Positions 1 through 64,000 of a stretch of DNA of 64,000 bases are shown here, piece after piece; the stretch's first letter is position 1, and each line of letters starts with the position of its first letter. Made by a program: the position numbers and the translations under genes. The notes under the pieces are model-generated. The model worked only from the letters and a program-made list of their open reading frames with translations, searched no databases and was not told the origin of the DNA. Source of the DNA: Hungatella effluvii (GTDB lineage Bacteria > Bacillota > Clostridia > Lachnospirales > Lachnospiraceae); assembly GCF_003201875.1 (NCBI RefSeq), contig NZ_QJKD01000014.1, positions 1 through 64,000 on the forward strand, given 5' to 3'.

Positions 1-3000
1 CCGGAGGCTTTTACGGCATTGGATTCCGACGCCTTCACCGCGTTCTTCCGGTATACCACCTTATAGGTGACATCGGCGTGGTTGACATCCATCAGCTCTT
101 CATCCGCTTCTGTCGTCAGTTCCTCCTCCAGTCTTGGGATTTCATTGGGGTCCAGGGCTGTCTCCTTCCGGCTTCCGCCCCTTACCTCATCCACCACGGC
201 CGCGTTGCTCGGAGAAGCTTTTGACCTCTCATAGACCGCAGTCAGCACCACGTTGGCATCCGGCATGGTAAAGCTGGCTTCCCTTCTTGTGGTCTTATCT
301 CCCAGATCTCCGGCTGTACCGATCGTTGTCTCCCAGTGGGAGAAGGCTTCTCCGGCTCCGTTCACTGCATCCGCCGTGATCTGCACCCGGTCTCCCTTAT
401 GGGCTTCTTCATATCGTCCTGATCCGACGCTTTCTCCGCCCACCTGTTTTATCTCACCGTTTTGCGTCTCTACAATATAGTTTGTCAGTTCCAGCTCTCC
501 GCCCGGGTCTGTGGTAATCACACTTCCTTTGTCAATCAGGCTCTCTGCCGTGATATCCGTCTTTCCAAGCGGCCGGGCCACTACCGTGTACTCACAGTTA
601 TAGTCCAGTCCGGCAAACGTTAAATATGCAGGATTTCCGGCTGGTTTCTTAAAGCCGCCGTTTCCGGCAGCCGGTATTTCCACCACCTGGCCGTTCTTGT
701 CCAGCACCGCGTATTCCGAATCCGGATCTGCCGGTTTTATGATCAGAACAGTCTTTCCTTCTTCCGTCTCATCGTAGATAATCTGGTAATTTGTCTCCAG
801 TACTGGTGTCAGCACTTCCGCCGGTGCGCTGAGTGGATCTGATACATCTCCAATCTGTCCATCCGGCTGTATCTGTGCCGTGCCGTCTGCTTCATATACC
901 TTGTAGTCCGCTCCCGGATAGAGATTGTCAAAGACTGCCCGCTCTGTCAGTTCATTTCCCCGGATCACCTCCAGAATCTTTCCGGATGGGTCTGTCAGGA
1001 TATACTGGTATCCCGGCGTCGTGTTAAATACCGTGATCCGGCCTTTTCCCCAGGTATTTAATCCGGCCAGCGTCTCCGGCTGTGCCACATCTGTTCCGAA
1101 TATATCCGGGTCCGGCCGGAACCGGATTGTGTATACCTGGCCGTTTATAAGACCCGTCTCTCCCGTTACAGGCGTCTGCCCTGCATACCACCGGTCTGTT
1201 AAGTAATTCACCTCCGGCACATACTGCGGCAGGCTTCCCGTGATGTCACTCCACTTTTTATCATAGGTCGTGTGGAGACTCAGTGCCTCTCCTGTACGTA
1301 TGCTTCCATGCTCTCCCGCTTCAAAATGGATATCCACCCATTTCGACGGGTCTTCCTCAAAGTATGCCGTCAGGACTTCTGTCCCGGTGAAACGGTCTCC
1401 TTCTTCCAGAAGGGTCTCCCCGTTGTCCAGAATTCCGTTGTGATTGCCGTCCACAAACCAGCCTCCGAACCGGTAGTACGTATCTGCGCTGGTTCCCGGC
1501 ATCAGGCGTCTTTCCTTCATTCCGCCCAGCGTATATCCGCCTTCTGCTCCCTGTTCCGTTCCATCGTCAATCAGGGCGCTGGTTTTAAAGCTCCCATCTC
1601 CCTGGGACTGGACATCCGGGGACATTCCCTCCTCTGCCATCAGGCTTCCATGGGCGCCTGCAAGATATGTGATATCTGCCCACAGCGCAGGCACACGGCT
1701 GTGCCGGTAGGCCACTGTCTCACTGTCATTGGGCATGGTTCCCGTAAAGTCGTTCCCGTTCCAGCTGATTAACGTGGTTGACGGACTGATGGATTTTGCA
1801 GCCAGCTGATAGCCGTATGGCTGCTCATAGGTGACTGCTCCCTGCGCACAGGCCAGCCCCACCGCTTCCTCCGCCTGATGCAGATGCACCAGCGGCTCCC
1901 GGATATGGGTAAGCCTTTCATCCGAAGTCCCGTTATCCAGATATTCCACGGTCAGGGGATATCCCTCTTCTGTCGGCTCATAGAGGTATGTAATCGTCAC
2001 CGGCTGGTTTGGCATCACTCCATGGAACACCCGGTTGTCGTCAAAATCTCCCTGAAGGCCGCTGACCAGATGGCCATCCGTATCGTCTGCCTCATTTCCC
2101 GCGTCGATACGCACGTCCACACACTCATATCCGTATTTCGTCACCGGCTGGGCCGTGACACTTTCTTCCGGATAGTGGCCTGAGGTCTGCGCATCGGAAA
2201 CCACAGTGCCACCCGCCGTCTCATGGCGTACCGTAAGCAGGGACTGAGCCGCCGTATTGCCGTAATCCACCGTGTAGCGGTACCGCACTGTGGCGTCCTG
2301 GCCCGGCATGGTTCCTGTGAAGGTCCCGGTTGAGCCGTTAAACTGGCCGATCGGCAGGCTGGTTCCGCTGTAGTTATACTCGGTCGGCGTGGTTCCCGAA
2401 TCCGCAAGACTCCACGTATAGCCATGGATCTCTTTTTTCTGGGCCTGGATTGCCGCTTCCACACTGTACGCGTTTTCTGCTGTACCGGTCTGGAATATGA
2501 TATCGCCGCTCTGATTGGAGTATTCTACCGTATAATTGAACTTTACGTTCGGGTCCGGTTCAAAGACCGCATAATAGGTAACCGGAGTTTCCGGGTATAC
2601 GGCTGGAAGCCCGGTGATAAAGTCAGGATTGTCCCAGTCATTGACGGTACTCCAGCCCCGGAAAATGTAACCGTACCGGCTGACGCTTGGCATCAGCGCA
2701 TTGATGCTGTTGCCGGCCATTCCTGTCAGGGAAGGCGGCTGCGGAGTTCCCCCGTTTGCTTCAAACTGAATGCTGGAATCTACTTTTCTGTATTCATAAT
2801 CGATCGTCACATCCTGGTTCGGCATGGTTCCCGTTACTTTTCCATAATCACTGCCCGGATTAAGCTGTGCCTGAAGCAGAGGCGGCGTTCCCTGTTCAAT
2901 GGTAACACCCGCCAGCTCATAGCCGGTCACTTCAGGCGGCACAGCCAGATTCACGCTTTCTCCCGAGCCATACGTTGCCGCCGGGATCGCAGGCGCTCCC

Positions 3001-4835
3001 GTGATTCCGCCTCCTGTATTGATATCTTTGACAAAAAATGTAATCTGGTACCCATTTTTCTTCAGTACTGTATTTCTGTCATGGTTTGCCTCGGCTCCGG
3101 TAAGACCGGCCGTACCGGAGGTAACATACAGTCCGGTTCCTCCGCTTCCCGCCCGGTCGGCGGTAAAGTTATCCACAAACGGACTCGGCGAGATATCAAC
3201 CGCACTTCCCGTCTGAGGCACGGCTACCCTCACCTCCTGGGAGGCCTGCGTTGAGTTTCCGCCTGCCGAGGCATCCGGCAGCTGTGCAGTCGTAATGCCA
3301 ATCGCTGAGGTATCCAGGTCTCCCGCAACCGTAATATATTTACCTGCGGCCAGATACACATTTGCTTTTTCACCGCTTATGAGTGTGTTGCCTTCTATCG
3401 AAATGCGGTTCTGTATCGTAAACTTCCCTGTGCTGTCAAAATTAACCGCGCCTCTGTCACTGGACACATTGCCGGTAACTGTTCCGTAGTTCATCTCCAG
3501 ATTCGCACTTCCCGATACCTGGACCGCACTTCCCAGCCCGTTTGCATTGACCCGGTTATTCTGCAGGGTGGCTCCGCTCATAATACCAATCGTTCCACTG
3601 TCAGCAGAAAGGATGGGAGACGTGTTGCCTGAAGCCTGGGCCAGATTTCCATCCAGCACCAGATTACTGAAACGCATGGTCCCTCCACTTGTACGGAACA
3701 TCGGTCCCGATACCAGCCCTGCGCTTCTGCTGACTGTTATAATATCATCGATTGGAGTTCCCGAACGGCTGTAATCCGAGCTCATAAATGTGATATTGGC
3801 ACCGGAAGGAACGGTAATGGTAGAAGTCAACTCGCCATAATCCTGCAGGTAGATATAACCGACATTGCTGCCAATCTTATTAATGGCTGCTCCCAGCGTC
3901 TTAAGAGGTGTGTCATATGCCCCGACATTGCCGTCATTTCCATAAGCTGCCGATACGTAGTAAGACGGACCTTTTGCTCCGAATGCTACCCTTCTGACCG
4001 CCGTCTCGTACGGACGAAGTGGAATGGTCCAGGAATAGGTAAGACCGGAATCCTTGTTTTTAACACTGTGAGGTCCGTCCGTAAAGTAATAATTAGACCT
4101 TTCACTGTATTGGCCAACCCATTTTGTAGTCGGTTCTGTCAGCCCCAGACTGTCATCATTATAAATACAGTCAAAAGTCTGCTGTGTCTGCTCATTTACC
4201 ATATGAAATCCGCGGCTGTTTGCAGTGAGAGTTGACGCATCCGCCGGATCGCTGGCACCGCCGCCGCTTCTTCCTCCAACCTGTACATCAGTACCGCTGG
4301 CAATCTGAACCGGATTATCTGCATTCGTCTTGTTATACACAATATAATCGACCAGGATCCATTTCTGATCCAGACTGGGATATACCTTCATCTGCACCTC
4401 GACTCCCAGATCGTCAAACGCCTGCACACCGCCATTGGTTGATATCGCCAGATTTTTTCTTCCCCCGGTTCCATTCTGCTTCTGTATGACTGTTTCATAC
4501 CCCCGATGGCTGTAAGTCGTTATAACCGAGGATGACCGGTCTCCCGTATATGGATTTTCTGCGCCAATCAATGCGGCGTTTTCGATGCCCTCAATGTCAA
4601 AGTATCCCGTGTTGCCCTGATTCCACTTATAAGCGGTCGTCAGTCCGCCCCCATTGCTTTTCATTCCCTGCGCCGGCTGGAGTTCCGTTCCCGCCGCCAT
4701 GGCAGTCACGGTCAGGCCAGGCACAGGCGGCAGTATTGCGAGGGCAAGGGCAAGCAGAGATGCAGTTCCTTTTTTTATGATCCGCCGCAGATTCAATCCT
4801 CCTGCCACGGAATTACTTTTTCGAAATCTGTCCAT
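1..4835 (-). CDS. Giant secreted surface repeat protein (C-terminus beyond window)
   Basis: An open frame of 1,611 codons runs from an ATG at 4835 off the left edge with no stop. The first ~48 residues are a Sec signal peptide: basic start, Leu/Ala-rich core, cleavage likely near TAMAAG. Residues ~290-525 look like a right-handed beta-helix, with repeated short Gly/Asn/Ser-rich strands. After that come InlB B-repeat-like units (for example ~688-725, ending YGYIFRGWST) and many beta-sandwich repeats with recurring GTMPNQ/MPGQD turns. It is the last visible gene of a four-gene secreted operon, 17 bases after its neighbour, with a weak AGAGG-type site. It is probably an adhesin or wall-associated protein. 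No enzyme motif is visible, and the anchor, if any, is outside the window. Confidence 0.85.
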   Translation of the reverse strand, partial: MDRFRKSNSVAGGLNLRRIIKKGTASLLALALAILPPVPGLTVTAMAAGTELQPAQGMKSNGGGLTTAYKWNQGNTGYFDIEGIENAALIGAENPYTGDRSSSVITTYSHRGYETVIQKQNGTGGRKNLAISTNGGVQAFDDLGVEVQMKVYPSLDQKWILVDYIVYNKTNADNPVQIASGTDVQVGGRSGGGASDPADASTLTANSRGFHMVNEQTQQTFDCIYNDDSLGLTEPTTKWVGQYSERSNYYFTDGPHSVKNKDSGLTYSWTIPLRPYETAVRRVAFGAKGPSYYVSAAYGNDGNVGAYDTPLKTLGAAINKIGSNVGYIYLQDYGELTSTITVPSGANITFMSSDYSRSGTPIDDIITVSRSAGLVSGPMFRTSGGTMRFSNLVLDGNLAQASGNTSPILSADSGTIGIMSGATLQNNRVNANGLGSAVQVSGSANLEMNYGTVTGNVSSDRGAVNFDSTGKFTIQNRISIEGNTLISGEKANVYLAAGKYITVAGDLDTSAIGITTAQLPDASAGGNSTQASQEVRVAVPQTGSAVDISPSPFVDNFTADRAGSGGTGLYVTSGTAGLTGAEANHDRNTVLKKNGYQITFFVKDINTGGGITGAPAIPAATYGSGESVNLAVPPEVTGYELAGVTIEQGTPPLLQAQLNPGSDYGKVTGTMPNQDVTIDYEYRKVDSSIQFEANGGTPQPPSLTGMAGNSINALMPSVSRYGYIFRGWSTVNDWDNPDFITGLPAVYPETPVTYYAVFEPDPNVKFNYTVEYSNQSGDIIFQTGTAENAYSVEAAIQAQKKEIHGYTWSLADSGTTPTEYNYSGTSLPIGQFNGSTGTFTGTMPGQDATVRYRYTVDYGNTAAQSLLTVRHETAGGTVVSDAQTSGHYPEESVTAQPVTKYGYECVDVRIDAGNEADDTDGHLVSGLQGDFDDNRVFHGVMPNQPVTITYLYEPTEEGYPLTVEYLDNGTSDERLTHIREPLVHLHQAEEAVGLACAQGAVTYEQPYGYQLAAKSISPSTTLISWNGNDFTGTMPNDSETVAYRHSRVPALWADITYLAGAHGSLMAEEGMSPDVQSQGDGSFKTSALIDDGTEQGAEGGYTLGGMKERRLMPGTSADTYYRFGGWFVDGNHNGILDNGETLLEEGDRFTGTEVLTAYFEEDPSKWVDIHFEAGEHGSIRTGEALSLHTTYDKKWSDITGSLPQYVPEVNYLTDRWYAGQTPVTGETGLINGQVYTIRFRPDPDIFGTDVAQPETLAGLNTWGKGRITVFNTTPGYQYILTDPSGKILEVIRGNELTERAVFDNLYPGADYKVYEADGTAQIQPDGQIGDVSDPLSAPAEVLTPVLETNYQIIYDETEEGKTVLIIKPADPDSEYAVLDKNGQVVEIPAAGNGGFKKPAGNPAYLTFAGLDYNCEYTVVARPLGKTDITAESLIDKGSVITTDPGGELELTNYIVETQNGEIKQVGGESVGSGRYEEAHKGDRVQITADAVNGAGEAFSHWETTIGTAGDLGDKTTRREASFTMPDANVVLTAVYERSKASPSNAAVVDEVRGGSRKETALDPNEIPRLEEELTTEADEELMDVNHADVTYKVVYRKNAVKASESNAVKAS

Positions 4836-4852
4836 TGTCCTAAAACCTCTTT

Positions 4853-6496
4853 CTATTCAAAATTCAGCCGTTCCTCATCAGGCAGATGATCCAGAACCGC
4901 TTCTGAATCGTAATTTACGATCAGACCGCCGGAATATTTGTCCTCCCGGCTGCTGCCATCGTAATGATAAAAGCCTGGACCCTCATCTCCGTTGTACCAT
5001 CTCGGTTTATCATCATCCTCGACTCTGGCCGCAAATCTGTTGTTTAAAAGAATCAACCAGCCGCCTTCTCTGTCTTTTATGACTTTCTTATCTCCCGTCA
5101 TAATCTTTCCATTGGTGCCTACAACCCGGTAAGTATCCTCATTCTCCTGAACTACGCCATAACCGTATTCCTGATCCGCTTCCAGCCTCAGTCCATTGAT
5201 ATAGAAGGAATTCTTCGTTTTCCGAAGCTGGTTCCGGTTGCCGTAGGCGATACCGTTGCTTCCAAAACCAAATGTATAGACCCCGTCTTCCAGCTCCACC
5301 TTCACCTCTGCACCGGTCTGCATGGAGCCATCGTTGAGTTCATCCGGAGAAAATAAGTATAAGTCTGCCTTCTCCAGGCCATAGAGATCACCGTTAATAA
5401 AATTTTCCGCTGTCCAGCTGTCGGTATCATACTGGGCTACAAAGGTGTCTTTCCCGTCAAACAGCACGAAGCCTGTCCGCATTCTTCCCAATCCGTCAAA
5501 CGCATAGTACCTGTCATAGACCTTTCTGATCCGGTTCCGGTACACCTCTCCATCCTGGTCCGTATGCCACCAGCTGTACTCCCCATCGCTGTAATCCTGC
5601 TCATCCAGATTTTCTGACGGGCACATCCAGAACCACGCATTCTTTAACAGCCGTCCGCCGTCGTAGCCTGCAAAGTATTTCGCTGACTCTGAGCTGGTAG
5701 GATTACTTCTGTCCGCATTGCTGACGCTGGCCACCTGGCTCCACCACGGAAGCATGATTCCGTATTCGTCAAAGCCGTAGGTATTGCCGCCGATGGTCTT
5801 CTGCCTGATCCTGTCACCACTGCTTTTCAGTTTCTTGAAGTTATCATCGAAATACAGCCATATCTCCTGATACTCGCTGTAATTCCGTCCGGTGACGCTG
5901 CTGTCCAGGTCATCCGCTCCTCCCAGTGTCGTGGAGCTATAATCCATCCAGACATTGCATAAGAGCGCACCATCCTCTCCCGCATAGTAAAGACCGTCAA
6001 CCAGCGGGTTATCATCTTCTGTCAGCGGCTCTCCCGTCTCAGTGAGCCAGCCGGTAAGCATCTTTCCCTTTTCATCAAAAACGTATGTCTTTCCGTCAAT
6101 CACCCGCTTAAAACCGCTGGTCCTCCGATACGCTTTTCCATTGTCGCCGAAATAGTACCAGCCATCGGCATAGCCCTCCTGCTCCCGGCCTTCCGACCAG
6201 ATCCAGCTGTTCTGCACCCGTCTTCCGTCCTTATCAGCATAGTACAGTCCATTTCCCAGTTCAATGAAGCTGTCTCTCACCATTTTTCCATCTGAATCCA
6301 GATAAAACCAGGCATCCTTTGACTGTTTCCATACATTGGTCACCGGCTGGTCGCTCTTATCCAGATACATCCATTCCCCGCTGTCACTGGTCCAGCCTTC
6401 CACCGCATACGCGGTTTTCATCTGAGTCTCTGACAGGAGTAAGGCCGATAATACAAACACGGCCGCTGTAAATGTAAATTTCCTCTTTCTCATCCC
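4853..6496 (-). CDS. Secreted cell-wall-binding repeat protein
   Basis: About 547 residues. The signal peptide begins MRKRKFTFTAA and is cleaved near TAYA. The rest is made of aromatic/Gly repeats of the choline-binding or glucan-binding type (CW_binding_1: W.YLDSDGKM, YYADKDGRR, WYYFGDNGKA). The first ~190 residues hold regular units and later ones are degenerate. No catalytic domain is recognised, so it may be a pure wall-binding protein or a scaffold for the giant protein encoded next. An upstream ATG at 6514 is possible, but GGAAGG precedes the ATG at 6496 at good spacing and the shorter protein begins with a proper signal peptide. Confidence 0.82.
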   Translation of the reverse strand, partial: GMRKRKFTFTAAVFVLSALLLSETQMKTAYAVEGWTSDSGEWMYLDKSDQPVTNVWKQSKDAWFYLDSDGKMVRDSFIELGNGLYYADKDGRRVQNSWIWSEGREQEGYADGWYYFGDNGKAYRRTSGFKRVIDGKTYVFDEKGKMLTGWLTETGEPLTEDDNPLVDGLYYAGEDGALLCNVWMDYSSTTLGGADDLDSSVTGRNYSEYQEIWLYFDDNFKKLKSSGDRIRQKTIGGNTYGFDEYGIMLPWWSQVASVSNADRSNPTSSESAKYFAGYDGGRLLKNAWFWMCPSENLDEQDYSDGEYSWWHTDQDGEVYRNRIRKVYDRYYAFDGLGRMRTGFVLFDGKDTFVAQYDTDSWTAENFINGDLYGLEKADLYLFSPDELNDGSMQTGAEVKVELEDGVYTFGFGSNGIAYGNRNQLRKTKNSFYINGLRLEADQEYGYGVVQENEDTYRVVGTNGKIMTGDKKVIKDREGGWLILLNNRFAARVEDDDKPRWYNGDEGPGFYHYDGSSREDKYSGGLIVNYDSEAVLDHLPDEERLNFE

Positions 6497-6536
6497 GTTT
6501 TCCTTCCAATCCAATTAGTTATTTATGTAAACCCTT

Positions 6537-7160
6537 TTACAGGGACTGTTTTAAATATACAGACATCTTCTGCCGCCCAAATTCGATGGCTTCTTCATGA
6601 GTTGCAAAAAAAATATCAATACTGTTTCCCTTGATCGCCTGTCCCACATCTTCCACCTGGTAAGTCACTCCGTTGATCACAATACTGCTTCCGAGGGTAA
6701 TAACTTCGGGATCTGCCGCGACCGTATGTCCAGGTTTAGGAACCGTCTCCATTTTTGTCAGTTTAATCTCTTTTTTTCCACAGCAGAGATCGCAGCCGCA
6801 GTAACCAGTCACTTCAAACTCTCCTAAATATGTTGATTCGCTGATTTCTGTCTGCAGGGCGTTTTTATTCACCGCACCTTCTCCAGGCATTTCCACAGGT
6901 ACTGTGCTCTCCGCTGTTTTATCCAGAACGCCGGGACCCACTGTATTTCCCGCTGTTTCCTCTAAAACGCCGGGTGCTTCTGCGCTCTCCAGAACATCTG
7001 TAAGCGGCGGTACGTCAATGTAATCCCGGCCGGAGGCCCCTTCCGAAACAAAAGAGTAAGCCCTTGCTGCCACAATCACCGTAAAACCGGCCACAGTCAG
7101 AAAACGGATCATTTTTCTCCGAATCTGCCGCCGCTTTTCCGCTCTCCGGAACTCAGTCAT
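6537..7160 (-). CDS. Membrane-anchored 3D (Asp-Asp-Asp) domain protein
   Basis: A basic N-terminus is followed by one membrane segment (MIRFLTVAGFTVIVAARAY), a Thr/Glu/Pro-rich linker and a C-terminal 3D domain. The three family aspartates are visible in AADPEVI, VEDVG and SIDIFF. A GYCGCDLCCGK Cys cluster opens the domain. 3D domains resemble MltA-type lytic transglycosylases and the YabE/YorM group, so peptidoglycan cleavage outside the cell is likely. The open frame extends to a GTG at 7316, but that start overlaps the upstream gene by 109 bases. I prefer the ATG at 7160; an ATG at 7112 right before the membrane segment is also possible. Confidence 0.8.
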   Translation of the reverse strand: MTEFRRAEKRRQIRRKMIRFLTVAGFTVIVAARAYSFVSEGASGRDYIDVPPLTDVLESAEAPGVLEETAGNTVGPGVLDKTAESTVPVEMPGEGAVNKNALQTEISESTYLGEFEVTGYCGCDLCCGKKEIKLTKMETVPKPGHTVAADPEVITLGSSIVINGVTYQVEDVGQAIKGNSIDIFFATHEEAIEFGRQKMSVYLKQSL

Positions 7161-7207
7161 TCTGCAGCACTTTGGTGAAGCTGCTCTGCGCCCTGATCTG
7201 TCAGTTC

Positions 7208-7993
7208 TCACGAAAGTCCGCTGTGCGTGGGATCTGCCTCCATTTCTTCTTCTGGCATAAGCTTCCACCGGCGTTCGCCCAGTTCTCTGTCCCATGTGAT
7301 ATCGCAATATTTCCACCCCCCATCAATCCAAACCCGGTTCCACGCGTGGTTCCCGCCATAGACCGGTTCGCAGATCATCCCTGACATTCTGCACAGTGTC
7401 AGGTAAGCTGAGACATAGCCCCAGCATACGGAACGCCCCTCGATGACAGCATCATATACGGTTTTCCGGTTTTGTTCCGTGTCATATTCCACATTGCTGT
7501 AGATCCACTCGTAAAAAAATGAGGCTTTCTCCGACTCATTCATTCCGGCGCCTGACGCGGCAATTTCCAGCAGCCTTGCTTCCGTCTGTCTGTGCTGAGC
7601 TGCAGCCTGGGCAGGATTGCCGCACTGTACATAAATTACCGCATTCTCCCCACGGGTCCCTGCCGCCAGCCAAATCTTCTCTTTTCCGAGATAGATGTAG
7701 CGGTAAAAATAACGGCCAAAAGATAAAGCGTCCTCCACTGTATGAAATACGACTCCCGTATCCTTCCATTCAGACAGATCTTCACTGTTTTCGATCAATA
7801 TTAACAGTTTTTCTCCACAGACCTCATACTCCGAATTTCTTTCGGTCATTTCCTCGGCGTATCTGCCTCGTTTCTCCTGATCCGCCCCCTGGAGCTGTGG
7901 CTGTATATCCATTCCACAGGCCGGCAAGCTCCAGAAAGCGGTAAGACAGAGAGAAAGGAAAAACAGCAGACATGGTTCACGGATTCCTCTCAT
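7208..7993 (-). CDS. Secreted transglutaminase-like protein
   Basis: A 261-residue protein with a signal peptide (hydrophobic residues 9-25). LPAC at 23-26 could be an atypical lipobox. The C-terminal half is a transglutaminase-like core with a Cys-His-Asp triad: Cys190 in RSVCWGY, His216 in GGNHAWN and Asp231 in CDITWD. Bacterial members of this fold are proteases or crosslinking enzymes acting on wall or surface proteins. It is the first gene of the surface operon, and its start lies only 17 bases from the left inverted repeat of the invertible promoter segment. Inversion would therefore place a promoter directly upstream. Confidence 0.82.
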   Translation of the reverse strand: MRGIREPCLLFFLSLCLTAFWSLPACGMDIQPQLQGADQEKRGRYAEEMTERNSEYEVCGEKLLILIENSEDLSEWKDTGVVFHTVEDALSFGRYFYRYIYLGKEKIWLAAGTRGENAVIYVQCGNPAQAAAQHRQTEARLLEIAASGAGMNESEKASFFYEWIYSNVEYDTEQNRKTVYDAVIEGRSVCWGYVSAYLTLCRMSGMICEPVYGGNHAWNRVWIDGGWKYCDITWDRELGERRWKLMPEEEMEADPTHSGLS

Positions 7994-8009
7994 CGTTAAT
8001 CCTCCCTTT

Positions 8010-8039
8010 TACAACCGAATATCTCTTTTGTTGTAAAAA
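8010..8039. repeat. Left inverted repeat of invertible segment (30 bp)
   Basis: Thirty bases beginning TACAACCGAATATC are the exact reverse complement of 8245-8274. Identity ends sharply at both sides. This is the repeat nearer the transglutaminase gene start. Together the two copies bound a 205-bp segment, the arrangement of site-specific inversion sites. Confidence 0.9.
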
Positions 8040-8116
8040 GAGGAGAAAAACCAGTTCAGAATGGGATACTTGCAGAAAATGCATGAAATGTTCTGGGAAA
8101 AATGCATGGTTTTTAA

Positions 8117-8153
8117 GCAGATCGAATTTATTTTTTTGTTCGGTCTGCTTTTT
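8117..8153 (+). terminator. Rho-independent terminator inside the invertible segment
   Basis: A 10-bp stem (GCAGATCGAA pairing with TTCGGTCTGC, one wobble) with a T-rich loop is followed by five T on the plus strand. It has no T tract on the minus strand. After inversion it would face the recombinase gene and lie upstream of the promoter, insulating the surface operon from read-through. Confidence 0.6.
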
Positions 8154-8186
8154 GTGTCGAAAAATAGAAAAAAAGGAAGAAATATA

Positions 8187-8215
8187 TAGATTTAAAAAAA
8201 TTTATGTAGTATAAT
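8187..8215 (+). promoter_or_regulatory. Promoter inside the invertible segment, now pointing right
   Basis: TAGATT, a 17-base spacer and a consensus TATAAT lie in AT-rich DNA. In the present orientation it fires toward the 3' end of the recombinase gene (antisense) and away from the surface operon. Flipping the segment would aim it at the gene starting at 7993. The -35 is weak; the -10 is perfect. Confidence 0.65.
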
Positions 8216-8244
8216 CAAACTAAATTCATATCTGATTCAATTTA

Positions 8245-8274
8245 TTTTTACAACAAAAGAGATATTCGGTTGTA
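8245..8274. repeat. Right inverted repeat of invertible segment (30 bp)
   Basis: Exact reverse complement of 8010-8039. Bases 8248-8274 are also the last eight codons and stop of the recombinase gene (reading YNRISLLL then TAA). Because the repeats are identical, inversion leaves the recombinase C-terminus unchanged. Confidence 0.9.
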
Positions 8275-9138
8275 CGTTGTCACCAACAGTCCCAGCTTTT
8301 CCAGCTGCATCCGGTGGCGGCTTCCGCTTTCTTTCGTATAAATCCGTGTCGTATTCACATCCCTGTGTCCCAGAATATCAGCCAGCTTTGCCAAATCTTT
8401 TTCGGCCTCATAGTATGTTTTTGCGAAAAGATGTCTTAAATTATGAGGGAATATTTTGTCTTTTTCGACTCCCGCCTCAGCACCAAGGGCTTTCATTTCC
8501 CTCCAGACATTGCTGCGGTCCAGTGTATTTCCTGTTCTGGTGATAAAAATTGCTCCCTGCATAATTCCTCTGCGCATTGCGTACTCAAGCAGCATGGTAC
8601 AGAGCTGTCTCGTCAGAAGAACGGTGCGCACCCTTCCCTTGCAGTCTACCTCCGCCCTTCCTATACGCGCTGCCTCCACGGTCACATAGGCAAGTTCAGA
8701 GATACGGATTCCGCTGGAGCAGATGGTCTGAAGCAGCAGCGAAAGCCTTTCATTTCCCTTACTCATCGCGGCTTCCACAAGTCTCTGATACTCCTCCTTT
8801 GACAACTCCCGGCTCTCCTGACAGAACGGACTGCTGCCGAGCTTTAAGAATCTGACCGAACAGTCCTCCCAATGGTAAAATCTGAAATAGCCGTTAATCG
8901 CAGACAGCGCTCCGTTTACAGTGACCGGTGCGAATTGGCCTCTCAGATATTTCTTCCACATCAGGACAATTCCCCTGTCCACGTTTCTTCCTCTCGTATA
9001 GTTCCTGAACTGCTGCAGATAATACAGATATTTTTGTACTGTCCCTTCACTTTTTTCGCAGCTGGCCAGCCAGACGCAGTAGCTGCTGATACTCTCTTCT
9101 GTAACGATCTTCCTTTTTTTATTTTCTATTTTTCTCAT
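8248..9138 (-). CDS. Tyrosine recombinase (probable invertase of adjacent segment)
   Basis: A 296-residue phage-integrase-family recombinase. It has an N-terminal SAM-like core-binding domain (~15-95) and a catalytic domain with Arg145 (SSGIRISEL), probable Lys168, His232 and Arg235 (HNLRH), His258 (LGHRD) and the nucleophile Tyr267 (TRIYTKE). The start has a strong site, GGAGGACATC. It resembles XerC/D-like invertases such as those working on phase-variable promoters in Clostridia and Bacteroides. Its 3' end lies in the right inverted repeat, which ties it physically to the switch. A small hairpin (TATCCG/CGGATA) with a T run lies in its leader near 9,200. Confidence 0.88.
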   Translation of the reverse strand: MRKIENKKRKIVTEESISSYCVWLASCEKSEGTVQKYLYYLQQFRNYTRGRNVDRGIVLMWKKYLRGQFAPVTVNGALSAINGYFRFYHWEDCSVRFLKLGSSPFCQESRELSKEEYQRLVEAAMSKGNERLSLLLQTICSSGIRISELAYVTVEAARIGRAEVDCKGRVRTVLLTRQLCTMLLEYAMRRGIMQGAIFITRTGNTLDRSNVWREMKALGAEAGVEKDKIFPHNLRHLFAKTYYEAEKDLAKLADILGHRDVNTTRIYTKESGSRHRMQLEKLGLLVTTYNRISLLL

Positions 9139-9383
9139 GATGTCCTCCGATTAGTAAACGTTATTTCTTTTAGTTTATCCAAATACAAAAAAAGGCATTC
9201 AAATATCCGCTGTAAACGGATACTCAAATACCACGTTCCTTCTCTGTGATTTATCACTGAAAAAGGATAATATTTCCATTTTTTGTATTTAAATAAGAAC
9301 AATCATAAGGCCTTGCTTTTTATTTGTCAATTATATCTTCAGATTTTTTTACGTTTTAAGCTAACTTTTTTTACCAGTTAATA

Positions 9384-9688
9384 CCTTAATCGTTACAGTT
9401 CACTCCCCACCAGGAGCACCGCAGTCCGGTTTGGCCGGGCAGGCTTGCTCAGTCTTTCCTGTGACTTTGCAGGGTATTAGAAGTTCTTAGCGCGCAAAAT
9501 TTTTCGTTCAGGGGAAATTCCCACTTGTTTGAGTGCAGCGAGTTTGGGAATTTCCCCTGGTTTTTAGAAAAATTCTGCACGTTTAGAACTTCTTATGCCC
9601 GAAACCGGAACAGGAAAGACTGAGCAAGCCTGCCCGGCCAAACCGGACTGCGGTGCTCCTGGTGGGGAGTGAACTGTAACCCTTAATC
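9384..9688. mobile_element. MITE-like element: 289 bp with 71-bp perfect terminal inverted repeats
   Basis: The element spans 9392-9680. Bases 9392-9462 are the exact reverse complement of 9610-9680. The interior is also partly palindromic (AGAAGTTCT/AGAACTTCT; CAGGGGAAATTCCCA and its complement), so the whole unit could fold into one long hairpin. CCTTAATC flanks it on both sides (9384-9391, 9681-9688), an 8-bp target duplication. It has no ORF. It reads as a non-autonomous transposable element; a second inversion cassette is a less likely alternative. Confidence 0.75.
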
Positions 9689-9717
9689 GTTTCTTTCACT
9701 CCTCCCCCTGTTAACAA

Positions 9718-9746
9718 TTGAATTAACCGTTTGAATCATGTATAAT
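9718..9746 (+). promoter_or_regulatory. Promoter of the GGDEF/EAL gene
   Basis: TTGAAT, a 17-base spacer and a perfect TATAAT, ending 37 bases upstream of the start at 9784. The start has a GGAAGGGAG site. The rest of the intergenic stretch 9,139-9,783 holds the recombinase leader and the MITE-like element. Confidence 0.7.
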
Positions 9747-9783
9747 ATTTATAAATTCAATCGTTAGCGGAAGGGAGATTACG

Positions 9784-12051
9784 ATGGAAGACAGAGGTGT
9801 GAAAAAACATATTACTGTTTCTGTTATTCTGGTTTCCTTCATCAGCGCAGTTCTGCTCCTTATAGGCGGCATTATCTATTCGAGCATCAAAGGCGCCCAG
9901 GAAAAAGAGGCGCAGAAGTATATGGAAGAGATCGTTTCACAGTATAAAAATATTATTACGGCACAGATCGACGGAGATTTGCAGACCTTAAGTGCCCTGG
10001 CTGTATTTGCAGGGTATAATGATACCATTGATTTGAATTTCACCCTTTCCCGTCTGGAAGAAGAAAGCAGACGCAACGACTTTATCCGTATGGGATTCAT
10101 CTCTCCCGACCGGATTGGATATTTTATCGATACTGACGGTGTGAAGCATTTCAACGAAGATGTCAGTGAAGAAGCTTTTATTCAGAAGGCATTAACCGGT
10201 GAATGCGTCGTGTCTGAGGTCATGGAGGACCGTTTTTCAGGAAATTCCGTCGTCTGCTACGGCGTCCCCATCACCCATAACGGATGTATCATTGGCGCAA
10301 TCACAGCAACTCGTCTTACTACCAACCTTTCCGCCATTATAAGCCAGGAAGTTTTCGACGGTGCCGCCTTTGTACATATTGTGGACCAGGAAGGTAATTT
10401 TATTATCCGGTCCAGCCATGCAGTCATTAAGAAGCAGTTAAAGAATCTCTTCGACGATGGGGAGATCGCAGACAGCATCCGCGAATCCATACTTGCCAGT
10501 ATGGGAAATGGCAGCGGCTCTTTCGCCTCCTTCCGTTATATGGGGGAAGATTACTGGGTAACCTTTATTCCCATCGGTATCAACGACTGGAATCTATTCT
10601 GCCTGGTGCCTCAATCATTTTTGAACCATAATTTCCACACGCTGTTTACCGTATTTTTGGGCGTGATGATTTGCATTTTCTTTTTATTCGGTATCCTGTT
10701 TCTATACATTTATAATCTGCTGAAGAAGGAACACCACACGCTGCAGGCATTTGCATATAAAGATATTCTGACCGGCGCCGATAACCGGAACCGTTTTATC
10801 ACGGATCTCCCCGCCTTGCTTTTAGAACCGGCAGATTATGCCATGGTACTGATGAATGTTAGTGGATTTAAGTTTGTTAATGAATTTTTTGGTTTTTCGA
10901 AAGGAAACCTTCTTCTGCAGCATATTGCCAGGGTTCTGCAGGATACAGTCAGGGATGGAGAACGGTTCTACCGGGACAGCGCCGATCACTTTGGCATGCT
11001 GATTTACTACGAAAACAAAGAGAAACTCATTGCCCGAATACAAAAAATCAGTCAGGAAATAAACAACTATACCGTAAGTCCCAACCAGGATTACCGCATT
11101 AACTGTAATTTTGGAATTAATATAATCCGGGCGGATAATCTACAGTATAAAAATAACACTTCTCCCGACACCGCTGTCAACGGAGCCCTGCTTGCATTAA
11201 ACAGCGTTAACGGCAACACCTCCAACCCCATCGCTTTTTATAATGAGGAGCTTCATGAGAAAGCGCGCAAAAAAGTGGAGATTGAGAGTCAGATGCATGC
11301 GGCGCTGGCAAACGATGAATTTCACATGTATCTGCAGCCCAAGTACTATCTGAACGACGGATCGCTGCACAGCGCTGAAGCCCTTGTGCGCTGGTATACG
11401 AAAGACGGCATGATTCATTATCCGGATGAATTTATACCAGTGTTTGAAGAAAATGGATTTATCACAGAGCTCGACATGTATATGCTGGAGGAGGCCTGCC
11501 GGAGAGTCTCCCATTGGATCCGGCAGGGTTATAAGATCAGCCCAATCTCGGTAAACCAGTCCAGAGTATTTTTCTACGATGAAGAATACCTCGACAAATT
11601 CCATGAAATAGTTGACCGGTATCATATTGATCCCTCCCTGATTATTCTTGAAGTAACCGAAAGTGTGGCTATGAGTAATTTGGCTCAGGTTAAGATGGTA
11701 ATCAATAAGCTCCATAAAATTGGATTTTCCATATCAATGGATGACTTTGGAAGCGGATACTCCTCTCTCAATACGTTAAAAGACTTAGATATTACGGAGT
11801 TAAAGCTGGATAAGGATTTTCTATCCGAGCAGTCTACCTCAGATCGCGGAAAGGTTGTGATCGAGAGCATAATTCATCTCGCCAAGGCACTCTCCATCAT
11901 CACGGTTGCGGAAGGTATTGAAAATGAGGCCCAGCTGGAATTTTTAAAATCCATCTGCTGCGATATCGGACAGGGGTATTACTTTGCGAAACCGATGCCT
12001 GCCGATGAGTTTGAGCAAACGATTCTGACAAATGACAAGGAACTGGACTGA
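9784..12051 (+). CDS. Membrane cyclic-di-GMP phosphodiesterase (CACHE-GGDEF-EAL)
   Basis: 755 residues. There is a membrane segment at ~10-32, an extracellular CACHE-like sensor to ~290, a second membrane segment (~293-318), a GGDEF-family domain (~330-480) and an EAL domain (~505-750). The GGDEF signature is replaced by SADHF, so cyclase activity is unlikely. The EAL domain keeps AEALVRW, the DDFGSGYSSL loop and VAEGIE, so it probably hydrolyses c-di-GMP. It stands alone with its own promoter and terminator. The extracellular ligand cannot be read from the sequence. In Clostridia c-di-GMP often governs surface proteins and motility, so a link to the nearby surface operon is possible but only inferred. 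Confidence 0.88.
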   Translation: MEDRGVKKHITVSVILVSFISAVLLLIGGIIYSSIKGAQEKEAQKYMEEIVSQYKNIITAQIDGDLQTLSALAVFAGYNDTIDLNFTLSRLEEESRRNDFIRMGFISPDRIGYFIDTDGVKHFNEDVSEEAFIQKALTGECVVSEVMEDRFSGNSVVCYGVPITHNGCIIGAITATRLTTNLSAIISQEVFDGAAFVHIVDQEGNFIIRSSHAVIKKQLKNLFDDGEIADSIRESILASMGNGSGSFASFRYMGEDYWVTFIPIGINDWNLFCLVPQSFLNHNFHTLFTVFLGVMICIFFLFGILFLYIYNLLKKEHHTLQAFAYKDILTGADNRNRFITDLPALLLEPADYAMVLMNVSGFKFVNEFFGFSKGNLLLQHIARVLQDTVRDGERFYRDSADHFGMLIYYENKEKLIARIQKISQEINNYTVSPNQDYRINCNFGINIIRADNLQYKNNTSPDTAVNGALLALNSVNGNTSNPIAFYNEELHEKARKKVEIESQMHAALANDEFHMYLQPKYYLNDGSLHSAEALVRWYTKDGMIHYPDEFIPVFEENGFITELDMYMLEEACRRVSHWIRQGYKISPISVNQSRVFFYDEEYLDKFHEIVDRYHIDPSLIILEVTESVAMSNLAQVKMVINKLHKIGFSISMDDFGSGYSSLNTLKDLDITELKLDKDFLSEQSTSDRGKVVIESIIHLAKALSIITVAEGIENEAQLEFLKSICCDIGQGYYFAKPMPADEFEQTILTNDKELD

Positions 12052-12101
12052 TATTTGATAGGGTTCTGAATCTTTTATATTTCCATCATGCTACGTAGCT
12101 T

Positions 12102-12147
12102 AGCCAGCCCGCGGTTCTTCTTTAGGAACCTCCGGCTGGCTTTTTTT
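12102..12147 (+). terminator. Terminator after the GGDEF/EAL gene
   Basis: AGCCAGCC...GGCTGGCT stem with an inner GGTTC/GAACC pairing, followed by seven T. It ends plus-strand transcription before the convergent sugar-transport genes. Confidence 0.8.
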
Positions 12148-12245
12148 CATTCGGTTACAGTATCTGCATTTACCCAGTCAGCTTCTTAAGCCATCCTTAA
12201 TTTCTATAATAGACAACAAGCCCCTGAAAGATATTATTACATTAC

Positions 12246-13088
12246 TTACCCCTTCAAACCCGCAAATGCAATCCCCTGTGTGATCTGCTTTTCAAAGAAC
12301 AAATATACCACAAAAATAGGTATCATTGCGCAGAGTGTCCCAGCCATTGTCAGCGCATATTCCATTGTATAAGCACCTGCAAACATCTTTAAGCCAAGCT
12401 GGATTGTGTATTTTTCAGGAGAGTTCAGATAAATCAACGGAGAAATGTAATCATTCCATTGTCCAACAAAAGTAAAGATTGTTAAAGCAGCCATACCAGC
12501 TTTTGCCTGCGGCATGATGATCTGGATAAAAATGATCCATTCCCCTGCACCGTCAACCTTCGCCGCTTCTCTGAGTTCATCTGGTATTCCCATAAAAAAC
12601 TGTCTCATAAGAAAAATACCAAAGGCACTGAAAGCCTGCATCATGATTAAAGTGCTCAGTTTATCCAACATTTTGAGTTTACCCATGATGACATACTGCG
12701 GAAGCATAATTGTGTGCCATGGAACCATCATCGTAGCAAGAAAAAGCCCAAAAAGCACGTTCTTGCCTGTAAATCTTAATTTTGAAAACGCATATGCCGC
12801 CAGAGAACAGCAGAATACCTGCAGTGCTGTGCCAAATACCGAGACAACAGCCGTATTTCTATAAAATAACAAAAATGGCACTTCTTCCCACACTCTGATA
12901 TAATTATTCCAGTTAACCGGCTTGGGAATCCACTGAATAGGATTTGTAAATACCTGCGTATCATATTTTAAAGAGGTTGATACCATCCACAAAAAAGGAA
13001 AGACTGTCAAAAGTACAAGCAGACACACCGTTATATAAAACAAAATGTTCCTTATCATTTTATTTCTGACTCTGATATCTTTACTCAT
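12246..13088 (-). CDS. Sugar ABC transporter permease (MalG/CUT1 type)
   Basis: About 280 residues with six predicted membrane segments and the binding-protein-dependent transport signature EAAKVDGAGEWIIFIQIIMP. It ends FAGLKG, typical of MalG/LacG-type CUT1 permeases. The start at 13088 (MSKDIRV) has an AGGGGGG site ten bases after the previous stop; the longer frame to 13127 would overlap that gene. It works with the other permease and the binding protein in importing an oligosaccharide. No ATPase gene is present, which is usual for CUT1 loci that share an MsmK-type ATPase. Confidence 0.9.
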   Translation of the reverse strand: MSKDIRVRNKMIRNILFYITVCLLVLLTVFPFLWMVSTSLKYDTQVFTNPIQWIPKPVNWNNYIRVWEEVPFLLFYRNTAVVSVFGTALQVFCCSLAAYAFSKLRFTGKNVLFGLFLATMMVPWHTIMLPQYVIMGKLKMLDKLSTLIMMQAFSAFGIFLMRQFFMGIPDELREAAKVDGAGEWIIFIQIIMPQAKAGMAALTIFTFVGQWNDYISPLIYLNSPEKYTIQLGLKMFAGAYTMEYALTMAGTLCAMIPIFVVYLFFEKQITQGIAFAGLKG

Positions 13089-13098
13089 ATCTGCCCCC

Positions 13099-14016
13099 CT
13101 AATAATGCACCCAATATTTTTGGGCAAAGAACTGAATTAAGGTAATTACCAGAATAATCAGGAACAGAAAATATGAGATTGCCGATGCATAACCTATATT
13201 TGCATGTGAAAATCCTTCTATATAAATGCGATATACCAGTACGTTTGTGGCCATACCAGGTCCTCCTTCAGTTAATATATTAACAAGATCAAAAACCTGA
13301 AAAGAATTAATTATCAGCATAATTACACATAAGAAAATAGTAGGTGACAACATTGGAAGTGTGATCCTCACATATTTATATAATCCATTTGCTCCATCAA
13401 TACTGGCTGCCTCATATAGATCTTCCGGGATCATTTGTATCCCCGCTAAAAGTATCAGCATATAATATCCAAAATATTTCCAAACGGAAATAATTACAAT
13501 GGTGAACAAAGCCCAGTCAGAGGATAATAGCCACTTTGGTACATTATTAATCCCCATAGAAGTCAGCATAGTGTTAACAGGACCATTTACAGGATTGAAA
13601 ATCAATTTCCAAACCACTGCTACAGATACCATTGAAGTTATATATGGTAAAAAAAATGACATTCGAAAAAACTTTCTCCCATAGGTCACCCGATTTAAAA
13701 TTGTTGCAAAAAACAATGCCGCAACCAAAGTAAGAGGAGTAAATAAGGCTGCATATAAAAAATTGTTTTTAAGAGAGGTTATTATATATTTGTCTGAAAA
13801 CATTTTTTTATAATTTGATAAGCCAGTAAAACTTGCAGTTTGAATCGAAAGCCCCGAAGCATCTGTAAAACTAAAAAACATTCCTAAAACGATTGGCGCT
13901 AAAAAGAAGACCAGAAACCCACAAAATGCCGGCATTACAAATCCCCATCCCACCAGATTTTCATGCAGTGTTATTTTTTTCGAAATACTTCTGACTGAAG
14001 TTTTGATATTTTTCAA
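13099..14016 (-). CDS. Sugar ABC transporter permease (MalF/CUT1 type)
   Basis: A 305-residue inner-membrane permease with six membrane segments and the EAA-loop motif YEAASIDGANGLYKYVRITLPML, the site that docks the ATPase. It starts at a TTG with GAGGGGG upstream. It lies between the binding-protein gene and the second permease in one operon. The substrate is probably a beta-glucoside or similar oligosaccharide, given the divergent GH3 enzyme under the same operator type. Confidence 0.9.
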   Translation of the reverse strand: MKNIKTSVRSISKKITLHENLVGWGFVMPAFCGFLVFFLAPIVLGMFFSFTDASGLSIQTASFTGLSNYKKMFSDKYIITSLKNNFLYAALFTPLTLVAALFFATILNRVTYGRKFFRMSFFLPYITSMVSVAVVWKLIFNPVNGPVNTMLTSMGINNVPKWLLSSDWALFTIVIISVWKYFGYYMLILLAGIQMIPEDLYEAASIDGANGLYKYVRITLPMLSPTIFLCVIMLIINSFQVFDLVNILTEGGPGMATNVLVYRIYIEGFSHANIGYASAISYFLFLIILVITLIQFFAQKYWVHY

Positions 14017-14071
14017 TCTTTTAATCCCCCTCTTACCAGTTTCAATACTTCATTAAGAACCACCATATTAT

Positions 14072-15364
14072 TTAGTGGAATATTTCTTTTCTTCTGGCTA
14101 TGAAATTTTTCATTGATTCTTCCAGACTCTGTTCTCCAATAAGATATAACTCCTTCTCTTCCCGCCAAATAGTATCCACATCAGCGAATTCATATACTGG
14201 TTCTGCCTCATACCTTTTTTTTACTGTCATCATTGTCTCTGCGCCTGGTACCTGGATGATCGATTGATATAATTCAACAATATCGTCATCTGTATATGAA
14301 GGCATCATTTTTGCTTTTACCAATATCTCTGCCCCTTCTTTCCCAGTTAGAAAATTTACAAATTTAAATGCAGCTTCCTGCTTTTGGCTCTTAACATTAA
14401 TCATACTGAAACAGGCAGGACCTCCAACTGTTACTGCTTCCTCAACACCTTCCGGCACAGGCATATAAGCTATGCCAAGCTCAAATTTATCTGCCAAATC
14501 TGGATTCGATTTTAATTCCTTCTCAGCATTTCCTATGGTCCATTCTCCATTAGGAAGCATTGCCACATCTCCATTCAAAAATAATTTCAAACCATCAACA
14601 GAACTGCTCTTCATTTCTTCGTAGCTCATATGTGATTTATCCACATTATATAAGCGTCCCATAAATTCCAACCAGCTTTTTAGCTCTGTTGTATCCTGAT
14701 CAAGGATACTGGAGCCATTCTGTACTGTCCCAATTGGTTCACCGATCCAGTCAATTAAAAATCCCCCCCATAACATCGTGCCGTCTTCTCTTTGGTATGT
14801 CATCTTCCTGGCAAGCTCTGCATACTCTTCCCATGTGATATTCTCAGGATACGGAATCTTCTCCTGATCAAATATTTTTTTATTATAATAAAGTGAAAAA
14901 CACATATTGCGATAGGGGAGCGCATAATATTTTTTATCCTTTGCCGTTATCTGAAAACTGTCACCATATGGTTCAAGATTTATCTTTTTCTCCCCAATCA
15001 GATCCGAGATATCCAACAAATTTCCTGCATCACGATATTTAATGTATTCTTTTAATGTGCTTGTACCAAATACATCTACATCAGATCCCCCCATCAACAT
15101 TGCTACCATCTTATCGGAATAGCCTGCATTATCTACATATGTTGCTTTTACTTTAATATCCGGGTTTTTCTTTTCAAATGCCTCAATAATATCATTCATA
15201 TATACCTGTTCATCATACCATCCATAATATTTAATTTCTGTTTGTTTTCCTTCCTTTTGTGAAATTTCGCTGTTGGAATTCCTCACTTCTGTCTTAGCGC
15301 CACAAGCCACTAGTGTCATAAAACAAATTCCCATTGTCATTAATACTGTTACTACTTTTTTCAT
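14072..15364 (-). CDS. Sugar-binding lipoprotein of ABC transporter
   Basis: A 430-residue extracellular solute-binding protein (family 1). Its lipoprotein signal ends in LVAC, with the modified Cys at ~21. The body has the usual cluster-B pattern (AFEKKNPDIKVKATYVDN near the start, LWGGFLIDW and GEWTIGNAEKEL in the middle). It captures the sugar and delivers it to the two permeases. It is the first gene of the transport operon, directly downstream of a promoter overlapped by a LacI-type operator. Confidence 0.9.
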   Translation of the reverse strand: MKKVVTVLMTMGICFMTLVACGAKTEVRNSNSEISQKEGKQTEIKYYGWYDEQVYMNDIIEAFEKKNPDIKVKATYVDNAGYSDKMVAMLMGGSDVDVFGTSTLKEYIKYRDAGNLLDISDLIGEKKINLEPYGDSFQITAKDKKYYALPYRNMCFSLYYNKKIFDQEKIPYPENITWEEYAELARKMTYQREDGTMLWGGFLIDWIGEPIGTVQNGSSILDQDTTELKSWLEFMGRLYNVDKSHMSYEEMKSSSVDGLKLFLNGDVAMLPNGEWTIGNAEKELKSNPDLADKFELGIAYMPVPEGVEEAVTVGGPACFSMINVKSQKQEAAFKFVNFLTGKEGAEILVKAKMMPSYTDDDIVELYQSIIQVPGAETMMTVKKRYEAEPVYEFADVDTIWREEKELYLIGEQSLEESMKNFIARRKEIFH

Positions 15365-15404
15365 TACAAAACCCCTTTCTTTCCTTACGAATTAATCTTT
15401 TTTG

Positions 15405-15446
15405 TGGAATCGGTTTTATTATAATGTTTTTATATTATAAAGTCAA
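15405..15446 (-). promoter_or_regulatory. Promoter and operator of the sugar-transport operon
   Basis: On the minus strand TTGACT (15441-15446), a 17-base spacer and TATAAT (15418-15423). The operator at 15405-15418 reads TGGAATCGGTTTTA on the plus strand and abuts the -10. It shares the TGGAAnCGnTTTTA pattern with the other two sites, so the adjacent LacI-family protein probably represses here by blocking polymerase. Confidence 0.78.
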
Positions 15447-15536
15447 TATAGCTAATAATTATTATTTGATTTGTATATTTTTCTTATATTTTATTATGCA
15501 CTTTTACTTTTTTTCCATTATTTTCTACTGCTTTTA

Positions 15537-15550
15537 TAAAAGCGTTTCCA
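15537..15550. promoter_or_regulatory. Second LacI-type operator
   Basis: TAAAAGCGTTTCCA, whose complement TGGAAACGCTTTTA matches the pattern of the sites at 15405 and 16767. It lies ~120 bases upstream of the operon operator, just after the repressor gene, and could serve as an auxiliary site for looping. Confidence 0.65.
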
Positions 15551-15575
15551 CATTTCCTTTTAAAAAGACATCCTG

Positions 15576-16604
15576 CTATTTTACAGAATGCCTTTTATCT
15601 TGCACACTGGCCTCCCCTATAATCTTCATGTGTGACTGCAAGATAACCCGCTGGTATGGAAGTTCTTCTTCCTGCTCTATACGTTCCAGCAGCATACGTG
15701 CCGCAACCATTCCCATATCCGAAGGCTCTGGTGCCCATTTTATTTCATAACCGTACTCTTTTGAAACATTCAACATGTCATATCCGGCCAGCATAATATC
15801 TTCCGGAACCCTTTTCCCACACAGAAAGACAGCGTATGAACTTGCAGTAAAAAGATCCGGAGAAAACGACAGTATTGCCTCCGGAGGATTGCTGCCACGA
15901 ATCAATTCCGCAATCACTCCCACACCTTCTTTTTTATTATTTAAATAAATAAAACGTCCTTCTTTTGGTTCGATACCATATTCTTTCATAGCTTTTACTG
16001 CACTTTCGTATCTTAACTCCCGATTATAATCATGTTTATAATTCAGTAAGGCTATATCTCTGTATCCGCGCTCCAGTAAATCTGATACAATCTCATAGCT
16101 GGCATATAGATTGTCAATATAAACACCGTCACACTCCACACCAGGAAGTTCTCTGTCAACACAAACAACCGGCGTGCCCGACTGGCTTATCTGATTAAAT
16201 AAATCACGATTTCCTTTCCCCTTCCCCGTTACGGGTATCACAATAACCCCACACACTTTGTATGATAGAAGATCTCGTATTGCCTCCGCCTCTTTTTCCA
16301 CGCTGTAATCAGAATTGCACAAAATCATTCTGTATCCTTTCTTTTGTGCCAGCTGATCCCCACGATAAAAAATTTCACTAAAAAAAGATTCACATATATC
16401 CGGAACTACAAAACCAATTATATTTGTCTTAGATTTGGAAAGACTAACTGCAATTGCACTTGGCGAATATCCCAGTTCCTTCACAGCGTCCATAACCTTC
16501 TTTACTGTTTTTTTGCTAACATAGCCCGACTGGTTCAAAACTCTGGATACAGTAGAAGGAGAAACTCCTGCTTTTTCTGCTACATCGTTGATTGTTTTCT
16601 TCAT
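15576..16604 (-). CDS. LacI-family transcriptional repressor
   Basis: 342 residues. The N-terminal helix-turn-helix (TINDVAEKAGVSPSTVSRVL) and hinge helix (SPSAIAVSLSKSK) are typical. The rest is a periplasmic-binding-protein-like sensor that binds a sugar effector. The start at 16604 (MKKTIND) has AAGGAAAT upstream; a start at 16625 adds seven unlikely residues. It sits between the transport operon and the divergent GH3 gene, and three copies of one palindromic operator lie in the two control regions. It most likely represses both until the imported sugar appears. Confidence 0.92.
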   Translation of the reverse strand: MKKTINDVAEKAGVSPSTVSRVLNQSGYVSKKTVKKVMDAVKELGYSPSAIAVSLSKSKTNIIGFVVPDICESFFSEIFYRGDQLAQKKGYRMILCNSDYSVEKEAEAIRDLLSYKVCGVIVIPVTGKGKGNRDLFNQISQSGTPVVCVDRELPGVECDGVYIDNLYASYEIVSDLLERGYRDIALLNYKHDYNRELRYESAVKAMKEYGIEPKEGRFIYLNNKKEGVGVIAELIRGSNPPEAILSFSPDLFTASSYAVFLCGKRVPEDIMLAGYDMLNVSKEYGYEIKWAPEPSDMGMVAARMLLERIEQEEELPYQRVILQSHMKIIGEASVQDKRHSVK

Positions 16605-16739
16605 AATATCATTTCCTTTCCACATTTTTATGAATTTTTTTTCATATTATTCGGATATATTTTCTTTTTTATCTGTTCTAATTCTATTATAATATAAAAT
16701 CTCAAAAAATAAAGTCAAAAATCTAATTTTTATTTTATA

Positions 16740-16780
16740 TTGACATATTTTTTTATTATGCTAAAATAAAAGCGCTTCCA
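16740..16780 (+). promoter_or_regulatory. Promoter and operator of the GH3 gene
   Basis: TTGACA (16740-16745), a 16-base spacer with an extended TG, and TAAAAT (16762-16767). They are followed at once by the operator TAAAAGCGCTTCCA (16767-16780), the complement-oriented form of TGGAAnCGnTTTTA. The overlap with the -10 end indicates repression by the divergently encoded LacI-family protein. Confidence 0.78.
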
Positions 16781-16814
16781 CATTATTTTATCCCTATGAA
16801 AGGAGTTATTTTAT

Positions 16815-19622
16815 ATGCAGGATCTTCCATTTAGAAACACAGCGCTGCCAACAGAGGACCGCGTCATAAATCTTATTTCTTATTTGACTCTGGAAGAAAA
16901 ATTCCACATGTTAACCACCACGCTACCGGCAATTCCACGTCTGGGTATCCAGGAGTGTTTTATAGGAGCCGAAATTGCGAGAGGACTTCTAATGCGTCAG
17001 GCAGATAATTTCAGTACAGTTCTGCCTCAACCCTATGGTCTTGCTGCCACTTTTGATATTAACCTGATGCATCAGTTAGGAGAAATGGTATCTGATGAAG
17101 TACGTATATGCCAACGACAGGGCAAATCCGATACCTCTCTTTTTGTCTATGGACCTACTGTGGATTTAGAACGTGATCCCAGATGGGGAAGGAATGAAGA
17201 AGGTTACGGAGAAGATCCATGTCTGGCTTCTCAGATAGCAGCTTCCTACGTTGATGGTTTGAGTGGTAATTATCCGCTGCTCTGGAAGACAGTACCTGTA
17301 CTAAAACATTTTTATGCAAATAATTGTGAAACACATCGAAGAACTGCAAGTTCTAACATTACGCTGCGTTTAAAACATGAATATTATCTAAAGCCATTTC
17401 AACATATTATTCAAAAAGGACGTGCCCTCGGTATAATGACTGCATATAATAGCGTGAATGGAATGCCATGTATAAATAATCCGGAAGTACATGATTTATG
17501 CAAGGAACAATGGGGACTGATTTTTGCAATAAGTGATGGAGGAGATTTTAATCAAAACGTTTCTGAACATAGAATATTTAAAACACACAGTGAATCGCTA
17601 AGCAGTATTTTAGGAAAAGGCGCCGATTTGATGTTAGAAAGCGACGCCATGGTCTCTAAAGCCGCAAAAAAAGCCTATGATAATGGCTTAATTACCGAAC
17701 AGCAGTTAGATAATGCAATATTCTCTGTATTTTTACCACGATTTTTAACTGGAGAATTTGATCCTCCGGAAAATATTGAATATAACCAAATTCCAGAAGA
17801 CAGGCTTAACTGCTGGGAACACAAACAATTAGCAGAACAAGCAGCCAAAGAATCCATAATTCTTCTTAAAAATGAAAATTTTCTTCCGTGGAAGATGGAA
17901 AGCATAAAAACTGTAGCTATTATCGGGCCAAACAGCAATGACATTCATGCTTGCTGGTACTGCGGACAGTCAGAAAATACCATTTCCCTGGCAGACAGCT
18001 TTCAGAACATTCTCGGCCATGAAAAAGTTTTAACAGATGAAGGCTTTGATCTAATTGCTATCCGTTCTGTCCAAAATGGTAAATATCTATGTATTGATAA
18101 GAACGGGAACTTAAGTGCTTCATCTGAACAGCCTAACAAATCCGCAGCATTTGAGTTTATGGATTGGGATAATAATATCTGCACTCTGCGGTCTGCAAAA
18201 ACGCATAAGTACTTAGCCTCGAACCAGCAATCTCCTATCAGTGCCGCGATATCATGTTCATCAGAACGTGTTTACGGCTGGCTGGTCAAAGAAAAATTTA
18301 AAATACAGAACTATGGGGCCCACTCCCGAATTTTTACTTATAACAATCAGGCCCTGGCTGTTGATGATGACAACCGGGTCGTCTGTATCGATTCTCCAGT
18401 TCCCCATAATAATGGCCTGTTTGAAATAGAGGTATTATCTAAAGGCTGTGACAGAATATCAAATTTAGCTTCCAAAGTGTCACATGTTATTGCTGCTCTT
18501 GGAAGCCACCCGATGTTAGTAGCCCGTGAAGAAGAAGACCGCAGTACCCTACTGCTTCCTTCCTCACAGTCAAAAATGCTGGCCGCCGCTGCTCAGGCCA
18601 ATCCTAAGACTCTGCTATATCTGGTCAGCAGTTATCCGTATGCAATCGATCGTGAAGAAAAACTGGTTGACGCCGTATTGTATTCCACCCACATGGGACC
18701 TTTCCAGGGGAAAGCTGCCTCCGACGTAATTCTGGGAAGATATAACCCTGCTGGAAGATGTCCTGGAACGTGGTATCATTATGCTACTCCCCTGCCTGAT
18801 ATTATGGACTACGATATATCTCAGAATAAAATGACTTACCTTTATCATGAGGATGATGTTCTATATCCTTTCGGCCATGGACTGAGTTATACTCACTTTT
18901 CCTATCGCACACTTCATATTTCCCAGGAAAAGAATGCTTTGAACATTCACGTAACTCTGAAAAATGACGGGGTATATTCCGGCGATGAGGTCGTACAAAT
19001 TTACATCAAGACACCTGATTCTGGTTTTCGGCAGCCGCTGAAACAGTTGAAAGCATTTAAACGGGTAAATCTTAAAGCTGGGCAGGAACTGGAGACTATG
19101 CTCCAGATCCCGCTGAATGACCTGTCCTATTTTCATCCTTATTTAAAACGCATGGTTATACAGTCCGGATATTATACAATTGAAGTAGGACAATCCAGCA
19201 AAAATATTGTATTAACATCCACGGTACAGGTTCAGGTCCCAGAACAGGAAAAATGTATGAATCCTGATGTGAATGCCCTCGCTCTCATTCAGTACCATAA
19301 TATTGAATTTCTAACAGATATGATTGACTACAAAGAATTTTTGCTTGCTCATGACTTTAACAGCTATGCCATATATGAAAATCTTTTTTTACAGAATGCA
19401 TCGTACTTTGAAGGTTCTTTCTCCACCCCCTCAGGAGGAGCCGAGGTCTTCTTATATGATAATTCTACCGGACAGATTCTGGGAACCTGCCACGTTCCTA
19501 CAACAGGCAGCCTGTCAGAATTTGTCAGTTGTCGGTGCCCGCTGCCGTATTTAAGCGGAACCTATAGCATACGATTACAATTTACAAAAACTACAAGTAT
19601 GAAATCGTTCCATTTTATCTGA
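16815..19622 (+). CDS. Glycoside hydrolase family 3 beta-glycosidase with inserted beta-trefoil-like domain
   Basis: 935 residues with no signal peptide, so probably cytoplasmic. The GH3 catalytic barrel shows GPTVDLERDPRWGRN, the LKHFYANN region and the nucleophile Asp in FAISDGGDF. A beta-trefoil or fascin-like insert (~410-545: SVQNGKYLCIDKNGNL, AKTHKYLASN) sits in the second alpha/beta domain where PA14 is found in some relatives. Then come the VLYPFGHGLSYT segment, a fibronectin-III-like domain and a ~120-residue C-terminal beta-sandwich resembling a family 6-type carbohydrate-binding module. It likely cleaves the oligosaccharide imported by the neighbouring transporter. Confidence 0.87.
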   Translation: MQDLPFRNTALPTEDRVINLISYLTLEEKFHMLTTTLPAIPRLGIQECFIGAEIARGLLMRQADNFSTVLPQPYGLAATFDINLMHQLGEMVSDEVRICQRQGKSDTSLFVYGPTVDLERDPRWGRNEEGYGEDPCLASQIAASYVDGLSGNYPLLWKTVPVLKHFYANNCETHRRTASSNITLRLKHEYYLKPFQHIIQKGRALGIMTAYNSVNGMPCINNPEVHDLCKEQWGLIFAISDGGDFNQNVSEHRIFKTHSESLSSILGKGADLMLESDAMVSKAAKKAYDNGLITEQQLDNAIFSVFLPRFLTGEFDPPENIEYNQIPEDRLNCWEHKQLAEQAAKESIILLKNENFLPWKMESIKTVAIIGPNSNDIHACWYCGQSENTISLADSFQNILGHEKVLTDEGFDLIAIRSVQNGKYLCIDKNGNLSASSEQPNKSAAFEFMDWDNNICTLRSAKTHKYLASNQQSPISAAISCSSERVYGWLVKEKFKIQNYGAHSRIFTYNNQALAVDDDNRVVCIDSPVPHNNGLFEIEVLSKGCDRISNLASKVSHVIAALGSHPMLVAREEEDRSTLLLPSSQSKMLAAAAQANPKTLLYLVSSYPYAIDREEKLVDAVLYSTHMGPFQGKAASDVILGRYNPAGRCPGTWYHYATPLPDIMDYDISQNKMTYLYHEDDVLYPFGHGLSYTHFSYRTLHISQEKNALNIHVTLKNDGVYSGDEVVQIYIKTPDSGFRQPLKQLKAFKRVNLKAGQELETMLQIPLNDLSYFHPYLKRMVIQSGYYTIEVGQSSKNIVLTSTVQVQVPEQEKCMNPDVNALALIQYHNIEFLTDMIDYKEFLLAHDFNSYAIYENLFLQNASYFEGSFSTPSGGAEVFLYDNSTGQILGTCHVPTTGSLSEFVSCRCPLPYLSGTYSIRLQFTKTTSMKSFHFI

Positions 19623-19701
19623 CTTAACCTAAGAGGAAACCATGACAAGGCTACTATGCGCCAGCCATATTTCAGGTTTTATAATTTTCTTACAACATCA
19701 T

Positions 19702-19730
19702 TTGCATTTCTATTACAATGTTGCTATAAT
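19702..19730 (+). promoter_or_regulatory. Promoter of antiporter/kinase-like operon
   Basis: TTGCAT, a 17-base spacer and a perfect TATAAT, ending 63 bases before the TTG start at 19794. Confidence 0.72.
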
Positions 19731-19793
19731 AAACGATTGGGAAAACAAATGAAAATGGTAGAAAGTATGAAAGATACTTAGGAGGTCAACAAC

Positions 19794-21239
19794 TTGAAAA
19801 AATTTATTGCATTTTGGGGAAGCCTCGGGATGATGATGGTCATGAATGCACTTCCAGTTCTGGCCGCGGATGGCTCCTCGGCGGGTTCACACGGAGCGGT
19901 TCCGCTCTGGCTGTGTATTCCCTTTGCGGGGCTTTTGCTGTGTATCGCCATCCTCCCGTTAGTAAAACCGGTATGGTGGGAAGAACATCAGCCGCTGGCC
20001 GTGGTGTTCTGGTCCCTGCTCTTTATCGTACCGTTCGCTGTTGCCTATGGTACGGGAGAAGCCGTGCAAACGGTGATGGAGTGCATAGTGGATGATTATC
20101 TGACATTTATTGTGCTGCTCTTCGGCCTGTTCTGTGTGTCAGGCAACATTACTATGGAAGGGGATTTAGCGGGCTCACCACGGGTCAACGTTGGACTGCT
20201 TCTGATCGGCACTCTGCTCTCCAGCTGGATTGGAACCACCGGAGCCAGTATGCTCATGGTACGCCCTGTGATTAAAATGAATTCCTGGCGATCACGTAAA
20301 TGCCACATTATGATATTTTTTATTTTCCTTATCTCTAATATCGGTGGCTGCTTAACGCCGATCGGCGACCCGCCGCTGCTGATGGGATTTATGAGGGGAG
20401 TTCCCTTTTTCTGGAGTCTGCACTTAATTGGACTGATGCTGTTTAATGTGGTTTTGCTGCTGTTTATCTTTTACTGGATTGATCGCAGGGCATACCGCAA
20501 AGATATTGCAGAAGGTCTGAAACCAGATATCACAAAACCCGGTACCCAGGTCAGGATCAAAGGACTTCATAATCTATTTTTCATAATTATGATTGTGGCA
20601 GCTGTTATCCTAAGTGGTGTGCTGCCGGGACTGTCAGTGTTCCAGGACGCGTCGGGAAATGTGCTGGGAATTCCTGTTTATAAAAATGTAAAACTGACGA
20701 TTCCGTCTCTGATTGAGATCGTAATCATCCTTGCAGCGGCGTTTCTCTCCTTCCGTACCACCAACTCCGAAATCCGCAGGCAGAACCACTTTACCTGGGG
20801 TGCAATCAAAGAAGTTGCCGTGCTGTTTATCGGTATTTTTATCACCATGCAGCCGGCTCTCATGATTTTGAAGGCCAAAGGCGGTGAATTAGGCATTACG
20901 CAGCCGTTCGAGATGTTCTGGAGTACGGGTATGCTGTCCAGCTTCTTAGATAATACGCCTACCTACCTGGTATTCCTGACAACAGCGGGTGCTCTGGGAG
21001 CACAGAACGGCATGGTAACCACGCTGGGGATCGTTCCCATTGAAATGCTGATCGCCATATCCGCGGGCGCTGTATTCATGGGAGCCAACACCTATATTGG
21101 AAATGCGCCGAACTTCATGGTCAAATCCATTGCTGATGAGAATGGTATCCGCATGCCATCTTTCTTTGGATATCTTCTCTGGTCACTGTCCATCCTGGTA
21201 CCGGTATTCATCCTGGATACTCTGCTATTTCTGTTATAA
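19794..21239 (+). CDS. Sodium:proton antiporter (NhaD/CitMHS-like ion transporter)
   Basis: 481 residues with ~12 hydrophobic segments, beginning at a TTG with AGGAGG eight bases upstream. ISNIGGCLTPIGDPPLLMGF is the conserved re-entrant motif of the ion-transporter superfamily that includes NhaD and ArsB. A second motif, DNTPTYLVF, occurs in the C-terminal half, as in this fold's duplicated structure. Na+/H+ exchange is the family default, but anion transport cannot be excluded. The next gene starts 14 bases downstream, so the two form an operon. Confidence 0.8.
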   Translation: MKKFIAFWGSLGMMMVMNALPVLAADGSSAGSHGAVPLWLCIPFAGLLLCIAILPLVKPVWWEEHQPLAVVFWSLLFIVPFAVAYGTGEAVQTVMECIVDDYLTFIVLLFGLFCVSGNITMEGDLAGSPRVNVGLLLIGTLLSSWIGTTGASMLMVRPVIKMNSWRSRKCHIMIFFIFLISNIGGCLTPIGDPPLLMGFMRGVPFFWSLHLIGLMLFNVVLLLFIFYWIDRRAYRKDIAEGLKPDITKPGTQVRIKGLHNLFFIIMIVAAVILSGVLPGLSVFQDASGNVLGIPVYKNVKLTIPSLIEIVIILAAAFLSFRTTNSEIRRQNHFTWGAIKEVAVLFIGIFITMQPALMILKAKGGELGITQPFEMFWSTGMLSSFLDNTPTYLVFLTTAGALGAQNGMVTTLGIVPIEMLIAISAGAVFMGANTYIGNAPNFMVKSIADENGIRMPSFFGYLLWSLSILVPVFILDTLLFLL

Positions 21240-21253
21240 GGGGGAATTATAAA

Positions 21254-22267
21254 ATGGAATATAATGAAGAAAGTCTCCGTGAACTGGCGGAGCACATCTA
21301 TGATCTTGATGCAGAGGTGTACAGTCAGCTCGGTTCCTCCCTTGGACGAGTCTTTAACCGGGATCGGGAGGCGTGTGTGGAAGAAATGGTCCGGCTCATG
21401 ATGACACGCCCGAACGGCCATATGGTGCGAAGTGAGCTGGCTCTGATCGGCAACATGGCCCGCACCATCCAGGATAAGGAAGAACGCAAGCTGGTCATGA
21501 CGGAGTACAATAAAATTCTCAAAGAAGTCATGAGCCTGCCCACCAGCTTTGCCAGCGGTGATATTCTCGATCCGCGTACAGCCGGTTTGAATACTTTGAA
21601 TCTAAAGAACCGTTTTTCCAAAGGTGATCATCTGATTATCTGTATTGGAAGAACCTATGGATGCGGTGGAAGTGAAATCGGCTTCGCTCTCGCTGATGCA
21701 TTAAAAATTGACTACTATGACGCCGAAATATTCAGTGCGGTACTTAAGCGCCTGGATGCGGAAAAAGACCGTGTGCTGGACCGTGACAGTTTCTCAAAAC
21801 GGACGGAACAACAGCATATGGCGTTCGCACAGCCCAGAAGACTGACATTAAAGCAGCGTATTCGGGAATTTAGCCGTTACCACGGCCTGTCGAAACGGGA
21901 TGCGGTATTTTTCAATCAGAGCGATCTGTTGTGTGACATGGCTAAGAAAGAAGATTTTATCGTCATGGGACGTTGTGCCGATGTGATTCTGACAAATAAC
22001 GGAATTCCACATATCAGTATTTTCATTACAGCACCATTTGAAAAGCGTCTGCAGCGTACGATGGAGGTTAACAGCAGCTTAAATGTGAAACAGGCCCGCC
22101 GCCTGCTGAAGCATCTCGACCGCCTTCATATGCATTACTATCAGTTTTACACTGGCCGCAAGTGGGGCAACGCCGGTAATTATGATCTCTGCATCAACAG
22201 TGCCAGCTATGGAATTGATGGGTCCGTGGATTTCATTAAGCGGATTATTGAAGAGGAAAAGAAATAG
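21254..22267 (+). CDS. Cytidylate kinase-like protein paired with antiporter
   Basis: 337 residues. A ~110-residue alpha-helical N-terminal extension precedes a Cytidylate_kin2-type domain with IGRTYGCGGSEIGFALADAL (P-loop-like), YYDAEIF, VMGRCADVIL and the C-terminal signature YYQFYTGRKWGNAGNYDLCINSAS. The same signature occurs in the kinase-like proteins at 32342 and 35886. The fold binds nucleotide; the real substrate is unknown. Its operon with an antiporter, plus the MATE fusion and MATE neighbour in this window, suggests a role in membrane transport rather than CMP phosphorylation. Confidence 0.85.
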   Translation: MEYNEESLRELAEHIYDLDAEVYSQLGSSLGRVFNRDREACVEEMVRLMMTRPNGHMVRSELALIGNMARTIQDKEERKLVMTEYNKILKEVMSLPTSFASGDILDPRTAGLNTLNLKNRFSKGDHLIICIGRTYGCGGSEIGFALADALKIDYYDAEIFSAVLKRLDAEKDRVLDRDSFSKRTEQQHMAFAQPRRLTLKQRIREFSRYHGLSKRDAVFFNQSDLLCDMAKKEDFIVMGRCADVILTNNGIPHISIFITAPFEKRLQRTMEVNSSLNVKQARRLLKHLDRLHMHYYQFYTGRKWGNAGNYDLCINSASYGIDGSVDFIKRIIEEEKK

Positions 22268-22330
22268 TATTCTTATAAAAATACGGCAAATCCGTATGTC
22301 ACCATAACCATTTACTTTTATAACTCAAAA

Positions 22331-22367
22331 AATACAGACGCTCAGAAATTGAGGTCTGTATTTTTTT
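22331..22367 (+). terminator. Terminator of antiporter/kinase-like operon
   Basis: AATACAGAC pairs with GTCTGTATT, extended by CTCA/TTGA, and is followed by T residues. It may also work on the minus strand because A residues precede it. Confidence 0.78.
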
Positions 22368-22386
22368 AAAGGGATACCATATTCCT

Positions 22387-22716
22387 CTAACAGCCTTGGT
22401 CCTGCACAATTCCGACGTGCGCATCTCCATCAATCCCGCACTTGTATAAATCAGGTAATCTAACATCCGGTTTCTTTCCGGCTGCATCAGTATACAAAGC
22501 CGACCCGCGGCTGCCCGCACCGCTTTTCGCATAATCAAGCATTGCCGAGAGATATACACCCTGTGAAATAAGCATATCCCGAAATCTGTAAAACAAAGGA
22601 AGTTGTTTTATAGCAGGCGTCCGCACCACCTTCAAATATGCAGTTAATTCTCCATCGGCCTCCTTCAACACCTGTTCCAAATCCTTTCCCCTGATAAAGA
22701 CGGGATTATCGGCCAT
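22387..22716 (-). pseudogene. C-terminal remnant of a flavoprotein oxidoreductase (tentative)
   Basis: 109 codons with real protein character (LFYRFRDMLISQGVYLSAML, then SGAGSRGSALYTDAAGKKP) resembling the C-terminal end of FAD-dependent fumarate reductase/succinate dehydrogenase-like oxidoreductases of Clostridia. There is no FAD-binding part, no proper start context, and decayed genes lie beside it. I read it as a fragment; the family assignment is from memory of the motif pattern and is uncertain. Confidence 0.45.
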
Positions 22717-22742
22717 CTCTGCTGATTTGCAAAGCTTCCCGG

Positions 22743-22763
22743 AAAAAAAGGAGCCGATGCTCC
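22743..22763 (-). terminator. Terminator after truncated GGDEF gene
   Basis: On the minus strand GGAGC, a four-base loop, GCTCC and seven T. It follows the GGDEF remnant that ends at 22792. Confidence 0.65.
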
Positions 22764-22791
22764 ATAACTGATTTCTCAGCTATTTTGCAAC

Positions 22792-23595
22792 TTAAAAGAA
22801 TTCTTCCGTAATGTCCGTATAGATGATTACAAACTCATCACCGCCGATTCGGTAGAGGCGTTTTGAGGCAGTGCTGTTTTTCATAACACCAGCGCATCCC
22901 TTAATCAGTTTATCTCCCGCGTCATGACCAAAGGAATCATTAATCTCTTTCAGCCCATTAATATCTAAATAGACCACGCCTACAGAACCTCTGCTCTCTT
23001 TTAATTCAGATACATCCTGTATAAAACGGTTTCTATTGTAAAATGAAGTCAGCCGGTCGATCTGGCTTAACTCAAACAGCATCTTTTCATTTTCATTTTC
23101 ATTTCGCTGCATGGAAAGAGAAAGAAAATACTGGATAGTCTGCAAAAATGGAACCGCTACCTCCGCCATCTCCAGATCCTGATTATCTAATCCAAGCGAC
23201 CCATATACCTCCCCATTTTTAATCAAAGGAACCCATACAATATTCCGTATCCCCTGGTGAATGAGCAGATCATAACCCGTGGGAAAAGTGTCCTTTAGCT
23301 CTTCAACATCATTGATAACAAGTTTTTTGTGTGTCTGCAGTTCATCCAGCCATACCTGATCATCACCGATGGGAATATTCTGCAGATTATCAATCTCCGG
23401 CATGATACCTTCTTTACACCATTCCGCAGTATTAGAATAGTATTTGCCATAAAACTGAAAAACGTAGGCACGTTCCGCGCAGAACATTGTTGCGATATAT
23501 TCCAAGACCTTTTTAACAGCAGTCTCTATATTGCGGTTAATATATACGGATACCTTATTTGCTTTATAATAAAAAAAACGCTGATATACAGGTTA
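22792..23595 (-). pseudogene. Truncated GAF-GGDEF diguanylate cyclase
   Basis: The frame contains a GAF-like sensor (AERAYVFQFYGKYYSNTAEW to GSLGLDN) and a GGDEF domain with an intact signature, RIGGDEFVIIYTD. It stops six residues later, losing the final ~60-70 residues of the domain. At the 5' end the frame is open back to a stop near 23596 but has no ATG; TTG at 23505 is the only start of note, and coding homology continues upstream of it (VYINRNIETAVKKVL). Both ends appear lost, so a functional cyclase is unlikely. Confidence 0.7.
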
Positions 23596-23751
23596 AATAT
23601 TACCATAAAAATGTAAAATTCCTTCTGAAAGATTGGAATGTTAAAAATCTAATACATAAAAAGGTCAATTAGAGTCATCACTATAGATAATCCAGAATTT
23701 TATTATATGATATTGTATCAACTTTACAAATAAGGAAATCGGAGGTAATCA

Positions 23752-23850
23752 ATGGATATATATCAAAATAAGCATTCCCCTAATCAACCAATATTTGAGA
23801 AATTCATTTGGAAGATACAAACTTGGCAGCTTGTCTGGAGGTGTACGTAA
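23752..23850 (+). CDS. 32-residue peptide upstream of the two-component system (candidate signal or leader)
   Basis: An ATG with an ideal site (GGAGG, six bases) opens a 32-codon frame ending TAA five bases before the response regulator start. The regulator's own GGAGGTG lies inside its last codons, so the two are probably translationally coupled. The peptide is rich in aromatic and basic residues and ends WQLVWRCT with one Cys near the C-terminus. It has no clear hydrophobic leader and there is no AgrB-type protease nearby. It may be a signal precursor, a translational leader, or chance. Confidence 0.45.
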   Translation: MDIYQNKHSPNQPIFEKFIWKIQTWQLVWRCT

Positions 23851-23854
23851 AAAC

Positions 23855-24619
23855 ATGTTAAAGATTGTCCTATGCGATGATAATCGTCATTCCAATAAGG
23901 AGTACGCAGAACTTATTTCTGAAATTGCTAAAAAGAACCAGTTAGAGATCGTGATTTCCTGTTTTGAAAGCGGAGAGTCTTTGCTTTTTCATTACTCTGA
24001 TACTATCGACCAGATTGATATTCTATATCTGGATATTATTATGAATGAGACAAATGGAATGGAGACTGCTCAGAAATTACGTGACTATGGCTGTAAAGCT
24101 CAAATCATTTTCTTAACCAGCTTTGAGGACTATGTATATGAGGCATTTGATGTAAATGCAGTACAATATCTGCTAAAAGACAATACAAGTTATGAAAAAT
24201 TCGAACTTGTTTTTCTTAAAGCTGTAAAATTAGCCTCTATTAGAACCAAAGAACTGTTTACCTTTGAATTTGACGGCGAGACCGGAGTGATACCAATTGA
24301 TCAAATCTCCTATTTTGAAATCTGGCAAAGACTTATTACTATTCATTATGACAATGGCAAAATAGCAAAATTTTATGACAGTATAGAGCATTTGGAGCAA
24401 CGCCTCCGCAAAAATGACTTTGTTCGTTCACACCGCTCGTTTCTTGTGCATTTGCCCTATATTGCAATGTTTGGCCATCAGAGCCTACGGCTAAAGACCG
24501 GGGAGGTTGTGCCTGTGGGTGGTACTTATATACAAACTTTAAAAAGAGCGTTTTCAGATTATATTGCGCGGTTTCAAGTTTACGGTTCTGAATCCTTCCG
24601 CAGTAAGGAGTGGGGATGA
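23855..24619 (+). CDS. LytTR-family response regulator (AgrA-like)
   Basis: 254 residues from MLKIVLCDDN. The receiver domain has the acidic pocket Asp8/Asp9, phosphoacceptor Asp60 (YLDIIM) and a conserved Thr/Ser region (FLTSFE). The C-terminal LytTR DNA-binding domain runs from ~135 (DQISYFEIWQR to FVRSHRSFLVHL). The frame extends upstream to 23795, but those codons lack receiver character. It overlaps the sensor kinase by ATGA. Proteins of this type bind paired direct repeats upstream of peptide-signalling or surface genes; the nearby convergent sortase locus is a plausible target. Confidence 0.9.
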   Translation: MLKIVLCDDNRHSNKEYAELISEIAKKNQLEIVISCFESGESLLFHYSDTIDQIDILYLDIIMNETNGMETAQKLRDYGCKAQIIFLTSFEDYVYEAFDVNAVQYLLKDNTSYEKFELVFLKAVKLASIRTKELFTFEFDGETGVIPIDQISYFEIWQRLITIHYDNGKIAKFYDSIEHLEQRLRKNDFVRSHRSFLVHLPYIAMFGHQSLRLKTGEVVPVGGTYIQTLKRAFSDYIARFQVYGSESFRSKEWG

Positions 24620-25947
24620 TAGTTTTTTATTTTGCAATTATAATAGTTTTGATGTTCTATTTGGTGTTTATCGTGTACTATCAATCTTTATTCCCAGTGA
24701 AGGGAAAAGGAATTCCGTATATATTATTGACTTTAGTCCTTATTGCAGCGTCCTATATTTGTTTAAATACCTGGAATTTACTTTTGTTTAATTTCCCTGC
24801 CGTCATAATCATTTTAATTTTGGGACTTCGCATTTCCACCGGAATGAATTGGAGTCAATCCTTTTATGGTGGTTGTACCTGTGCTATTATCGCATATTGC
24901 TTTCGTGGGATTTTTACCTCAATCATCTCACTTATCTACAGCCATCAAAATTTTATATATAATGTCAAGGCTTATTATATTATTACTCTTTTTACCCTTC
25001 CGGCTTCCCTCCTGTTTCTCAGAGTCCTTCGGAAAACGATTCTTCCGGATCATAAGATTAGACAGTTTTTGAAACATGGTAGTCAGCTTAAAACAGTAAT
25101 CACATATGAGATAGCAGCTATCATTAATTTAGTTGTTATTAATTCAGGTCGAGATCACACACCAAACATCAATTGGTACATGGGAATCGCATTAGGTGCC
25201 TGCACATTGACTCTTTTTATGCTTGTTTTTGCAATCTATCACTCTATAAGAGGTACAGAACTTCAGGAATATCAGTGGAGGACCAAAGCTCTTGAAGAAC
25301 AATTTGAACGGCAATTACAGCATTATAAATCGTATCAGAAATATACAGAAAGTTTTAGAACGTTCAGGCATGACTATAAATATATGATGGGGACCGTCAA
25401 ATCGTTAATTAAATCTAATGACAACGAAAAGGCAATTCTGCTGTTGGACAACATTTATGAGGATATGCAAAAAAAAGTAAAGATCCACAAACAATATTCT
25501 GAAAACGTTGTGCTTGATGCGATGCTGCAGGATTTGGCAAATATGTGCTCAGAAAAAGAAATTCGCTTCTCTTTTAATGTTTTTACGCCAAGGGACACAG
25601 AATTGGCACTTGTTGATGCGATTCGCATTTTTTCCAATATCACGAATAATGCGGTGGAAGCGTGTGAGAAAATTCCTATCTCGGAACGCTTCATCGAAAT
25701 CACCACTTGTATTGATCAACAATGGGTTACTCTGGAAATAATTAATTCTTTTAATGGTCAAATTATTATACAAAATGGTATGTTTATAACAACGAAACAA
25801 GAAAAGTATGGCCATGGGTTCGGATTGAGAATTGTTCAGGAAATTTCAGAGAATATAGGTGGTTTTGTGGTTTATGATACAGATATGGATAACCGGACAT
25901 TCCTGACCCGTATCCATATTCCACGTTTTCAAACTAAAAATCGCTAA
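24616..25947 (+). CDS. GHKL sensor histidine kinase (AgrC-like)
   Basis: 443 residues. The N-terminal half (~1-210) holds six hydrophobic segments. A coiled-coil linker follows, then the phosphoacceptor region FRTFRHDYKYMM and a GHKL ATPase domain with an N-box (ITNNAVEACEK) and G-box (KYGHGFGLRIVQEI). It starts at an ATG overlapping the regulator stop (ATGA), with AAGGAG upstream. This architecture is that of AgrC-type peptide sensors in Firmicutes. The ligand is unknown; no agrB/agrD pair is visible, though the 32-codon ORF upstream is a candidate. Confidence 0.9.
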   Translation: MIVFYFAIIIVLMFYLVFIVYYQSLFPVKGKGIPYILLTLVLIAASYICLNTWNLLLFNFPAVIIILILGLRISTGMNWSQSFYGGCTCAIIAYCFRGIFTSIISLIYSHQNFIYNVKAYYIITLFTLPASLLFLRVLRKTILPDHKIRQFLKHGSQLKTVITYEIAAIINLVVINSGRDHTPNINWYMGIALGACTLTLFMLVFAIYHSIRGTELQEYQWRTKALEEQFERQLQHYKSYQKYTESFRTFRHDYKYMMGTVKSLIKSNDNEKAILLLDNIYEDMQKKVKIHKQYSENVVLDAMLQDLANMCSEKEIRFSFNVFTPRDTELALVDAIRIFSNITNNAVEACEKIPISERFIEITTCIDQQWVTLEIINSFNGQIIIQNGMFITTKQEKYGHGFGLRIVQEISENIGGFVVYDTDMDNRTFLTRIHIPRFQTKNR

Positions 25948-26000
25948 TGTACCCTGTGCGATAACATTATTTTTCGGTTTATCAGTGCGCACTAATTACT

Positions 26001-26041
26001 AGGAAAGGAGGCATTCGTAAATAGTGAATGCCTCCTTTCCT
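26001..26041. terminator. Perfect 16-bp hairpin between convergent genes
   Basis: AGGAAAGGAGGCATTC pairs perfectly with its complement across a nine-base loop. It overlaps the sortase stop codon and lies after the kinase gene. Neither strand has a clear T run, so it may be a hairpin-dependent transcript end rather than a classical terminator. Confidence 0.5.
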
Positions 26042-26831
26042 ATGGGACCATTTTTCTTGCCACCACTGCAAACCGGCCATTTTCTGTGTGATAAGAGCAT
26101 GTCATAAGCGTTATAAATTCATCTCCAAATCTAGGACTGACTCCCGTTTCATAAAGGGCTATCTTCCGGATTCCTGCAACGTATTCATAAAAGACCGCTT
26201 CGCTCTCTGCATTTAAAAAGTTATAATGCTTAAAAATTGTTTCTCCCTTTTTATAGACTTCACTTTCAAACGCGGCAAAGATTTCGTATTCCTGTGTTTC
26301 ATAAAGTGTATCGAAACAAATGATACGATGATTAGTATAATAGTCCGGTTCCTTAAAGTTGAGCAGTACAGAAAACATAGTCCCATTTTTCATATTGTGA
26401 GCATAAATTATCGTATTTGTTCCGAACGGTTCCACAGCACAGCGTCTGTCAATATATGGAAGTCCGCTTTTGGAAATTGCGTGATCAAAATCATGAGTAA
26501 GATAGAAATCGTCTCCTGTATACATAACCGGATAATCAATATTCGTACCCTCTATTTTTAGCCAACCGATCATATCCTTATTTCGTGCGGATAATACTTC
26601 ATAATTTTTTAATATGGTTTTTGTAGGCGCTTCCATTGACTCAAGGGAATATATATCTGCTGCGGTTACATCTAAGCTTATGGTACTTTGAGTTATCTGT
26701 TGCAATTGTTTAAGATTATTTATTTCTTTATCACATTGTATATATTCCTGTCCTAATATTGCACCAGAAATTGTAAAAGCTAAAATTAATAAAACGTAAA
26801 TCATGAAGCAGTTCTTTTTATTTACTGACAT
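26040..26831 (-). CDS. srtB: Class B sortase
   Basis: 263 residues with one N-terminal membrane anchor (~10-27). The catalytic residues are His145 (YAHNM), Cys245 in the TLMTCSYH motif and Arg253 (GRFAVVARK), with the class B spacing and long insert. It attaches a surface protein to peptidoglycan. It overlaps the preceding LPKTG protein gene by ten bases in a two-gene unit, so that protein is the likely substrate. Class B enzymes classically take NPQTN-like signals, but clostridial members can use other motifs. Confidence 0.9.
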   Translation of the reverse strand: MSVNKKNCFMIYVLLILAFTISGAILGQEYIQCDKEINNLKQLQQITQSTISLDVTAADIYSLESMEAPTKTILKNYEVLSARNKDMIGWLKIEGTNIDYPVMYTGDDFYLTHDFDHAISKSGLPYIDRRCAVEPFGTNTIIYAHNMKNGTMFSVLLNFKEPDYYTNHRIICFDTLYETQEYEIFAAFESEVYKKGETIFKHYNFLNAESEAVFYEYVAGIRKIALYETGVSPRFGDEFITLMTCSYHTENGRFAVVARKMVP

Positions 26832-28336
26832 TTTATTTTTAACAGTTTAAACTTTTGCTTGTATGCAGTTAGTACAATTATACCTAAAGCGGATGTACAG
26901 CAGATGACCCATAAAAGGACACGATTGAAATTGCTATAACCAGTTTTGGGTAAGCTGTCCAATGCATGGTAACCTAAAAATGAATCTTCATCCTCTGTCA
27001 AAACAAACTCAATATCACCATCGCTGGTATCATTGTTGCTTTCACTGCCATTACCGCCACCGTTTCCATCGCCATTACCGCCACCGTTTCCATCGCCGTT
27101 ACTGCCACTGTTTCCACCACTGATACTGCCGCCGTTTCCACCACTGTTACTGCCGCCGTTTCCATCGTTGTTTCCTTCACTATTTCCACCTCCAATATAT
27201 CCGCTATCTATATCCCAAGATGCCCATAGTGTAATATTCTCTGTTACTGTATCGTTCTCAAAATCCCAGTGAACCGGGTCCCCGCTCTCATCGAGATACG
27301 CATACCATCCGTTAAAAATATATCCATCACGGACCGGGTCTTTCGGCTGGCTGGTCACTGTGCTATTGAGTGGAAGCATCACTTTATAAAAACTGTTATA
27401 CCCTGTTTTTCCGTTGTCGGGATCGAAGACCACCAGGCAGCCGTTTTCCCAGTCTGCCCATAGCGTGGTATTTTCCGTTACTGTATCGTTTTCAAAATCC
27501 CAGTGAACCGGGTCCCCGCTCTCATCGAGATACGCATACCAGCCGTTAAAGATATATCCATCGCGGGCCGGGTCTTTCGGCTGGCTGGATACTATACTAT
27601 TGAGTGGGACGGTCACTTTATAAAAACTGTTATACCCTGTTTTTCCATCATCGGGATCGAAGATCACCAGGCAGCCGTTTTCCCAGTCTGCCCATAGCGT
27701 GGTATTTTCCGTTACTGTATCGTTTTCAAAATCCCAGTGAACCGGGTCCCCGCTCTCATCGAGATACGCATACCAGCCGTTAAAGATATATCCATCGCGG
27801 GCCGGGTCTTTCGGCTGGCTGGATACTATACTATTGAGTGGGACGGTCACTTTATAGAAGCCACCGTATCCGGTTTTTCCATCATTAGGGTCGAAAACTA
27901 CCAGGCAATTTCCTGACAGCTCATCAAGGTCTAGCTCTTCCTGGAATATTTCTGCAAAACTTGTCTCTTCTTGTCCTGTCTCCCCCTGACTTATTTTTTC
28001 CGATTCTGTCTCCTCCTCTACTTGCTCTTTCTGGTCTCTGGCAAGTTCTTCTCCCGCCCCATTCGTTCCTATTGGTTTTCCGGAATGATCAGGCTCCTTC
28101 TTTTCTTCTTCCGAACTCACATGGTCTTCCTCATCTGTCAACACTTCCTCTGTTAATATATTACCATCTTCCACACTTGCATTGTCCAAATTGTTGGTAG
28201 AACTTTTTTCAATTGTTGATCCAGTATCATATTTAATCTCTGTTGCAAATGCTTGCAAAGTCAATGTACCGCACATTAAAATAGCTAAGAGCAAAATCAT
28301 TAATTTATTGACTTTGCGGTATTTCCTTTTTTGCAT
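26822..28336 (-). CDS. LPXTG-type surface protein with three InlB B-repeats
   Basis: 504 residues. There is a signal peptide to ~Ala31, a Glu-rich acidic region (~60-140), three 78-residue Listeria-Bacteroides (InlB B) repeats (144-377, each with RDGYIFNGWYAYLDESGD), a Gly/Asn/Ser low-complexity stretch (~380-435), then LPKTG at 462-466, a membrane segment and a basic tail. AAGGAGG precedes the ATG. It is probably displayed on the wall by the sortase encoded right after it. The low-complexity part is a spacer across the wall. The ligand is unknown. Confidence 0.9.
   Translation of the reverse strand: MQKRKYRKVNKLMILLLAILMCGTLTLQAFATEIKYDTGSTIEKSSTNNLDNASVEDGNILTEEVLTDEEDHVSSEEEKKEPDHSGKPIGTNGAGEELARDQKEQVEEETESEKISQGETGQEETSFAEIFQEELDLDELSGNCLVVFDPNDGKTGYGGFYKVTVPLNSIVSSQPKDPARDGYIFNGWYAYLDESGDPVHWDFENDTVTENTTLWADWENGCLVIFDPDDGKTGYNSFYKVTVPLNSIVSSQPKDPARDGYIFNGWYAYLDESGDPVHWDFENDTVTENTTLWADWENGCLVVFDPDNGKTGYNSFYKVMLPLNSTVTSQPKDPVRDGYIFNGWYAYLDESGDPVHWDFENDTVTENITLWASWDIDSGYIGGGNSEGNNDGNGGSNSGGNGGSISGGNSGSNGDGNGGGNGDGNGGGNGSESNNDTSDGDIEFVLTEDEDSFLGYHALDSLPKTGYSNFNRVLLWVICCTSALGIIVLTAYKQKFKLLKIKCQ
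27206..27907 (-). repeat. Three tandem 234-bp repeats in the surface gene
   Basis: Units at 27674-27907, 27440-27673 and 27206-27439 encode 78 residues each and are nearly identical at DNA level. The first two differ at few codons; the third diverges more. Such in-frame units can gain or lose copies by recombination and change the length of the displayed protein. Confidence 0.88.
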
Positions 28337-29190
28337 GAGTATGCGCCTCCTTAAGCTTATAAATCTTGAAAAGTTTTTATTTATTATTACTTAGATGAAT
28401 GGAATATATTTATTCGTATGAACTGGTCCTATAAGATTGGAGTTTCGCAGCATAAGTTTTATTGACGCTAAAAACAGACACCTCCTATCACATTACTATT
28501 ATCGCTTTATCTTTGTGGCAATAAAAGCTGCTGCTCTCCTTAGACAAAAATTATTCCTCTGAAATTATAATATTAAATTAATTAATAAGTATGGTCATGT
28601 GCTTAATTGGGGTTATCATGCATTAAAATGTAATTTATACCAGAGACTCCATAACGCTCACATTCCGTACGAATAGTATAACTGTCTTTAAAGTATTGAC
28701 TCTCTCTGACAATAGAAAGCATTAATTATCTGGGAATGGCTACATTCCAAATATTGTAGAAAATTCATTATATAATGCATTTAATTAAAGTATCTGAATA
28801 AGATAATTTAAGGTGTATCCAAAAATAAAAGGTCCAACCATTAAATATTAATCCCTATCGTGAACACTGCTTAGGAAGGTAATACGAAACCAGACACGTT
28901 TATCCAGCTCTGAAAAAAATGTAACAAGCCTGGAAAAAGTTTGGTATGTAATGGATTAATGCCAATTTAAATTATAGCAACTCCGCTTTGAAAAAATTAA
29001 TACTATTTTAGGATCTATCATTCAGTATCTAGTTGATTAACAATCGAATAAAGAGACTACGACTTGACACTTTCCAAAACCATAAAGTGATAGCGAGGTA
29101 GCACCAGTCCTCAGCATTTTCTTTAAGATAGTCATACTTGTGGAAAAGCTATAGAGAGATTATGAAAGAAAGGAGCTTCCTGTAAGGCTG
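28337..29190. other. Intergenic region with no recognised gene
   Basis: 854 AT-rich bases with scattered stops in all frames. It must contain the promoter of the LPKTG protein (minus), but I see no convincing -35/-10 pair. Its right part merges into the IS110 remnant. No RNA gene is recognised. Confidence 0.5.
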
Positions 29191-29610
29191 GATGGTACTC
29201 GTCCCCCTACCTGCCGGACGGCGTCTACGCGGATCTGATGTCAGCATCAAATCTTCGGTTTCAGATGCAGTCGGAATTTACGAGAATACGTAACAGAATC
29301 AGTCGCTGCTTCAGCATCTACTTCCCTGAGTACAAGAATGTCTACCGGACCCCGAATGCAAAAAGAGGAATGATGGTGCTGAAGACGCCCCTCTCCCGGA
29401 AGACATCGTGATATTGGGAGTCGAAGGGGTAAACAGGATCTGGCGGGAAGCCAAGCTCAAAGCTGTGGGACTTAAAAGGCCAAAGATCCTGGTAGACACA
29501 GCAGAGCACAGTATCGGAATCAGAGACGGAACGACAGCCGCAAGGATTGAGATCCGGATGTTTCTTGAGGATTATGAGTCCAGGGCATCGCCGCTTCAGG
29601 AGATTATGAA
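29190..29610 (+). pseudogene. IS110-family transposase remnant
   Basis: Plus-strand frames encode pieces of an IS110 transposase: YLPDGVYADLMSASNLRFQM then RIRNRISRCFSIYFPEYKN, and after a one-base frameshift near 29,387 PLPEDIVILGVEGVNRIW and AEHSIGIRDGTTAARIEIRM. The catalytic N-terminus and C-terminal end are missing. The second piece runs in frame into the subtilase gene, which artificially lengthens that open frame to 29408. Confidence 0.75.
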
Positions 29611-29683
29611 TATCAGCAGGTTCAATACCCCAAGCCTTGGATTTTCAACAAAAACTACTTGTTTATATGAGGAGGTCTATATT

Positions 29684-31351
29684 TTGCATAAAATGTTGGA
29701 CGAAAATTATATGGATTTGTTAATTGACAATATGGTAGCTGATAATCTTATACATGATTACAATGTAACAAGGATTAATGAAAGATATTCAATTTTACAT
29801 TCACCTATTGAAACGTTTGATATGTGTTCCTTAGGATATTATCCATATCACATATTTCCAACAATCTACACATTAAGTTCTACCGTTGCACTCGAAAAAT
29901 CCGGGGTGTCGGCAATTCAAAGTAACCCGAATTTCGAACTCTTTGGTCAGGGGGTTTTAATCGGGTTTGTAGATACAGGAATTAACTATCAACACCAGGC
30001 TTTTTTGAATCCTGATGGTTCATCAAGAATAGTATCTATTTGGGATCAGAGCATTATAAATGATGCAGTTAGTTCTAATGTCCCATTCGGAACGGAATAT
30101 GATAAAGAAATGATAAACATCGCCTTAATGGACGCAAATCCACTATCAATTGTTCCAAGTGTGGATGAAATTGGGCATGGTACAATGTTAGCTGGAATTG
30201 CAGCTGGCAGTATAGAAGAATCTCAAAACTTTCAAGGAGTTGCTCCTCAAGCAGAACTTATTGTTGTTAAACTAGTCCAAGCTAAACACTATAATCGTGC
30301 TATTTTCGGTATTTCGGATACTATTGATTGTTATTCAGAAACAAATATTATTATTGGTATCGATTATATTAAGAATCTCGCGGATAAACTTAAACGACCA
30401 GTTGTAATATGTGTGGGATTAGGTTCAAGTCAAGGGGATCATGATGGTCATAGCGCATTGGCATTATATCTAAATAACCTATCCACTATTCCCAGAATAG
30501 GTATATGTGTGTCTGCCGGTAATGAAGGCAATAGAAACAGGCATTATAGTGGAGTTGTTTCTAGAAAACAGTCTTTTAGTCAATTTGAGCTTAGAGTAGG
30601 TGATTCTGATAAAATATTTTCATTAGAATTGTGGCAAAAATCCCCAGGAAGACTTGATATCAAGATTCAATCACCTACTGGTGAGGAGACAACAATTGTT
30701 CGACCACAATTTAGGCAGTGCTATGAACATAATTTTATTTTCAGTAATTCTCGAATCTATATTAATAACATCATAGCAGAAGAAGAGACTGGGGAACAAT
30801 TGATATTAGTCAGATTTTCAAATGCGATGAGTGGTATCTGGAAAATCCAGGTTTTTAATAGAGATGATATAGATGCCCAATTTAATGCATGGTTACCATC
30901 TGGAAATATTATTACTGAAGATACATTTTTTCTTGAACCAGATCCTTATACAACAATTACCTCCCCTGGAAATGCCCGTAATCCAATTACAGTAGCAGCC
31001 TACAATCAAATGAATAATAGTATATTAATTAATTCTAGTAGAGGCAACACATCGAGTGGGGGGACAGAACCGGACATTGCAGCTCCTGGATTTAACCTTA
31101 TGGGCCCAAATTTAAGATATGCCTATGGCAATGCAAGTGGTACGGGAGCTGCGGCGGCTCATACTGCAGGGATTATATCTTTAATAATGGAGTGGAGTAT
31201 CTTAAAGGGAAACTATACGACTATTTCTGGTAGGGATATCAATAGACTACTTATTAGAGGTGCAGCAAGAGATGACAATATTGAATATCCTAACAGAATT
31301 TGGGGTTATGGAAGAATTGATATTTTAGGTCTGTTTAGTGGATTGATATAA
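29684..31351 (+). CDS. Subtilisin-like (S8) protein lacking the catalytic serine
   Basis: About 555 residues from a TTG at 29684, chosen because GGAGG lies eight bases upstream; everything before it is IS110 debris. Asp97 (IGFVDTGIN), His165 (DEIGHGTMLAG) and the oxyanion Asn280 (SAGNEGN) are conserved. The usual GTSxAAP Ser is Gly488 (SGTGAAAAHTAG, codon GGA at 31145). There is no signal peptide or propeptide. An insert of ~150 residues (~290-440) separates the Asn and Ser regions, as in clostridial Csp-type subtilases. It may be a pseudoprotease, as CspC is in C. difficile spore germination, or a dead protease. Confidence 0.78.
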   Translation: MHKMLDENYMDLLIDNMVADNLIHDYNVTRINERYSILHSPIETFDMCSLGYYPYHIFPTIYTLSSTVALEKSGVSAIQSNPNFELFGQGVLIGFVDTGINYQHQAFLNPDGSSRIVSIWDQSIINDAVSSNVPFGTEYDKEMINIALMDANPLSIVPSVDEIGHGTMLAGIAAGSIEESQNFQGVAPQAELIVVKLVQAKHYNRAIFGISDTIDCYSETNIIIGIDYIKNLADKLKRPVVICVGLGSSQGDHDGHSALALYLNNLSTIPRIGICVSAGNEGNRNRHYSGVVSRKQSFSQFELRVGDSDKIFSLELWQKSPGRLDIKIQSPTGEETTIVRPQFRQCYEHNFIFSNSRIYINNIIAEEETGEQLILVRFSNAMSGIWKIQVFNRDDIDAQFNAWLPSGNIITEDTFFLEPDPYTTITSPGNARNPITVAAYNQMNNSILINSSRGNTSSGGTEPDIAAPGFNLMGPNLRYAYGNASGTGAAAAHTAGIISLIMEWSILKGNYTTISGRDINRLLIRGAARDDNIEYPNRIWGYGRIDILGLFSGLI

Positions 31352-31574
31352 AAGTACAAAACTGTAATATATTGAGGAGTGTGTATAGAAATCCCTGTAA
31401 AAACAGATCTTCTATGATAATGTTAGAGCGGAAGGACTTTCTATGAGCTTTCCGCTCTTGGCTTATAGATATCTTACTTTTCAGTGTATGTCAAGAGCAG
31501 GCGGGCATCCGCCTGGCCTTAACGGTATTTATTGTCTTTAACTCGGTAGCCGTCCATCGTACATGATGCTCCGT
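31352..31574. other. Intergenic stretch with hairpin and a minus-strand gene-end fragment
   Basis: A stem AGAGCGGAA/TTCCGCTCT near 31,424-31,460 follows the subtilase gene but has no T run. From ~31,525 to ~31,600 the minus strand encodes TEVRFTVNGASCTMDGYR and a stop, resembling the end of a secreted stalk-domain-type protein. The integrase remnant is joined to it, so a rearrangement junction lies near 31,610. Confidence 0.4.
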
Positions 31575-31874
31575 TCACCGTAAACCTGACCTCAGTTCCG
31601 GATCGGCATTGTCCACTTCTTTAACTGTCTGCTTTATCCATTTTTCAAACCATTCAGTGACAGTTACCTTCTCCTCTTTACCAGAAAGGACGTGTTCATC
31701 TTCGTAACGGGCATCATTAAAACACTTTTTCACTACGGATAGTTTGAAATCATAAAACTCCATACGCTTTCCATATTGATTGGTATATCGGGCGGAATAC
31801 CTTTTGTCTTTCCTTTGTTGATATAAGCCAACCCCCAATTCCATGCCACGTAAATCTTTGCCCATGTAATCCAT
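31575..31874 (-). pseudogene. N-terminal fragment of a Tn916-type integrase
   Basis: The first ~88 codons match the N-terminal arm of conjugative-transposon integrases: an AP2-like DNA-binding domain (LGVGLYQQRKDKRYSARYTN) and the start of the core-binding domain (VTEWFEKWIKQTV). The frame then passes into unrelated sequence and stops at 99 codons. The catalytic domain (~300 residues) is absent, so the gene is dead. It marks a lost mobile element. Confidence 0.75.
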
Positions 31875-32341
31875 CGCAGATGATTAGCTAAATCAATTTC
31901 CAGTATCTTCGCTCGCTTTCACAAGGTCATAGCAAATTGCTGTAATGCTCCACATAGAGGATTCTTGACAGTCTTGTTTTCTCTGATTTTCAATACGTCT
32001 AAAACAAATCCCCATTCGGCGGTAAATTGTAAAGCAGCATAAAAAAACGGCAGGGGAACTACTGGATTCCACCAATAGTCCCTTGCCAAACACGTTATGA
32101 TAAACGCACTATATTCTTTCGTTTTTTATCCGATCACTTCAATCCGATCACGCTCCCTGCTATAAAAATATACTTTTTCCATAAAGAATTCCTCACTACC
32201 ACAATTATGGTTCTGAAACCCTAAAGCGTCTCGGATTACCTCCGGAGGTACCAGGTTACCCTTGTGGGTCACCGAAGCCTCCATTACGAGGAACCCAAAA
32301 TAAAGATCACTTTCAAGCAGTCCACTTAATCTTTTTCCACG
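31875..32341. other. Decayed coding debris
   Basis: Short minus-strand fragments with protein character appear in changing frames (GFVLDVLKIRENKTV; FLVMEASVTHKGNLVPPEV), each ended by stops or frameshifts. None is long enough to name. The stretch looks like remnants of former genes between the integrase fragment and the MATE fusion gene. Confidence 0.4.
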
Positions 32342-34354
32342 TTATTTCTCAAATTCACCTTTTATCCTTTTGTTTATAAAACAACAAATTATCTCTGCAC
32401 ACTGTTCGACACCGATTGAACTATCAATCAGAAAATCATAATTATATGCTTTGCCCCAGCGCATATCTGAAATGCTGTGGTAATAGGCTGCTCTTGCTTC
32501 ATCAGAACGGTGAATATTTTTAATTGCTTCCTCCCTGGTATCTCCGTACACCTCCATAACCCTGCCAACACGATACTCTTCCGGGGCATAAATGAAAATT
32601 CTTATTACATTGTCATACCCTCGCAAAACATAATCAGCAGCACGTCCGACAATCACACAAGAGCCTTGGTCCGCGATTTTGCGTATAATCTGTTCCTGTG
32701 CGATAATTGCCTGCTGAACAACACTTGTGCTTAGATATAATTCATGCAGAAGCCCCGGAGAATTGGCATTAATGTCCGAAATAAATTCCTTGTGCAAACC
32801 ACTTTCTTCAGCTGCTAATGCTGCCACTTCTTTATGATAAAACGGAATATTTAACTTCTCTGCAGCCTCTTTGCCGATTTGCTTTCCGGCAGAGCCATGT
32901 TCTCTTGCAATCGTGATAATGACACCCTTTTTAGAAGCTTTCAGTACCGATTTTGCAGGTTCATCAATTTGTGTCTCTTTTCCCAACGAACGCATAAAGC
33001 ATACTGTCATGGAAACAGCAGCAATCATAGCAATAAAATCTGCTATGGGAGCTGCATACAGGATGCCCTTAACCCCAAAGAATCGAGGCAGAATAAGTAC
33101 CAATGGCACAAAACAAATAATATCTCTGATGACGGATGATATAACGGCATAAACTGGTTTTCCTACTGCCTGGAAGAAAATGGAGGTCATTTTAATCGTA
33201 CAGGTAAACACAACCAGGGACAGAAAAATACGGAACGTCATTTCTGCAAACTGCCAATAATCCTCCGGATTCGGAATATTTGTGGGCGATCCAAACATAC
33301 GGACAATCAAATTCGGTGCGAATTCAAATAACAACGTAGACACAAGCCCGATTACAAGCGTTGCTGATAAAGCATACTGATACGTTAATTTAACTCGTTT
33401 ATAATTTTTAGCGCCATAATTATAACTGATAATCGGTTGACAACCTAAAATAATTCCAACAACTATGTTAATCACAACAGTAAATACCTTGCTTTCAATA
33501 CCGATTATCGCAATGGGAATATCAATGCCATAGCGGGAAAGTGCTCCATATTTTGCCAGCATCATATTACAGACCAACGATATAATAACAATCGTCATCT
33601 GCGTGATGAAAGAAGATACACCTAATTTCAGTGCCGTAGAGAACACACCAAACTTAGGAATAAAATGTTTCCATGTCAATTTGAAAGTCTTTGTATGAAA
33701 GAAACAGACAGCACTAATCACAAAAGATACCGTTTGACCGATTACAGTTGCAAGCGCAGCACCTTTCATTCCCCAGTGGAGTCTGAAAATAAGTACAGGG
33801 TCAAGGATGATATTCACAATCGCTCCTGTAAGCATAGATGCCATAGAGCTTGCCGGACTGCCATCTGCTCGAATCACAGAATTCATCATATTCATCATCA
33901 TAAAGATTGGGAAAAACACAAGAATAATGTTAAAATATTCAATTGCCAATCCGATACTGTTTTCCGATGCTCCGAACAATGTTAAAATTTGTGTTTTGAA
34001 CGGAAAAAATACCGCTAACAAGATGATACTCGTCAACAGGGTAATTGTAATGCCACTGCCGATACAAACAGGAGCGTTTTTCGTATCCTTCTTTCCCTGA
34101 CAAATACTAAGGTACGCGGCGCATCCATCTCCGAAACACCAGGCAAATGCCTGTGCAATAATAAAAATCGGAAATACTACGCCAGTTGCAGCATTGCCTA
34201 ATGCGCTGAGTTCACTGTTGCCAATAAATATCTGGTCTACAATATTGTAGAGTGCGCTGACCAGCAGAGATAAGATACAGGGGATAGAAAATTTCATCAT
34301 TAGCTTAGGAATCTTCTCTTTCCCCAGATAGTTGATTTGTTGATTTGATTGCAT
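32342..34354 (-). CDS. MATE efflux transporter fused to a cytidylate kinase-like domain
   Basis: 670 residues. Residues ~1-455 form a complete MATE transporter with 12 membrane segments (YNIVDQIFIG, MMNSVIRADGSP, GCQPIISYNYGAKN). After a ~20-residue linker, residues ~470-665 form a kinase-like domain: TIAREHGSAGKQIGKEAAEKL (P-loop-like), PFYHKEV, CVIVGRAADYVLR, and YYHSISDMRWGKAYNYDFLI at the end. The topology puts the domain in the cytoplasm. The fusion is intact with no frameshift and resembles the separate pair at 35886-37881. Drug or metabolite export coupled to a nucleotide-binding regulatory domain is the natural inference; the substrate is unknown. Confidence 0.9.
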   Translation of the reverse strand: MQSNQQINYLGKEKIPKLMMKFSIPCILSLLVSALYNIVDQIFIGNSELSALGNAATGVVFPIFIIAQAFAWCFGDGCAAYLSICQGKKDTKNAPVCIGSGITITLLTSIILLAVFFPFKTQILTLFGASENSIGLAIEYFNIILVFFPIFMMMNMMNSVIRADGSPASSMASMLTGAIVNIILDPVLIFRLHWGMKGAALATVIGQTVSFVISAVCFFHTKTFKLTWKHFIPKFGVFSTALKLGVSSFITQMTIVIISLVCNMMLAKYGALSRYGIDIPIAIIGIESKVFTVVINIVVGIILGCQPIISYNYGAKNYKRVKLTYQYALSATLVIGLVSTLLFEFAPNLIVRMFGSPTNIPNPEDYWQFAEMTFRIFLSLVVFTCTIKMTSIFFQAVGKPVYAVISSVIRDIICFVPLVLILPRFFGVKGILYAAPIADFIAMIAAVSMTVCFMRSLGKETQIDEPAKSVLKASKKGVIITIAREHGSAGKQIGKEAAEKLNIPFYHKEVAALAAEESGLHKEFISDINANSPGLLHELYLSTSVVQQAIIAQEQIIRKIADQGSCVIVGRAADYVLRGYDNVIRIFIYAPEEYRVGRVMEVYGDTREEAIKNIHRSDEARAAYYHSISDMRWGKAYNYDFLIDSSIGVEQCAEIICCFINKRIKGEFEK

Positions 34355-34459
34355 TTAAATAACCTCCATTTAATATGATTTTTCTGGAGTCTTTATCAGA
34401 GAAAAGCTACCTAAAAACTACGCACAAGCATAGACAAACCGCAAATATGCAACAAAAAA

Positions 34460-34540
34460 GCAGTGTAGAATCAGCCAAAGATTCTACGCTGCTCGCTGCT
34501 TGGCTTAATTATTTTATCAGATAAACGCCTCAAAAGTCAA
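34460..34540 (-). promoter_or_regulatory. Promoter and attenuator-like leader of the MATE-kinase fusion
   Basis: Promoter: TTGACT (34535-34540), an 18-base spacer and TAAAAT (34511-34516). The leader then forms GCAGCGTAGAATC/GATTCTACACTGC followed by six T (stem 34460-34492), an intrinsic terminator ~100 bases before the gene. The loop carries TTGGCT, complementary to AGCCAA at the start of the leader, which could form a competing antiterminator. This suggests conditional termination. Confidence 0.55.
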
Positions 34541-34542
34541 CT

Positions 34543-34740
34543 TCAAAATTTAGTTTTATCTAAATAGTTTATTCCCTTTTCGTCTTCTTTAATAACCACA
34601 ACACCTGGAACAAACTGATGTGTAAACTTATTAAACTTCCTTTTCATGACATAAATCAATCCAAGGAGGCTGCATACCACTGCTCCGATAAAATTAACGA
34701 TTGAATCTTACATTGTGTCATACAGTCCAATATCCAAATA
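34543..34740 (-). pseudogene. C-terminal remnant of a membrane protein
   Basis: Minus-strand codons read LDIGLYDTM, an in-frame TAA, then DSIVNFIGAVVCSLLGLIYV and a charged tail ending at 34543. The pattern of acidic residues before a Gly-rich membrane helix resembles DUF2238/VanZ-like membrane proteins. The N-terminus is missing and a nonsense codon interrupts it. The MATE fusion promoter partly overlaps its 3' end. Confidence 0.45.
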
Positions 34741-34831
34741 AGGTAAACAAAAAGGACTCACTCTTTATGATGGTTTTTATATTTTTCATATATAGGTTTT
34801 CCATGCGTTTTTTTCGCTCCTTTTTTAATTT

Positions 34832-35885
34832 TTAATACCAACGTACAATTAGTAGTTCATTATTAATGCCATTGGTAAATAGTACCTGATGCAGATCTAT
34901 AATTCCATTGTGGAATGCAGCTGCACAGGCAGGCAAATACAAGTCCCACATACGAACAAACCTCTCATCATAAATAGTCTCTGCCTCATCAATATGCTAT
35001 TTGAAATTCTTTTCCCAGCACAACAGTGTGCGATTATCATGTAGCCGCAAGTTTTCCGTATCCATTGTATGAAAATCATTTTCCGCCGCACAAGAGAGTA
35101 CCTCCCGCAGGCTTGGAACCACACCGCCCGGAAAAATATATTTTTTTACCCATGGATCACCCGGATGTTCTTTTAATGCACTGATAAAGTGAAGCAAAAC
35201 AATGCACTTGGTTTTATAACCTTTTTTACACAGTCCATAAAAAGTTGATAGTTATCCCTGCCTACGTGTTCCACCATTCCAACGCTAACCACACGGTCAA
35301 AGGGTCTGACCATATTCCGGCAGATCCCGGTAATCCATCAATTCCACTTTAAGCAGATGATCAATATGCTCTCCTTTAATACGATTTTTACATTCTTTAT
35401 ACTGTTCTTCACTCAAGGTAATTCCAACTCCGTGCACACCATACTTCTTTGCCGCTTCAATTAATAAAAATCCCCATTCACAGCCGATATCCAGTAATGT
35501 CATTCCTTCTTTTAGATAAAGTTTTTCTAAAATGTAATCTACCTTGTTCCTTTGAGCCTGCTCAAGAGAATCATCCTCGTGTCGAAAATATCCACAAGAA
35601 TAAATAACACATCGTTTTGTCTAACCACAAGCTGTAAAAATCGTTTCCGATATCATAATGACTCTGCACTTCTTCATTCTGGTTTTTCTTTGTCATAGAG
35701 CTGTGTATCAGCTTCTTCAGAGCGGATTCGTCCGTAGAAAATTTCCCCATCTGACCAAGAAAATGATCTAACGCATGATACAGATTCCCTTCAATTTCCA
35801 AACTCCCATCCATATATGCTTCTCCAAGAGCCAGGGAGGTGCTTGTCATCAATGCGGATATGGGAATTGACTGATGAAGAAGTAC
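34832..35885 (-). pseudogene. cfa: Cyclopropane-fatty-acyl-phospholipid synthase pseudogene
   Basis: Broken frames along ~1,050 bases add up to most of a Cfa protein: SLALGEAYMDGSLEIEG, VQSHYDIGNDFYSLWLD, the SAM-binding LLDIGCEWGF and GVHGVGITLSEEQ, then FPGGVVPSL and the C-terminal FHNGIIDLHQVLFTNGINNE, ending RWY. At least three frameshifts or stops separate the pieces and the N-terminal ~50 residues are gone. It starts right after the kinase-like gene, so it was once the third gene of the MATE/kinase operon or was placed there by deletion. Confidence 0.85.
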
Positions 35886-36497
35886 CTAAATTCTGGTTTC
35901 CCTTCTCCAATCAGATACATTCATTATAATCATATCAATTGCTTTTTCAGTACTTATCTTAGAAAGATTAATGCACAGATCATAATTACCTGCTCTACCC
36001 CATTCAGCATCTGCATATTCACTATAATAAGATGCTCTTAGCTTATCCATCTTATGGATTTTCTTCAGAGCTTCCACTTCGGATAAGTGATCCCTATTGC
36101 ATACCCTTTCTATCCGATCTTCTTTTTCTGCTGATAAGAAGATTCTGAAAATATTTTCCTCTCTTAACGTGTAATCTGCTAATCTGCCAATTATGATACA
36201 GCTTCCCTTTTCTGCGAGTTCTTTCATCACCTCTCTTTGCGCATCCATTTTAATTTCTTCTACTGTCTTCTGACCGCTTAAAGTTCTGGTTCCCATAACA
36301 AGTGAATAGAGAAAACTGTTTGTTGCCACTTCATCATTCTGTGTTAAATATTCTTTAGATAACCCACTTTTCTCAGCGATAGCAGCCATGATTTCTTTAT
36401 CATAATATGGAATTTTTAATTTTTCTGCTAATTTTTTTCCAAGCTCACGACCACCTGCTCCAAACTGTCTTCCGATTGTAATAATTATTTTTTCCAT
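35886..36497 (-). CDS. Cytidylate kinase-like protein next to MATE transporter
   Basis: About 203 residues from an ATG at 36497. Visible are ITIGRQFGAGGRELGKKLAEKL (P-loop-like), PYYDKEIM, CIIIGRLADYTLR, a basic lid-like stretch and YYSEYADAEWGRAGNYDLCI, the same signature as the other two kinase-like proteins here. It begins four bases after the MATE stop, with AAGGAAGG inside the MATE 3' end, so the pair is translationally coupled. The kinase fold is clear; a CMP kinase role is unlikely because housekeeping Cmk differs and these genes travel with transporters. Confidence 0.87.
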   Translation of the reverse strand: MEKIIITIGRQFGAGGRELGKKLAEKLKIPYYDKEIMAAIAEKSGLSKEYLTQNDEVATNSFLYSLVMGTRTLSGQKTVEEIKMDAQREVMKELAEKGSCIIIGRLADYTLREENIFRIFLSAEKEDRIERVCNRDHLSEVEALKKIHKMDKLRASYYSEYADAEWGRAGNYDLCINLSKISTEKAIDMIIMNVSDWRRETRI

Positions 36498-36501
36498 CTG
36501 C

Positions 36502-37881
36502 TTATACACCTTCCTTTTTTATTGTTTTCTTTAGTTCCTTCAAGACATTTTTCATCATAATCAGCATTACGAGGAATGTCACAATATCTGCAATTGGTGC
36601 TGAAAACAGCGGACCCTCTACACCAAGTGAAAGCGGCAATAACAACACAAGCGGAACACTTAAAACAAAATCCCGCAGTAATGATAATCCCATTGACATA
36701 ACTGGTTTTCCTAATGACTGTAAAAATACGCTTGTCGCTTTTATCACACAACAAAGAACCATAGTGCATAGGAAAATACGAAATGCTTTGACTCCAAATT
36801 CATTATACAAATCACTTTCGCTTCCAAACAGGCCAAGAATCTGCTGGGGAAAGATTTCAAAACAAACTGTCGCAATAAATCCAATGCAGGTTTCAACAAT
36901 CATCATTATTTTATAGATTTCTTTTACCCGTCCATGCTGACCGGCTCCATAGTTATATCCGACAATAGGCTGAGAACCGGCTGCAACTCCGATTGTAAAG
37001 GCAATCACAATCTGGAACACTTTCATTACAATTCCAACTACCGTCATTGGTATATCTGCACCGTACTTAGACATTGCTCCATATTTTACCAGTACATTGT
37101 TCATTACTCCCATAATGATTACAATCGATAGCTGAGTCAGGAAACTACTAATCCCAAGCGGCAGGATATGCTTTAACAAAGCCGCTTTGATAGCAAAACT
37201 CTTAATATTCAGCTTAAAGGTTTTTGTGTGGAAAAGGTAATACACTGCCAAGCCTGCAGATACAACCTGACCTATGATTGTAGCGATTGCAGCGCCTTTT
37301 ACTCCCCAGTGAAGTGCAAATATGGCAATTGGGTCAAGGATCACATTGATGATACAACCAACTAACGTGGATATCATTGCAAACTTTGGACTTCCGTCTG
37401 CCCGAATAACAGAGTTTAATCCATTAGAAAACATAAAAAATGGAATACCGATTGCAATGACATTAAAGTAGTCTCTGGCATAATTGATATTGTTTTCCGT
37501 TGCCCCAAATACACTTAAAATTCCTTCACGTGCAAACATGAAAACCAACAAAATGATAATGCTGCTAAGTATAAGAATAGTTACTGCATTCCCCGCTCCG
37601 TTCCTCGTACTATCAGTATCTTTCTTGCCTTGGCATATACTAAGAAACGCAGCACATCCATCGCCAATCATAAGCGAAATGGCAAGTGCTATGACTGTGA
37701 TTGGAAATACCACATTAGTAGCTCCATTTCCCAGATATCCGACTCCCCTTCCGATGAAAATCTGGTCAACAATGTTGTAAAGTGACGAAACGAGCAAAGA
37801 CATAATGCATGGAATTGAAAATTTCATCATCAGTTTTCCAATTGGAGCCTCTGCAAGATATTGATTAGAATTTTGATTCAT
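36502..37881 (-). CDS. MATE family efflux transporter
   Basis: 459 residues with 12 membrane segments in two homologous halves (YNIVDQIFIGRGVGYLGNG; GLNSVIRADGSPKF; GSQPIVGYNYGAGQ). The start at 37881 (MNQNSNQ) has AAGGAG eight bases upstream; the frame extends to a TTG at 37905. It closely resembles the MATE part of the fusion at 32342, so the two are paralogues, one with the kinase domain fused and one with it encoded by the next gene. Export is driven by Na+ or H+; the substrate is unknown. Confidence 0.9.
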   Translation of the reverse strand: MNQNSNQYLAEAPIGKLMMKFSIPCIMSLLVSSLYNIVDQIFIGRGVGYLGNGATNVVFPITVIALAISLMIGDGCAAFLSICQGKKDTDSTRNGAGNAVTILILSSIIILLVFMFAREGILSVFGATENNINYARDYFNVIAIGIPFFMFSNGLNSVIRADGSPKFAMISTLVGCIINVILDPIAIFALHWGVKGAAIATIIGQVVSAGLAVYYLFHTKTFKLNIKSFAIKAALLKHILPLGISSFLTQLSIVIIMGVMNNVLVKYGAMSKYGADIPMTVVGIVMKVFQIVIAFTIGVAAGSQPIVGYNYGAGQHGRVKEIYKIMMIVETCIGFIATVCFEIFPQQILGLFGSESDLYNEFGVKAFRIFLCTMVLCCVIKATSVFLQSLGKPVMSMGLSLLRDFVLSVPLVLLLPLSLGVEGPLFSAPIADIVTFLVMLIMMKNVLKELKKTIKKEGV

Positions 37882-37903
37882 GGTATCTTTCTCCTTTTTG
37901 CGC

Positions 37904-37948
37904 AAAAAAATAGCAGCTGAAATGTTGGCTATCGCATTCCAGCTACCA
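37904..37948 (-). promoter_or_regulatory. Terminator hairpin in the MATE leader (attenuator-like)
   Basis: On the minus strand TGGTAGCTGGAATG pairs with CATTTCAGCTGCTA (wobbles allowed) and is followed by seven T, only ~25 bases before the MATE start. TATACT at ~37,970 is a likely -10. The arrangement parallels the leader of the MATE-kinase fusion gene and suggests conditional termination. Confidence 0.5.
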
Positions 37949-38063
37949 CCTATTTATTATTCTAATTTAGTATACTGTACTTTCTCCCTTTGCGTAATAT
38001 GTGATTATTACTAAAGATATACACGTACATACATGTGCATAATTACTAACTCTTTGATTCTGA

Positions 38064-38537
38064 TTAAAGGAGGTCTGCGTCATACTGCGTCTTATGAGAA
38101 ATACTTTTATTGAACATAGGAGCAATCAGAAAACAGATCACCAGTGAAATGGCAATACAAAGCATTCCCAATACCATTCTGTTTTTTAATAATATCATCT
38201 TCCACTTCCTCCGCAAACATATAAAATAAGATTTCCAGCCGATAAAAAAGGAACCATGGGATAATACTGACATGGTTCCTTCTTCTGCATTGCCCTTACT
38301 GCTGTGCCTGCTCCATGAAACAGGAGCAGAAAGCAGATCCCCAGAAACACAGCAGCACACGTTCTTCCAAATCCCAGTAAGCTTCCACGGATCGAAAGAA
38401 ATCAATGCAGCCAGGATCAGCAGGAGCACGTAATGATCCGGAAAAATTCGTTTACGAATATCCCACCAGGAAGCGCCAGCCATAAGAATCACAAATAAAA
38501 CGGTTTGAACAGTCTTCATGTTAGCAGCTTCTGCCAT
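38064..38537 (-). pseudogene. Prepilin peptidase (A24) remnant fused to a CpaB-like start
   Basis: The frame starts with the A24 prepilin peptidase N-terminus (ASWWDIRKRIFPDHYVLLLI), which has the Asp-Ile-Arg motif. It goes out of register after ~55 codons and later continues into MILLKNRMVLGMLCIAISL, typical of the first membrane segment of CpaB/SAF-domain pilus proteins. The second catalytic Asp region is lost. It begins six bases after the SpoVG pseudogene, the usual gene order in clostridial integrative elements with tad-like genes. It marks the decayed end of such an element. Confidence 0.6.
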
Positions 38538-38542
38538 TATCT

Positions 38543-38920
38543 TTACATAGCCTGCCCTGTCGGCGCCATCTGCATTTTGTCCTTCGGCCCATCTGGTATG
38601 CCGGCATTCTGCGTTTGTATTAGTGACTGCTCATACGCCTCGATCACAGCCTCCTGAAGCTGTTTCCTGAATTCTGCTGTAACAGGAAATCAGATATCCT
38701 TGTATTCTCCGTTACTGGCCTTATAGCTTGGCATACCGATATACATGCCCTTTTCACTTTCCAGAAGCCAAATACCTCTGATTGCAAAACAGTCATTCAA
38801 ATTTACACTGGCGGTCGCACGAATAGCCCCGCTTGGCATAATTGATCCAATTTTTACATCAACCTTCATGGGCGGCGTTTCGGCTGATTTTTGACCGGGT
38901 AATGCCTGATTTTTTGCCAT
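38543..38920 (-). pseudogene. spoVG: SpoVG-family gene with an in-frame TGA
   Basis: 126 codons in one frame: VDVKIGSIMPSGAIRATASV, CFAIRGIWLLESEKGMYIGM and SYKASNGEYKDI, then TGA (38690-38692) and an uninterrupted remainder (FPVTAEFRKQLQEAVIEAYE) to a natural TAA at 38543. Family members commonly have Cys at this spot, so TGC to TGA is a single change. The readable part covers the conserved SpoVG fold, but the C-terminal helix is lost unless the stop is read through. SpoVG proteins are small DNA/RNA-binding regulators and are common in these elements. Confidence 0.75.
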
Positions 38921-39155
38921 AGATTTCTTCCTTTCATGGTTACTTCAAATTTAGCTGAGTATAAAAAACTTCTTGTAAATTCTTATAAGTTTTTATAGGT
39001 ATCGCCGCAAATCAGCTTGAATACAGGCTTTTTCATGTATCGATTTAAATATATACGGCTTGTCAGCACTGGACGCAGTCTGTTCACTTCATCAGTGACA
39101 AGGGCGGCTGGCTCTACTATCTCACATAGAATTATGCTCATTTTAAGAATGAAAT
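38921..39155. other. Intergenic stretch with a plus-strand gene-end fragment
   Basis: Plus-strand codons ~39,065-39,128 read WTQSVHFISDKGGWLYYLT and a stop, which looks like the end of a lost gene. The rest is AT-rich with no recognised signal. Confidence 0.35.
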
Positions 39156-39509
39156 TTATTTGTCTTCTACATACATCAATTCTGGATTTTTAATAAACTG
39201 TCCATTGATGTCACGCAAATAAGGTAACGTGTTTATGATTGCGCTATTATTGATTACACCATAGATATGTGGATAACAACGACCACAATTATCACTGTCT
39301 TCATAGCGTACTTCAGATATTAGTTTATCTTCATCTATACAAAGCAAAACCATATCATCAGTTACATATCTAAAGTTAGGTGCCACCCTCCAAAAGTATT
39401 CAACAGAGCTACAATGGATACAGCCATCAGTCTCAATCAAATCCTCTCCCCATGTGATTTTGTGTCTAATTTTTTCCCATCTGGATTTTTTAGTGCAATG
39501 TAAAATCAT
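39156..39509 (-). CDS. DUF952 family protein
   Basis: 117 residues starting MILHCTKKSRWEKI. It matches the DUF952 pattern: WGEDLIETDGCIHCSSVEYF and the acidic LLCIDEDKLISEVRYED, followed by YPHIYGVIN. The family is a small cytoplasmic fold of unknown function, sometimes compared with ADP-ribosyl-type folds. It lies 14 bases after the ATC-hydrolase-like gene and is probably co-transcribed. It looks intact and chromosomal in character. Confidence 0.8.
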   Translation of the reverse strand: MILHCTKKSRWEKIRHKITWGEDLIETDGCIHCSSVEYFWRVAPNFRYVTDDMVLLCIDEDKLISEVRYEDSDNCGRCYPHIYGVINNSAIINTLPYLRDINGQFIKNPELMYVEDK

Positions 39510-39523
39510 TTTGGCCTCCTATT

Positions 39524-40135
39524 CTATAATTTTTCTTTAGAATATCTAAAATCACAATATTGCGCACCTTCGGCTATTGTTTGTGTACGTATAAGTTCCA
39601 TCCCCATCATATCAGCCATAACAAAATCTAATTGACATAGGTATTTGGCGAGTTCAAAGCAATTTTCATCTTCACAGAGTTTGCATATTCCACATTGATA
39701 ATAATTATATCCCAGTTCAAATTCTTCCGTTTTTCCCAAAACATCTACAATCCAGTCATTTTCATATTTTCTGAGATGTGATTGTATTTCCCATTCCTTT
39801 CTCTTTTTCATTTTTTTGGGGTTTAGATAGGAGTTTACATTCCCCATAGCAATATGAAAAAGTTTATTTGCATAAAGACCGTTTTTTAGGATTTCATAAT
39901 TCTCCTCTGGCGTGAATGTTGTTGTATTGTTCAGTGCGATAAAATAAGCCGCCATACAATATGCACTTAAAAGTCGTGAATGTCCTATGTCTTTTGCACG
40001 ATGAATAACAGAAATATACTCCTTTTTTATTTTTTCCGTATTTACCTTTTTTTCTTTATAAGTTCTCTTGATTTCGAACTTATAAGAACCGTGGTAAAAC
40101 CAACCGTATAATCTTTCTACCACCCCATATGTCAT
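39524..40135 (-). CDS. L-2-amino-thiazoline-4-carboxylic acid hydrolase family protein
   Basis: 203 residues. The C-terminal half has the family features: the Cys cluster YYQCGICKLCEDENCFELAK, LCQLDFVMADMMGMELIRT and EGAQYCDFRY at the end. Members of PF14196 include the ATC hydrolase of cysteine synthesis, but most are uncharacterised. The N-terminal half is helical (RAKDIGHSRLLSAYCMAAYF). It forms a two-gene unit with the DUF952 gene. No promoter is clear in the 294 bases upstream, which otherwise hold nothing recognised. Confidence 0.65.
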   Translation of the reverse strand: MTYGVVERLYGWFYHGSYKFEIKRTYKEKKVNTEKIKKEYISVIHRAKDIGHSRLLSAYCMAAYFIALNNTTTFTPEENYEILKNGLYANKLFHIAMGNVNSYLNPKKMKKRKEWEIQSHLRKYENDWIVDVLGKTEEFELGYNYYQCGICKLCEDENCFELAKYLCQLDFVMADMMGMELIRTQTIAEGAQYCDFRYSKEKL

Positions 40136-40429
40136 ATTATCCTCTCCAATAACTTCTAATTTGTCTGTCTATGCCTTATAAGCCTAAGGCGTGCAACACA
40201 TAACTCTCTTTTTTCATTCTAATATCTGTGCGTGGAAATGTCAAACAGCTCATTTCGTTTCATTACTTCATACTACTATTCATAACCCTGTTGGTTCACT
40301 TGGGCACCAATTTACCCGTTTCAGGATTGTATCGCACACAACGGAAATGCTGATTTCATGGGCTCTTCCGGCTGAAAAAAGGATTCTATCGCCATCAAAT
40401 ATTTTCTATTTTTTAATATAGATAAGAGC

Positions 40430-41287
40430 TTATCTGACTACTTGTGCATTTGGAATTACTATAAACGTACCTGGCTGAATCCTATCTGCATTAGAAATGT
40501 AGTCCTGATTTCTCTTTAAAATATAAATCCAGTCATCACTGTTTCCATAATACTTCTGAGCAATCTTTCGCAGGCTGTCACCTTTTTGAATCGTATATCC
40601 CTCAAGGTCTGTAGGCGTAAGAAAATAACAGTCCGGCACATCTTTATCCAGATTGGTAACAAAACTCAATCTGGAATAATAATTGTAGGTGCTCCCGTCA
40701 TTTAAAGAACGAACTGTAACATACGAAGATACATGCAGCGTGGTATCTTTATGCTTTTTCCAGTCGTAATCCTTCGGAAAATCTGGTATGACAGGAAGTT
40801 CCTTCGGATCATTGCTGACGTAGGTATATTGTTTCTCCGAGTCAGGCACCGGGTTTGATGGAATAGCTCTGTAATACGGAGTAATTTTTCCTCCCTCTAC
40901 AACGTATTCCTTGGCATCTTCCGCATCCATTCCTCTAATTTGATACTCATACGATATTTCATAGCCGTCTTCCATATCCATAATGATTTGTCCGGCCGCA
41001 AGATTTCTATAGCCTTTCATATCATGTGGATTATCTGCAAAGCTTTTTCCATCTGATGACAGCAGCACTTCCCTGTAATGAAATTCATAATTAAACGGAT
41101 TGGATGCGGGATCTTTCAACGGCGGATGCAGGCGGCGGGATTGTTCAGCATGATTCTCCTCGCAAATCCTGGCAAATTCCTGTTCGCTCAATTCTTTGTT
41201 TTCCGCATAAGACGAAAATGGGCTGGCAGCCAAAAGTATAGCAGTAATAGAAAAAAATAAGATTCGTGTTTTGATCAGGCATTTCAT
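40430..41287 (-). CDS. Secreted LysM-domain protein
   Basis: 285 residues with a signal peptide (hydrophobic ~8-25, cleavage near SYAEN). The middle ~200 residues are a beta-rich domain not recognised. The C-terminal ~50 residues are a LysM domain (YTIQKGDSLRKIAQKYYGNSDDW to IQPGTFIVIP), which binds peptidoglycan or chitin-like glycans. The domain order and size recall accessory secreted proteins of clostridial integrative elements. It has its own promoter. Confidence 0.82.
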   Translation of the reverse strand: MKCLIKTRILFFSITAILLAASPFSSYAENKELSEQEFARICEENHAEQSRRLHPPLKDPASNPFNYEFHYREVLLSSDGKSFADNPHDMKGYRNLAAGQIIMDMEDGYEISYEYQIRGMDAEDAKEYVVEGGKITPYYRAIPSNPVPDSEKQYTYVSNDPKELPVIPDFPKDYDWKKHKDTTLHVSSYVTVRSLNDGSTYNYYSRLSFVTNLDKDVPDCYFLTPTDLEGYTIQKGDSLRKIAQKYYGNSDDWIYILKRNQDYISNADRIQPGTFIVIPNAQVVR

Positions 41288-41341
41288 CAGCTTTATTTCC
41301 TCCTTGTCGCTTGCATCTCACGTTTAATTGCTGGTTATTTC

Positions 41342-41371
41342 ATTATAACACAAATGAATTTAGAAATGTAA
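41342..41371 (-). promoter_or_regulatory. Promoter of the LysM protein gene
   Basis: On the minus strand TTACAT (41366-41371), an 18-base spacer and TATAAT (41342-41347) with TG two bases upstream. It lies ~55 bases before the ATG. Confidence 0.65.
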
Positions 41372-41524
41372 CCGATTCATTCACCCGATCCAATTTCTCT
41401 AATTATAAGCCAAACTATCTTTTGGGGAACAGCCATTTTTAGCTGCTGTGATTCGATCTTCTATCATTGTCCATATGAAAAAATCACACAATCTATCCCA
41501 TACTCCTCCTAGCTCAATTGGTAT

Positions 41525-41737
41525 TTAACCAGCATAATTAAACATCTCCGTAACCCTTCTGTTCAATGTTGGTAAGATCTGGTCTCCAAATAATGCATAC
41601 AGCCCTCCCAGCAGCAAAGCACCAATCACGACTGCGATCAATATTTTGACCCCTTTTCTGAACCTTTGATGTACACGAATGAGAAAATCTCCGGTTAGGT
41701 AGTTCCAATAATTTGGTTGGTAAATTGATTTTGTCAT
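41525..41737 (-). CDS. DUF6133-like small membrane (pilin-like) protein, copy 2
   Basis: 70 residues from an ATG at 41737 preceded by GAGGAAA (the frame extends to 41779 without a site). One membrane helix (ILIAVVIGALLLGGLYALFG) is followed by the tail ILPTLNRRVTEMFNYAG, nearly the same as the end of the protein at 53553. These Flp-pilin-like DUF6133 proteins occur in clostridial integrative elements with tad-type genes. Unlike copy 1, its N-terminus lacks the acidic GEGYIDTA stretch before the helix, so processing may differ. Confidence 0.7.
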   Translation of the reverse strand: MTKSIYQPNYWNYLTGDFLIRVHQRFRKGVKILIAVVIGALLLGGLYALFGDQILPTLNRRVTEMFNYAG

Positions 41738-41770
41738 TTCATTTTCCTCGCTTTCCTGTTTTGCATATAT

Positions 41771-41807
41771 AAAAAACACGACTGAATTTTTAGGTTCAAT
41801 CGTGTTT
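41771..41807 (-). terminator. Terminator of the defence operon
   Basis: AAACACGATTGAA pairs with TTCAGTCGTGTTT and is followed by six T on the minus strand, 23 bases after the OLD-type gene. It separates the defence genes from the DUF6133-like gene. Confidence 0.8.
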
Positions 41808-41829
41808 TCTATCCAACTATTTTATTTTT

Positions 41830-43770
41830 CTATTTCTTCTTTCCCTGTATTCTTATATCCTGAATATTATTATCATCTGCCCACTTTTGAATAATATTTT
41901 CAAAATATTTCTCTGGATTTACGGTAACTATACAATTTTCATTTTTTAATAAATCTATAAATAACTTTTCTATTCTATCAAATACTTCTTGTTTTTTCAT
42001 TGCCTGAAGTATTTTCCACGGCTTATCTTTTGAACTTGGTAGTTTAATACTTCCATCTTCATTCTTTTGCAAAGAAACATATTGCATTTCAAAACCAGGT
42101 AACGATACTTTATGATTCACTGTAATACCTTCTGCTCTGCAATCGTTAATTAAATTTATTATTTGTCTATTGGCATCCCATGAGCTGCTTATTTGTCCAT
42201 TCTTATTATATGGAAAATCAATGTCATGAACTATAGAAAAGTCAACTTTAAAATGCTTTAGCATTTTAATTATTGGAATAAATGTATACTTTCCTCTCGC
42301 CCTTACCAATAATGGCCTTTCCGCAATAGAATACTCATCCCTTTTCTGGCGCATAATATATTCAAATGCCGTATATTCTGTATCTCCCTCAATTAAAATC
42401 GGGTACTGACCAAAAAACATTTCTGCTATATCCATATCAAATTGAGATATTATTCCAAGTCTTTCCTTTTCATCCCCTTCAAATTTAATTGTATCTGTAC
42501 AGTATGTTTTAGGAGAAGGATATACAGAGTTTCTTCCTAATCTTACAATAGTTGTATGATCTTCCAACGGATTTACAAACTGCGGTGAGTGAGTTGTAAG
42601 CATTACTTGCCACATATCATCATCTGCCAGAGAATACAGATACTCACTGGCCGCCCTTATGGCATTAGGAGGCAATCCTATTTCCGGTTCATCTATCAGA
42701 AGCATATAACTTGGCAAAATAACACTATCATTTTGTTCCCGTAGCATATCATCGATAGGTTTATTTAAAGCTTTAAGTTCTTCCTCCACCACAAATATTG
42801 CTTTTTTCTTTTCTTCCTTTGTATCTTCTTTTTTAGCATTAGTATACTCTTTCTGTAACTTTGCTAAGGTCTTCTTTTTTGCTATAACTTCCGCTGAATT
42901 TTTTTTCTTTATATCATCAATTGTCTTTAACTCAGATCTCACTTGTAATAATGCCCAAAAGAGTGCCCTTTGAGAACCAGTACCTTGTTGAGACCATTCT
43001 ACACTATTATCCCATTCTGAAAAAAGAATATTGGATTTTTCCTTTAACTGCTTAAGTGGATTTAGTACGATATCTGCAATATCCAAATCTAAACCTATCT
43101 TAAGATTAGGAAATATTTTATTATGAGCATTGTTTATTTTTTTATTTAGTTTGGAGATGTTTTCCATTTCGTCCTTAAGAGGTTCTTTAATTAATTTTTG
43201 TAATCTTCCCAAATGCATGCTTAATTCGGAATTTTGATCTTTCAAAATAGCATTGTATTTTGCTTCTAATGGCTGCAATATTAATGTTAATAACTGTTTT
43301 GTCTCTTCTAATGGATTATCCAGTGCATTCACTCTAAAAGGAATTGGCAATCTACTTGAAAATACCGTATCCAATCCACTAGCTTTTGCATCAGTATCAT
43401 ATTCTTGTATTTCAGGATTCCATGTGCTTCTTACAGCTTTGCAATCTGTTCCCCATACCCATTTGCTTTTAACAATTAGAAGATCATCAATCTGCTCTTT
43501 CCACTTTTCATCAATATTCGCCATCCCTTTAGGAATATGTACATGTAAAATAACTGTAGGTAAATCTAATTCTGATGATAATTTACACTTATCATTTTCC
43601 TTAATATCAGCACCGCTAACTGCTAACTCATACGCCCTAAGTACCGTAGATTTTCCAGTATTATTGGGCCCCACCAAACATAACATTTTATCCAACTTAA
43701 CAGTTAATCCTTCTGCTCCAATACAACCTAGATTATAAATTTCCATTTTAACTAACTTCGACTGTAACAT
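41830..43770 (-). CDS. OLD-type ATPase with TOPRIM nuclease domain
   Basis: 646 residues. The N-terminal ABC-type ATPase has a Walker A (GPNNTGKSTVLRAY), a coiled-coil insert rich in Lys/Glu (~290-345), a Walker B (LLIDEPEIGLPP) and a switch His (MLTTHSPQF). The C-terminal TOPRIM domain has Glu in LIEGDTEYTAFEY and Asp residues in VHDIDFP, the metal site of OLD-family nucleases such as GajA. The start at 43770 has GGGGG seven bases upstream; the gene follows the REase/STAND gene within ~25 bases. It is likely the ATP-regulated nuclease partner in the four-gene cassette. No UvrD-like helicase is present, so it is not Gabija. Confidence 0.85.
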   Translation of the reverse strand: MLQSKLVKMEIYNLGCIGAEGLTVKLDKMLCLVGPNNTGKSTVLRAYELAVSGADIKENDKCKLSSELDLPTVILHVHIPKGMANIDEKWKEQIDDLLIVKSKWVWGTDCKAVRSTWNPEIQEYDTDAKASGLDTVFSSRLPIPFRVNALDNPLEETKQLLTLILQPLEAKYNAILKDQNSELSMHLGRLQKLIKEPLKDEMENISKLNKKINNAHNKIFPNLKIGLDLDIADIVLNPLKQLKEKSNILFSEWDNSVEWSQQGTGSQRALFWALLQVRSELKTIDDIKKKNSAEVIAKKKTLAKLQKEYTNAKKEDTKEEKKKAIFVVEEELKALNKPIDDMLREQNDSVILPSYMLLIDEPEIGLPPNAIRAASEYLYSLADDDMWQVMLTTHSPQFVNPLEDHTTIVRLGRNSVYPSPKTYCTDTIKFEGDEKERLGIISQFDMDIAEMFFGQYPILIEGDTEYTAFEYIMRQKRDEYSIAERPLLVRARGKYTFIPIIKMLKHFKVDFSIVHDIDFPYNKNGQISSSWDANRQIINLINDCRAEGITVNHKVSLPGFEMQYVSLQKNEDGSIKLPSSKDKPWKILQAMKKQEVFDRIEKLFIDLLKNENCIVTVNPEKYFENIIQKWADDNNIQDIRIQGKKK

Positions 43771-43793
43771 CGTTTTCCCCCATTTCATATACT

Positions 43794-46124
43794 TTATCTC
43801 TCAAATATTTCTTTTATAATATCAATATCAGACTTTCCACTTTCTTGTTTCCATTCCTCATAATCGTAATATTCCTTTTCTGATATCTGAGCACTTATAG
43901 CCCCGCTTATATCGAAATATCCTTTTGTAAAAGCCAAATCAAATTCATCTATTGGGATAGTGATAATTTCTTTGGTTTCCTCTAATAATTCATTTACTTT
44001 TTCAAGCATTGCATCTTGTATACCATCCCATACCTCCTCTTCTAAAGCGGATGTATCTCCTGACTTATAATTTTCAATGGTTTCATCATCGTATTCCTCG
44101 ACTTTTGATGCTACAATTTCCCCTAAGACATCATCCGCATCTGATTTAACTTGTATACTAATTTTTGTTCTAATTGCTAAGCTAAGCATATCCTCCATTC
44201 CAAGTATGATTTCATTTGAAAAAATATCTTGTTCTAATAAGGCTTCTAATAACTCTTTTAATTGTTCAAATTTTAGAGGTTCAACTAGAAACGCCATTTT
44301 ATCTGCATTCTGTAATATAGGTATTAGATTATAAAATTTAACAAAGTCGCTTTCTATAATAGATAATAGTAAATTTCCATAATCTTCTTTTTCAGAATAC
44401 GCTATGTTTTCGTAAATTCTCTCAAAACAAATTTGCATTATATCTATGATATCTACCGAGAAAATTTTAAGTCTAAACGATAAGTTTACATAATAGTAAA
44501 AAACAGAATTTCTAAGTACCTTTTTGTTTAATATCGTTTTATTTAGAATCATTTGTTTTATATATTCTTTTGATTCCTCTGACTCTGAAACTTTTATAAT
44601 TTGTTCTACATATAACGCTGAATCTATTGTTTTTCTTTGCTCAATAGCATTAGATTGCAAATTAATATTTAAATAATCATTAACTGAAGGATTTATCGTA
44701 CCAATCTTGACATTTCCTTTATCCTCAATGACTTTTAATAACGAATCCGTAAGTCTTGAACAAGAGTTTTTAAAAATATTAATTGATGAGTTTAAACGCT
44801 CGTCCTTAATTCTATTATTATAAGTTTTTTCCAATATTTCTCTTGAAATTGTTGTATCCGTTAATGAGTACAAAATGTTCATTAAAATTCGGTCTTCTTC
44901 ATTGAGCCTGTTACGAAATTCATCCTGCCACACGTCTTCTGGTGCATCCAGTTTACCTATTATATACTGAAAATACTCATTGGAAGAAAAAATACCATAA
45001 TTTCTTTGCTTTGCAACATATTCGATAATTCGAGGATTATAGTTTTTATGGTAAACGATCTTCAAATACCTTCTTTCTTTTCTTATTTCTTCATAATACT
45101 CATCAGGTATACCATTAAAAAACAAGTGATTATAAACAATTTTAGCCTTTTCAACATAAGACATATCATCTAAATTCACCAAATATGTGTATATGTCACT
45201 TTGCTCCATCAACTCATTAAAAACAATAGACTGTTGCCGTGCTTCATTAAGAATAGTGATACGACTATTCAATATTAATTTTTTATTTATATTTCGCTTT
45301 ACAAATGCAATTAAAGATTTTATTTCATTAGGTTGACTTTCTTTTATCTTTAAGTAATGCTGTCCCAAAAAATCGTCAAGTAAAACTATTTCTTTTCTTT
45401 CAGGATCTAAAGATAACGTATTTTTTATATTTCCAATCTCATTATCTGTTGTATATCTAATGGAATATCCTTCCTCTACAAATTTTAGAATTAGCATTTT
45501 TGATAATGTGCTTTTTCCTACCCCTGGGTTTCCCGTGATAATTATTATTCTATTTTCTATCAACTTTTTCAAAGCTTCATTATATGCTTTTGTTTCAACA
45601 AAAAATTTAATACTATTTTCAATATCATCCAGTAACTCGTCACAGTCAATAAACACATTTTGATTTGAAATCAATGATAAAACATTGCTTGCACAAAGCC
45701 ATAATTTATAATGTTTTTTAACAATTTCCCTATTCTCATCCTTTGACAAAAAGTCATTAATTGTGCTTGCATCAATAATAAAAGAATTGTCTTCCATATA
45801 TTGACTGAATAAACTGAATATTTCATTTTTATTTCTTTGCGTCAATGATTGACTTGTACATACATAATATTTTTTTAGTCTAACATTTTCACTAACTCTG
45901 TCTACTTCCTTCTTCAAGCTTGAAAGCAATTGTTGAAAACTACTTTTATAATAATGCTTTGCCTGGGCTATAATAGTAGGGTATGTTTTAGCATCGCAAA
46001 TATCAATTCCACCATCTCTCCCTTTTGCAAAGGTATATAATTCAATATCTAATATTTTCTCCAATATGTCCTTACATAATATTTCAAATTCATAGTCATT
46101 AAGCGATTCCAAATTAAACATCAT
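43794..46124 (-). CDS. Mrr-type restriction endonuclease fused to a STAND NTPase
   Basis: 776 residues. Residues ~8-130 form an Mrr-like PD-(D/E)xK nuclease: YEFEILCKDIL, GRDGGIDI and IIAQAKHYY give the Glu, Asp and QxK set. Residues ~165-400 form a P-loop NTPase of the novel STAND class (IIITGNPGVGKSTLSKML, Walker B EIVLLDDFLGQ, then a sensor-like NSRITIL). The remaining ~370 residues are helical with no named domain and an acidic end, a probable target-sensing region. It starts one base after the RloB stop. STAND proteins with nuclease N-termini (Avs-like) sense phage proteins and then cut DNA. Confidence 0.82.
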   Translation of the reverse strand: MMFNLESLNDYEFEILCKDILEKILDIELYTFAKGRDGGIDICDAKTYPTIIAQAKHYYKSSFQQLLSSLKKEVDRVSENVRLKKYYVCTSQSLTQRNKNEIFSLFSQYMEDNSFIIDASTINDFLSKDENREIVKKHYKLWLCASNVLSLISNQNVFIDCDELLDDIENSIKFFVETKAYNEALKKLIENRIIIITGNPGVGKSTLSKMLILKFVEEGYSIRYTTDNEIGNIKNTLSLDPERKEIVLLDDFLGQHYLKIKESQPNEIKSLIAFVKRNINKKLILNSRITILNEARQQSIVFNELMEQSDIYTYLVNLDDMSYVEKAKIVYNHLFFNGIPDEYYEEIRKERRYLKIVYHKNYNPRIIEYVAKQRNYGIFSSNEYFQYIIGKLDAPEDVWQDEFRNRLNEEDRILMNILYSLTDTTISREILEKTYNNRIKDERLNSSINIFKNSCSRLTDSLLKVIEDKGNVKIGTINPSVNDYLNINLQSNAIEQRKTIDSALYVEQIIKVSESEESKEYIKQMILNKTILNKKVLRNSVFYYYVNLSFRLKIFSVDIIDIMQICFERIYENIAYSEKEDYGNLLLSIIESDFVKFYNLIPILQNADKMAFLVEPLKFEQLKELLEALLEQDIFSNEIILGMEDMLSLAIRTKISIQVKSDADDVLGEIVASKVEEYDDETIENYKSGDTSALEEEVWDGIQDAMLEKVNELLEETKEIITIPIDEFDLAFTKGYFDISGAISAQISEKEYYDYEEWKQESGKSDIDIIKEIFER

Positions 46125-46125
46125 T

Positions 46126-46797
46126 TTAAAATATACCCGTCTTCTTTAATATTTCCGCCGCCAACCGCTGCACCATACAAGCCGGCCACATCTCCGATGG
46201 CAGCTTCTTCCCATCTTCCACACACTTCTTCAAGCTTCTTTCCGCCAATACAACCGCCTGCTCAAAATCACCATACTGTACCAGCTTGCGATAAACGTCC
46301 CTGTCGTTCTTATAATACTTCTGCCCGGTAACCTTCTCAAACTTGTCCGCAAACCGGTCACAACAGGTATAAGACTCCCTGATTGTAGGCATCTCTCCAA
46401 AGTACGCATACATCCATATCTCAAAACACGGATTTGACCAGCCGGCATGTACACCGTTTTTCTCCGCCGTCCATATAATCTCATCAAACCCTTTCACCTG
46501 ATCCCGGTCAAATACAATCCATGGTATCCGGTATTGTGATTCCTTTCCGACAAGCTCCAAAGCTCTTTTTACCAGTTCTACCGTCTTGGCTTTCTCCACT
46601 TTAATAATCAACCGATCTTTCAACTCTACCGGAATGCTGTCACGAAGTCCCTCAAAATAATTCTTTTCTGTCTCTTCGGTGTCTGTCACAATCAGGTAAT
46701 ATCCCAGTTCCGGTACTCTCTGCCCCATCCGCTGGTTCCGGTCTTTCCTCTTGCCGGCCCTGCGGTCACTGGGCTTTCCTCCACTCTTATTCGCCAT
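46126..46797 (-). CDS. rloB: RloB family protein
   Basis: 223 residues with a basic N-terminus (SGGKPSDRRAGKRKDRNQRM). The RloB fold has TDTEETEKNYFEGL (the usual E-G-x-x-T-E motif, changed), IVFDRDQV with paired aspartates and SNPCFEIWMYA. RloB resembles the TOPRIM-type effectors of PARIS-like systems, where an ATPase holds a nuclease in check. It overlaps the RloA gene by 11 bases, so the two are co-translated. Base composition is richer in GC than the next two genes, suggesting a different origin for this pair. Confidence 0.8.
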   Translation of the reverse strand: MANKSGGKPSDRRAGKRKDRNQRMGQRVPELGYYLIVTDTEETEKNYFEGLRDSIPVELKDRLIIKVEKAKTVELVKRALELVGKESQYRIPWIVFDRDQVKGFDEIIWTAEKNGVHAGWSNPCFEIWMYAYFGEMPTIRESYTCCDRFADKFEKVTGQKYYKNDRDVYRKLVQYGDFEQAVVLAERSLKKCVEDGKKLPSEMWPACMVQRLAAEILKKTGIF

Positions 46798-48082
46798 CCG
46801 TACTCCTCCCCTTTAACATTTCCATAGGCCGGAGCGCAGGGATAGCGCCATAGCTGCCCGTCAGATAATTCTTTGCCAGCGCTTCATCACGGCGTACCTT
46901 GTTTCCATCTTCGTCTTTGAAATCAGCAAGGGAATACAAATCAGAAACTCCATCCTGATTCTTGTCCACCAGCCATATCTCATCCCGGCGCAACAGCTCA
47001 TTGGATAGCTGCCAGATGTCATGTGTGGTAAAAATCATCTGCGCATGGTTGGTGTTGATTTCCGGTGATAAAAAGGTCAATATGATGTTTCTGACCAATA
47101 ACGGATGAAGCCTTGCATTCAGTTCATCTACAAACAGGGTTCCGCCGTTATCAAGCACCTCTTTCAAAGATGGATATAAGGCAAACATTTTCAGTGTCCC
47201 ACTGGATTCACTTTTCAACGGAATGGATTCAAATTCATCACAATCTGCCATCTTATGCAATGCGTCAATCTTATAACTGAGATCGGACTCTTTTTCAATT
47301 TCCCGCTGAACTTCCTCCACTTTAAAATCACAAATGGCATTATCAAATGATGCGAAATAGTTTACTACATTGCTCTGTATTTCCCTACTGGTGGTAAAAC
47401 CTTTCGGCAGTACCTGAGAACGGAAAAAGTTCTCTGCGGGATTTCCGAAGTCCACAATCTCGTTATTCAGAAACCAGTCCCTTACCCTTTTCAGTTTCGA
47501 TATCTTCAGCTTTGCCCCTAGCGATACAATCAGAGTCTCCTTTTCTAATGCGACCTTTATATTTTCAATACTGCTCTTTGGCAGCCCGTTTACTTCCAGT
47601 TCTTCTCCCTTTTTTCGGTAAAAAATAGTCTTATACCGGTTTCTCGCTGTCTTGGCCTTGGAATAAAACCATTCCTCCACCACTTCGTCATTCTGCAGCG
47701 CAAACCCATACTGATAAATTTTTCCCGTATTCTCCGAATTATCAACAAAGAACACTTCAAAGGTTGATTCCTCACTCCTGCTCTTGCTGTCAAACAAAAA
47801 CGGGCTTACCCTGATGTAATCAGAATCTGCTTTTTGCCTGCTGTCGCTTTCACCGCCAAACTTAAAGGATTCCTCCACATAATAGCTCATGAATTTAAAA
47901 GCATCGTAAATGTTAGACTTTCCGCTGGCATTTGCACCATAGATGGCCGCAACCTTCAGCAACTTATCATTTGCCATCTCCACCACATGATCTTCATGCT
48001 CCGTTATCTTTGTAGCCGACAAATCCAGGGATACCTCATCCCGGAAGGATTTAAAATTTTTAAAGTTAAACTGTATCAGCAT
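46787..48082 (-). CDS. rloA: RloA family ATPase (ABC/AAA_15 type)
   Basis: 431 residues from MLIQFNFKNFKSFRDE, with AAGGAGA upstream; the frame runs to 48136 but the extra residues are untypical. Walker A is IYGANASGKSNIYDAF, Walker B LFVDELNARLHP, and the His switch MIFTTHDIWQL. SESSGTLKMFALYPSL is the ABC-signature region. It is the sensor/ATPase partner of RloB, comparable to AriA of PARIS. It is the first gene of the defence operon and has its own promoter 43 bases upstream. Confidence 0.85.
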   Translation of the reverse strand: MLIQFNFKNFKSFRDEVSLDLSATKITEHEDHVVEMANDKLLKVAAIYGANASGKSNIYDAFKFMSYYVEESFKFGGESDSRQKADSDYIRVSPFLFDSKSRSEESTFEVFFVDNSENTGKIYQYGFALQNDEVVEEWFYSKAKTARNRYKTIFYRKKGEELEVNGLPKSSIENIKVALEKETLIVSLGAKLKISKLKRVRDWFLNNEIVDFGNPAENFFRSQVLPKGFTTSREIQSNVVNYFASFDNAICDFKVEEVQREIEKESDLSYKIDALHKMADCDEFESIPLKSESSGTLKMFALYPSLKEVLDNGGTLFVDELNARLHPLLVRNIILTFLSPEINTNHAQMIFTTHDIWQLSNELLRRDEIWLVDKNQDGVSDLYSLADFKDEDGNKVRRDEALAKNYLTGSYGAIPALRPMEMLKGRSTDGE

Positions 48083-48124
48083 GGCACTCTCCTTCATCTC
48101 ACACTCTTTTACGCTCTTAATCTT

Positions 48125-48152
48125 ATTATATGCCATTTTGTGAATAAATCAA
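48125..48152 (-). promoter_or_regulatory. Promoter of the defence operon
   Basis: On the minus strand TTGATT (48147-48152), a 16-base spacer and a perfect TATAAT (48125-48130). It lies in the 145-base AT-rich gap between the DUF6262 gene and rloA, so the cassette can be expressed apart from the recombinases. Confidence 0.7.
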
Positions 48153-48227
48153 CATCTATTTTCGTTATTTCTGCATTTATTTGTATATTTTCATTTCCGT
48201 GAAATAAAAGCTGCTATTTTTACGCCA

Positions 48228-48617
48228 CTATTTTCTTGCTTTACCCTGCATAAGAAGGAATATCCTCCCTCGCAGTAACTCGCACTCCCTCTCCAGTTCC
48301 TCCTTCTGCGCACGCAATTCCTGTATCCTCCTATCCTTTTCAGCTACAATATCCGCCAATTTCTCTTTCTTTGTACTCTTCTTACGCTCCTGCGTCTTTA
48401 TCCCGGAATATCCATAATCCACAAGCAGTTCCCTGATATGACCTTTAGAAAATACAGACCGGGAAAGCCCTGTGAATTCCACCAACGCCGTAATCGTTAC
48501 GCTTCTTCCCTCCGCCTTCAACTCCTCAATCGCTCTCAAAACCTTATTGATCGACTGCTGGCGCAGAAGCTCCTGTTTCTCAGTTAATTGTTTGGGCAGC
48601 CCTTTATTCCTTCCCAT
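48228..48617 (-). CDS. DUF6262 (TnpC-like) transposition helper
   Basis: 129 residues from MGRNKGLPK at 48617 (GAGAGGGG upstream; overlaps the previous gene by 14 bases). An N-terminal helix-turn-helix-like part (ALVEFTGLSRSVFSKGHIREL) is followed by a long coiled coil (KKEKLADIVAEKDRRIQEL to LRGR). DUF6262 proteins follow tyrosine recombinases in Tn554-family elements, like TnpC of Tn554, which affects transposition orientation and efficiency. Confidence 0.8.
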   Translation of the reverse strand: MGRNKGLPKQLTEKQELLRQQSINKVLRAIEELKAEGRSVTITALVEFTGLSRSVFSKGHIRELLVDYGYSGIKTQERKKSTKKEKLADIVAEKDRRIQELRAQKEELERECELLRGRIFLLMQGKARK

Positions 48618-50121
48618 CCCAGTCCCCTCTTTCCAATTTTTCCACAACGATTTTAAATCCAGCAGCTATTGCCGCAAAATTATCTGCCAGCTGTCTGTCA
48701 CTCCTGAATTTCTCTGCTTTAGATTCCCAATCAGCCGCCTGCTCTTTGAAATATGCCAACTGTTCCATTTCCGGCACAAAATCCCTACAACTGACGCATT
48801 CCCAAATACCGCTCCTGCAATGAGTGACATCAGCACATACTCCGCCCGGCACTCTGTGGGCACGGATATTTTTAAGCAGCCTAGACTCCGTAACGGAATC
48901 CATGTTCAGAATCCTTCCTCCAAACAACACATATGGATTCTCCGCCTCTATCTGATACTTCATTGGCTCCACAATTGTCTCCGGGAACAGGTTTAGATGT
49001 GCATACGAGGCATACAGCATTGCCGTGCCATGGTGCGCCGTCATCTCTGCAATCTGCGGCAGGGTAAATCCGGCCCTGAGCCGGTCTGTAACCCCGTTAT
49101 GGCGGAACTGATGCGAAGTTACCACATATTCCGCTCCATTTTCCTCCCGTACATCGTACCTCCTGCAAATCGCTCTTAACTGATAGGATAAATGCGGCCA
49201 TGATGCCACACTGTATCTGTTTTCCGAATACCAGACGCCATTTTGCAGAATCTGTGACCGGTATGCAAACAACGCCCCCTTCTTCTCTTCCGGCAGATAA
49301 CATTGATAAGACATTGCCATCTTTTGCTGCTCCTGAATTAGAGCAATCAAGTGTCCACCCATTTCCTTATTCTCGATGTGAACAGTGCGCATGATCGGCT
49401 CTTTATACCCGCCGTTTTGTTTCCACATAGGAATAAAGAGACAGTAATGTCCATCAAAAGGCTTGAGACATTCCATCTTCATCCCAAGAATCTCCGATAT
49501 CCTTGATGGAATCAACCGCAACAGCCAGTAAATACAGCGTGTTGTCACAGGAATATCCTCTTCCATAAATATGTGGTCAAGTTGCTTCGCTACATACTCC
49601 GGTATATATTTCTGGTCTACAAGCCGCTTTGACTGATAAGGATTATTGTAAAAAGGATTCGTCAGTTTCGTTTTTTCAAAATCACTCATCCGGTTAAGAA
49701 AAATACCCACGGATGACCAGATACTGCTTCTACTGCTTTCACTGTAGCCTTTTCCATCCAGATATTCTTTAAACCGGGAAGCAGTTGTCACCTGAATTTC
49801 TGATAGAGAACTATCTGCCATAAACCGAAGAAAGATGCCAATATTTCCCACGTTTCCGCAAACTGTGCCTACGCCTTTCCCCTCCACCAGCCGGATCAGT
49901 GCAAAGTATTTCACCATTTCTTTATGCTGCTCTGGAACCATTGAAAAATAAATCGTAACCTTGCTCAGAAGCTGGGACTGATTTTTAAGCCGCTTCTCGC
50001 AGATCCACCTGTCACTGTCAAAAGAAATGCTGTCAGATAAACTATCTAAAAGATCCCGGTACCGCTTTTCCTCACATTTCCTGTAATACTCAATATACTC
50101 CTGTTTTGGTATCGCACTCAT
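48604..50121 (-). CDS. Tyrosine recombinase, third of trio
   Basis: 505 residues. The catalytic domain shows Arg in PSRISEILGM, His and Arg in SHQFRHNGVTD, His in MTAHHGT and Tyr in YASYAHL. A C-terminal Cys-rich stretch (GVCADVTHCRSGIWECVSCRDF) may bind zinc and is shared by large recombinases of this group. It starts two bases after the second recombinase with GGAGG upstream. In recombinase-trio elements the three proteins act together on the element ends. Confidence 0.87.
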   Translation of the reverse strand: MSAIPKQEYIEYYRKCEEKRYRDLLDSLSDSISFDSDRWICEKRLKNQSQLLSKVTIYFSMVPEQHKEMVKYFALIRLVEGKGVGTVCGNVGNIGIFLRFMADSSLSEIQVTTASRFKEYLDGKGYSESSRSSIWSSVGIFLNRMSDFEKTKLTNPFYNNPYQSKRLVDQKYIPEYVAKQLDHIFMEEDIPVTTRCIYWLLRLIPSRISEILGMKMECLKPFDGHYCLFIPMWKQNGGYKEPIMRTVHIENKEMGGHLIALIQEQQKMAMSYQCYLPEEKKGALFAYRSQILQNGVWYSENRYSVASWPHLSYQLRAICRRYDVREENGAEYVVTSHQFRHNGVTDRLRAGFTLPQIAEMTAHHGTAMLYASYAHLNLFPETIVEPMKYQIEAENPYVLFGGRILNMDSVTESRLLKNIRAHRVPGGVCADVTHCRSGIWECVSCRDFVPEMEQLAYFKEQAADWESKAEKFRSDRQLADNFAAIAAGFKIVVEKLERGDWDGKE

Positions 50122-50123
50122 AA

Positions 50124-52340
50124 TCAGCTACCTCCGCTTTTCTCTATCGTCTCAACGATATTCCTATAAGCCGCCAGCAACTGTTTTTCCTGCCGGTACT
50201 CTATATATTCTTCATAATCTGCAATTTCCACCCGTTGATAACCCTTTATTATTTCCTGCATCTGCGCTTCCTGAGCCTGCAGCAATTTCTTCCAGAATGG
50301 CAGATATTTCATTCCCGTGCACAGATGTGGGCAGTTGGCACAGTGAACAGAACGGCTGCGGCTTTTACATGCTCCATCGCACAGTTTCCTTGTACAGAAA
50401 CCGAATTCCACACGGCGCTTTCCCAAACGAAAATCAACATATAAGAGCCGCCTCTCTTCTTCCGAGAACGTGGCAAGCTGTTCATTGGATAATAATAGTT
50501 GAAACTGCTCTTTAAAAAACCTGGTATTCATTTCTGCCAGTCTGGCCGATTTAACTTCCGCGTAATACTGCATGACTGTGCTCTGGTTCAAGTGCCCAAG
50601 CTGATAGACAAGTTCCATGGTGGTAGCGCCGTTCTCAATCATGTTCACCACAAGCGTTTTACGGCACTGTCTGCTAGTAAAGTTCCAAAGTTCGCCACTG
50701 TCATCACAAATCTCATATTTATGAATCAGCTTGTTGATTTTCGTAATCAAATACTCCACATTCAGCATTGCAGCCTTATAACCTTTCTTCTGATGCAGAA
50801 AAATATAAGGAAGAGTATGTTCTCTGCGAAGTATCTCACTGGCAGTAATCTGCTTTTTGATTTTCTCTGCTAACTCCGCCGAGATATAAACTCTATGGTA
50901 CTCGCCGATTCCGTTGCAGCGTCTGGCCTTTAGCGTCTTGTAAGGAATGTATTTTAGTCTCACCGCCCCGTCATAACGAGCGGTTTCAAGACAATCTTCC
51001 TCTAAAAATGCTACCTCTTTGGCCCGCATCCCGGTTTCGGAGAATATTTGGAATACCAGCCTGTCCGTCTCATCCAGCTCCTCCAACCGGTCAGAAAGTT
51101 CTTCTATTACCTTGTCTGGGATATATGGTGTAATCTTATGGTATTTCTTAGCATTGACAAAATGCAGGCTCTCGAACGGATTGCTATGAGGTTTGGGAAG
51201 TTTACTGTCATTCCCGTCCGAGCAGAGATAGCGGTACAAAGTTCGGCAGGCAGAGAACATGGTCATGATTTTGGACTGATCCATCTCCTGCTCCAAGGAT
51301 AACTGCAGCTTTTTTACGTCTATATGATCTATATCAGAGAAATATCGGATGCAGCCATTCATTTCACAAATACGGTTCACCGCATCAAAAATGGAGAGGC
51401 AGCTTCTGTCACTGGCACGTATATGGCCTGAAAACCTTACCTTCAGGAAACACTTGATCTCTTTTCGGAATGATGGCTGATTTACCTTACAGAAGTCCAC
51501 GGTCAGCCGTTTAAGACCGGTTCCATGTCTTTCATATAAAATCCACACATCCTTGTACAGCGACATTTCTTTCCTGTTTTCCTTAATAAATCGTGTCCTC
51601 TGTATTTCTGTTTCTTCCTCGGTAATCTGCTTCAGCAGCTTCAAAAAATCCGGTTCTGCACCTGCAAACTCTGTCCGGCTGTCATTTCCCAAAATAAAGT
51701 TATTCATTTTCGTAAGGCTGATTAATTCCCGCCTTTTCGTATAACTTCCGGCAATACTTTTAAAATAGGCAAGCGTCTGAGCCGGTATCTGCATCAGATA
51801 CCGGGACACCCTTACATCCCCTACCCGTTTTGCCACTTCTGCAAGCGATGAACCGCTTTTCATGAGCGGCAATATAACCGGTATCCAATACTCTGCAAAA
51901 GCATCTTCGTTCATCTGGCAGAAATCCCCTCCATTTGCCTGATCTAAAATATATCGGAAATCATAATGAATTCTTACCGCTTCATTTTGCAGCATCTTTG
52001 CAAACACGTATTCATAACCAATGTATTTAGATTTCAAGCGCTTTTCTTCATCAGCCCACTCCCGTGCAAACTGCATTGCGTAGTAAGAAAAACATCGCAG
52101 GAACTCTTCTCTGCATGATAGTCCGATTGCAACGAAAGCAATCCCTCCAAAAACAGTAAACGCCTCGCAAAGTCCAGTATTGTCCTGCTCGTAAGTCCTG
52201 CTTTCCAAAGCACTCCTGTAGTCCTCAATTTTCTTCCTCATTACGGGTTCCGGATATACCTTCCGATACGGAAGGCGCACCTCTGTTCCCTCGATATCCC
52301 AGACAGCAGAAGCAGTGATTCTCTGTGTTATTTTAATCAT
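50124..52340 (-). CDS. Tyrosine recombinase, second of trio (TnpB-like)
   Basis: 738 residues from MIKITQRI at 52340, overlapping the first recombinase gene by eight bases. A long N-terminal region (~1-400) precedes a catalytic domain with Arg in SETGMRAKEVAFL, RQCRKTL in place of HxxR, His in QLGHLNQST and Tyr in MQYYAEV. The C-terminus holds a Cys cluster (CTRKLCDGACK, HCANCPHLC), probably zinc-binding. Length and layout match TnpB-like recombinases of Tn554-type elements (630-700 residues). The first HxxR position reads Arg, which may alter activity. Confidence 0.85.
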   Translation of the reverse strand: MIKITQRITASAVWDIEGTEVRLPYRKVYPEPVMRKKIEDYRSALESRTYEQDNTGLCEAFTVFGGIAFVAIGLSCREEFLRCFSYYAMQFAREWADEEKRLKSKYIGYEYVFAKMLQNEAVRIHYDFRYILDQANGGDFCQMNEDAFAEYWIPVILPLMKSGSSLAEVAKRVGDVRVSRYLMQIPAQTLAYFKSIAGSYTKRRELISLTKMNNFILGNDSRTEFAGAEPDFLKLLKQITEEETEIQRTRFIKENRKEMSLYKDVWILYERHGTGLKRLTVDFCKVNQPSFRKEIKCFLKVRFSGHIRASDRSCLSIFDAVNRICEMNGCIRYFSDIDHIDVKKLQLSLEQEMDQSKIMTMFSACRTLYRYLCSDGNDSKLPKPHSNPFESLHFVNAKKYHKITPYIPDKVIEELSDRLEELDETDRLVFQIFSETGMRAKEVAFLEEDCLETARYDGAVRLKYIPYKTLKARRCNGIGEYHRVYISAELAEKIKKQITASEILRREHTLPYIFLHQKKGYKAAMLNVEYLITKINKLIHKYEICDDSGELWNFTSRQCRKTLVVNMIENGATTMELVYQLGHLNQSTVMQYYAEVKSARLAEMNTRFFKEQFQLLLSNEQLATFSEEERRLLYVDFRLGKRRVEFGFCTRKLCDGACKSRSRSVHCANCPHLCTGMKYLPFWKKLLQAQEAQMQEIIKGYQRVEIADYEEYIEYRQEKQLLAAYRNIVETIEKSGGS

Positions 52341-53487
52341 TACTGTCACCATCCTTTTTACTATGGCGTCTGTATGCGGCATTAGCCATAATCTCGCTGT
52401 TGTGGTTCATATATGGCTGGATGGAATCAATCTGCGACCAGCCAAACAGAGCCTTGATTTGAATGTCTGATTTTTCCTGCTCCGGATGCAATGCGTTATG
52501 CTCCAATACCTCCATCACCTTCGTGCTCCTGCCGCTATGGGTTCTGACACCTACTGCTGAAATGCCACAACGTTCTGCACAGTTTTTAAGGCTTTTGCGA
52601 TAGTTATGATAAGTGAGCGGCTGTCCCGCCGATTTCCCACGTAAAGTAAGGAATAACCAGTCACTGATGATACCGCCCTCATTTTCAGCAGACGGCCGTT
52701 CCACAAAAAGATAATCGTTCAGTGCCTTTGCCGTCTCTTCCCCTATCCGAACAGTTCGAAGTTTGTTCTCATACCCACTGACCGCAGATTGTCTCCTCTT
52801 GGAGCGTGAAGGCTGTATCAGCCGTTCCACTTCCCGGTAATCACCAAGCCGTATACTCAGCACCTCATCAATCCGAAAGCCCTCCAGCGTCAGCCGGAAC
52901 ACCGCCTCATCCCGCAGCGTATGAAAACCGCTGCAAAGGAGCGCTTTCTCTTTATCTGTATACCATTTAATATATTCTCTGCTTCCTTTTACATCGGGCA
53001 GCATCCGGTTAATCAGGTATTTATACTGGTAAGTGTAGATCTGTCCATACAGATAGGACTGTGGCCGGCATCTGCGCTCTCCTTCGTAAAACACCATCCC
53101 ACTGCCATAGGTCTGGTCAAGCCATCGGTAAAAGTCTGTTATGGCGGTTACATAGCCGGACAGAGTGCTGTAACAGAAACTTTCCTGTGGACTCAATATT
53201 CTTAGATTTTCCTTATCCCCGTAAATCAAATGATCCACAAACTCAAGAACCTGTTTGTTAGTTGCCGCCTCATAATTCGTGTGTTGCTTCTCATGCAAAA
53301 AGTTAAAGTATACGCACAGCTTGTAGGCGTAACTTTTTCCTGTACCAAGTTTATTGATGCTCTTCATCTCAATATACTGATTTGGTGCCAGCAAAGGGAG
53401 AAGCCGGTCTGTCAACATATAGCGGCAGACCTCATCTCCAGCTGTGGTTTCAAATAGAAACCGTTTTACCTGAAATCGTTTTTCCAT
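52333..53487 (-). CDS. Tyrosine recombinase, first of trio (TnpA-like)
   Basis: 384 residues. There is a SAM-like N-terminal domain, Arg in LEGFRIDEVLSIR, a Lys-rich beta hairpin (PSRSKRRQS), THSGRSTKVM for the HxxR pair, FGWSQIDSIQPYMNH with the second box (Trp for His) and Tyr. GGAAGG precedes the ATG. It is the first gene of the recombinase operon and starts 65 bases after the DUF6133 stop. Size and motifs match TnpA of Tn554 (361 residues). Confidence 0.87.
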   Translation of the reverse strand: MEKRFQVKRFLFETTAGDEVCRYMLTDRLLPLLAPNQYIEMKSINKLGTGKSYAYKLCVYFNFLHEKQHTNYEAATNKQVLEFVDHLIYGDKENLRILSPQESFCYSTLSGYVTAITDFYRWLDQTYGSGMVFYEGERRCRPQSYLYGQIYTYQYKYLINRMLPDVKGSREYIKWYTDKEKALLCSGFHTLRDEAVFRLTLEGFRIDEVLSIRLGDYREVERLIQPSRSKRRQSAVSGYENKLRTVRIGEETAKALNDYLFVERPSAENEGGIISDWLFLTLRGKSAGQPLTYHNYRKSLKNCAERCGISAVGVRTHSGRSTKVMEVLEHNALHPEQEKSDIQIKALFGWSQIDSIQPYMNHNSEIMANAAYRRHSKKDGDSND

Positions 53488-53552
53488 GGTTTATCCTTCC
53501 CGCGCTTCTGGCACAGGCTAACTATACCATGAATCCATGCCATTTACTTCCT

Positions 53553-53771
53553 CTATCCAGCATAATTGAACATTTCCTGAATACGCCTTGTTAATTCAGG
53601 GAGGACAACGTCTCCGAATAAAGCGTATAATCCAGCCAGCAGTAAAGCGCCGAGCACTACCGATATCAATATGACAATGGCTGTGTCAATGTAGCCTTCC
53701 CCTCTGTTGTCTGCCAGGATACCGCTTGTCCTTGCATACAGTTTCATTGTTTTTATCTTAATGGAATTCAT
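53553..53771 (-). CDS. DUF6133 small membrane (pilin-like) protein, copy 1
   Basis: 72 residues. NRGEGYIDTAIVILISVVLG resembles a class III (Flp-type) prepilin junction: Gly-Glu-Gly then a hydrophobic helix. The tail LLAGLYALFGDVVLPELTRR ends EMFNYAG, as in copy 2 at 41525. A24 prepilin peptidase genes normally accompany it in these elements; only a broken one (38064) is in view. The ATG at 53771 has a modest AGAGAAG site; MKLYART eight codons later is possible. The recombinase operon begins just after its stop. Confidence 0.8.
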   Translation of the reverse strand: MNSIKIKTMKLYARTSGILADNRGEGYIDTAIVILISVVLGALLLAGLYALFGDVVLPELTRRIQEMFNYAG

Positions 53772-53936
53772 CTTCTCTTTTATAGGGTTCTACCTCTTTC
53801 CTTATAGTTTATATCGTGTACATGAAACAGGGAATAAACCAGCGTCTCCGTCTAAACCATTTCCCCTGCCAATCCCTTATGTTTAAAGGGATTAACCACT
53901 ATCTATATCGTATACATTTATATAGTGTTGCTGTAG

Positions 53937-54044
53937 TTAAGAAAATAATGCAGAATCAATGAAATTTTCTGCACTTTTATCCTGGATAATCGAGTAAATT
54001 CGGATTGCGGTTTTCACAGCCGCAGTTTCAATTTTCTTAAACAT
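53937..54044 (-). CDS. 35-residue hypothetical protein
   Basis: A short frame from an ATG with a strong site (AAAGGAGA, seven bases) to TAA. It begins MFKKIETAAVKTAIRIYSII and is amphipathic and basic, then ends polar. It lies in the otherwise empty 300 bases between the SpoVG-like gene and the DUF6133 gene. Small genes at this place are usual in such elements, but I do not recognise a family. Confidence 0.5.
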   Translation of the reverse strand: MFKKIETAAVKTAIRIYSIIQDKSAENFIDSALFS

Positions 54045-54071
54045 AGACGAATCTCCTTTCTATTTTTCTGC

Positions 54072-54545
54072 CTACATTTCCTGGCTCCCAATCAACAGAT
54101 TCTCTTCTTCCGCCGACTCCCCGGCAGTTAATCCTTCTGATTCCATGTCCTCTTCTGAAAAATCAGAGTCCGAAGGCACCGGTTCTTCTTCCTCATCCTC
54201 TTCTTCTAAGTCGGTTTCATCCTCATAATACTCTTCGTATTCAAACTCTTCATCCTGGCCCATGTACTGTTCATACGCCTGTACAACAGAGCGGCCAAAT
54301 TCATCTCTCAATTCTCTTGTCTTAAAATAACAGGCATCTTTATAACGGCCCAGATTCCATTCTTTAATCCTTGGCATAACGACATCCAGACCATAATCGC
54401 CCTCCCTGATCTTGACATTCCGAATCGTAAACAATCCATTTACTTCTACATCGGCAATTGCAAGATATCCCGCTGTATTAAATGCCTTAAAGGTCATCTC
54501 TGTTTTCATCTTCTGTTCTGGTCTTCTCATACTGGCTTCTGGCAT
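54072..54545 (-). CDS. SpoVG-family protein with acidic tail
   Basis: 157 residues from MPEASMRRP at 54545 (GGAGG seven bases upstream). The core (~13-95: MTFKAFNTAGYLAIADVEVN, FTIRNVKIREGDYGLDVVMP) is SpoVG-like. The last ~60 residues are almost entirely Glu/Asp/Ser. SpoVG proteins bind nucleic acid and regulate; in integrative elements they are standard accessory genes. The acidic tail could mimic DNA or hold partners. Longer frames to 54566 or 54641 exist but overlap the upstream gene or lack a site. Confidence 0.75.
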   Translation of the reverse strand: MPEASMRRPEQKMKTEMTFKAFNTAGYLAIADVEVNGLFTIRNVKIREGDYGLDVVMPRIKEWNLGRYKDACYFKTRELRDEFGRSVVQAYEQYMGQDEEFEYEEYYEDETDLEEEDEEEEPVPSDSDFSEEDMESEGLTAGESAEEENLLIGSQEM

Positions 54546-54567
54546 CTTCTCGTCCTCCATTTTCATG

Positions 54568-55140
54568 TTATATCGCCGCTGGTTCCTGACACCCAAAGGT
54601 TTCTGTCTGTCCTTTTTCAAACGGTACTTCTTGAAAACCATAATGGTCTACATAGTAAAACTGGCTTCCAGATGAATCATAAAGTTCAATAATATCAGAG
54701 ATGGAAATAGGTCTTCCACAAAACCCTGGCGGCAGGTCCTTATAATCCTGATCGAACCGGTCATAGATTTTTTCTAAATCATTCGTATCCATTTGACTCT
54801 GATACACCAGCTGGTAATCCGTTCGTTCCGGTTCCCCATACCCCCTTTTTAACATCTCATAATCAAGAAACTTCTTTTCCGGCAGAGACTCCGCTTTCAT
54901 TTGATAAATACGGCAGTTTCTGAGCCGTTTAGCCTCTCCTTCCCCCATCTGTCCCCCTGTCATCAGCCGGTCATACACACCGTGTTCCCAAATAGTGTTC
55001 AACTGTTTTCTCTCAGCTAGGTATTTTTTCAGCATTTCGTTTTCAAACATCGTATCTACGACAGCGTTATCGCCTTCTACGTACCCCGCAAGATTTCCAA
55101 AATACTCAATGATCCCGTCTTTGACCTTTATTCCGCCCAC
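54568..55140 (-). CDS. YodL domain protein
   Basis: 190 residues beginning at a GTG six bases after AGGAGG. The C-terminal part carries the YodL-type motif DIIELYDSSGSQFYYVDHYG followed by FQEVPF. Upstream is a helical region and a tract LEKIYDRFDQDYKDLPPGF that often precedes YodL modules in element-encoded proteins. The function is unknown; the family is almost confined to Firmicute conjugative elements. It ends just before the SpoVG-like gene. Confidence 0.75.
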   Translation of the reverse strand: MGGIKVKDGIIEYFGNLAGYVEGDNAVVDTMFENEMLKKYLAERKQLNTIWEHGVYDRLMTGGQMGEGEAKRLRNCRIYQMKAESLPEKKFLDYEMLKRGYGEPERTDYQLVYQSQMDTNDLEKIYDRFDQDYKDLPPGFCGRPISISDIIELYDSSGSQFYYVDHYGFQEVPFEKGQTETFGCQEPAAI

Positions 55141-55181
55141 AGTGTCACCTCCTTTTCCATCAAACGGTAAATTTCCTAAAA

Positions 55182-55490
55182 CTATTTCACATATCCGTTT
55201 TCTTCTCCAGTCTCCGTCTGCATCATTTCAGCAAGTTCTGCCATAAGACTCAACAATTTCGGCCCAGGCATCTGTTTTACCGCAGCTTTTACGTATGCCT
55301 CCATTGCGTCTCCGGACTGATCCCCCATCTCAATCAGGACCGCTTTCTGGATTTCAATTCTTCCTCTCTGGTCCGCTGCAAGTTTAATAATATCACCACA
55401 GTTAATCCCAGCCAGTTCCCGAACTTCTTTTGGAAGGTAGACACGGCCTCTTCCGTCTACCAGGCGGTAAATCTCCTTACCTCTTCTCAT
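55182..55490 (-). CDS. AbrB/SpoVT-type transcriptional regulator
   Basis: 102 residues. The N-terminal ~50 residues form a swapped-hairpin AbrB DNA-binding domain (YRLVDGRGRVYLPKEVRELA to GDIIKLAADQ). The rest is helical and may mediate oligomerisation. It overlaps the previous AbrB-like gene by 14 bases and is followed by the YodL gene, so the cluster is one transcript. It probably controls element genes. Confidence 0.82.
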   Translation of the reverse strand: MRRGKEIYRLVDGRGRVYLPKEVRELAGINCGDIIKLAADQRGRIEIQKAVLIEMGDQSGDAMEAYVKAAVKQMPGPKLLSLMAELAEMMQTETGEENGYVK

Positions 55491-55782
55491 ACAGCCCCTC
55501 CCTTCTCATAATCGTTTTCACTTTTTCCGGCGAAATGCCAAATTCTTCACACAGATTTAGGATAGCCTTTGGCACTAAAATATCCGGCTCATCAGCTTCT
55601 GTAATTGTGATGCTCCCTTTCCGGCAGACCACGTCCAAATCTGCGTCTCTATCAATTCCTGTTTCCTCCAGCAATGATTCAGGGATACTTAACGGCGACT
55701 CATCTACGGCCACATCACTGATTAACTGCATACCATCTGATTGATTTTTCTCCTTACTCCTGTCCAAATATGATTCCTCCAT
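55477..55782 (-). CDS. AbrB-like regulator, second type
   Basis: 101 residues from MEESYLDR. The middle has the AbrB-like pattern ESPLSIPESLLEETGIDRDA followed by DLDVVCRKGSITITE. The C-terminus is helical (ILNLCEEFGISPEKVKTIMR). A longer frame to 55827 would overlap the methylase gene by 32 bases. It likely acts with the adjacent AbrB protein. Confidence 0.7.
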   Translation of the reverse strand: MEESYLDRSKEKNQSDGMQLISDVAVDESPLSIPESLLEETGIDRDADLDVVCRKGSITITEADEPDILVPKAILNLCEEFGISPEKVKTIMRREGLYEKR

Positions 55783-55795
55783 CCTATCTCTGATC

Positions 55796-56731
55796 TTAAC
55801 TCTCCCACATTCCCCGGTAACTCCCATCGTCGAAAAGCCCGATCTGCCGGGGCATTTTTCTTACCCGTTCTGTCGTATCATAATTCGAAATAAACAGTTC
55901 CTCATACTCATCTCCATTGTGATACCGCTGCGCCAGGTTATTGGGCCGTTTCACCGTTTCTATCCGAAAGCCCTGATACAGTTCGCGAATAAATCCGCAG
56001 TCATTATAAGAAACCAGCCATTTCCCCTGTGCCTCCTTCAGCGTATCTCTCAAACGAAAATGATCTTCTTTTCTAAACTCTACCTCATAATGTCCTTCCG
56101 TCTGATAATACGGCGGATCGCAATAAAAAAAGGCATCGGTCCGGTCATACTGATGAATCAGCGCCTCAAAATCTTTATTCTCTATTACTGTGTTTTTAAG
56201 CCTTAAACTTCCGCACCAGACCAGCTCAAGCATTTTGCGGATATCACATGGCTGACAGCCATAGGAAGTACAGCCGCTCCCATAGCTGCAACGGATCAGT
56301 TTATAGAAAGCCACCGCCTTTTTTACTTCATCCACTGTATTATTCTTTCGTAACAACGGTTCCAGTTCCTGATATTCCAAATCGGAAAAGTAATGCCTGG
56401 CAATCTCCGTTTCCTCTTTCAGCCATGAACTCTGTAACGGTTCTCTGCTTAAATACTGCTTTAAAAAGTCAAACTCTTCCCGTCCATTCAGCGGCAGAAA
56501 ACCGAGTTCTTTTAAAAATGCCATCGGCCGGTCCCTGACACACCGAAACAGATTTGTCAGATTGGAATTATAATCATTATAGACTTCCATTTGATCCGGC
56601 GGCTTACCAAACAGCACCCAGCCTCCACCGCCAAAGACTTCCACATATCTGCTGTAGGATGGAGGTATTCTCTCATAAATCAATTCCCGCAGCGCCTTTT
56701 TTCCACCGATCCAACTGATAATACTATTCAA
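55796..56731 (-). CDS. dam: DNA adenine methylase (Dam/D12 class)
   Basis: 311 residues starting at TTG with GAGGTGAGG upstream. SWIGGKKALRELI and VEVFGGGGWVLFG form the SAM-binding motif, NDYNSNLTNLF follows, and the catalytic motif is FFYCDPPYYQTEG. It is a class D12 N6-adenine methyltransferase; with no restriction gene beside it, it is an orphan methylase that could protect the element from host restriction. The ArdA-like genes upstream would serve the same end. Confidence 0.92.
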   Translation of the reverse strand: MNSIISWIGGKKALRELIYERIPPSYSRYVEVFGGGGWVLFGKPPDQMEVYNDYNSNLTNLFRCVRDRPMAFLKELGFLPLNGREEFDFLKQYLSREPLQSSWLKEETEIARHYFSDLEYQELEPLLRKNNTVDEVKKAVAFYKLIRCSYGSGCTSYGCQPCDIRKMLELVWCGSLRLKNTVIENKDFEALIHQYDRTDAFFYCDPPYYQTEGHYEVEFRKEDHFRLRDTLKEAQGKWLVSYNDCGFIRELYQGFRIETVKRPNNLAQRYHNGDEYEELFISNYDTTERVRKMPRQIGLFDDGSYRGMWES

Positions 56732-56745
56732 ATGTATTCCTCACC

Positions 56746-57411
56746 TCACGATCCGGTCTTTCTGACAGTTGTCTTTTCCTCACTGGTACCAGACCCACGA
56801 CAGGGCGGAATATTATGAAGTCCCAGTTCCCGGATCAATCCGGCATGGATAATTAATCGAAAGATTGACTCCTCCACCAGTTCTTCATCGTTAAGATCTG
56901 ACAGCTTAACAAAATCCGTCCCATAATAAAAATCCCGGGCCATATGAAACAGGACATACCCATCAATTCCCGCTCCCTCCATATGGATATCCAGAAAATG
57001 AATCTCTTTCGGAGTTACTGCATCCCTGGAGGCCTTCCAAAGCTTCTCGTCTGCAGAAAGCAGAAACAAGCCAGCCGCATATGCCGGCTTTTCCCTTAAT
57101 GGAACCAGCCCGGGATATTCCTTTAGCAGTTCAAAATGTCTTTTATGGTTCTCATTGTGATATATTTCCTGTTTCAGATTGACTGCCCGAATCATTTCAT
57201 CCATACGGCAGCCAAACTCTTTATCCGGTATCCGCCCCTTCAGCTGTTCTAACTGTTCCTCATACGTATCAGCCGCCTTTCGGGAGATCCTGGTCAGAAA
57301 GAAACCGGCCGCAGCCTGGTCTCTCAAATGGTTTTCAGAGCAGCAGTTTCCCCCTTCCCGCATCAGCCGCTCCACGCCAGCCAGCTGTGTTCCTGCCATA
57401 AAATATGTCAT
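56746..57411 (-). CDS. Element-encoded hypothetical protein (DUF6075-like part)
   Basis: 221 residues from MTYFMAGTQL at 57411, with GGAGG eight bases upstream; the frame extends to 57504 inside the previous gene. The first ~95 residues are helical and Glu/Arg-rich. The C-terminal half (YHNENHKRHFELLKEYPGL, YAAGLFLLSADEKLW, IDGYVLFHMARDFYYG) recalls DUF6075-type proteins. No catalytic motif is clear. It lies between the PAPS-reductase-like and Dam genes in one operon. Confidence 0.6.
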   Translation of the reverse strand: MTYFMAGTQLAGVERLMREGGNCCSENHLRDQAAAGFFLTRISRKAADTYEEQLEQLKGRIPDKEFGCRMDEMIRAVNLKQEIYHNENHKRHFELLKEYPGLVPLREKPAYAAGLFLLSADEKLWKASRDAVTPKEIHFLDIHMEGAGIDGYVLFHMARDFYYGTDFVKLSDLNDEELVEESIFRLIIHAGLIRELGLHNIPPCRGSGTSEEKTTVRKTGS

Positions 57412-57466
57412 GCTATTTCCTCCATCAAAAAAAGCAGCCCTCCGGCTGCCGATACCATATAGCTTT

Positions 57467-58354
57467 TTAAGGTGGATTTTCTGCCTTCCAGTCAGGCAGA
57501 TCAAACAGCTCCACCTGTCCTTTTATCGTCTCGTCTTCCATCCACCATTCAAAAACATCCATCTCATTTTTCCATTTTGTTTCGATTCCCTCTTCATGGA
57601 TCCTCTCCAGCATCTTGCCAAAGGCACGAATATAGGCACGCTCATAAGCAGGATATAAGCGGAATTCTGTCCACCTTCGCTTTCCTGCCATGGGGCATCC
57701 GAGACAACCAACTCTGAAAAAACCTTCAAAATACAGCGGATTTACCTCCAGATGCTCCGACTCAATAAACTCCCAGACATCGGAATCCTGCCAGTCCACA
57801 ATTGGATTGCAAATCCGCTTTCCCTTAATTGTACAGCTTTCAAACAACAAACGGTTCTCATCGTTATCATTGTTTAAAATCAGTTTTTTCTTAGGATCCC
57901 TGGTGAAGTTTTCATAGACTCCGCGGTTATTCTTTCTCTTCACGCTTTCTGCCCACCGCACCCCGGTTGTAATAAACCGGTTCTGCCCAGACTCTTCTTT
58001 CAATACCTGGCAGCAATAACGCTGGAGTCTGGTTGGTGGAAATTTTTTCATTGGTATCAGGGACCACATGGTCACCCGCTCATTTTTATAATAGGGATAA
58101 CTGATACTGCAGGAAATCCCCTTCTCCTCCAGTTCCTTAAATATCTTTCGTACATAATAGACCGTCTGCGGTGCATCTGCCGTTGTATGGTTATGCTGAA
58201 TCTCAAACGGGATTCCTGACCGCTTTACAAGTTCCCTGCACACCGCACTGTCTTTTCCTCCGCTGTCTGTAACAAGCAGGGGCTGCCCATAAAGCCGAAA
58301 TGACATCTCTGACGCCGCCCTCACCCGTTCAATCGCTTTTCTCTCTAAATCCAA
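57467..58354 (-). CDS. Phosphoadenosine phosphosulfate reductase family protein
   Basis: 295 residues. The PP-loop is LLVTDSGGKDSAVCRELVKR. It continues with NHTTADAPQTVYYVRK, PTRLQRYCCQVLKEE, VRWAESVKRKNNRGVYEN and a Cys pair in VGCLGCPMAGKRRW, the DndC/CysH-like subset with an iron-sulfur or zinc site. The protein is standard in clostridial conjugative elements, where its role is unclear: sulfur transfer to nucleic acid or nucleotide sensing. It starts at a TTG without a strong site; an ATG at residue 16 is an alternative. It follows a terminator, so it starts a new transcription unit. Confidence 0.85.
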   Translation of the reverse strand: MDLERKAIERVRAASEMSFRLYGQPLLVTDSGGKDSAVCRELVKRSGIPFEIQHNHTTADAPQTVYYVRKIFKELEEKGISCSISYPYYKNERVTMWSLIPMKKFPPTRLQRYCCQVLKEESGQNRFITTGVRWAESVKRKNNRGVYENFTRDPKKKLILNNDNDENRLLFESCTIKGKRICNPIVDWQDSDVWEFIESEHLEVNPLYFEGFFRVGCLGCPMAGKRRWTEFRLYPAYERAYIRAFGKMLERIHEEGIETKWKNEMDVFEWWMEDETIKGQVELFDLPDWKAENPP

Positions 58355-58554
58355 GTATTTGGAGAGTCAGATATCTCTTCTCCGGCCGGAACTCTTCCTC
58401 CCTTCTTTTGTTTTCTTGCAAGATATAGGAACAAGGCATCGATTTATTTATGCCTGATTCACCCAAATAGAAACAACTGTGATAACCTGGTTAATACCAT
58501 AACTAATCCGCCTTAATACAAATCGTCAGCGAATCCTACGCTCATTGATGCAAT

Positions 58555-58580
58555 AAAAAACACTGGTTTTATCCAGTGCC
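58555..58580 (-). terminator. Terminator of the ArdA-like operon
   Basis: CACTGG pairs with CCAGTG, loop of six, followed by six T on the minus strand. It lies ~12 bases after the third ArdA-like gene. The 200 bases downstream to the PAPS-reductase-like start hold no clear promoter. Confidence 0.78.
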
Positions 58581-58591
58581 TGCTATTGCCG

Positions 58592-60079
58592 CTATCCTAT
58601 CGTATTCATTGATAAAAATTCCTGCTCCTTTAATAGGTTTTTTATCTCTGATTCTGGCTTAATAAAGAATTGCCGGTCCGACTGCCAAAAGCTGACACAC
58701 AGTACTCCATCATCAACTTTAATTTCATTCTGTTCAAAACCTTCTCCGAATCCATCGCTGCACTGTCCTTCCCATTCTCTTGTTAATGCGTTTCTTTCCC
58801 CTTCTGACAACTCACCGTTGATTTTCACCGCTAAAACTCCCCATAAGCGATCATTCCATTTTTCCACACTTGGAATCATAGCATAAACTTTTTGCTTTAG
58901 AAGCAGGTTATCAAGGAAATCTGCCAGCCCATGTTCACACTTCATAATCTGCATTACTTCCTTGATAGCCCTTGTTATCTCTTCTTCATATATATACAGT
59001 TCCTCGGCCCCCAGATGGACGGATTCATTTTCAATATCACCAAAACTGGTTTTAAGATATAGTTGACCAGTTAATGGAGAAAACAGCCGAAATGTATTCC
59101 GTTTTTTTGATAACGGTTGAATTGCCTGGTCGTTTCTTCTAACGAACCCGTAAGTTGTCGAAACGCCTCCATTCTGTTCCGGATATTTTCTGTCATCGCC
59201 AATATGATCGAATGAATTCTGTTTTTCTGAAAAGTGATATTCTTTTAGGTTTTCGGCAATTTCTATTACCTGATCCAATTCAAAGGGCGCCTCTGCTTCT
59301 ATTGCGGCCAGAAATAAGTTTTGAACTTCCCTATCTTGATCTAAAGCCCGCTTCTGAAGAATAAAAGCAAGTCTGTTGAGTTTTTCAATAGAATTTTCAC
59401 AAGGCAGACGTTCTTCCAATCCAGGGATTGCAGATCGTATAATCATGTCCTGGCCTTCTTCAAAAGAATGTATCCTTAATTTTCTTAAGGCATGATCCAG
59501 TTTTTCCTGTGAGGCTGGTAACGATAAAGAGAACCTATCAGGATACATGTCTGTATGAAGCCATATTGAAAAAATACAGTTTTTCGCATATCCTGGATAC
59601 GGCAGCTGCTCTCCATCATAGACTACTTCTAACTCTGCATCTTCATATACACATCCTGACTCTGTGATTATATGCCTTTTCGATAAATCTGTACAAGACT
59701 CCTTCCGTATGGAATCTAAACGCCCTGCAATATAACTGAATTTGTCCAGGTTACAGGAAAGATTAATCAGATCGGTCAGCGTCTCCGGTTGTTTCATCGC
59801 TATCGCAGCATTAAAGATTATCAGCTCCTCTTCTGTCAGGCCATCCAGTCGGCATGCAAGAAAGCTCAGTTGATTGACACTTTGGCCTGTAAGCACAACC
59901 TCCGGTATAACTTTTTTCATCTCCGGTAACGGGAAATCCGGATAGGCTGTAGAATTTTCCAGGACTCTCCTTCTGCGTTTCCCGTAACTTCCATAGCGTC
60001 TTTCCATTTCAAACATTGTGGTGGGTAATGCAATTGCACTGCTTTTATTCAACGACTTATTTAAATAAAGTTTAAACAT
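58592..60079 (-). CDS. ArdA-like antirestriction protein 3
   Basis: 495 residues. Helical modules of the pattern VNQLSFLACRLDGLTEEELI and DLINLSCNLDKFSYIAGRLD repeat (~70-125 and ~225-280). They match the N-terminal region of large ArdA/YodL-associated proteins of clostridial conjugative elements. The C-terminal region (~300-490) has YGFVRRNDQAIQPL and a GILAVKINGELSEGE-type segment shared with protein 2. ArdA mimics DNA and blocks type I restriction during transfer. Homology here is by pattern only. Confidence 0.55.
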   Translation of the reverse strand: MFKLYLNKSLNKSSAIALPTTMFEMERRYGSYGKRRRRVLENSTAYPDFPLPEMKKVIPEVVLTGQSVNQLSFLACRLDGLTEEELIIFNAAIAMKQPETLTDLINLSCNLDKFSYIAGRLDSIRKESCTDLSKRHIITESGCVYEDAELEVVYDGEQLPYPGYAKNCIFSIWLHTDMYPDRFSLSLPASQEKLDHALRKLRIHSFEEGQDMIIRSAIPGLEERLPCENSIEKLNRLAFILQKRALDQDREVQNLFLAAIEAEAPFELDQVIEIAENLKEYHFSEKQNSFDHIGDDRKYPEQNGGVSTTYGFVRRNDQAIQPLSKKRNTFRLFSPLTGQLYLKTSFGDIENESVHLGAEELYIYEEEITRAIKEVMQIMKCEHGLADFLDNLLLKQKVYAMIPSVEKWNDRLWGVLAVKINGELSEGERNALTREWEGQCSDGFGEGFEQNEIKVDDGVLCVSFWQSDRQFFIKPESEIKNLLKEQEFLSMNTIG

Positions 60080-60120
60080 AACGTTCTCCTTTTAGCCATT
60101 TTACTCTGCATAGGTGTTCA

Positions 60121-61221
60121 TTACATAAGTTCCCTCTGCGCTGCATGTCCGAATAATTCACGTTCCGTTTCAATGGTAAAATGCAGCGCATCATCTGATT
60201 CCCAGAAAACTGCAAAGAGTTCTCCTTCCGGCACGTTTATAGCCTGTTCAAAAAATTCCAGTCCCCAGCCATGCTCTGCCTGAAGAGTCCACTCATTTAC
60301 TAACTGCTGATATTCAGAATCTGTCAGTGGCTGGTTTAAATCAACGCGGAGAACCAGATACAATTTTTGATTAACAATTTCCGTGTGCGGCATCATGGCT
60401 TTTACTTTTTGCTTCAATAACTGATTGGCAAGATAAACTTCCAGACCTTGAGGACCGCATTCCTCCAGACTTTCCTCTATCCGTGCTTGTATCACGGTCT
60501 GATAGCCAATTTCTTCCTCTCCTGCAAGAAGAACCGGCACTGGTTCTGTTCTCTTATTCTCATATAAAAGAAGGATGATCGGGCTGTAAAGGCTGAATGT
60601 CGATTCTTCCTCGTTTCTTACTAATGGCCTTTTCTGATTGCGGACATAACCAAATTCCGTCTTTATGATTCCATTCTGCCTTAACCACTCTTTTTCCAAA
60701 TATTCAGAATCCGTAAAATTCTGCTTATCATGAGAACGTGAAACATCGCTTCTCTCCCACAGATATTCTGTATATGGTCTTTGATAATAATTCCATGGAA
60801 GCAATTGATAATTTTCATAGTCTTTTATTATTTTTAATACCGCATCGGTATCTTCTGGTATCTCGGCTTCTAAAAATGCAAAAAGTTCTTTTTTATGATA
60901 ACATCCGTTCTGACAAATTTCCTGCATTGCACAGGCAATCTGATTTAGCTCCTCTACACTCCGAAATGGAGGCAGATAATCATCCATACCATCAGATTCA
61001 GGTACGTATTGAAAGTTAAAGGTCCTTGATTGCAGGAACGCCGGTTTACCATTTTGATCCGCTATCGCTTCCATTTGATCGACTGATATCGGGAGAGACA
61101 GCACCCGATCTATATACTCAGGATCTCCCTTAATACACATAATACGAAAAATTACTTTCCTATAATCTGAACTGCTATTTTCTTTAGTATAATGATTATT
61201 ACATGGCTTTTCCTGACCCAT
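60121..61221 (-). CDS. ArdA-like antirestriction protein 2
   Basis: About 366 residues from MGQEKPCNN at 61221 (AAAGGAG upstream); the frame reaches 61272. One helical module (SVEELNQIACAMQEICQNGC) precedes the C-terminal region with EFGYVRNQKRPLVRNEEEST and RVDLNQPLTDSEYQQLVNEW, parallel to protein 3. The first module is degenerate. It lies 41 bases from the next gene in a run of related proteins, suggesting duplication and divergence. Confidence 0.55.
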   Translation of the reverse strand: MGQEKPCNNHYTKENSSSDYRKVIFRIMCIKGDPEYIDRVLSLPISVDQMEAIADQNGKPAFLQSRTFNFQYVPESDGMDDYLPPFRSVEELNQIACAMQEICQNGCYHKKELFAFLEAEIPEDTDAVLKIIKDYENYQLLPWNYYQRPYTEYLWERSDVSRSHDKQNFTDSEYLEKEWLRQNGIIKTEFGYVRNQKRPLVRNEEESTFSLYSPIILLLYENKRTEPVPVLLAGEEEIGYQTVIQARIEESLEECGPQGLEVYLANQLLKQKVKAMMPHTEIVNQKLYLVLRVDLNQPLTDSEYQQLVNEWTLQAEHGWGLEFFEQAINVPEGELFAVFWESDDALHFTIETERELFGHAAQRELM

Positions 61222-61354
61222 GAAGCTCCTTTCTTCTGCTTTTACAAACAACGGCCTTCTTCTAATACTCATTTGTAGTCAATGAAATCTGCTATACACT
61301 TCTTTTATATTTTAGACTGCCGCCTTATTAAAACATTCTGTTTAAGTCTTGCTC

Positions 61355-61777
61355 TCAAAGCTTCATCTGTGGTCCTCTTGATAGTCCTTCATCCTGAAAC
61401 ATGCTGATATAACAATCCACCATCTCCGCTATTTTCTGGTAATCGCTTTCAATTGGTTTATAGACATACCAGTCAAATTTATACGAATCTTTCCAAATAT
61501 GAGGGCATATTCCTTCTTTAAAATTGGGATTTTTGACTGCTTTAATGCCTAAAACATCTATAAAACTAAAGTTATTCTTATCAATAACTCCCTCTTTCCG
61601 GTTAATCATGGTCATTGATATTCCACTATAAATGGACAGCTCAGAGCGAAGAAATTCCAGCCGAAGCCGAATCTCTTCACTTATTCTTACGTAGCCGACA
61701 TCTCCAACAAATGTAACCATACTACAGAGCTGGCTCATATCTGTCACTTTTTTCAATTCCCGCTGTAAAAATGTCAT
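61355..61777 (-). CDS. Hypothetical protein, duplicated copy B
   Basis: 140 residues, no family recognised. It starts MTFLQRELKKVTDM and contains YSGISMTMINRKEGVIDKNN, then the stretch WYVYKPIESDYQKIAEMVDC and ends EGLSRGPQMKL. A second copy at the window's right edge (63696) is ~80% identical, and similarity continues past the stop codon for ~35 bases. Each copy lies just upstream of an ArdA-like gene, so a two-gene block was duplicated. Trp/Tyr-rich content suggests a globular cytoplasmic protein. Confidence 0.65.
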   Translation of the reverse strand: MTFLQRELKKVTDMSQLCSMVTFVGDVGYVRISEEIRLRLEFLRSELSIYSGISMTMINRKEGVIDKNNFSFIDVLGIKAVKNPNFKEGICPHIWKDSYKFDWYVYKPIESDYQKIAEMVDCYISMFQDEGLSRGPQMKL

Positions 61778-61825
61778 AGTACCTCCCCATATTTATCAAA
61801 CATCTTAAACCAAAAACTTGTTGCT

Positions 61826-62092
61826 TCATTTTATCTGTTGTTCGCTGCATTCTTCTTGATCACAAATCGGTGAAACTTCCTTGAAAAAATATTGAAGCCT
61901 TCCCTTCATACTTGCAAGATTTTCAAACTCAGGCATAATATCCGTCATGACTACTGCGTCAAGGTACTCGTTTCCCTTATGGGTGTGATAAAATTCCTGA
62001 CCGTCTCCCCAGTCCCCGTCCCCTCTGGTATCAATTTCATCAATTCTTCCATCGATATTCAGAAGATAGGCCGCAGTATTAACTCCAATCAA
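61826..62092 (-). CDS. Small hypothetical protein with TTG start
   Basis: 88 residues, acidic (RIDEIDTRGDGDWGDGQEFY), no family recognised. The frame is closed by TGA ~20 bases before the TTG, so TTG at 62092 with GGAAGG nine bases upstream is the best start. It is 25 bases downstream of the ArdA-like gene 1 and seems co-transcribed. Confidence 0.55.
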   Translation of the reverse strand: MIGVNTAAYLLNIDGRIDEIDTRGDGDWGDGQEFYHTHKGNEYLDAVVMTDIMPEFENLASMKGRLQYFFKEVSPICDQEECSEQQIK

Positions 62093-62117
62093 TTTCCCTT
62101 GCCTTCCCGTTCAAATT

Positions 62118-63317
62118 TTACAGTTGCATACTCATTTCGGAATCTGGCTCCGCGCTTGCCCTAACAAATGGCTGCTCATTTCGCCTGATTGAACCATAAG
62201 CGGTATAGCCCAGCCCCTCGTTTCCAATCTGCCGCCTCCCATACCCATCGAAGTCAAAAAAATCAAAGGCTGGGTCGGAAATATTGATCCCTCCTTCGCA
62301 AAATTTTGTTTTCATGTATTCTGTTTGTGAAACACAATAACCATCAAAATCATAGCAGGCCAGATTTAACGCAATGTCGAGAGCTAATCCGCAGTCCAGA
62401 CATTGTTCATATTCAAGGGCTGCCTTATACATAGTTAAGTCACCATCGTCCCATAGACTTTTCACCGCATCTGTCAGTTCGTTTATCATTAATAGATCCG
62501 TGTCTACTGTAATCATGCTTGCCAATGCAGGAACCGCACATATCTTTTCAACAATCACACAGTCTTTCCATGATTGAACACCTAAAGTTAATAATGCAGT
62601 GGCAATACGATCGGCCTCCGAAGGGAATGTGATCCAAACCGACTTCTGATCGTCTGCTTGATCCTCATTCGTTTCATCTGTATTTTTTAACAGCATCGAA
62701 AGAATAGACAATTCTTCTGGATAACCAGGAAGATTTACTCCATCATAACCTTCATTCCAGTCATCAGAAAAGCGATACAGATAGCCCTTTTCTGTGAAGA
62801 TTCCGTTCCCATGTTCTTTTAACACTTCAATGATTTTCTTTTTTTCTTGCAAACCCATGTATTGATCCGGTATATGTGACACGTAATCGAGTAAATCTCC
62901 CTGTAAGCACACTTCTTCCAGCATAAAATGATCGGGAATTTCTTTGTAAAACTTGAACTTATCCAGGTTATATGCCGTATTAATCAGTTCTTTCATGGTC
63001 ATCACTGTGTCCTTATCACTTACCCTTCGTATTTTTAATGCGCTGTCAAAAATCAATATTTCTTCTTCAGACATTTGGGTGATCATAGAAGATAGAAAGT
63101 TGATCTCCTCCAAACTTATTTCTTCCGCTAGTATTAAGTGGAATGTAACCGCTCCAGGCCAATCCTTAAATCGATGGATTTCATAGCTTTTCCCTTTCTC
63201 AATATGAGCTCGCTCTCTCGCATCTTCTATTTCCCATTGGTTTGCAGGCAGATTTAAAATGGCACCGCTGTATCCATCTCGTCCCTTGTAATCACCAGCA
63301 GTTAAATGTATCTGCAT
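62118..63317 (-). CDS. ArdA-like antirestriction protein 1
   Basis: 399 residues. The N-terminus (LNLPANQWEIEDARERAHIE) resembles the start of ArdA-type proteins of conjugative elements. Then come modules LEEINFLSSMITQMSEEEI and ELINTAYNLDKFKFYKE and a C-terminal EYMKTKFCEGGINISDPAFD, followed by YTAYGSIRRNEQPFV. The overall composition is acidic, as expected of a DNA mimic. It is the most ArdA-like of the three proteins here. A GGAGTGT site precedes the ATG. Confidence 0.6.
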   Translation of the reverse strand: MQIHLTAGDYKGRDGYSGAILNLPANQWEIEDARERAHIEKGKSYEIHRFKDWPGAVTFHLILAEEISLEEINFLSSMITQMSEEEILIFDSALKIRRVSDKDTVMTMKELINTAYNLDKFKFYKEIPDHFMLEEVCLQGDLLDYVSHIPDQYMGLQEKKKIIEVLKEHGNGIFTEKGYLYRFSDDWNEGYDGVNLPGYPEELSILSMLLKNTDETNEDQADDQKSVWITFPSEADRIATALLTLGVQSWKDCVIVEKICAVPALASMITVDTDLLMINELTDAVKSLWDDGDLTMYKAALEYEQCLDCGLALDIALNLACYDFDGYCVSQTEYMKTKFCEGGINISDPAFDFFDFDGYGRRQIGNEGLGYTAYGSIRRNEQPFVRASAEPDSEMSMQL

Positions 63318-63695
63318 GAGACACTCCTTTCCTAAATGAATTGTCTGTTTTTTAATCCAACCGCGGTCTTTGTTACTGTTACCGTTACTGAAATATAATG
63401 ACCTATCCTTTAGAAAACTCTATTTACTGGTTATCCCCCTGATAACCAATTAATTAAACTCTCCCCTATCTCTATTAAGTACTTTCTATTTTCCCCTCTG
63501 AGCAACCTCCACCAGCAAAAAATTCTTTCCAAACACCTCCAAGACAGCCACCCATTCGCCTTCTATCTATTAAAATCCATTTTTTCAGCCTAAATACACA
63601 GTTCATTTTCATCCGAATTTCGTCGACTTTTCCGTCCAAAGCCACTATATTTTCTGACTGCAGCTTTAGCAAACCATGTCGTTTAAGTCTTGCCA
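63318..63695. other. Intergenic region between duplicated gene and ArdA-like gene 1
   Basis: It holds a perfect 8-bp hairpin TGGTTATC/GATAACCA (63428-63448) and three GTAAC repeats near 63,385, but no clear T run or promoter. A 74-codon frame at 63475-63699 is probably not a gene; its first codons are the continuation of the duplicated block. Confidence 0.45.
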
Positions 63696-64000
63696 TCAAA
63701 GGTTCATCCGTGGTCCTCTCGATAGTCCTTCCTCCTGAAACATACTAATATAGCAATCCACCATCTCCGCTATTTTCTGATAATCGCTTTCAATCGGTTT
63801 ATAGACATACCAGTCAATTTTATTCGCATCTTTCCAAATTTGAGGACATACTCCATCTTCAAAATAGGGGTTACTGACTGATTTGATGCCTAAAACTTCT
63901 TGAAACTCCAAGTTATTCTTATCAATAACACCTTCTTTCCGGTTAATCATCGTCATGGATATTCCGCTGTAGGTGGATAACACAGAACGTAGAAATTCCA
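63696..64000 (-). CDS. Hypothetical protein, duplicated copy A (partial)
   Basis: The C-terminal ~101 codons of a protein whose start lies beyond the right edge. EFLRSVLSTYSGISMTMINR, VCPQIWKDANKIDWYVYKPI and EGLSRGPRMNL match the protein at 61355 almost residue for residue. Function unknown. It precedes ArdA-like gene 1 as copy B precedes ArdA-like gene 2. Confidence 0.7.
   Translation of the reverse strand, partial: EFLRSVLSTYSGISMTMINRKEGVIDKNNLEFQEVLGIKSVSNPYFEDGVCPQIWKDANKIDWYVYKPIESDYQKIAEMVDCYISMFQEEGLSRGPRMNL

Follow-up and report, generated by a model that had tools for sequence, protein, structure and literature searches.

A very probable invertible promoter, assembled in its OFF orientation, beside a wall-protein operon of Hungatella effluvii

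Invertible promoters (invertons) linked to tyrosine recombinases have been published for Clostridia. According to the passages of Jin et al. (2025, PMC11892184) that describe inverton group 139, 32 of its 33 members are from Clostridia and the group is linked with tyrosine-type invertase group 35. Over culture passages, two of its examples change orientation, and one of these two also differs between mucin-agar carriers and supernatant; in the example from Clostridium sp. D5, arms of 26 nt flank 205 nt. In the fimE-fimS-fimA region of E. coli, a recombinase gene, an invertible promoter segment and a surface operon follow in order, and the segment carries a promoter and a terminator between arms of 9 bp (relevant sections of PMC9993118 and PMC2784873); the terminator acts on fimE in the OFF state (PMC2784873). 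The cwpV switch of C. difficile, as treated in the corresponding parts of PMC2784873 and PMC5903667, has repeats of about 21 bp, 195 bp apart, is ON in a minority (about 14%), and controls a large wall protein. Its recombinase, RecV, belongs to the XerC/XerD family; recV lies away from the switch and acts on several such switches, and the segment does not include the cwpV promoter. Among C. difficile switches, the non-published orientation ranges from 0.5% to 67% in the figures given by Sekulovic et al. (2018, PMC5903667), so that a single assembled orientation says little about flipping.

We analyzed a stretch of 64,000 nucleotides of H. effluvii (hereafter, the window; contig NZ_QJKD01000014.1 of assembly GCF_003201875.1, positions 1 to 64,000). 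We found that positions 8010-8274 very probably constitute a working invertible promoter, assembled OFF beside an operon of predicted wall proteins. The features are listed below; G001 is the nearest relative.

3 to 4835, minus strand: giant protein, truncated at the contig end, with InlB-type and List-Bact repeats
4853 to 6514, minus strand: choline-binding-repeat protein
6537 to 7316, minus strand: 3D-domain protein; start as listed, the true start may be further in
7208 to 7993, minus strand: transglutaminase-like protein, first operon gene; start codon 16 nt from the left arm
8010 to 8039, plus strand: left inverted repeat arm, with the core site TACAACCGAATATCTCTTTTGTTGTA at 8010-8035
8040 to 8244, strand not applicable: interior of the invertible segment, from the repeat search and flipped homologues
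8115 to 8150, plus strand: terminator-like hairpin with a T tract, behind the promoter and in the same direction; conserved with changes in G001
8187 to 8215, plus strand: promoter-like site TAGATT-17-TATAAT, directed toward the recombinase in the assembly (OFF); motif once in each of eight homologous segments
8245 to 8274, minus strand: right inverted repeat arm, with the core site at 8249-8274; contains the last nine recombinase codons, stop included
8248 to 9138, minus strand: tyrosine recombinase of 296 aa, from its reading frame, domain and structure matches

The adjacent tyrosine recombinase would act on both arm sites and invert the segment between them. In the ON orientation, the internal promoter would drive the leftward operon of wall-associated proteins; transcripts of the recombinase gene would in addition terminate at the hairpin behind the promoter and not reach the operon. 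In the OFF orientation, as assembled, the promoter would be aimed at the recombinase gene from its 3′ end, and between its first gene and the arm the operon would have no space for a promoter of its own.

The locus resembles group 139 in host class, linkage to a tyrosine-type recombinase and size (the D5 example being close to the window); a wall operon such as that of the window is absent from the description of the group in the passages of PMC11892184. The first-pass annotation had not recognised the locus, and we likewise found no paper on the wall-operon locus in the open-access literature. The kind of switch is more familiar than that annotation implied: the locus is new, but it is probably akin to the published Clostridia invertons linked to tyrosine recombinases, as far as the same passages describe them. 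The likeness to fim lies in the order of parts, the recombinase gene preceding the segment and being read in the same direction as the operon, and in the placement of a putative promoter and terminator inside the segment. Unlike fim, the window family has arms of about 26-30 bp, one recombinase was seen at the window locus, and the host lineage differs. A fimE-like terminator working in OFF was considered and rejected, as the T tract of the window hairpin faces the other way; by sequence, the window places no terminator on the recombinase transcript in OFF. The polarity thus differs from that of fim, since it is in the ON form that the window hairpin would affect the recombinase transcript, whereas the fim terminator acts in OFF. 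Judged in this manner, the layout is fim-like, but we do not file the switch as fim-type. With cwpV, the locus shares a XerC/XerD-family recombinase, a comparable arrangement of repeats and the predicted control of a large wall protein, whereas its recombinase gene lies beside the switch. As to where the operon promoter might lie, a promoter-like site upstream of the recombinase and a conserved motif inside the segment are both present.

An inverted-repeat search returned arms of 30 nt each, 100% complementary and with 205 nt between them, exactly where the first-pass annotation had placed perfect 30-bp repeats. As in an inverton, a short segment between inverted repeats is adjoined by a site-specific recombinase gene. 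Even with up to three mismatches allowed, the 6.86-Mb genome contained only these two copies of the arm, and the core site is nearly palindromic (9 of 13 pairs). In G001, 27 nt of the arms are unchanged although the recombinase is only 75% identical. The repeat score was 30 in the window, whereas none of the 66 dinucleotide-shuffled regions 3′ of related recombinases reached 16, which excludes a chance origin of the repeats. A scan of the core site against viral contigs gave 0 matches. A mobile-element integration site was dropped as a reading because the arms are inverted and no cargo lies between them; a simple hairpin was also dropped as a reading of the repeats.

The recombinase frame is whole, matches Phage_integrase (2.7e-26) and solved XerC-like, XerA, XerD and XerH chains, and contains GIRISEL, HNLRHLFA and LGHRDVNTTRIYT, which we take to carry the catalytic residues. 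The gene had been described as abutting the segment; it does adjoin it, but its frame (9138-8248) runs into the right arm and terminates there. The recombination site coincides with the last nine recombinase codons, the stop among them, in each of the eight close homologues considered below, and enzyme and site are tied together by this overlap. In many paralogues, the site instead starts 3′ of the recombinase stop codon. Upstream of the gene lies a strong promoter-like site, TTGACA-17-TATGAT (9330-9302, minus strand, 11/12 consensus match), with an 18-pair terminator-like hairpin between it and the start codon; this arrangement of promoter-like site and hairpin in the leader (9194-9330) suggests attenuation. 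When 7000-10500 was searched against Rfam for riboswitches or leader RNAs, nothing matched up to E 1. At 9386-9686 lies a palindromic element, about 300 bp long and with 120-nt arms that are 88% complementary, which recurs in at least 40 distinct places in the same genome among the matches listed, for which 40 of 90 candidates were scored.

We investigated the association of such repeats with related recombinases in 299 genomes of the family, sampled evenly from a larger group. Recombinase matches at E up to 1e-60 were found in 48 of the 299 genomes (G000 and G001 among them). Loci were picked by recombinase similarity alone, and six of the 72 distinct loci were left out for lack of sufficient downstream sequence. 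An inverted repeat pair (score of 16 or more) was present just 3′ of the recombinase at 51 of the 66 remaining loci and absent at this threshold from 15. Upstream regions had such a pair in 3 of 67 cases and dinucleotide shuffles in 0 of 66. Many of the loci are related, so that 51/66 and 3/67 are counts rather than independent trials. Recombinase-plus-repeat modules are widespread in the family, and many arms follow ACAACATAAT-N4-ATTATGTTGT or a variant of it. A scan of genome contigs yielded 8 distant loci (39-55% identity). One related module (L097, G250:C2) has 89-nt arms composed of three tandem copies of the site per side. That the window repeats are no recombination site at all, and represent a terminator, a dispersed repeat or a long hairpin instead, is extremely unlikely. 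Terminators often carry inverted repeats, and the palindromic element at 9386-9686 is dispersed and nearby, but the arms at 8010-8274 are far apart (205 nt), single-copy, nearly palindromic at their core and linked to a recombinase family, and homologous interiors are turned between co-linear flanks, as described below.

In the genus of G059, a recombinase match was found in 8 of 9 genomes (10 matches in total). We compared eight modules, namely those of the window (L003) and G001 (L004) together with six of these matches (L033, L108, L110, L111, L112 and L113). The comparison omitted L114 and L116 as more distant, L109 because its contig ends 79 bp past the stop, and L115, whose repeat scored 15 points. 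The arms begin exactly 27 nt before the recombinase stop in all eight. When both strands were searched, each segment contained one match to AGTA[TAC]A[AC]T, with TRG at the -35 place and 17 bp of spacing, and the distance from the motif to the outer arm edge was 48-49 nt in six modules and 58-59 nt in two. Because the geometry is so constant in the close clade, an assembly suffices to recognise the switch and to tell its state. The motif is directed toward the recombinase in L003, L004, L033 and L111 and toward the downstream genes in L108, L110, L112 and L113, so that both orientations occur among homologous loci, four of each. The first-pass annotation had staked its reading on relatives that keep the repeats and include flipped segments, and these eight modules bear it out on both counts. 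Since segments of this kind lie in one direction or the other in different relatives, that of the window is very probably a flip switch for surface genes; such switches have already been described in gut bacteria.

Interior alignments favored opposite orientations for L110/L111 (z of 5.8 flipped, 0.4 same), L108/L111 (5.3 and 0.7), L111/L112 (4.5 and -0.1) and L003/L113 (5.1 and 0.4). The interiors of L003/L004, L108/L110 and L112/L113 are clearly in the same orientation, and many pairs are ambiguous (L003/L108, 2.2 same and 2.7 flipped; L003/L112, -1.6 and 2.8; L004/L112, 2.5 and 1.6). L110 and L111 lie upstream of the same regulator gene (BTAD domain, 70% identical), indicating that the locus is shared and the segment alone is turned. 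The gene after the switch in G300, G306, G303 and G302 is this BTAD regulator, not a wall operon; it was identified by Pfam in G300 and G306 and by identity in the others, and the contig of L108 ends before the downstream gene. Among the three wall-operon loci (window, G001 and G059), no flipped copy was seen, and all three face the recombinase. An all-against-all comparison of interiors from 69 modules gave 11 pairs passing as flipped, of which some between distant modules (e.g., L026/L049) may be due to chance, and 48 as same, of which one is a single locus entered twice (L033/L106).

The promoter-like site in the window consists of a -10 TATAAT (8210-8215) and a weak -35 TAGATT (8187-8192) on the plus strand, 17 bp apart, and it faces the recombinase gene, away from the operon. 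An interior promoter with a consensus -10 aimed away from the operon had been proposed from the outset; the -10 and its direction stand, with the qualifications that the -35 is weak and that a stricter consensus scan listed neither a promoter nor a terminator inside 8010-8274. The scan is silent here because the -35 matches at only 3/6 positions and the loop of the hairpin exceeds the length that it allows. Our call at 8187-8215 is based on conservation across the homologues, and its activity is predicted. Its direction agrees with the OFF state that had been assigned to the assembly.

The hairpin with its T tract lies behind the promoter, in the direction of the promoter, in six of the eight modules (L003, L004, L033, L108, L110 and L111), and L112 and L113 gave weak hits only. 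A T tract also occurs on the opposite side of the hairpin in L033, L108, L110 and L111, making it two-way; on that side, L004 gave weak hits only and L003 none. Since the T tract of the window hairpin is one-sided, recombinase transcripts would meet a terminator only in the ON form. Such a one-way hairpin, facing the recombinase transcript only after inversion, would also suit a cwpV-like attenuator, in which transcription comes from the recombinase promoter outside the segment and inversion decides whether a terminator precedes the operon; the 11/12 promoter-like site upstream of the recombinase would transcribe toward the operon. We nevertheless regard this arrangement as very unlikely, because the interior promoter motif occurs once, conserved and equally spaced from the arm, in 8/8 homologues, whereas the hairpin is weak in L112 and L113 and has T tracts on both sides in four others.

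The single orientation shared by the window and G001 raises another alternative, namely that the switch is locked or decayed, keeping inverton anatomy but no longer flipping, with the operon silent or read through from the recombinase. Read-through from the promoter-like site at 9330-9302 would be possible, as the hairpin has no T tract in the recombinase direction. Even so, decay appears unlikely given that the arms match at 30/30 positions and retain 27 nt unchanged in G001 despite recombinases at 75% identity, and that the recombinase frame is whole with its motifs kept. A working invertible promoter remains our preferred reading.

The recombinase and the operon (from 7993 leftward) are both encoded on the minus strand, with the segment between them. 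The 16-nt gap between the left arm and the operon start codon contains GGGAGG, and the corresponding gap in G001 is 20 nt, leaving no room for a separate operon promoter. The operon had been described as comprising four genes, which is what the window contains; G001 keeps all four and adds a fifth, encoding a second giant protein. In G059, the operon encodes 3D-like and choline-binding-repeat-like proteins and two giant proteins (2069 and 1475 aa), and no transglutaminase match was found in this locus. Upstream of the recombinase, the window has a divergent gene for a dCache-GGDEF-EAL protein (9784-12051), which is not the neighbor in G001 or G059; these have a response-regulator and partner pair and a MurQ-like gene, respectively, as named by eye from translations. 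These differences indicate that recombinase, switch and operon stay together in varied settings.

Of 68 modules put through a consensus promoter caller confined to the near-arm stretch (margin of 2), 44 were directed toward the recombinase, 7 were directed downstream and 17 stayed undecided. For the first 53 modules, the counts were 30 and 3, and shuffled interiors averaged 7.9 and 7.6. The ratio of 44 to 7 is to be read as a tendency, for which a binomial p-value is unreliable, because many modules are related and the caller is imperfect (L007 was undecided, with a difference of -0.3, although alignment shows it to be turned). A possible but doubtful explanation is that the switch limits itself: in OFF, antisense transcription from the promoter would enter the recombinase gene at its 3′ end and hold enzyme levels down, whereas in ON this transcription would end and the recombinase transcript would gain a terminator, giving more enzyme and a fall back to OFF. 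If true, this would explain why 44 of the 51 callable modules face the recombinase.

The surface worn by each cell bears on colonization, phage sensitivity and immune recognition. The genome of the window contains five recombinase-plus-repeat modules, which together would make a testable phase-variable surface programme. The four further modules are L081 (C10), L082 (C31), L083 (C5) and L084 (C18); the genes after their switches encode an HTH protein and polysaccharide functions (C10 and C31), a choline-binding-repeat protein (C5) and a GGDEF-EAL protein (C18). The recombinases of L006 (C10) and L007 (C31) are 81.5% identical over 259 aligned residues, their arms differ at one base, and each switch is followed by a short HTH gene (78% identical) and then polysaccharide genes. 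Their interiors scored 121 flipped versus 59 same, with shuffles at 58 +/- 9 (best 84), and their flanks both align directly, making them paralogous switches in opposite orientations between co-linear flanks. The interior of L005 from G001 likewise aligned to that of L007 with scores of 125.5 flipped and 57.5 same.
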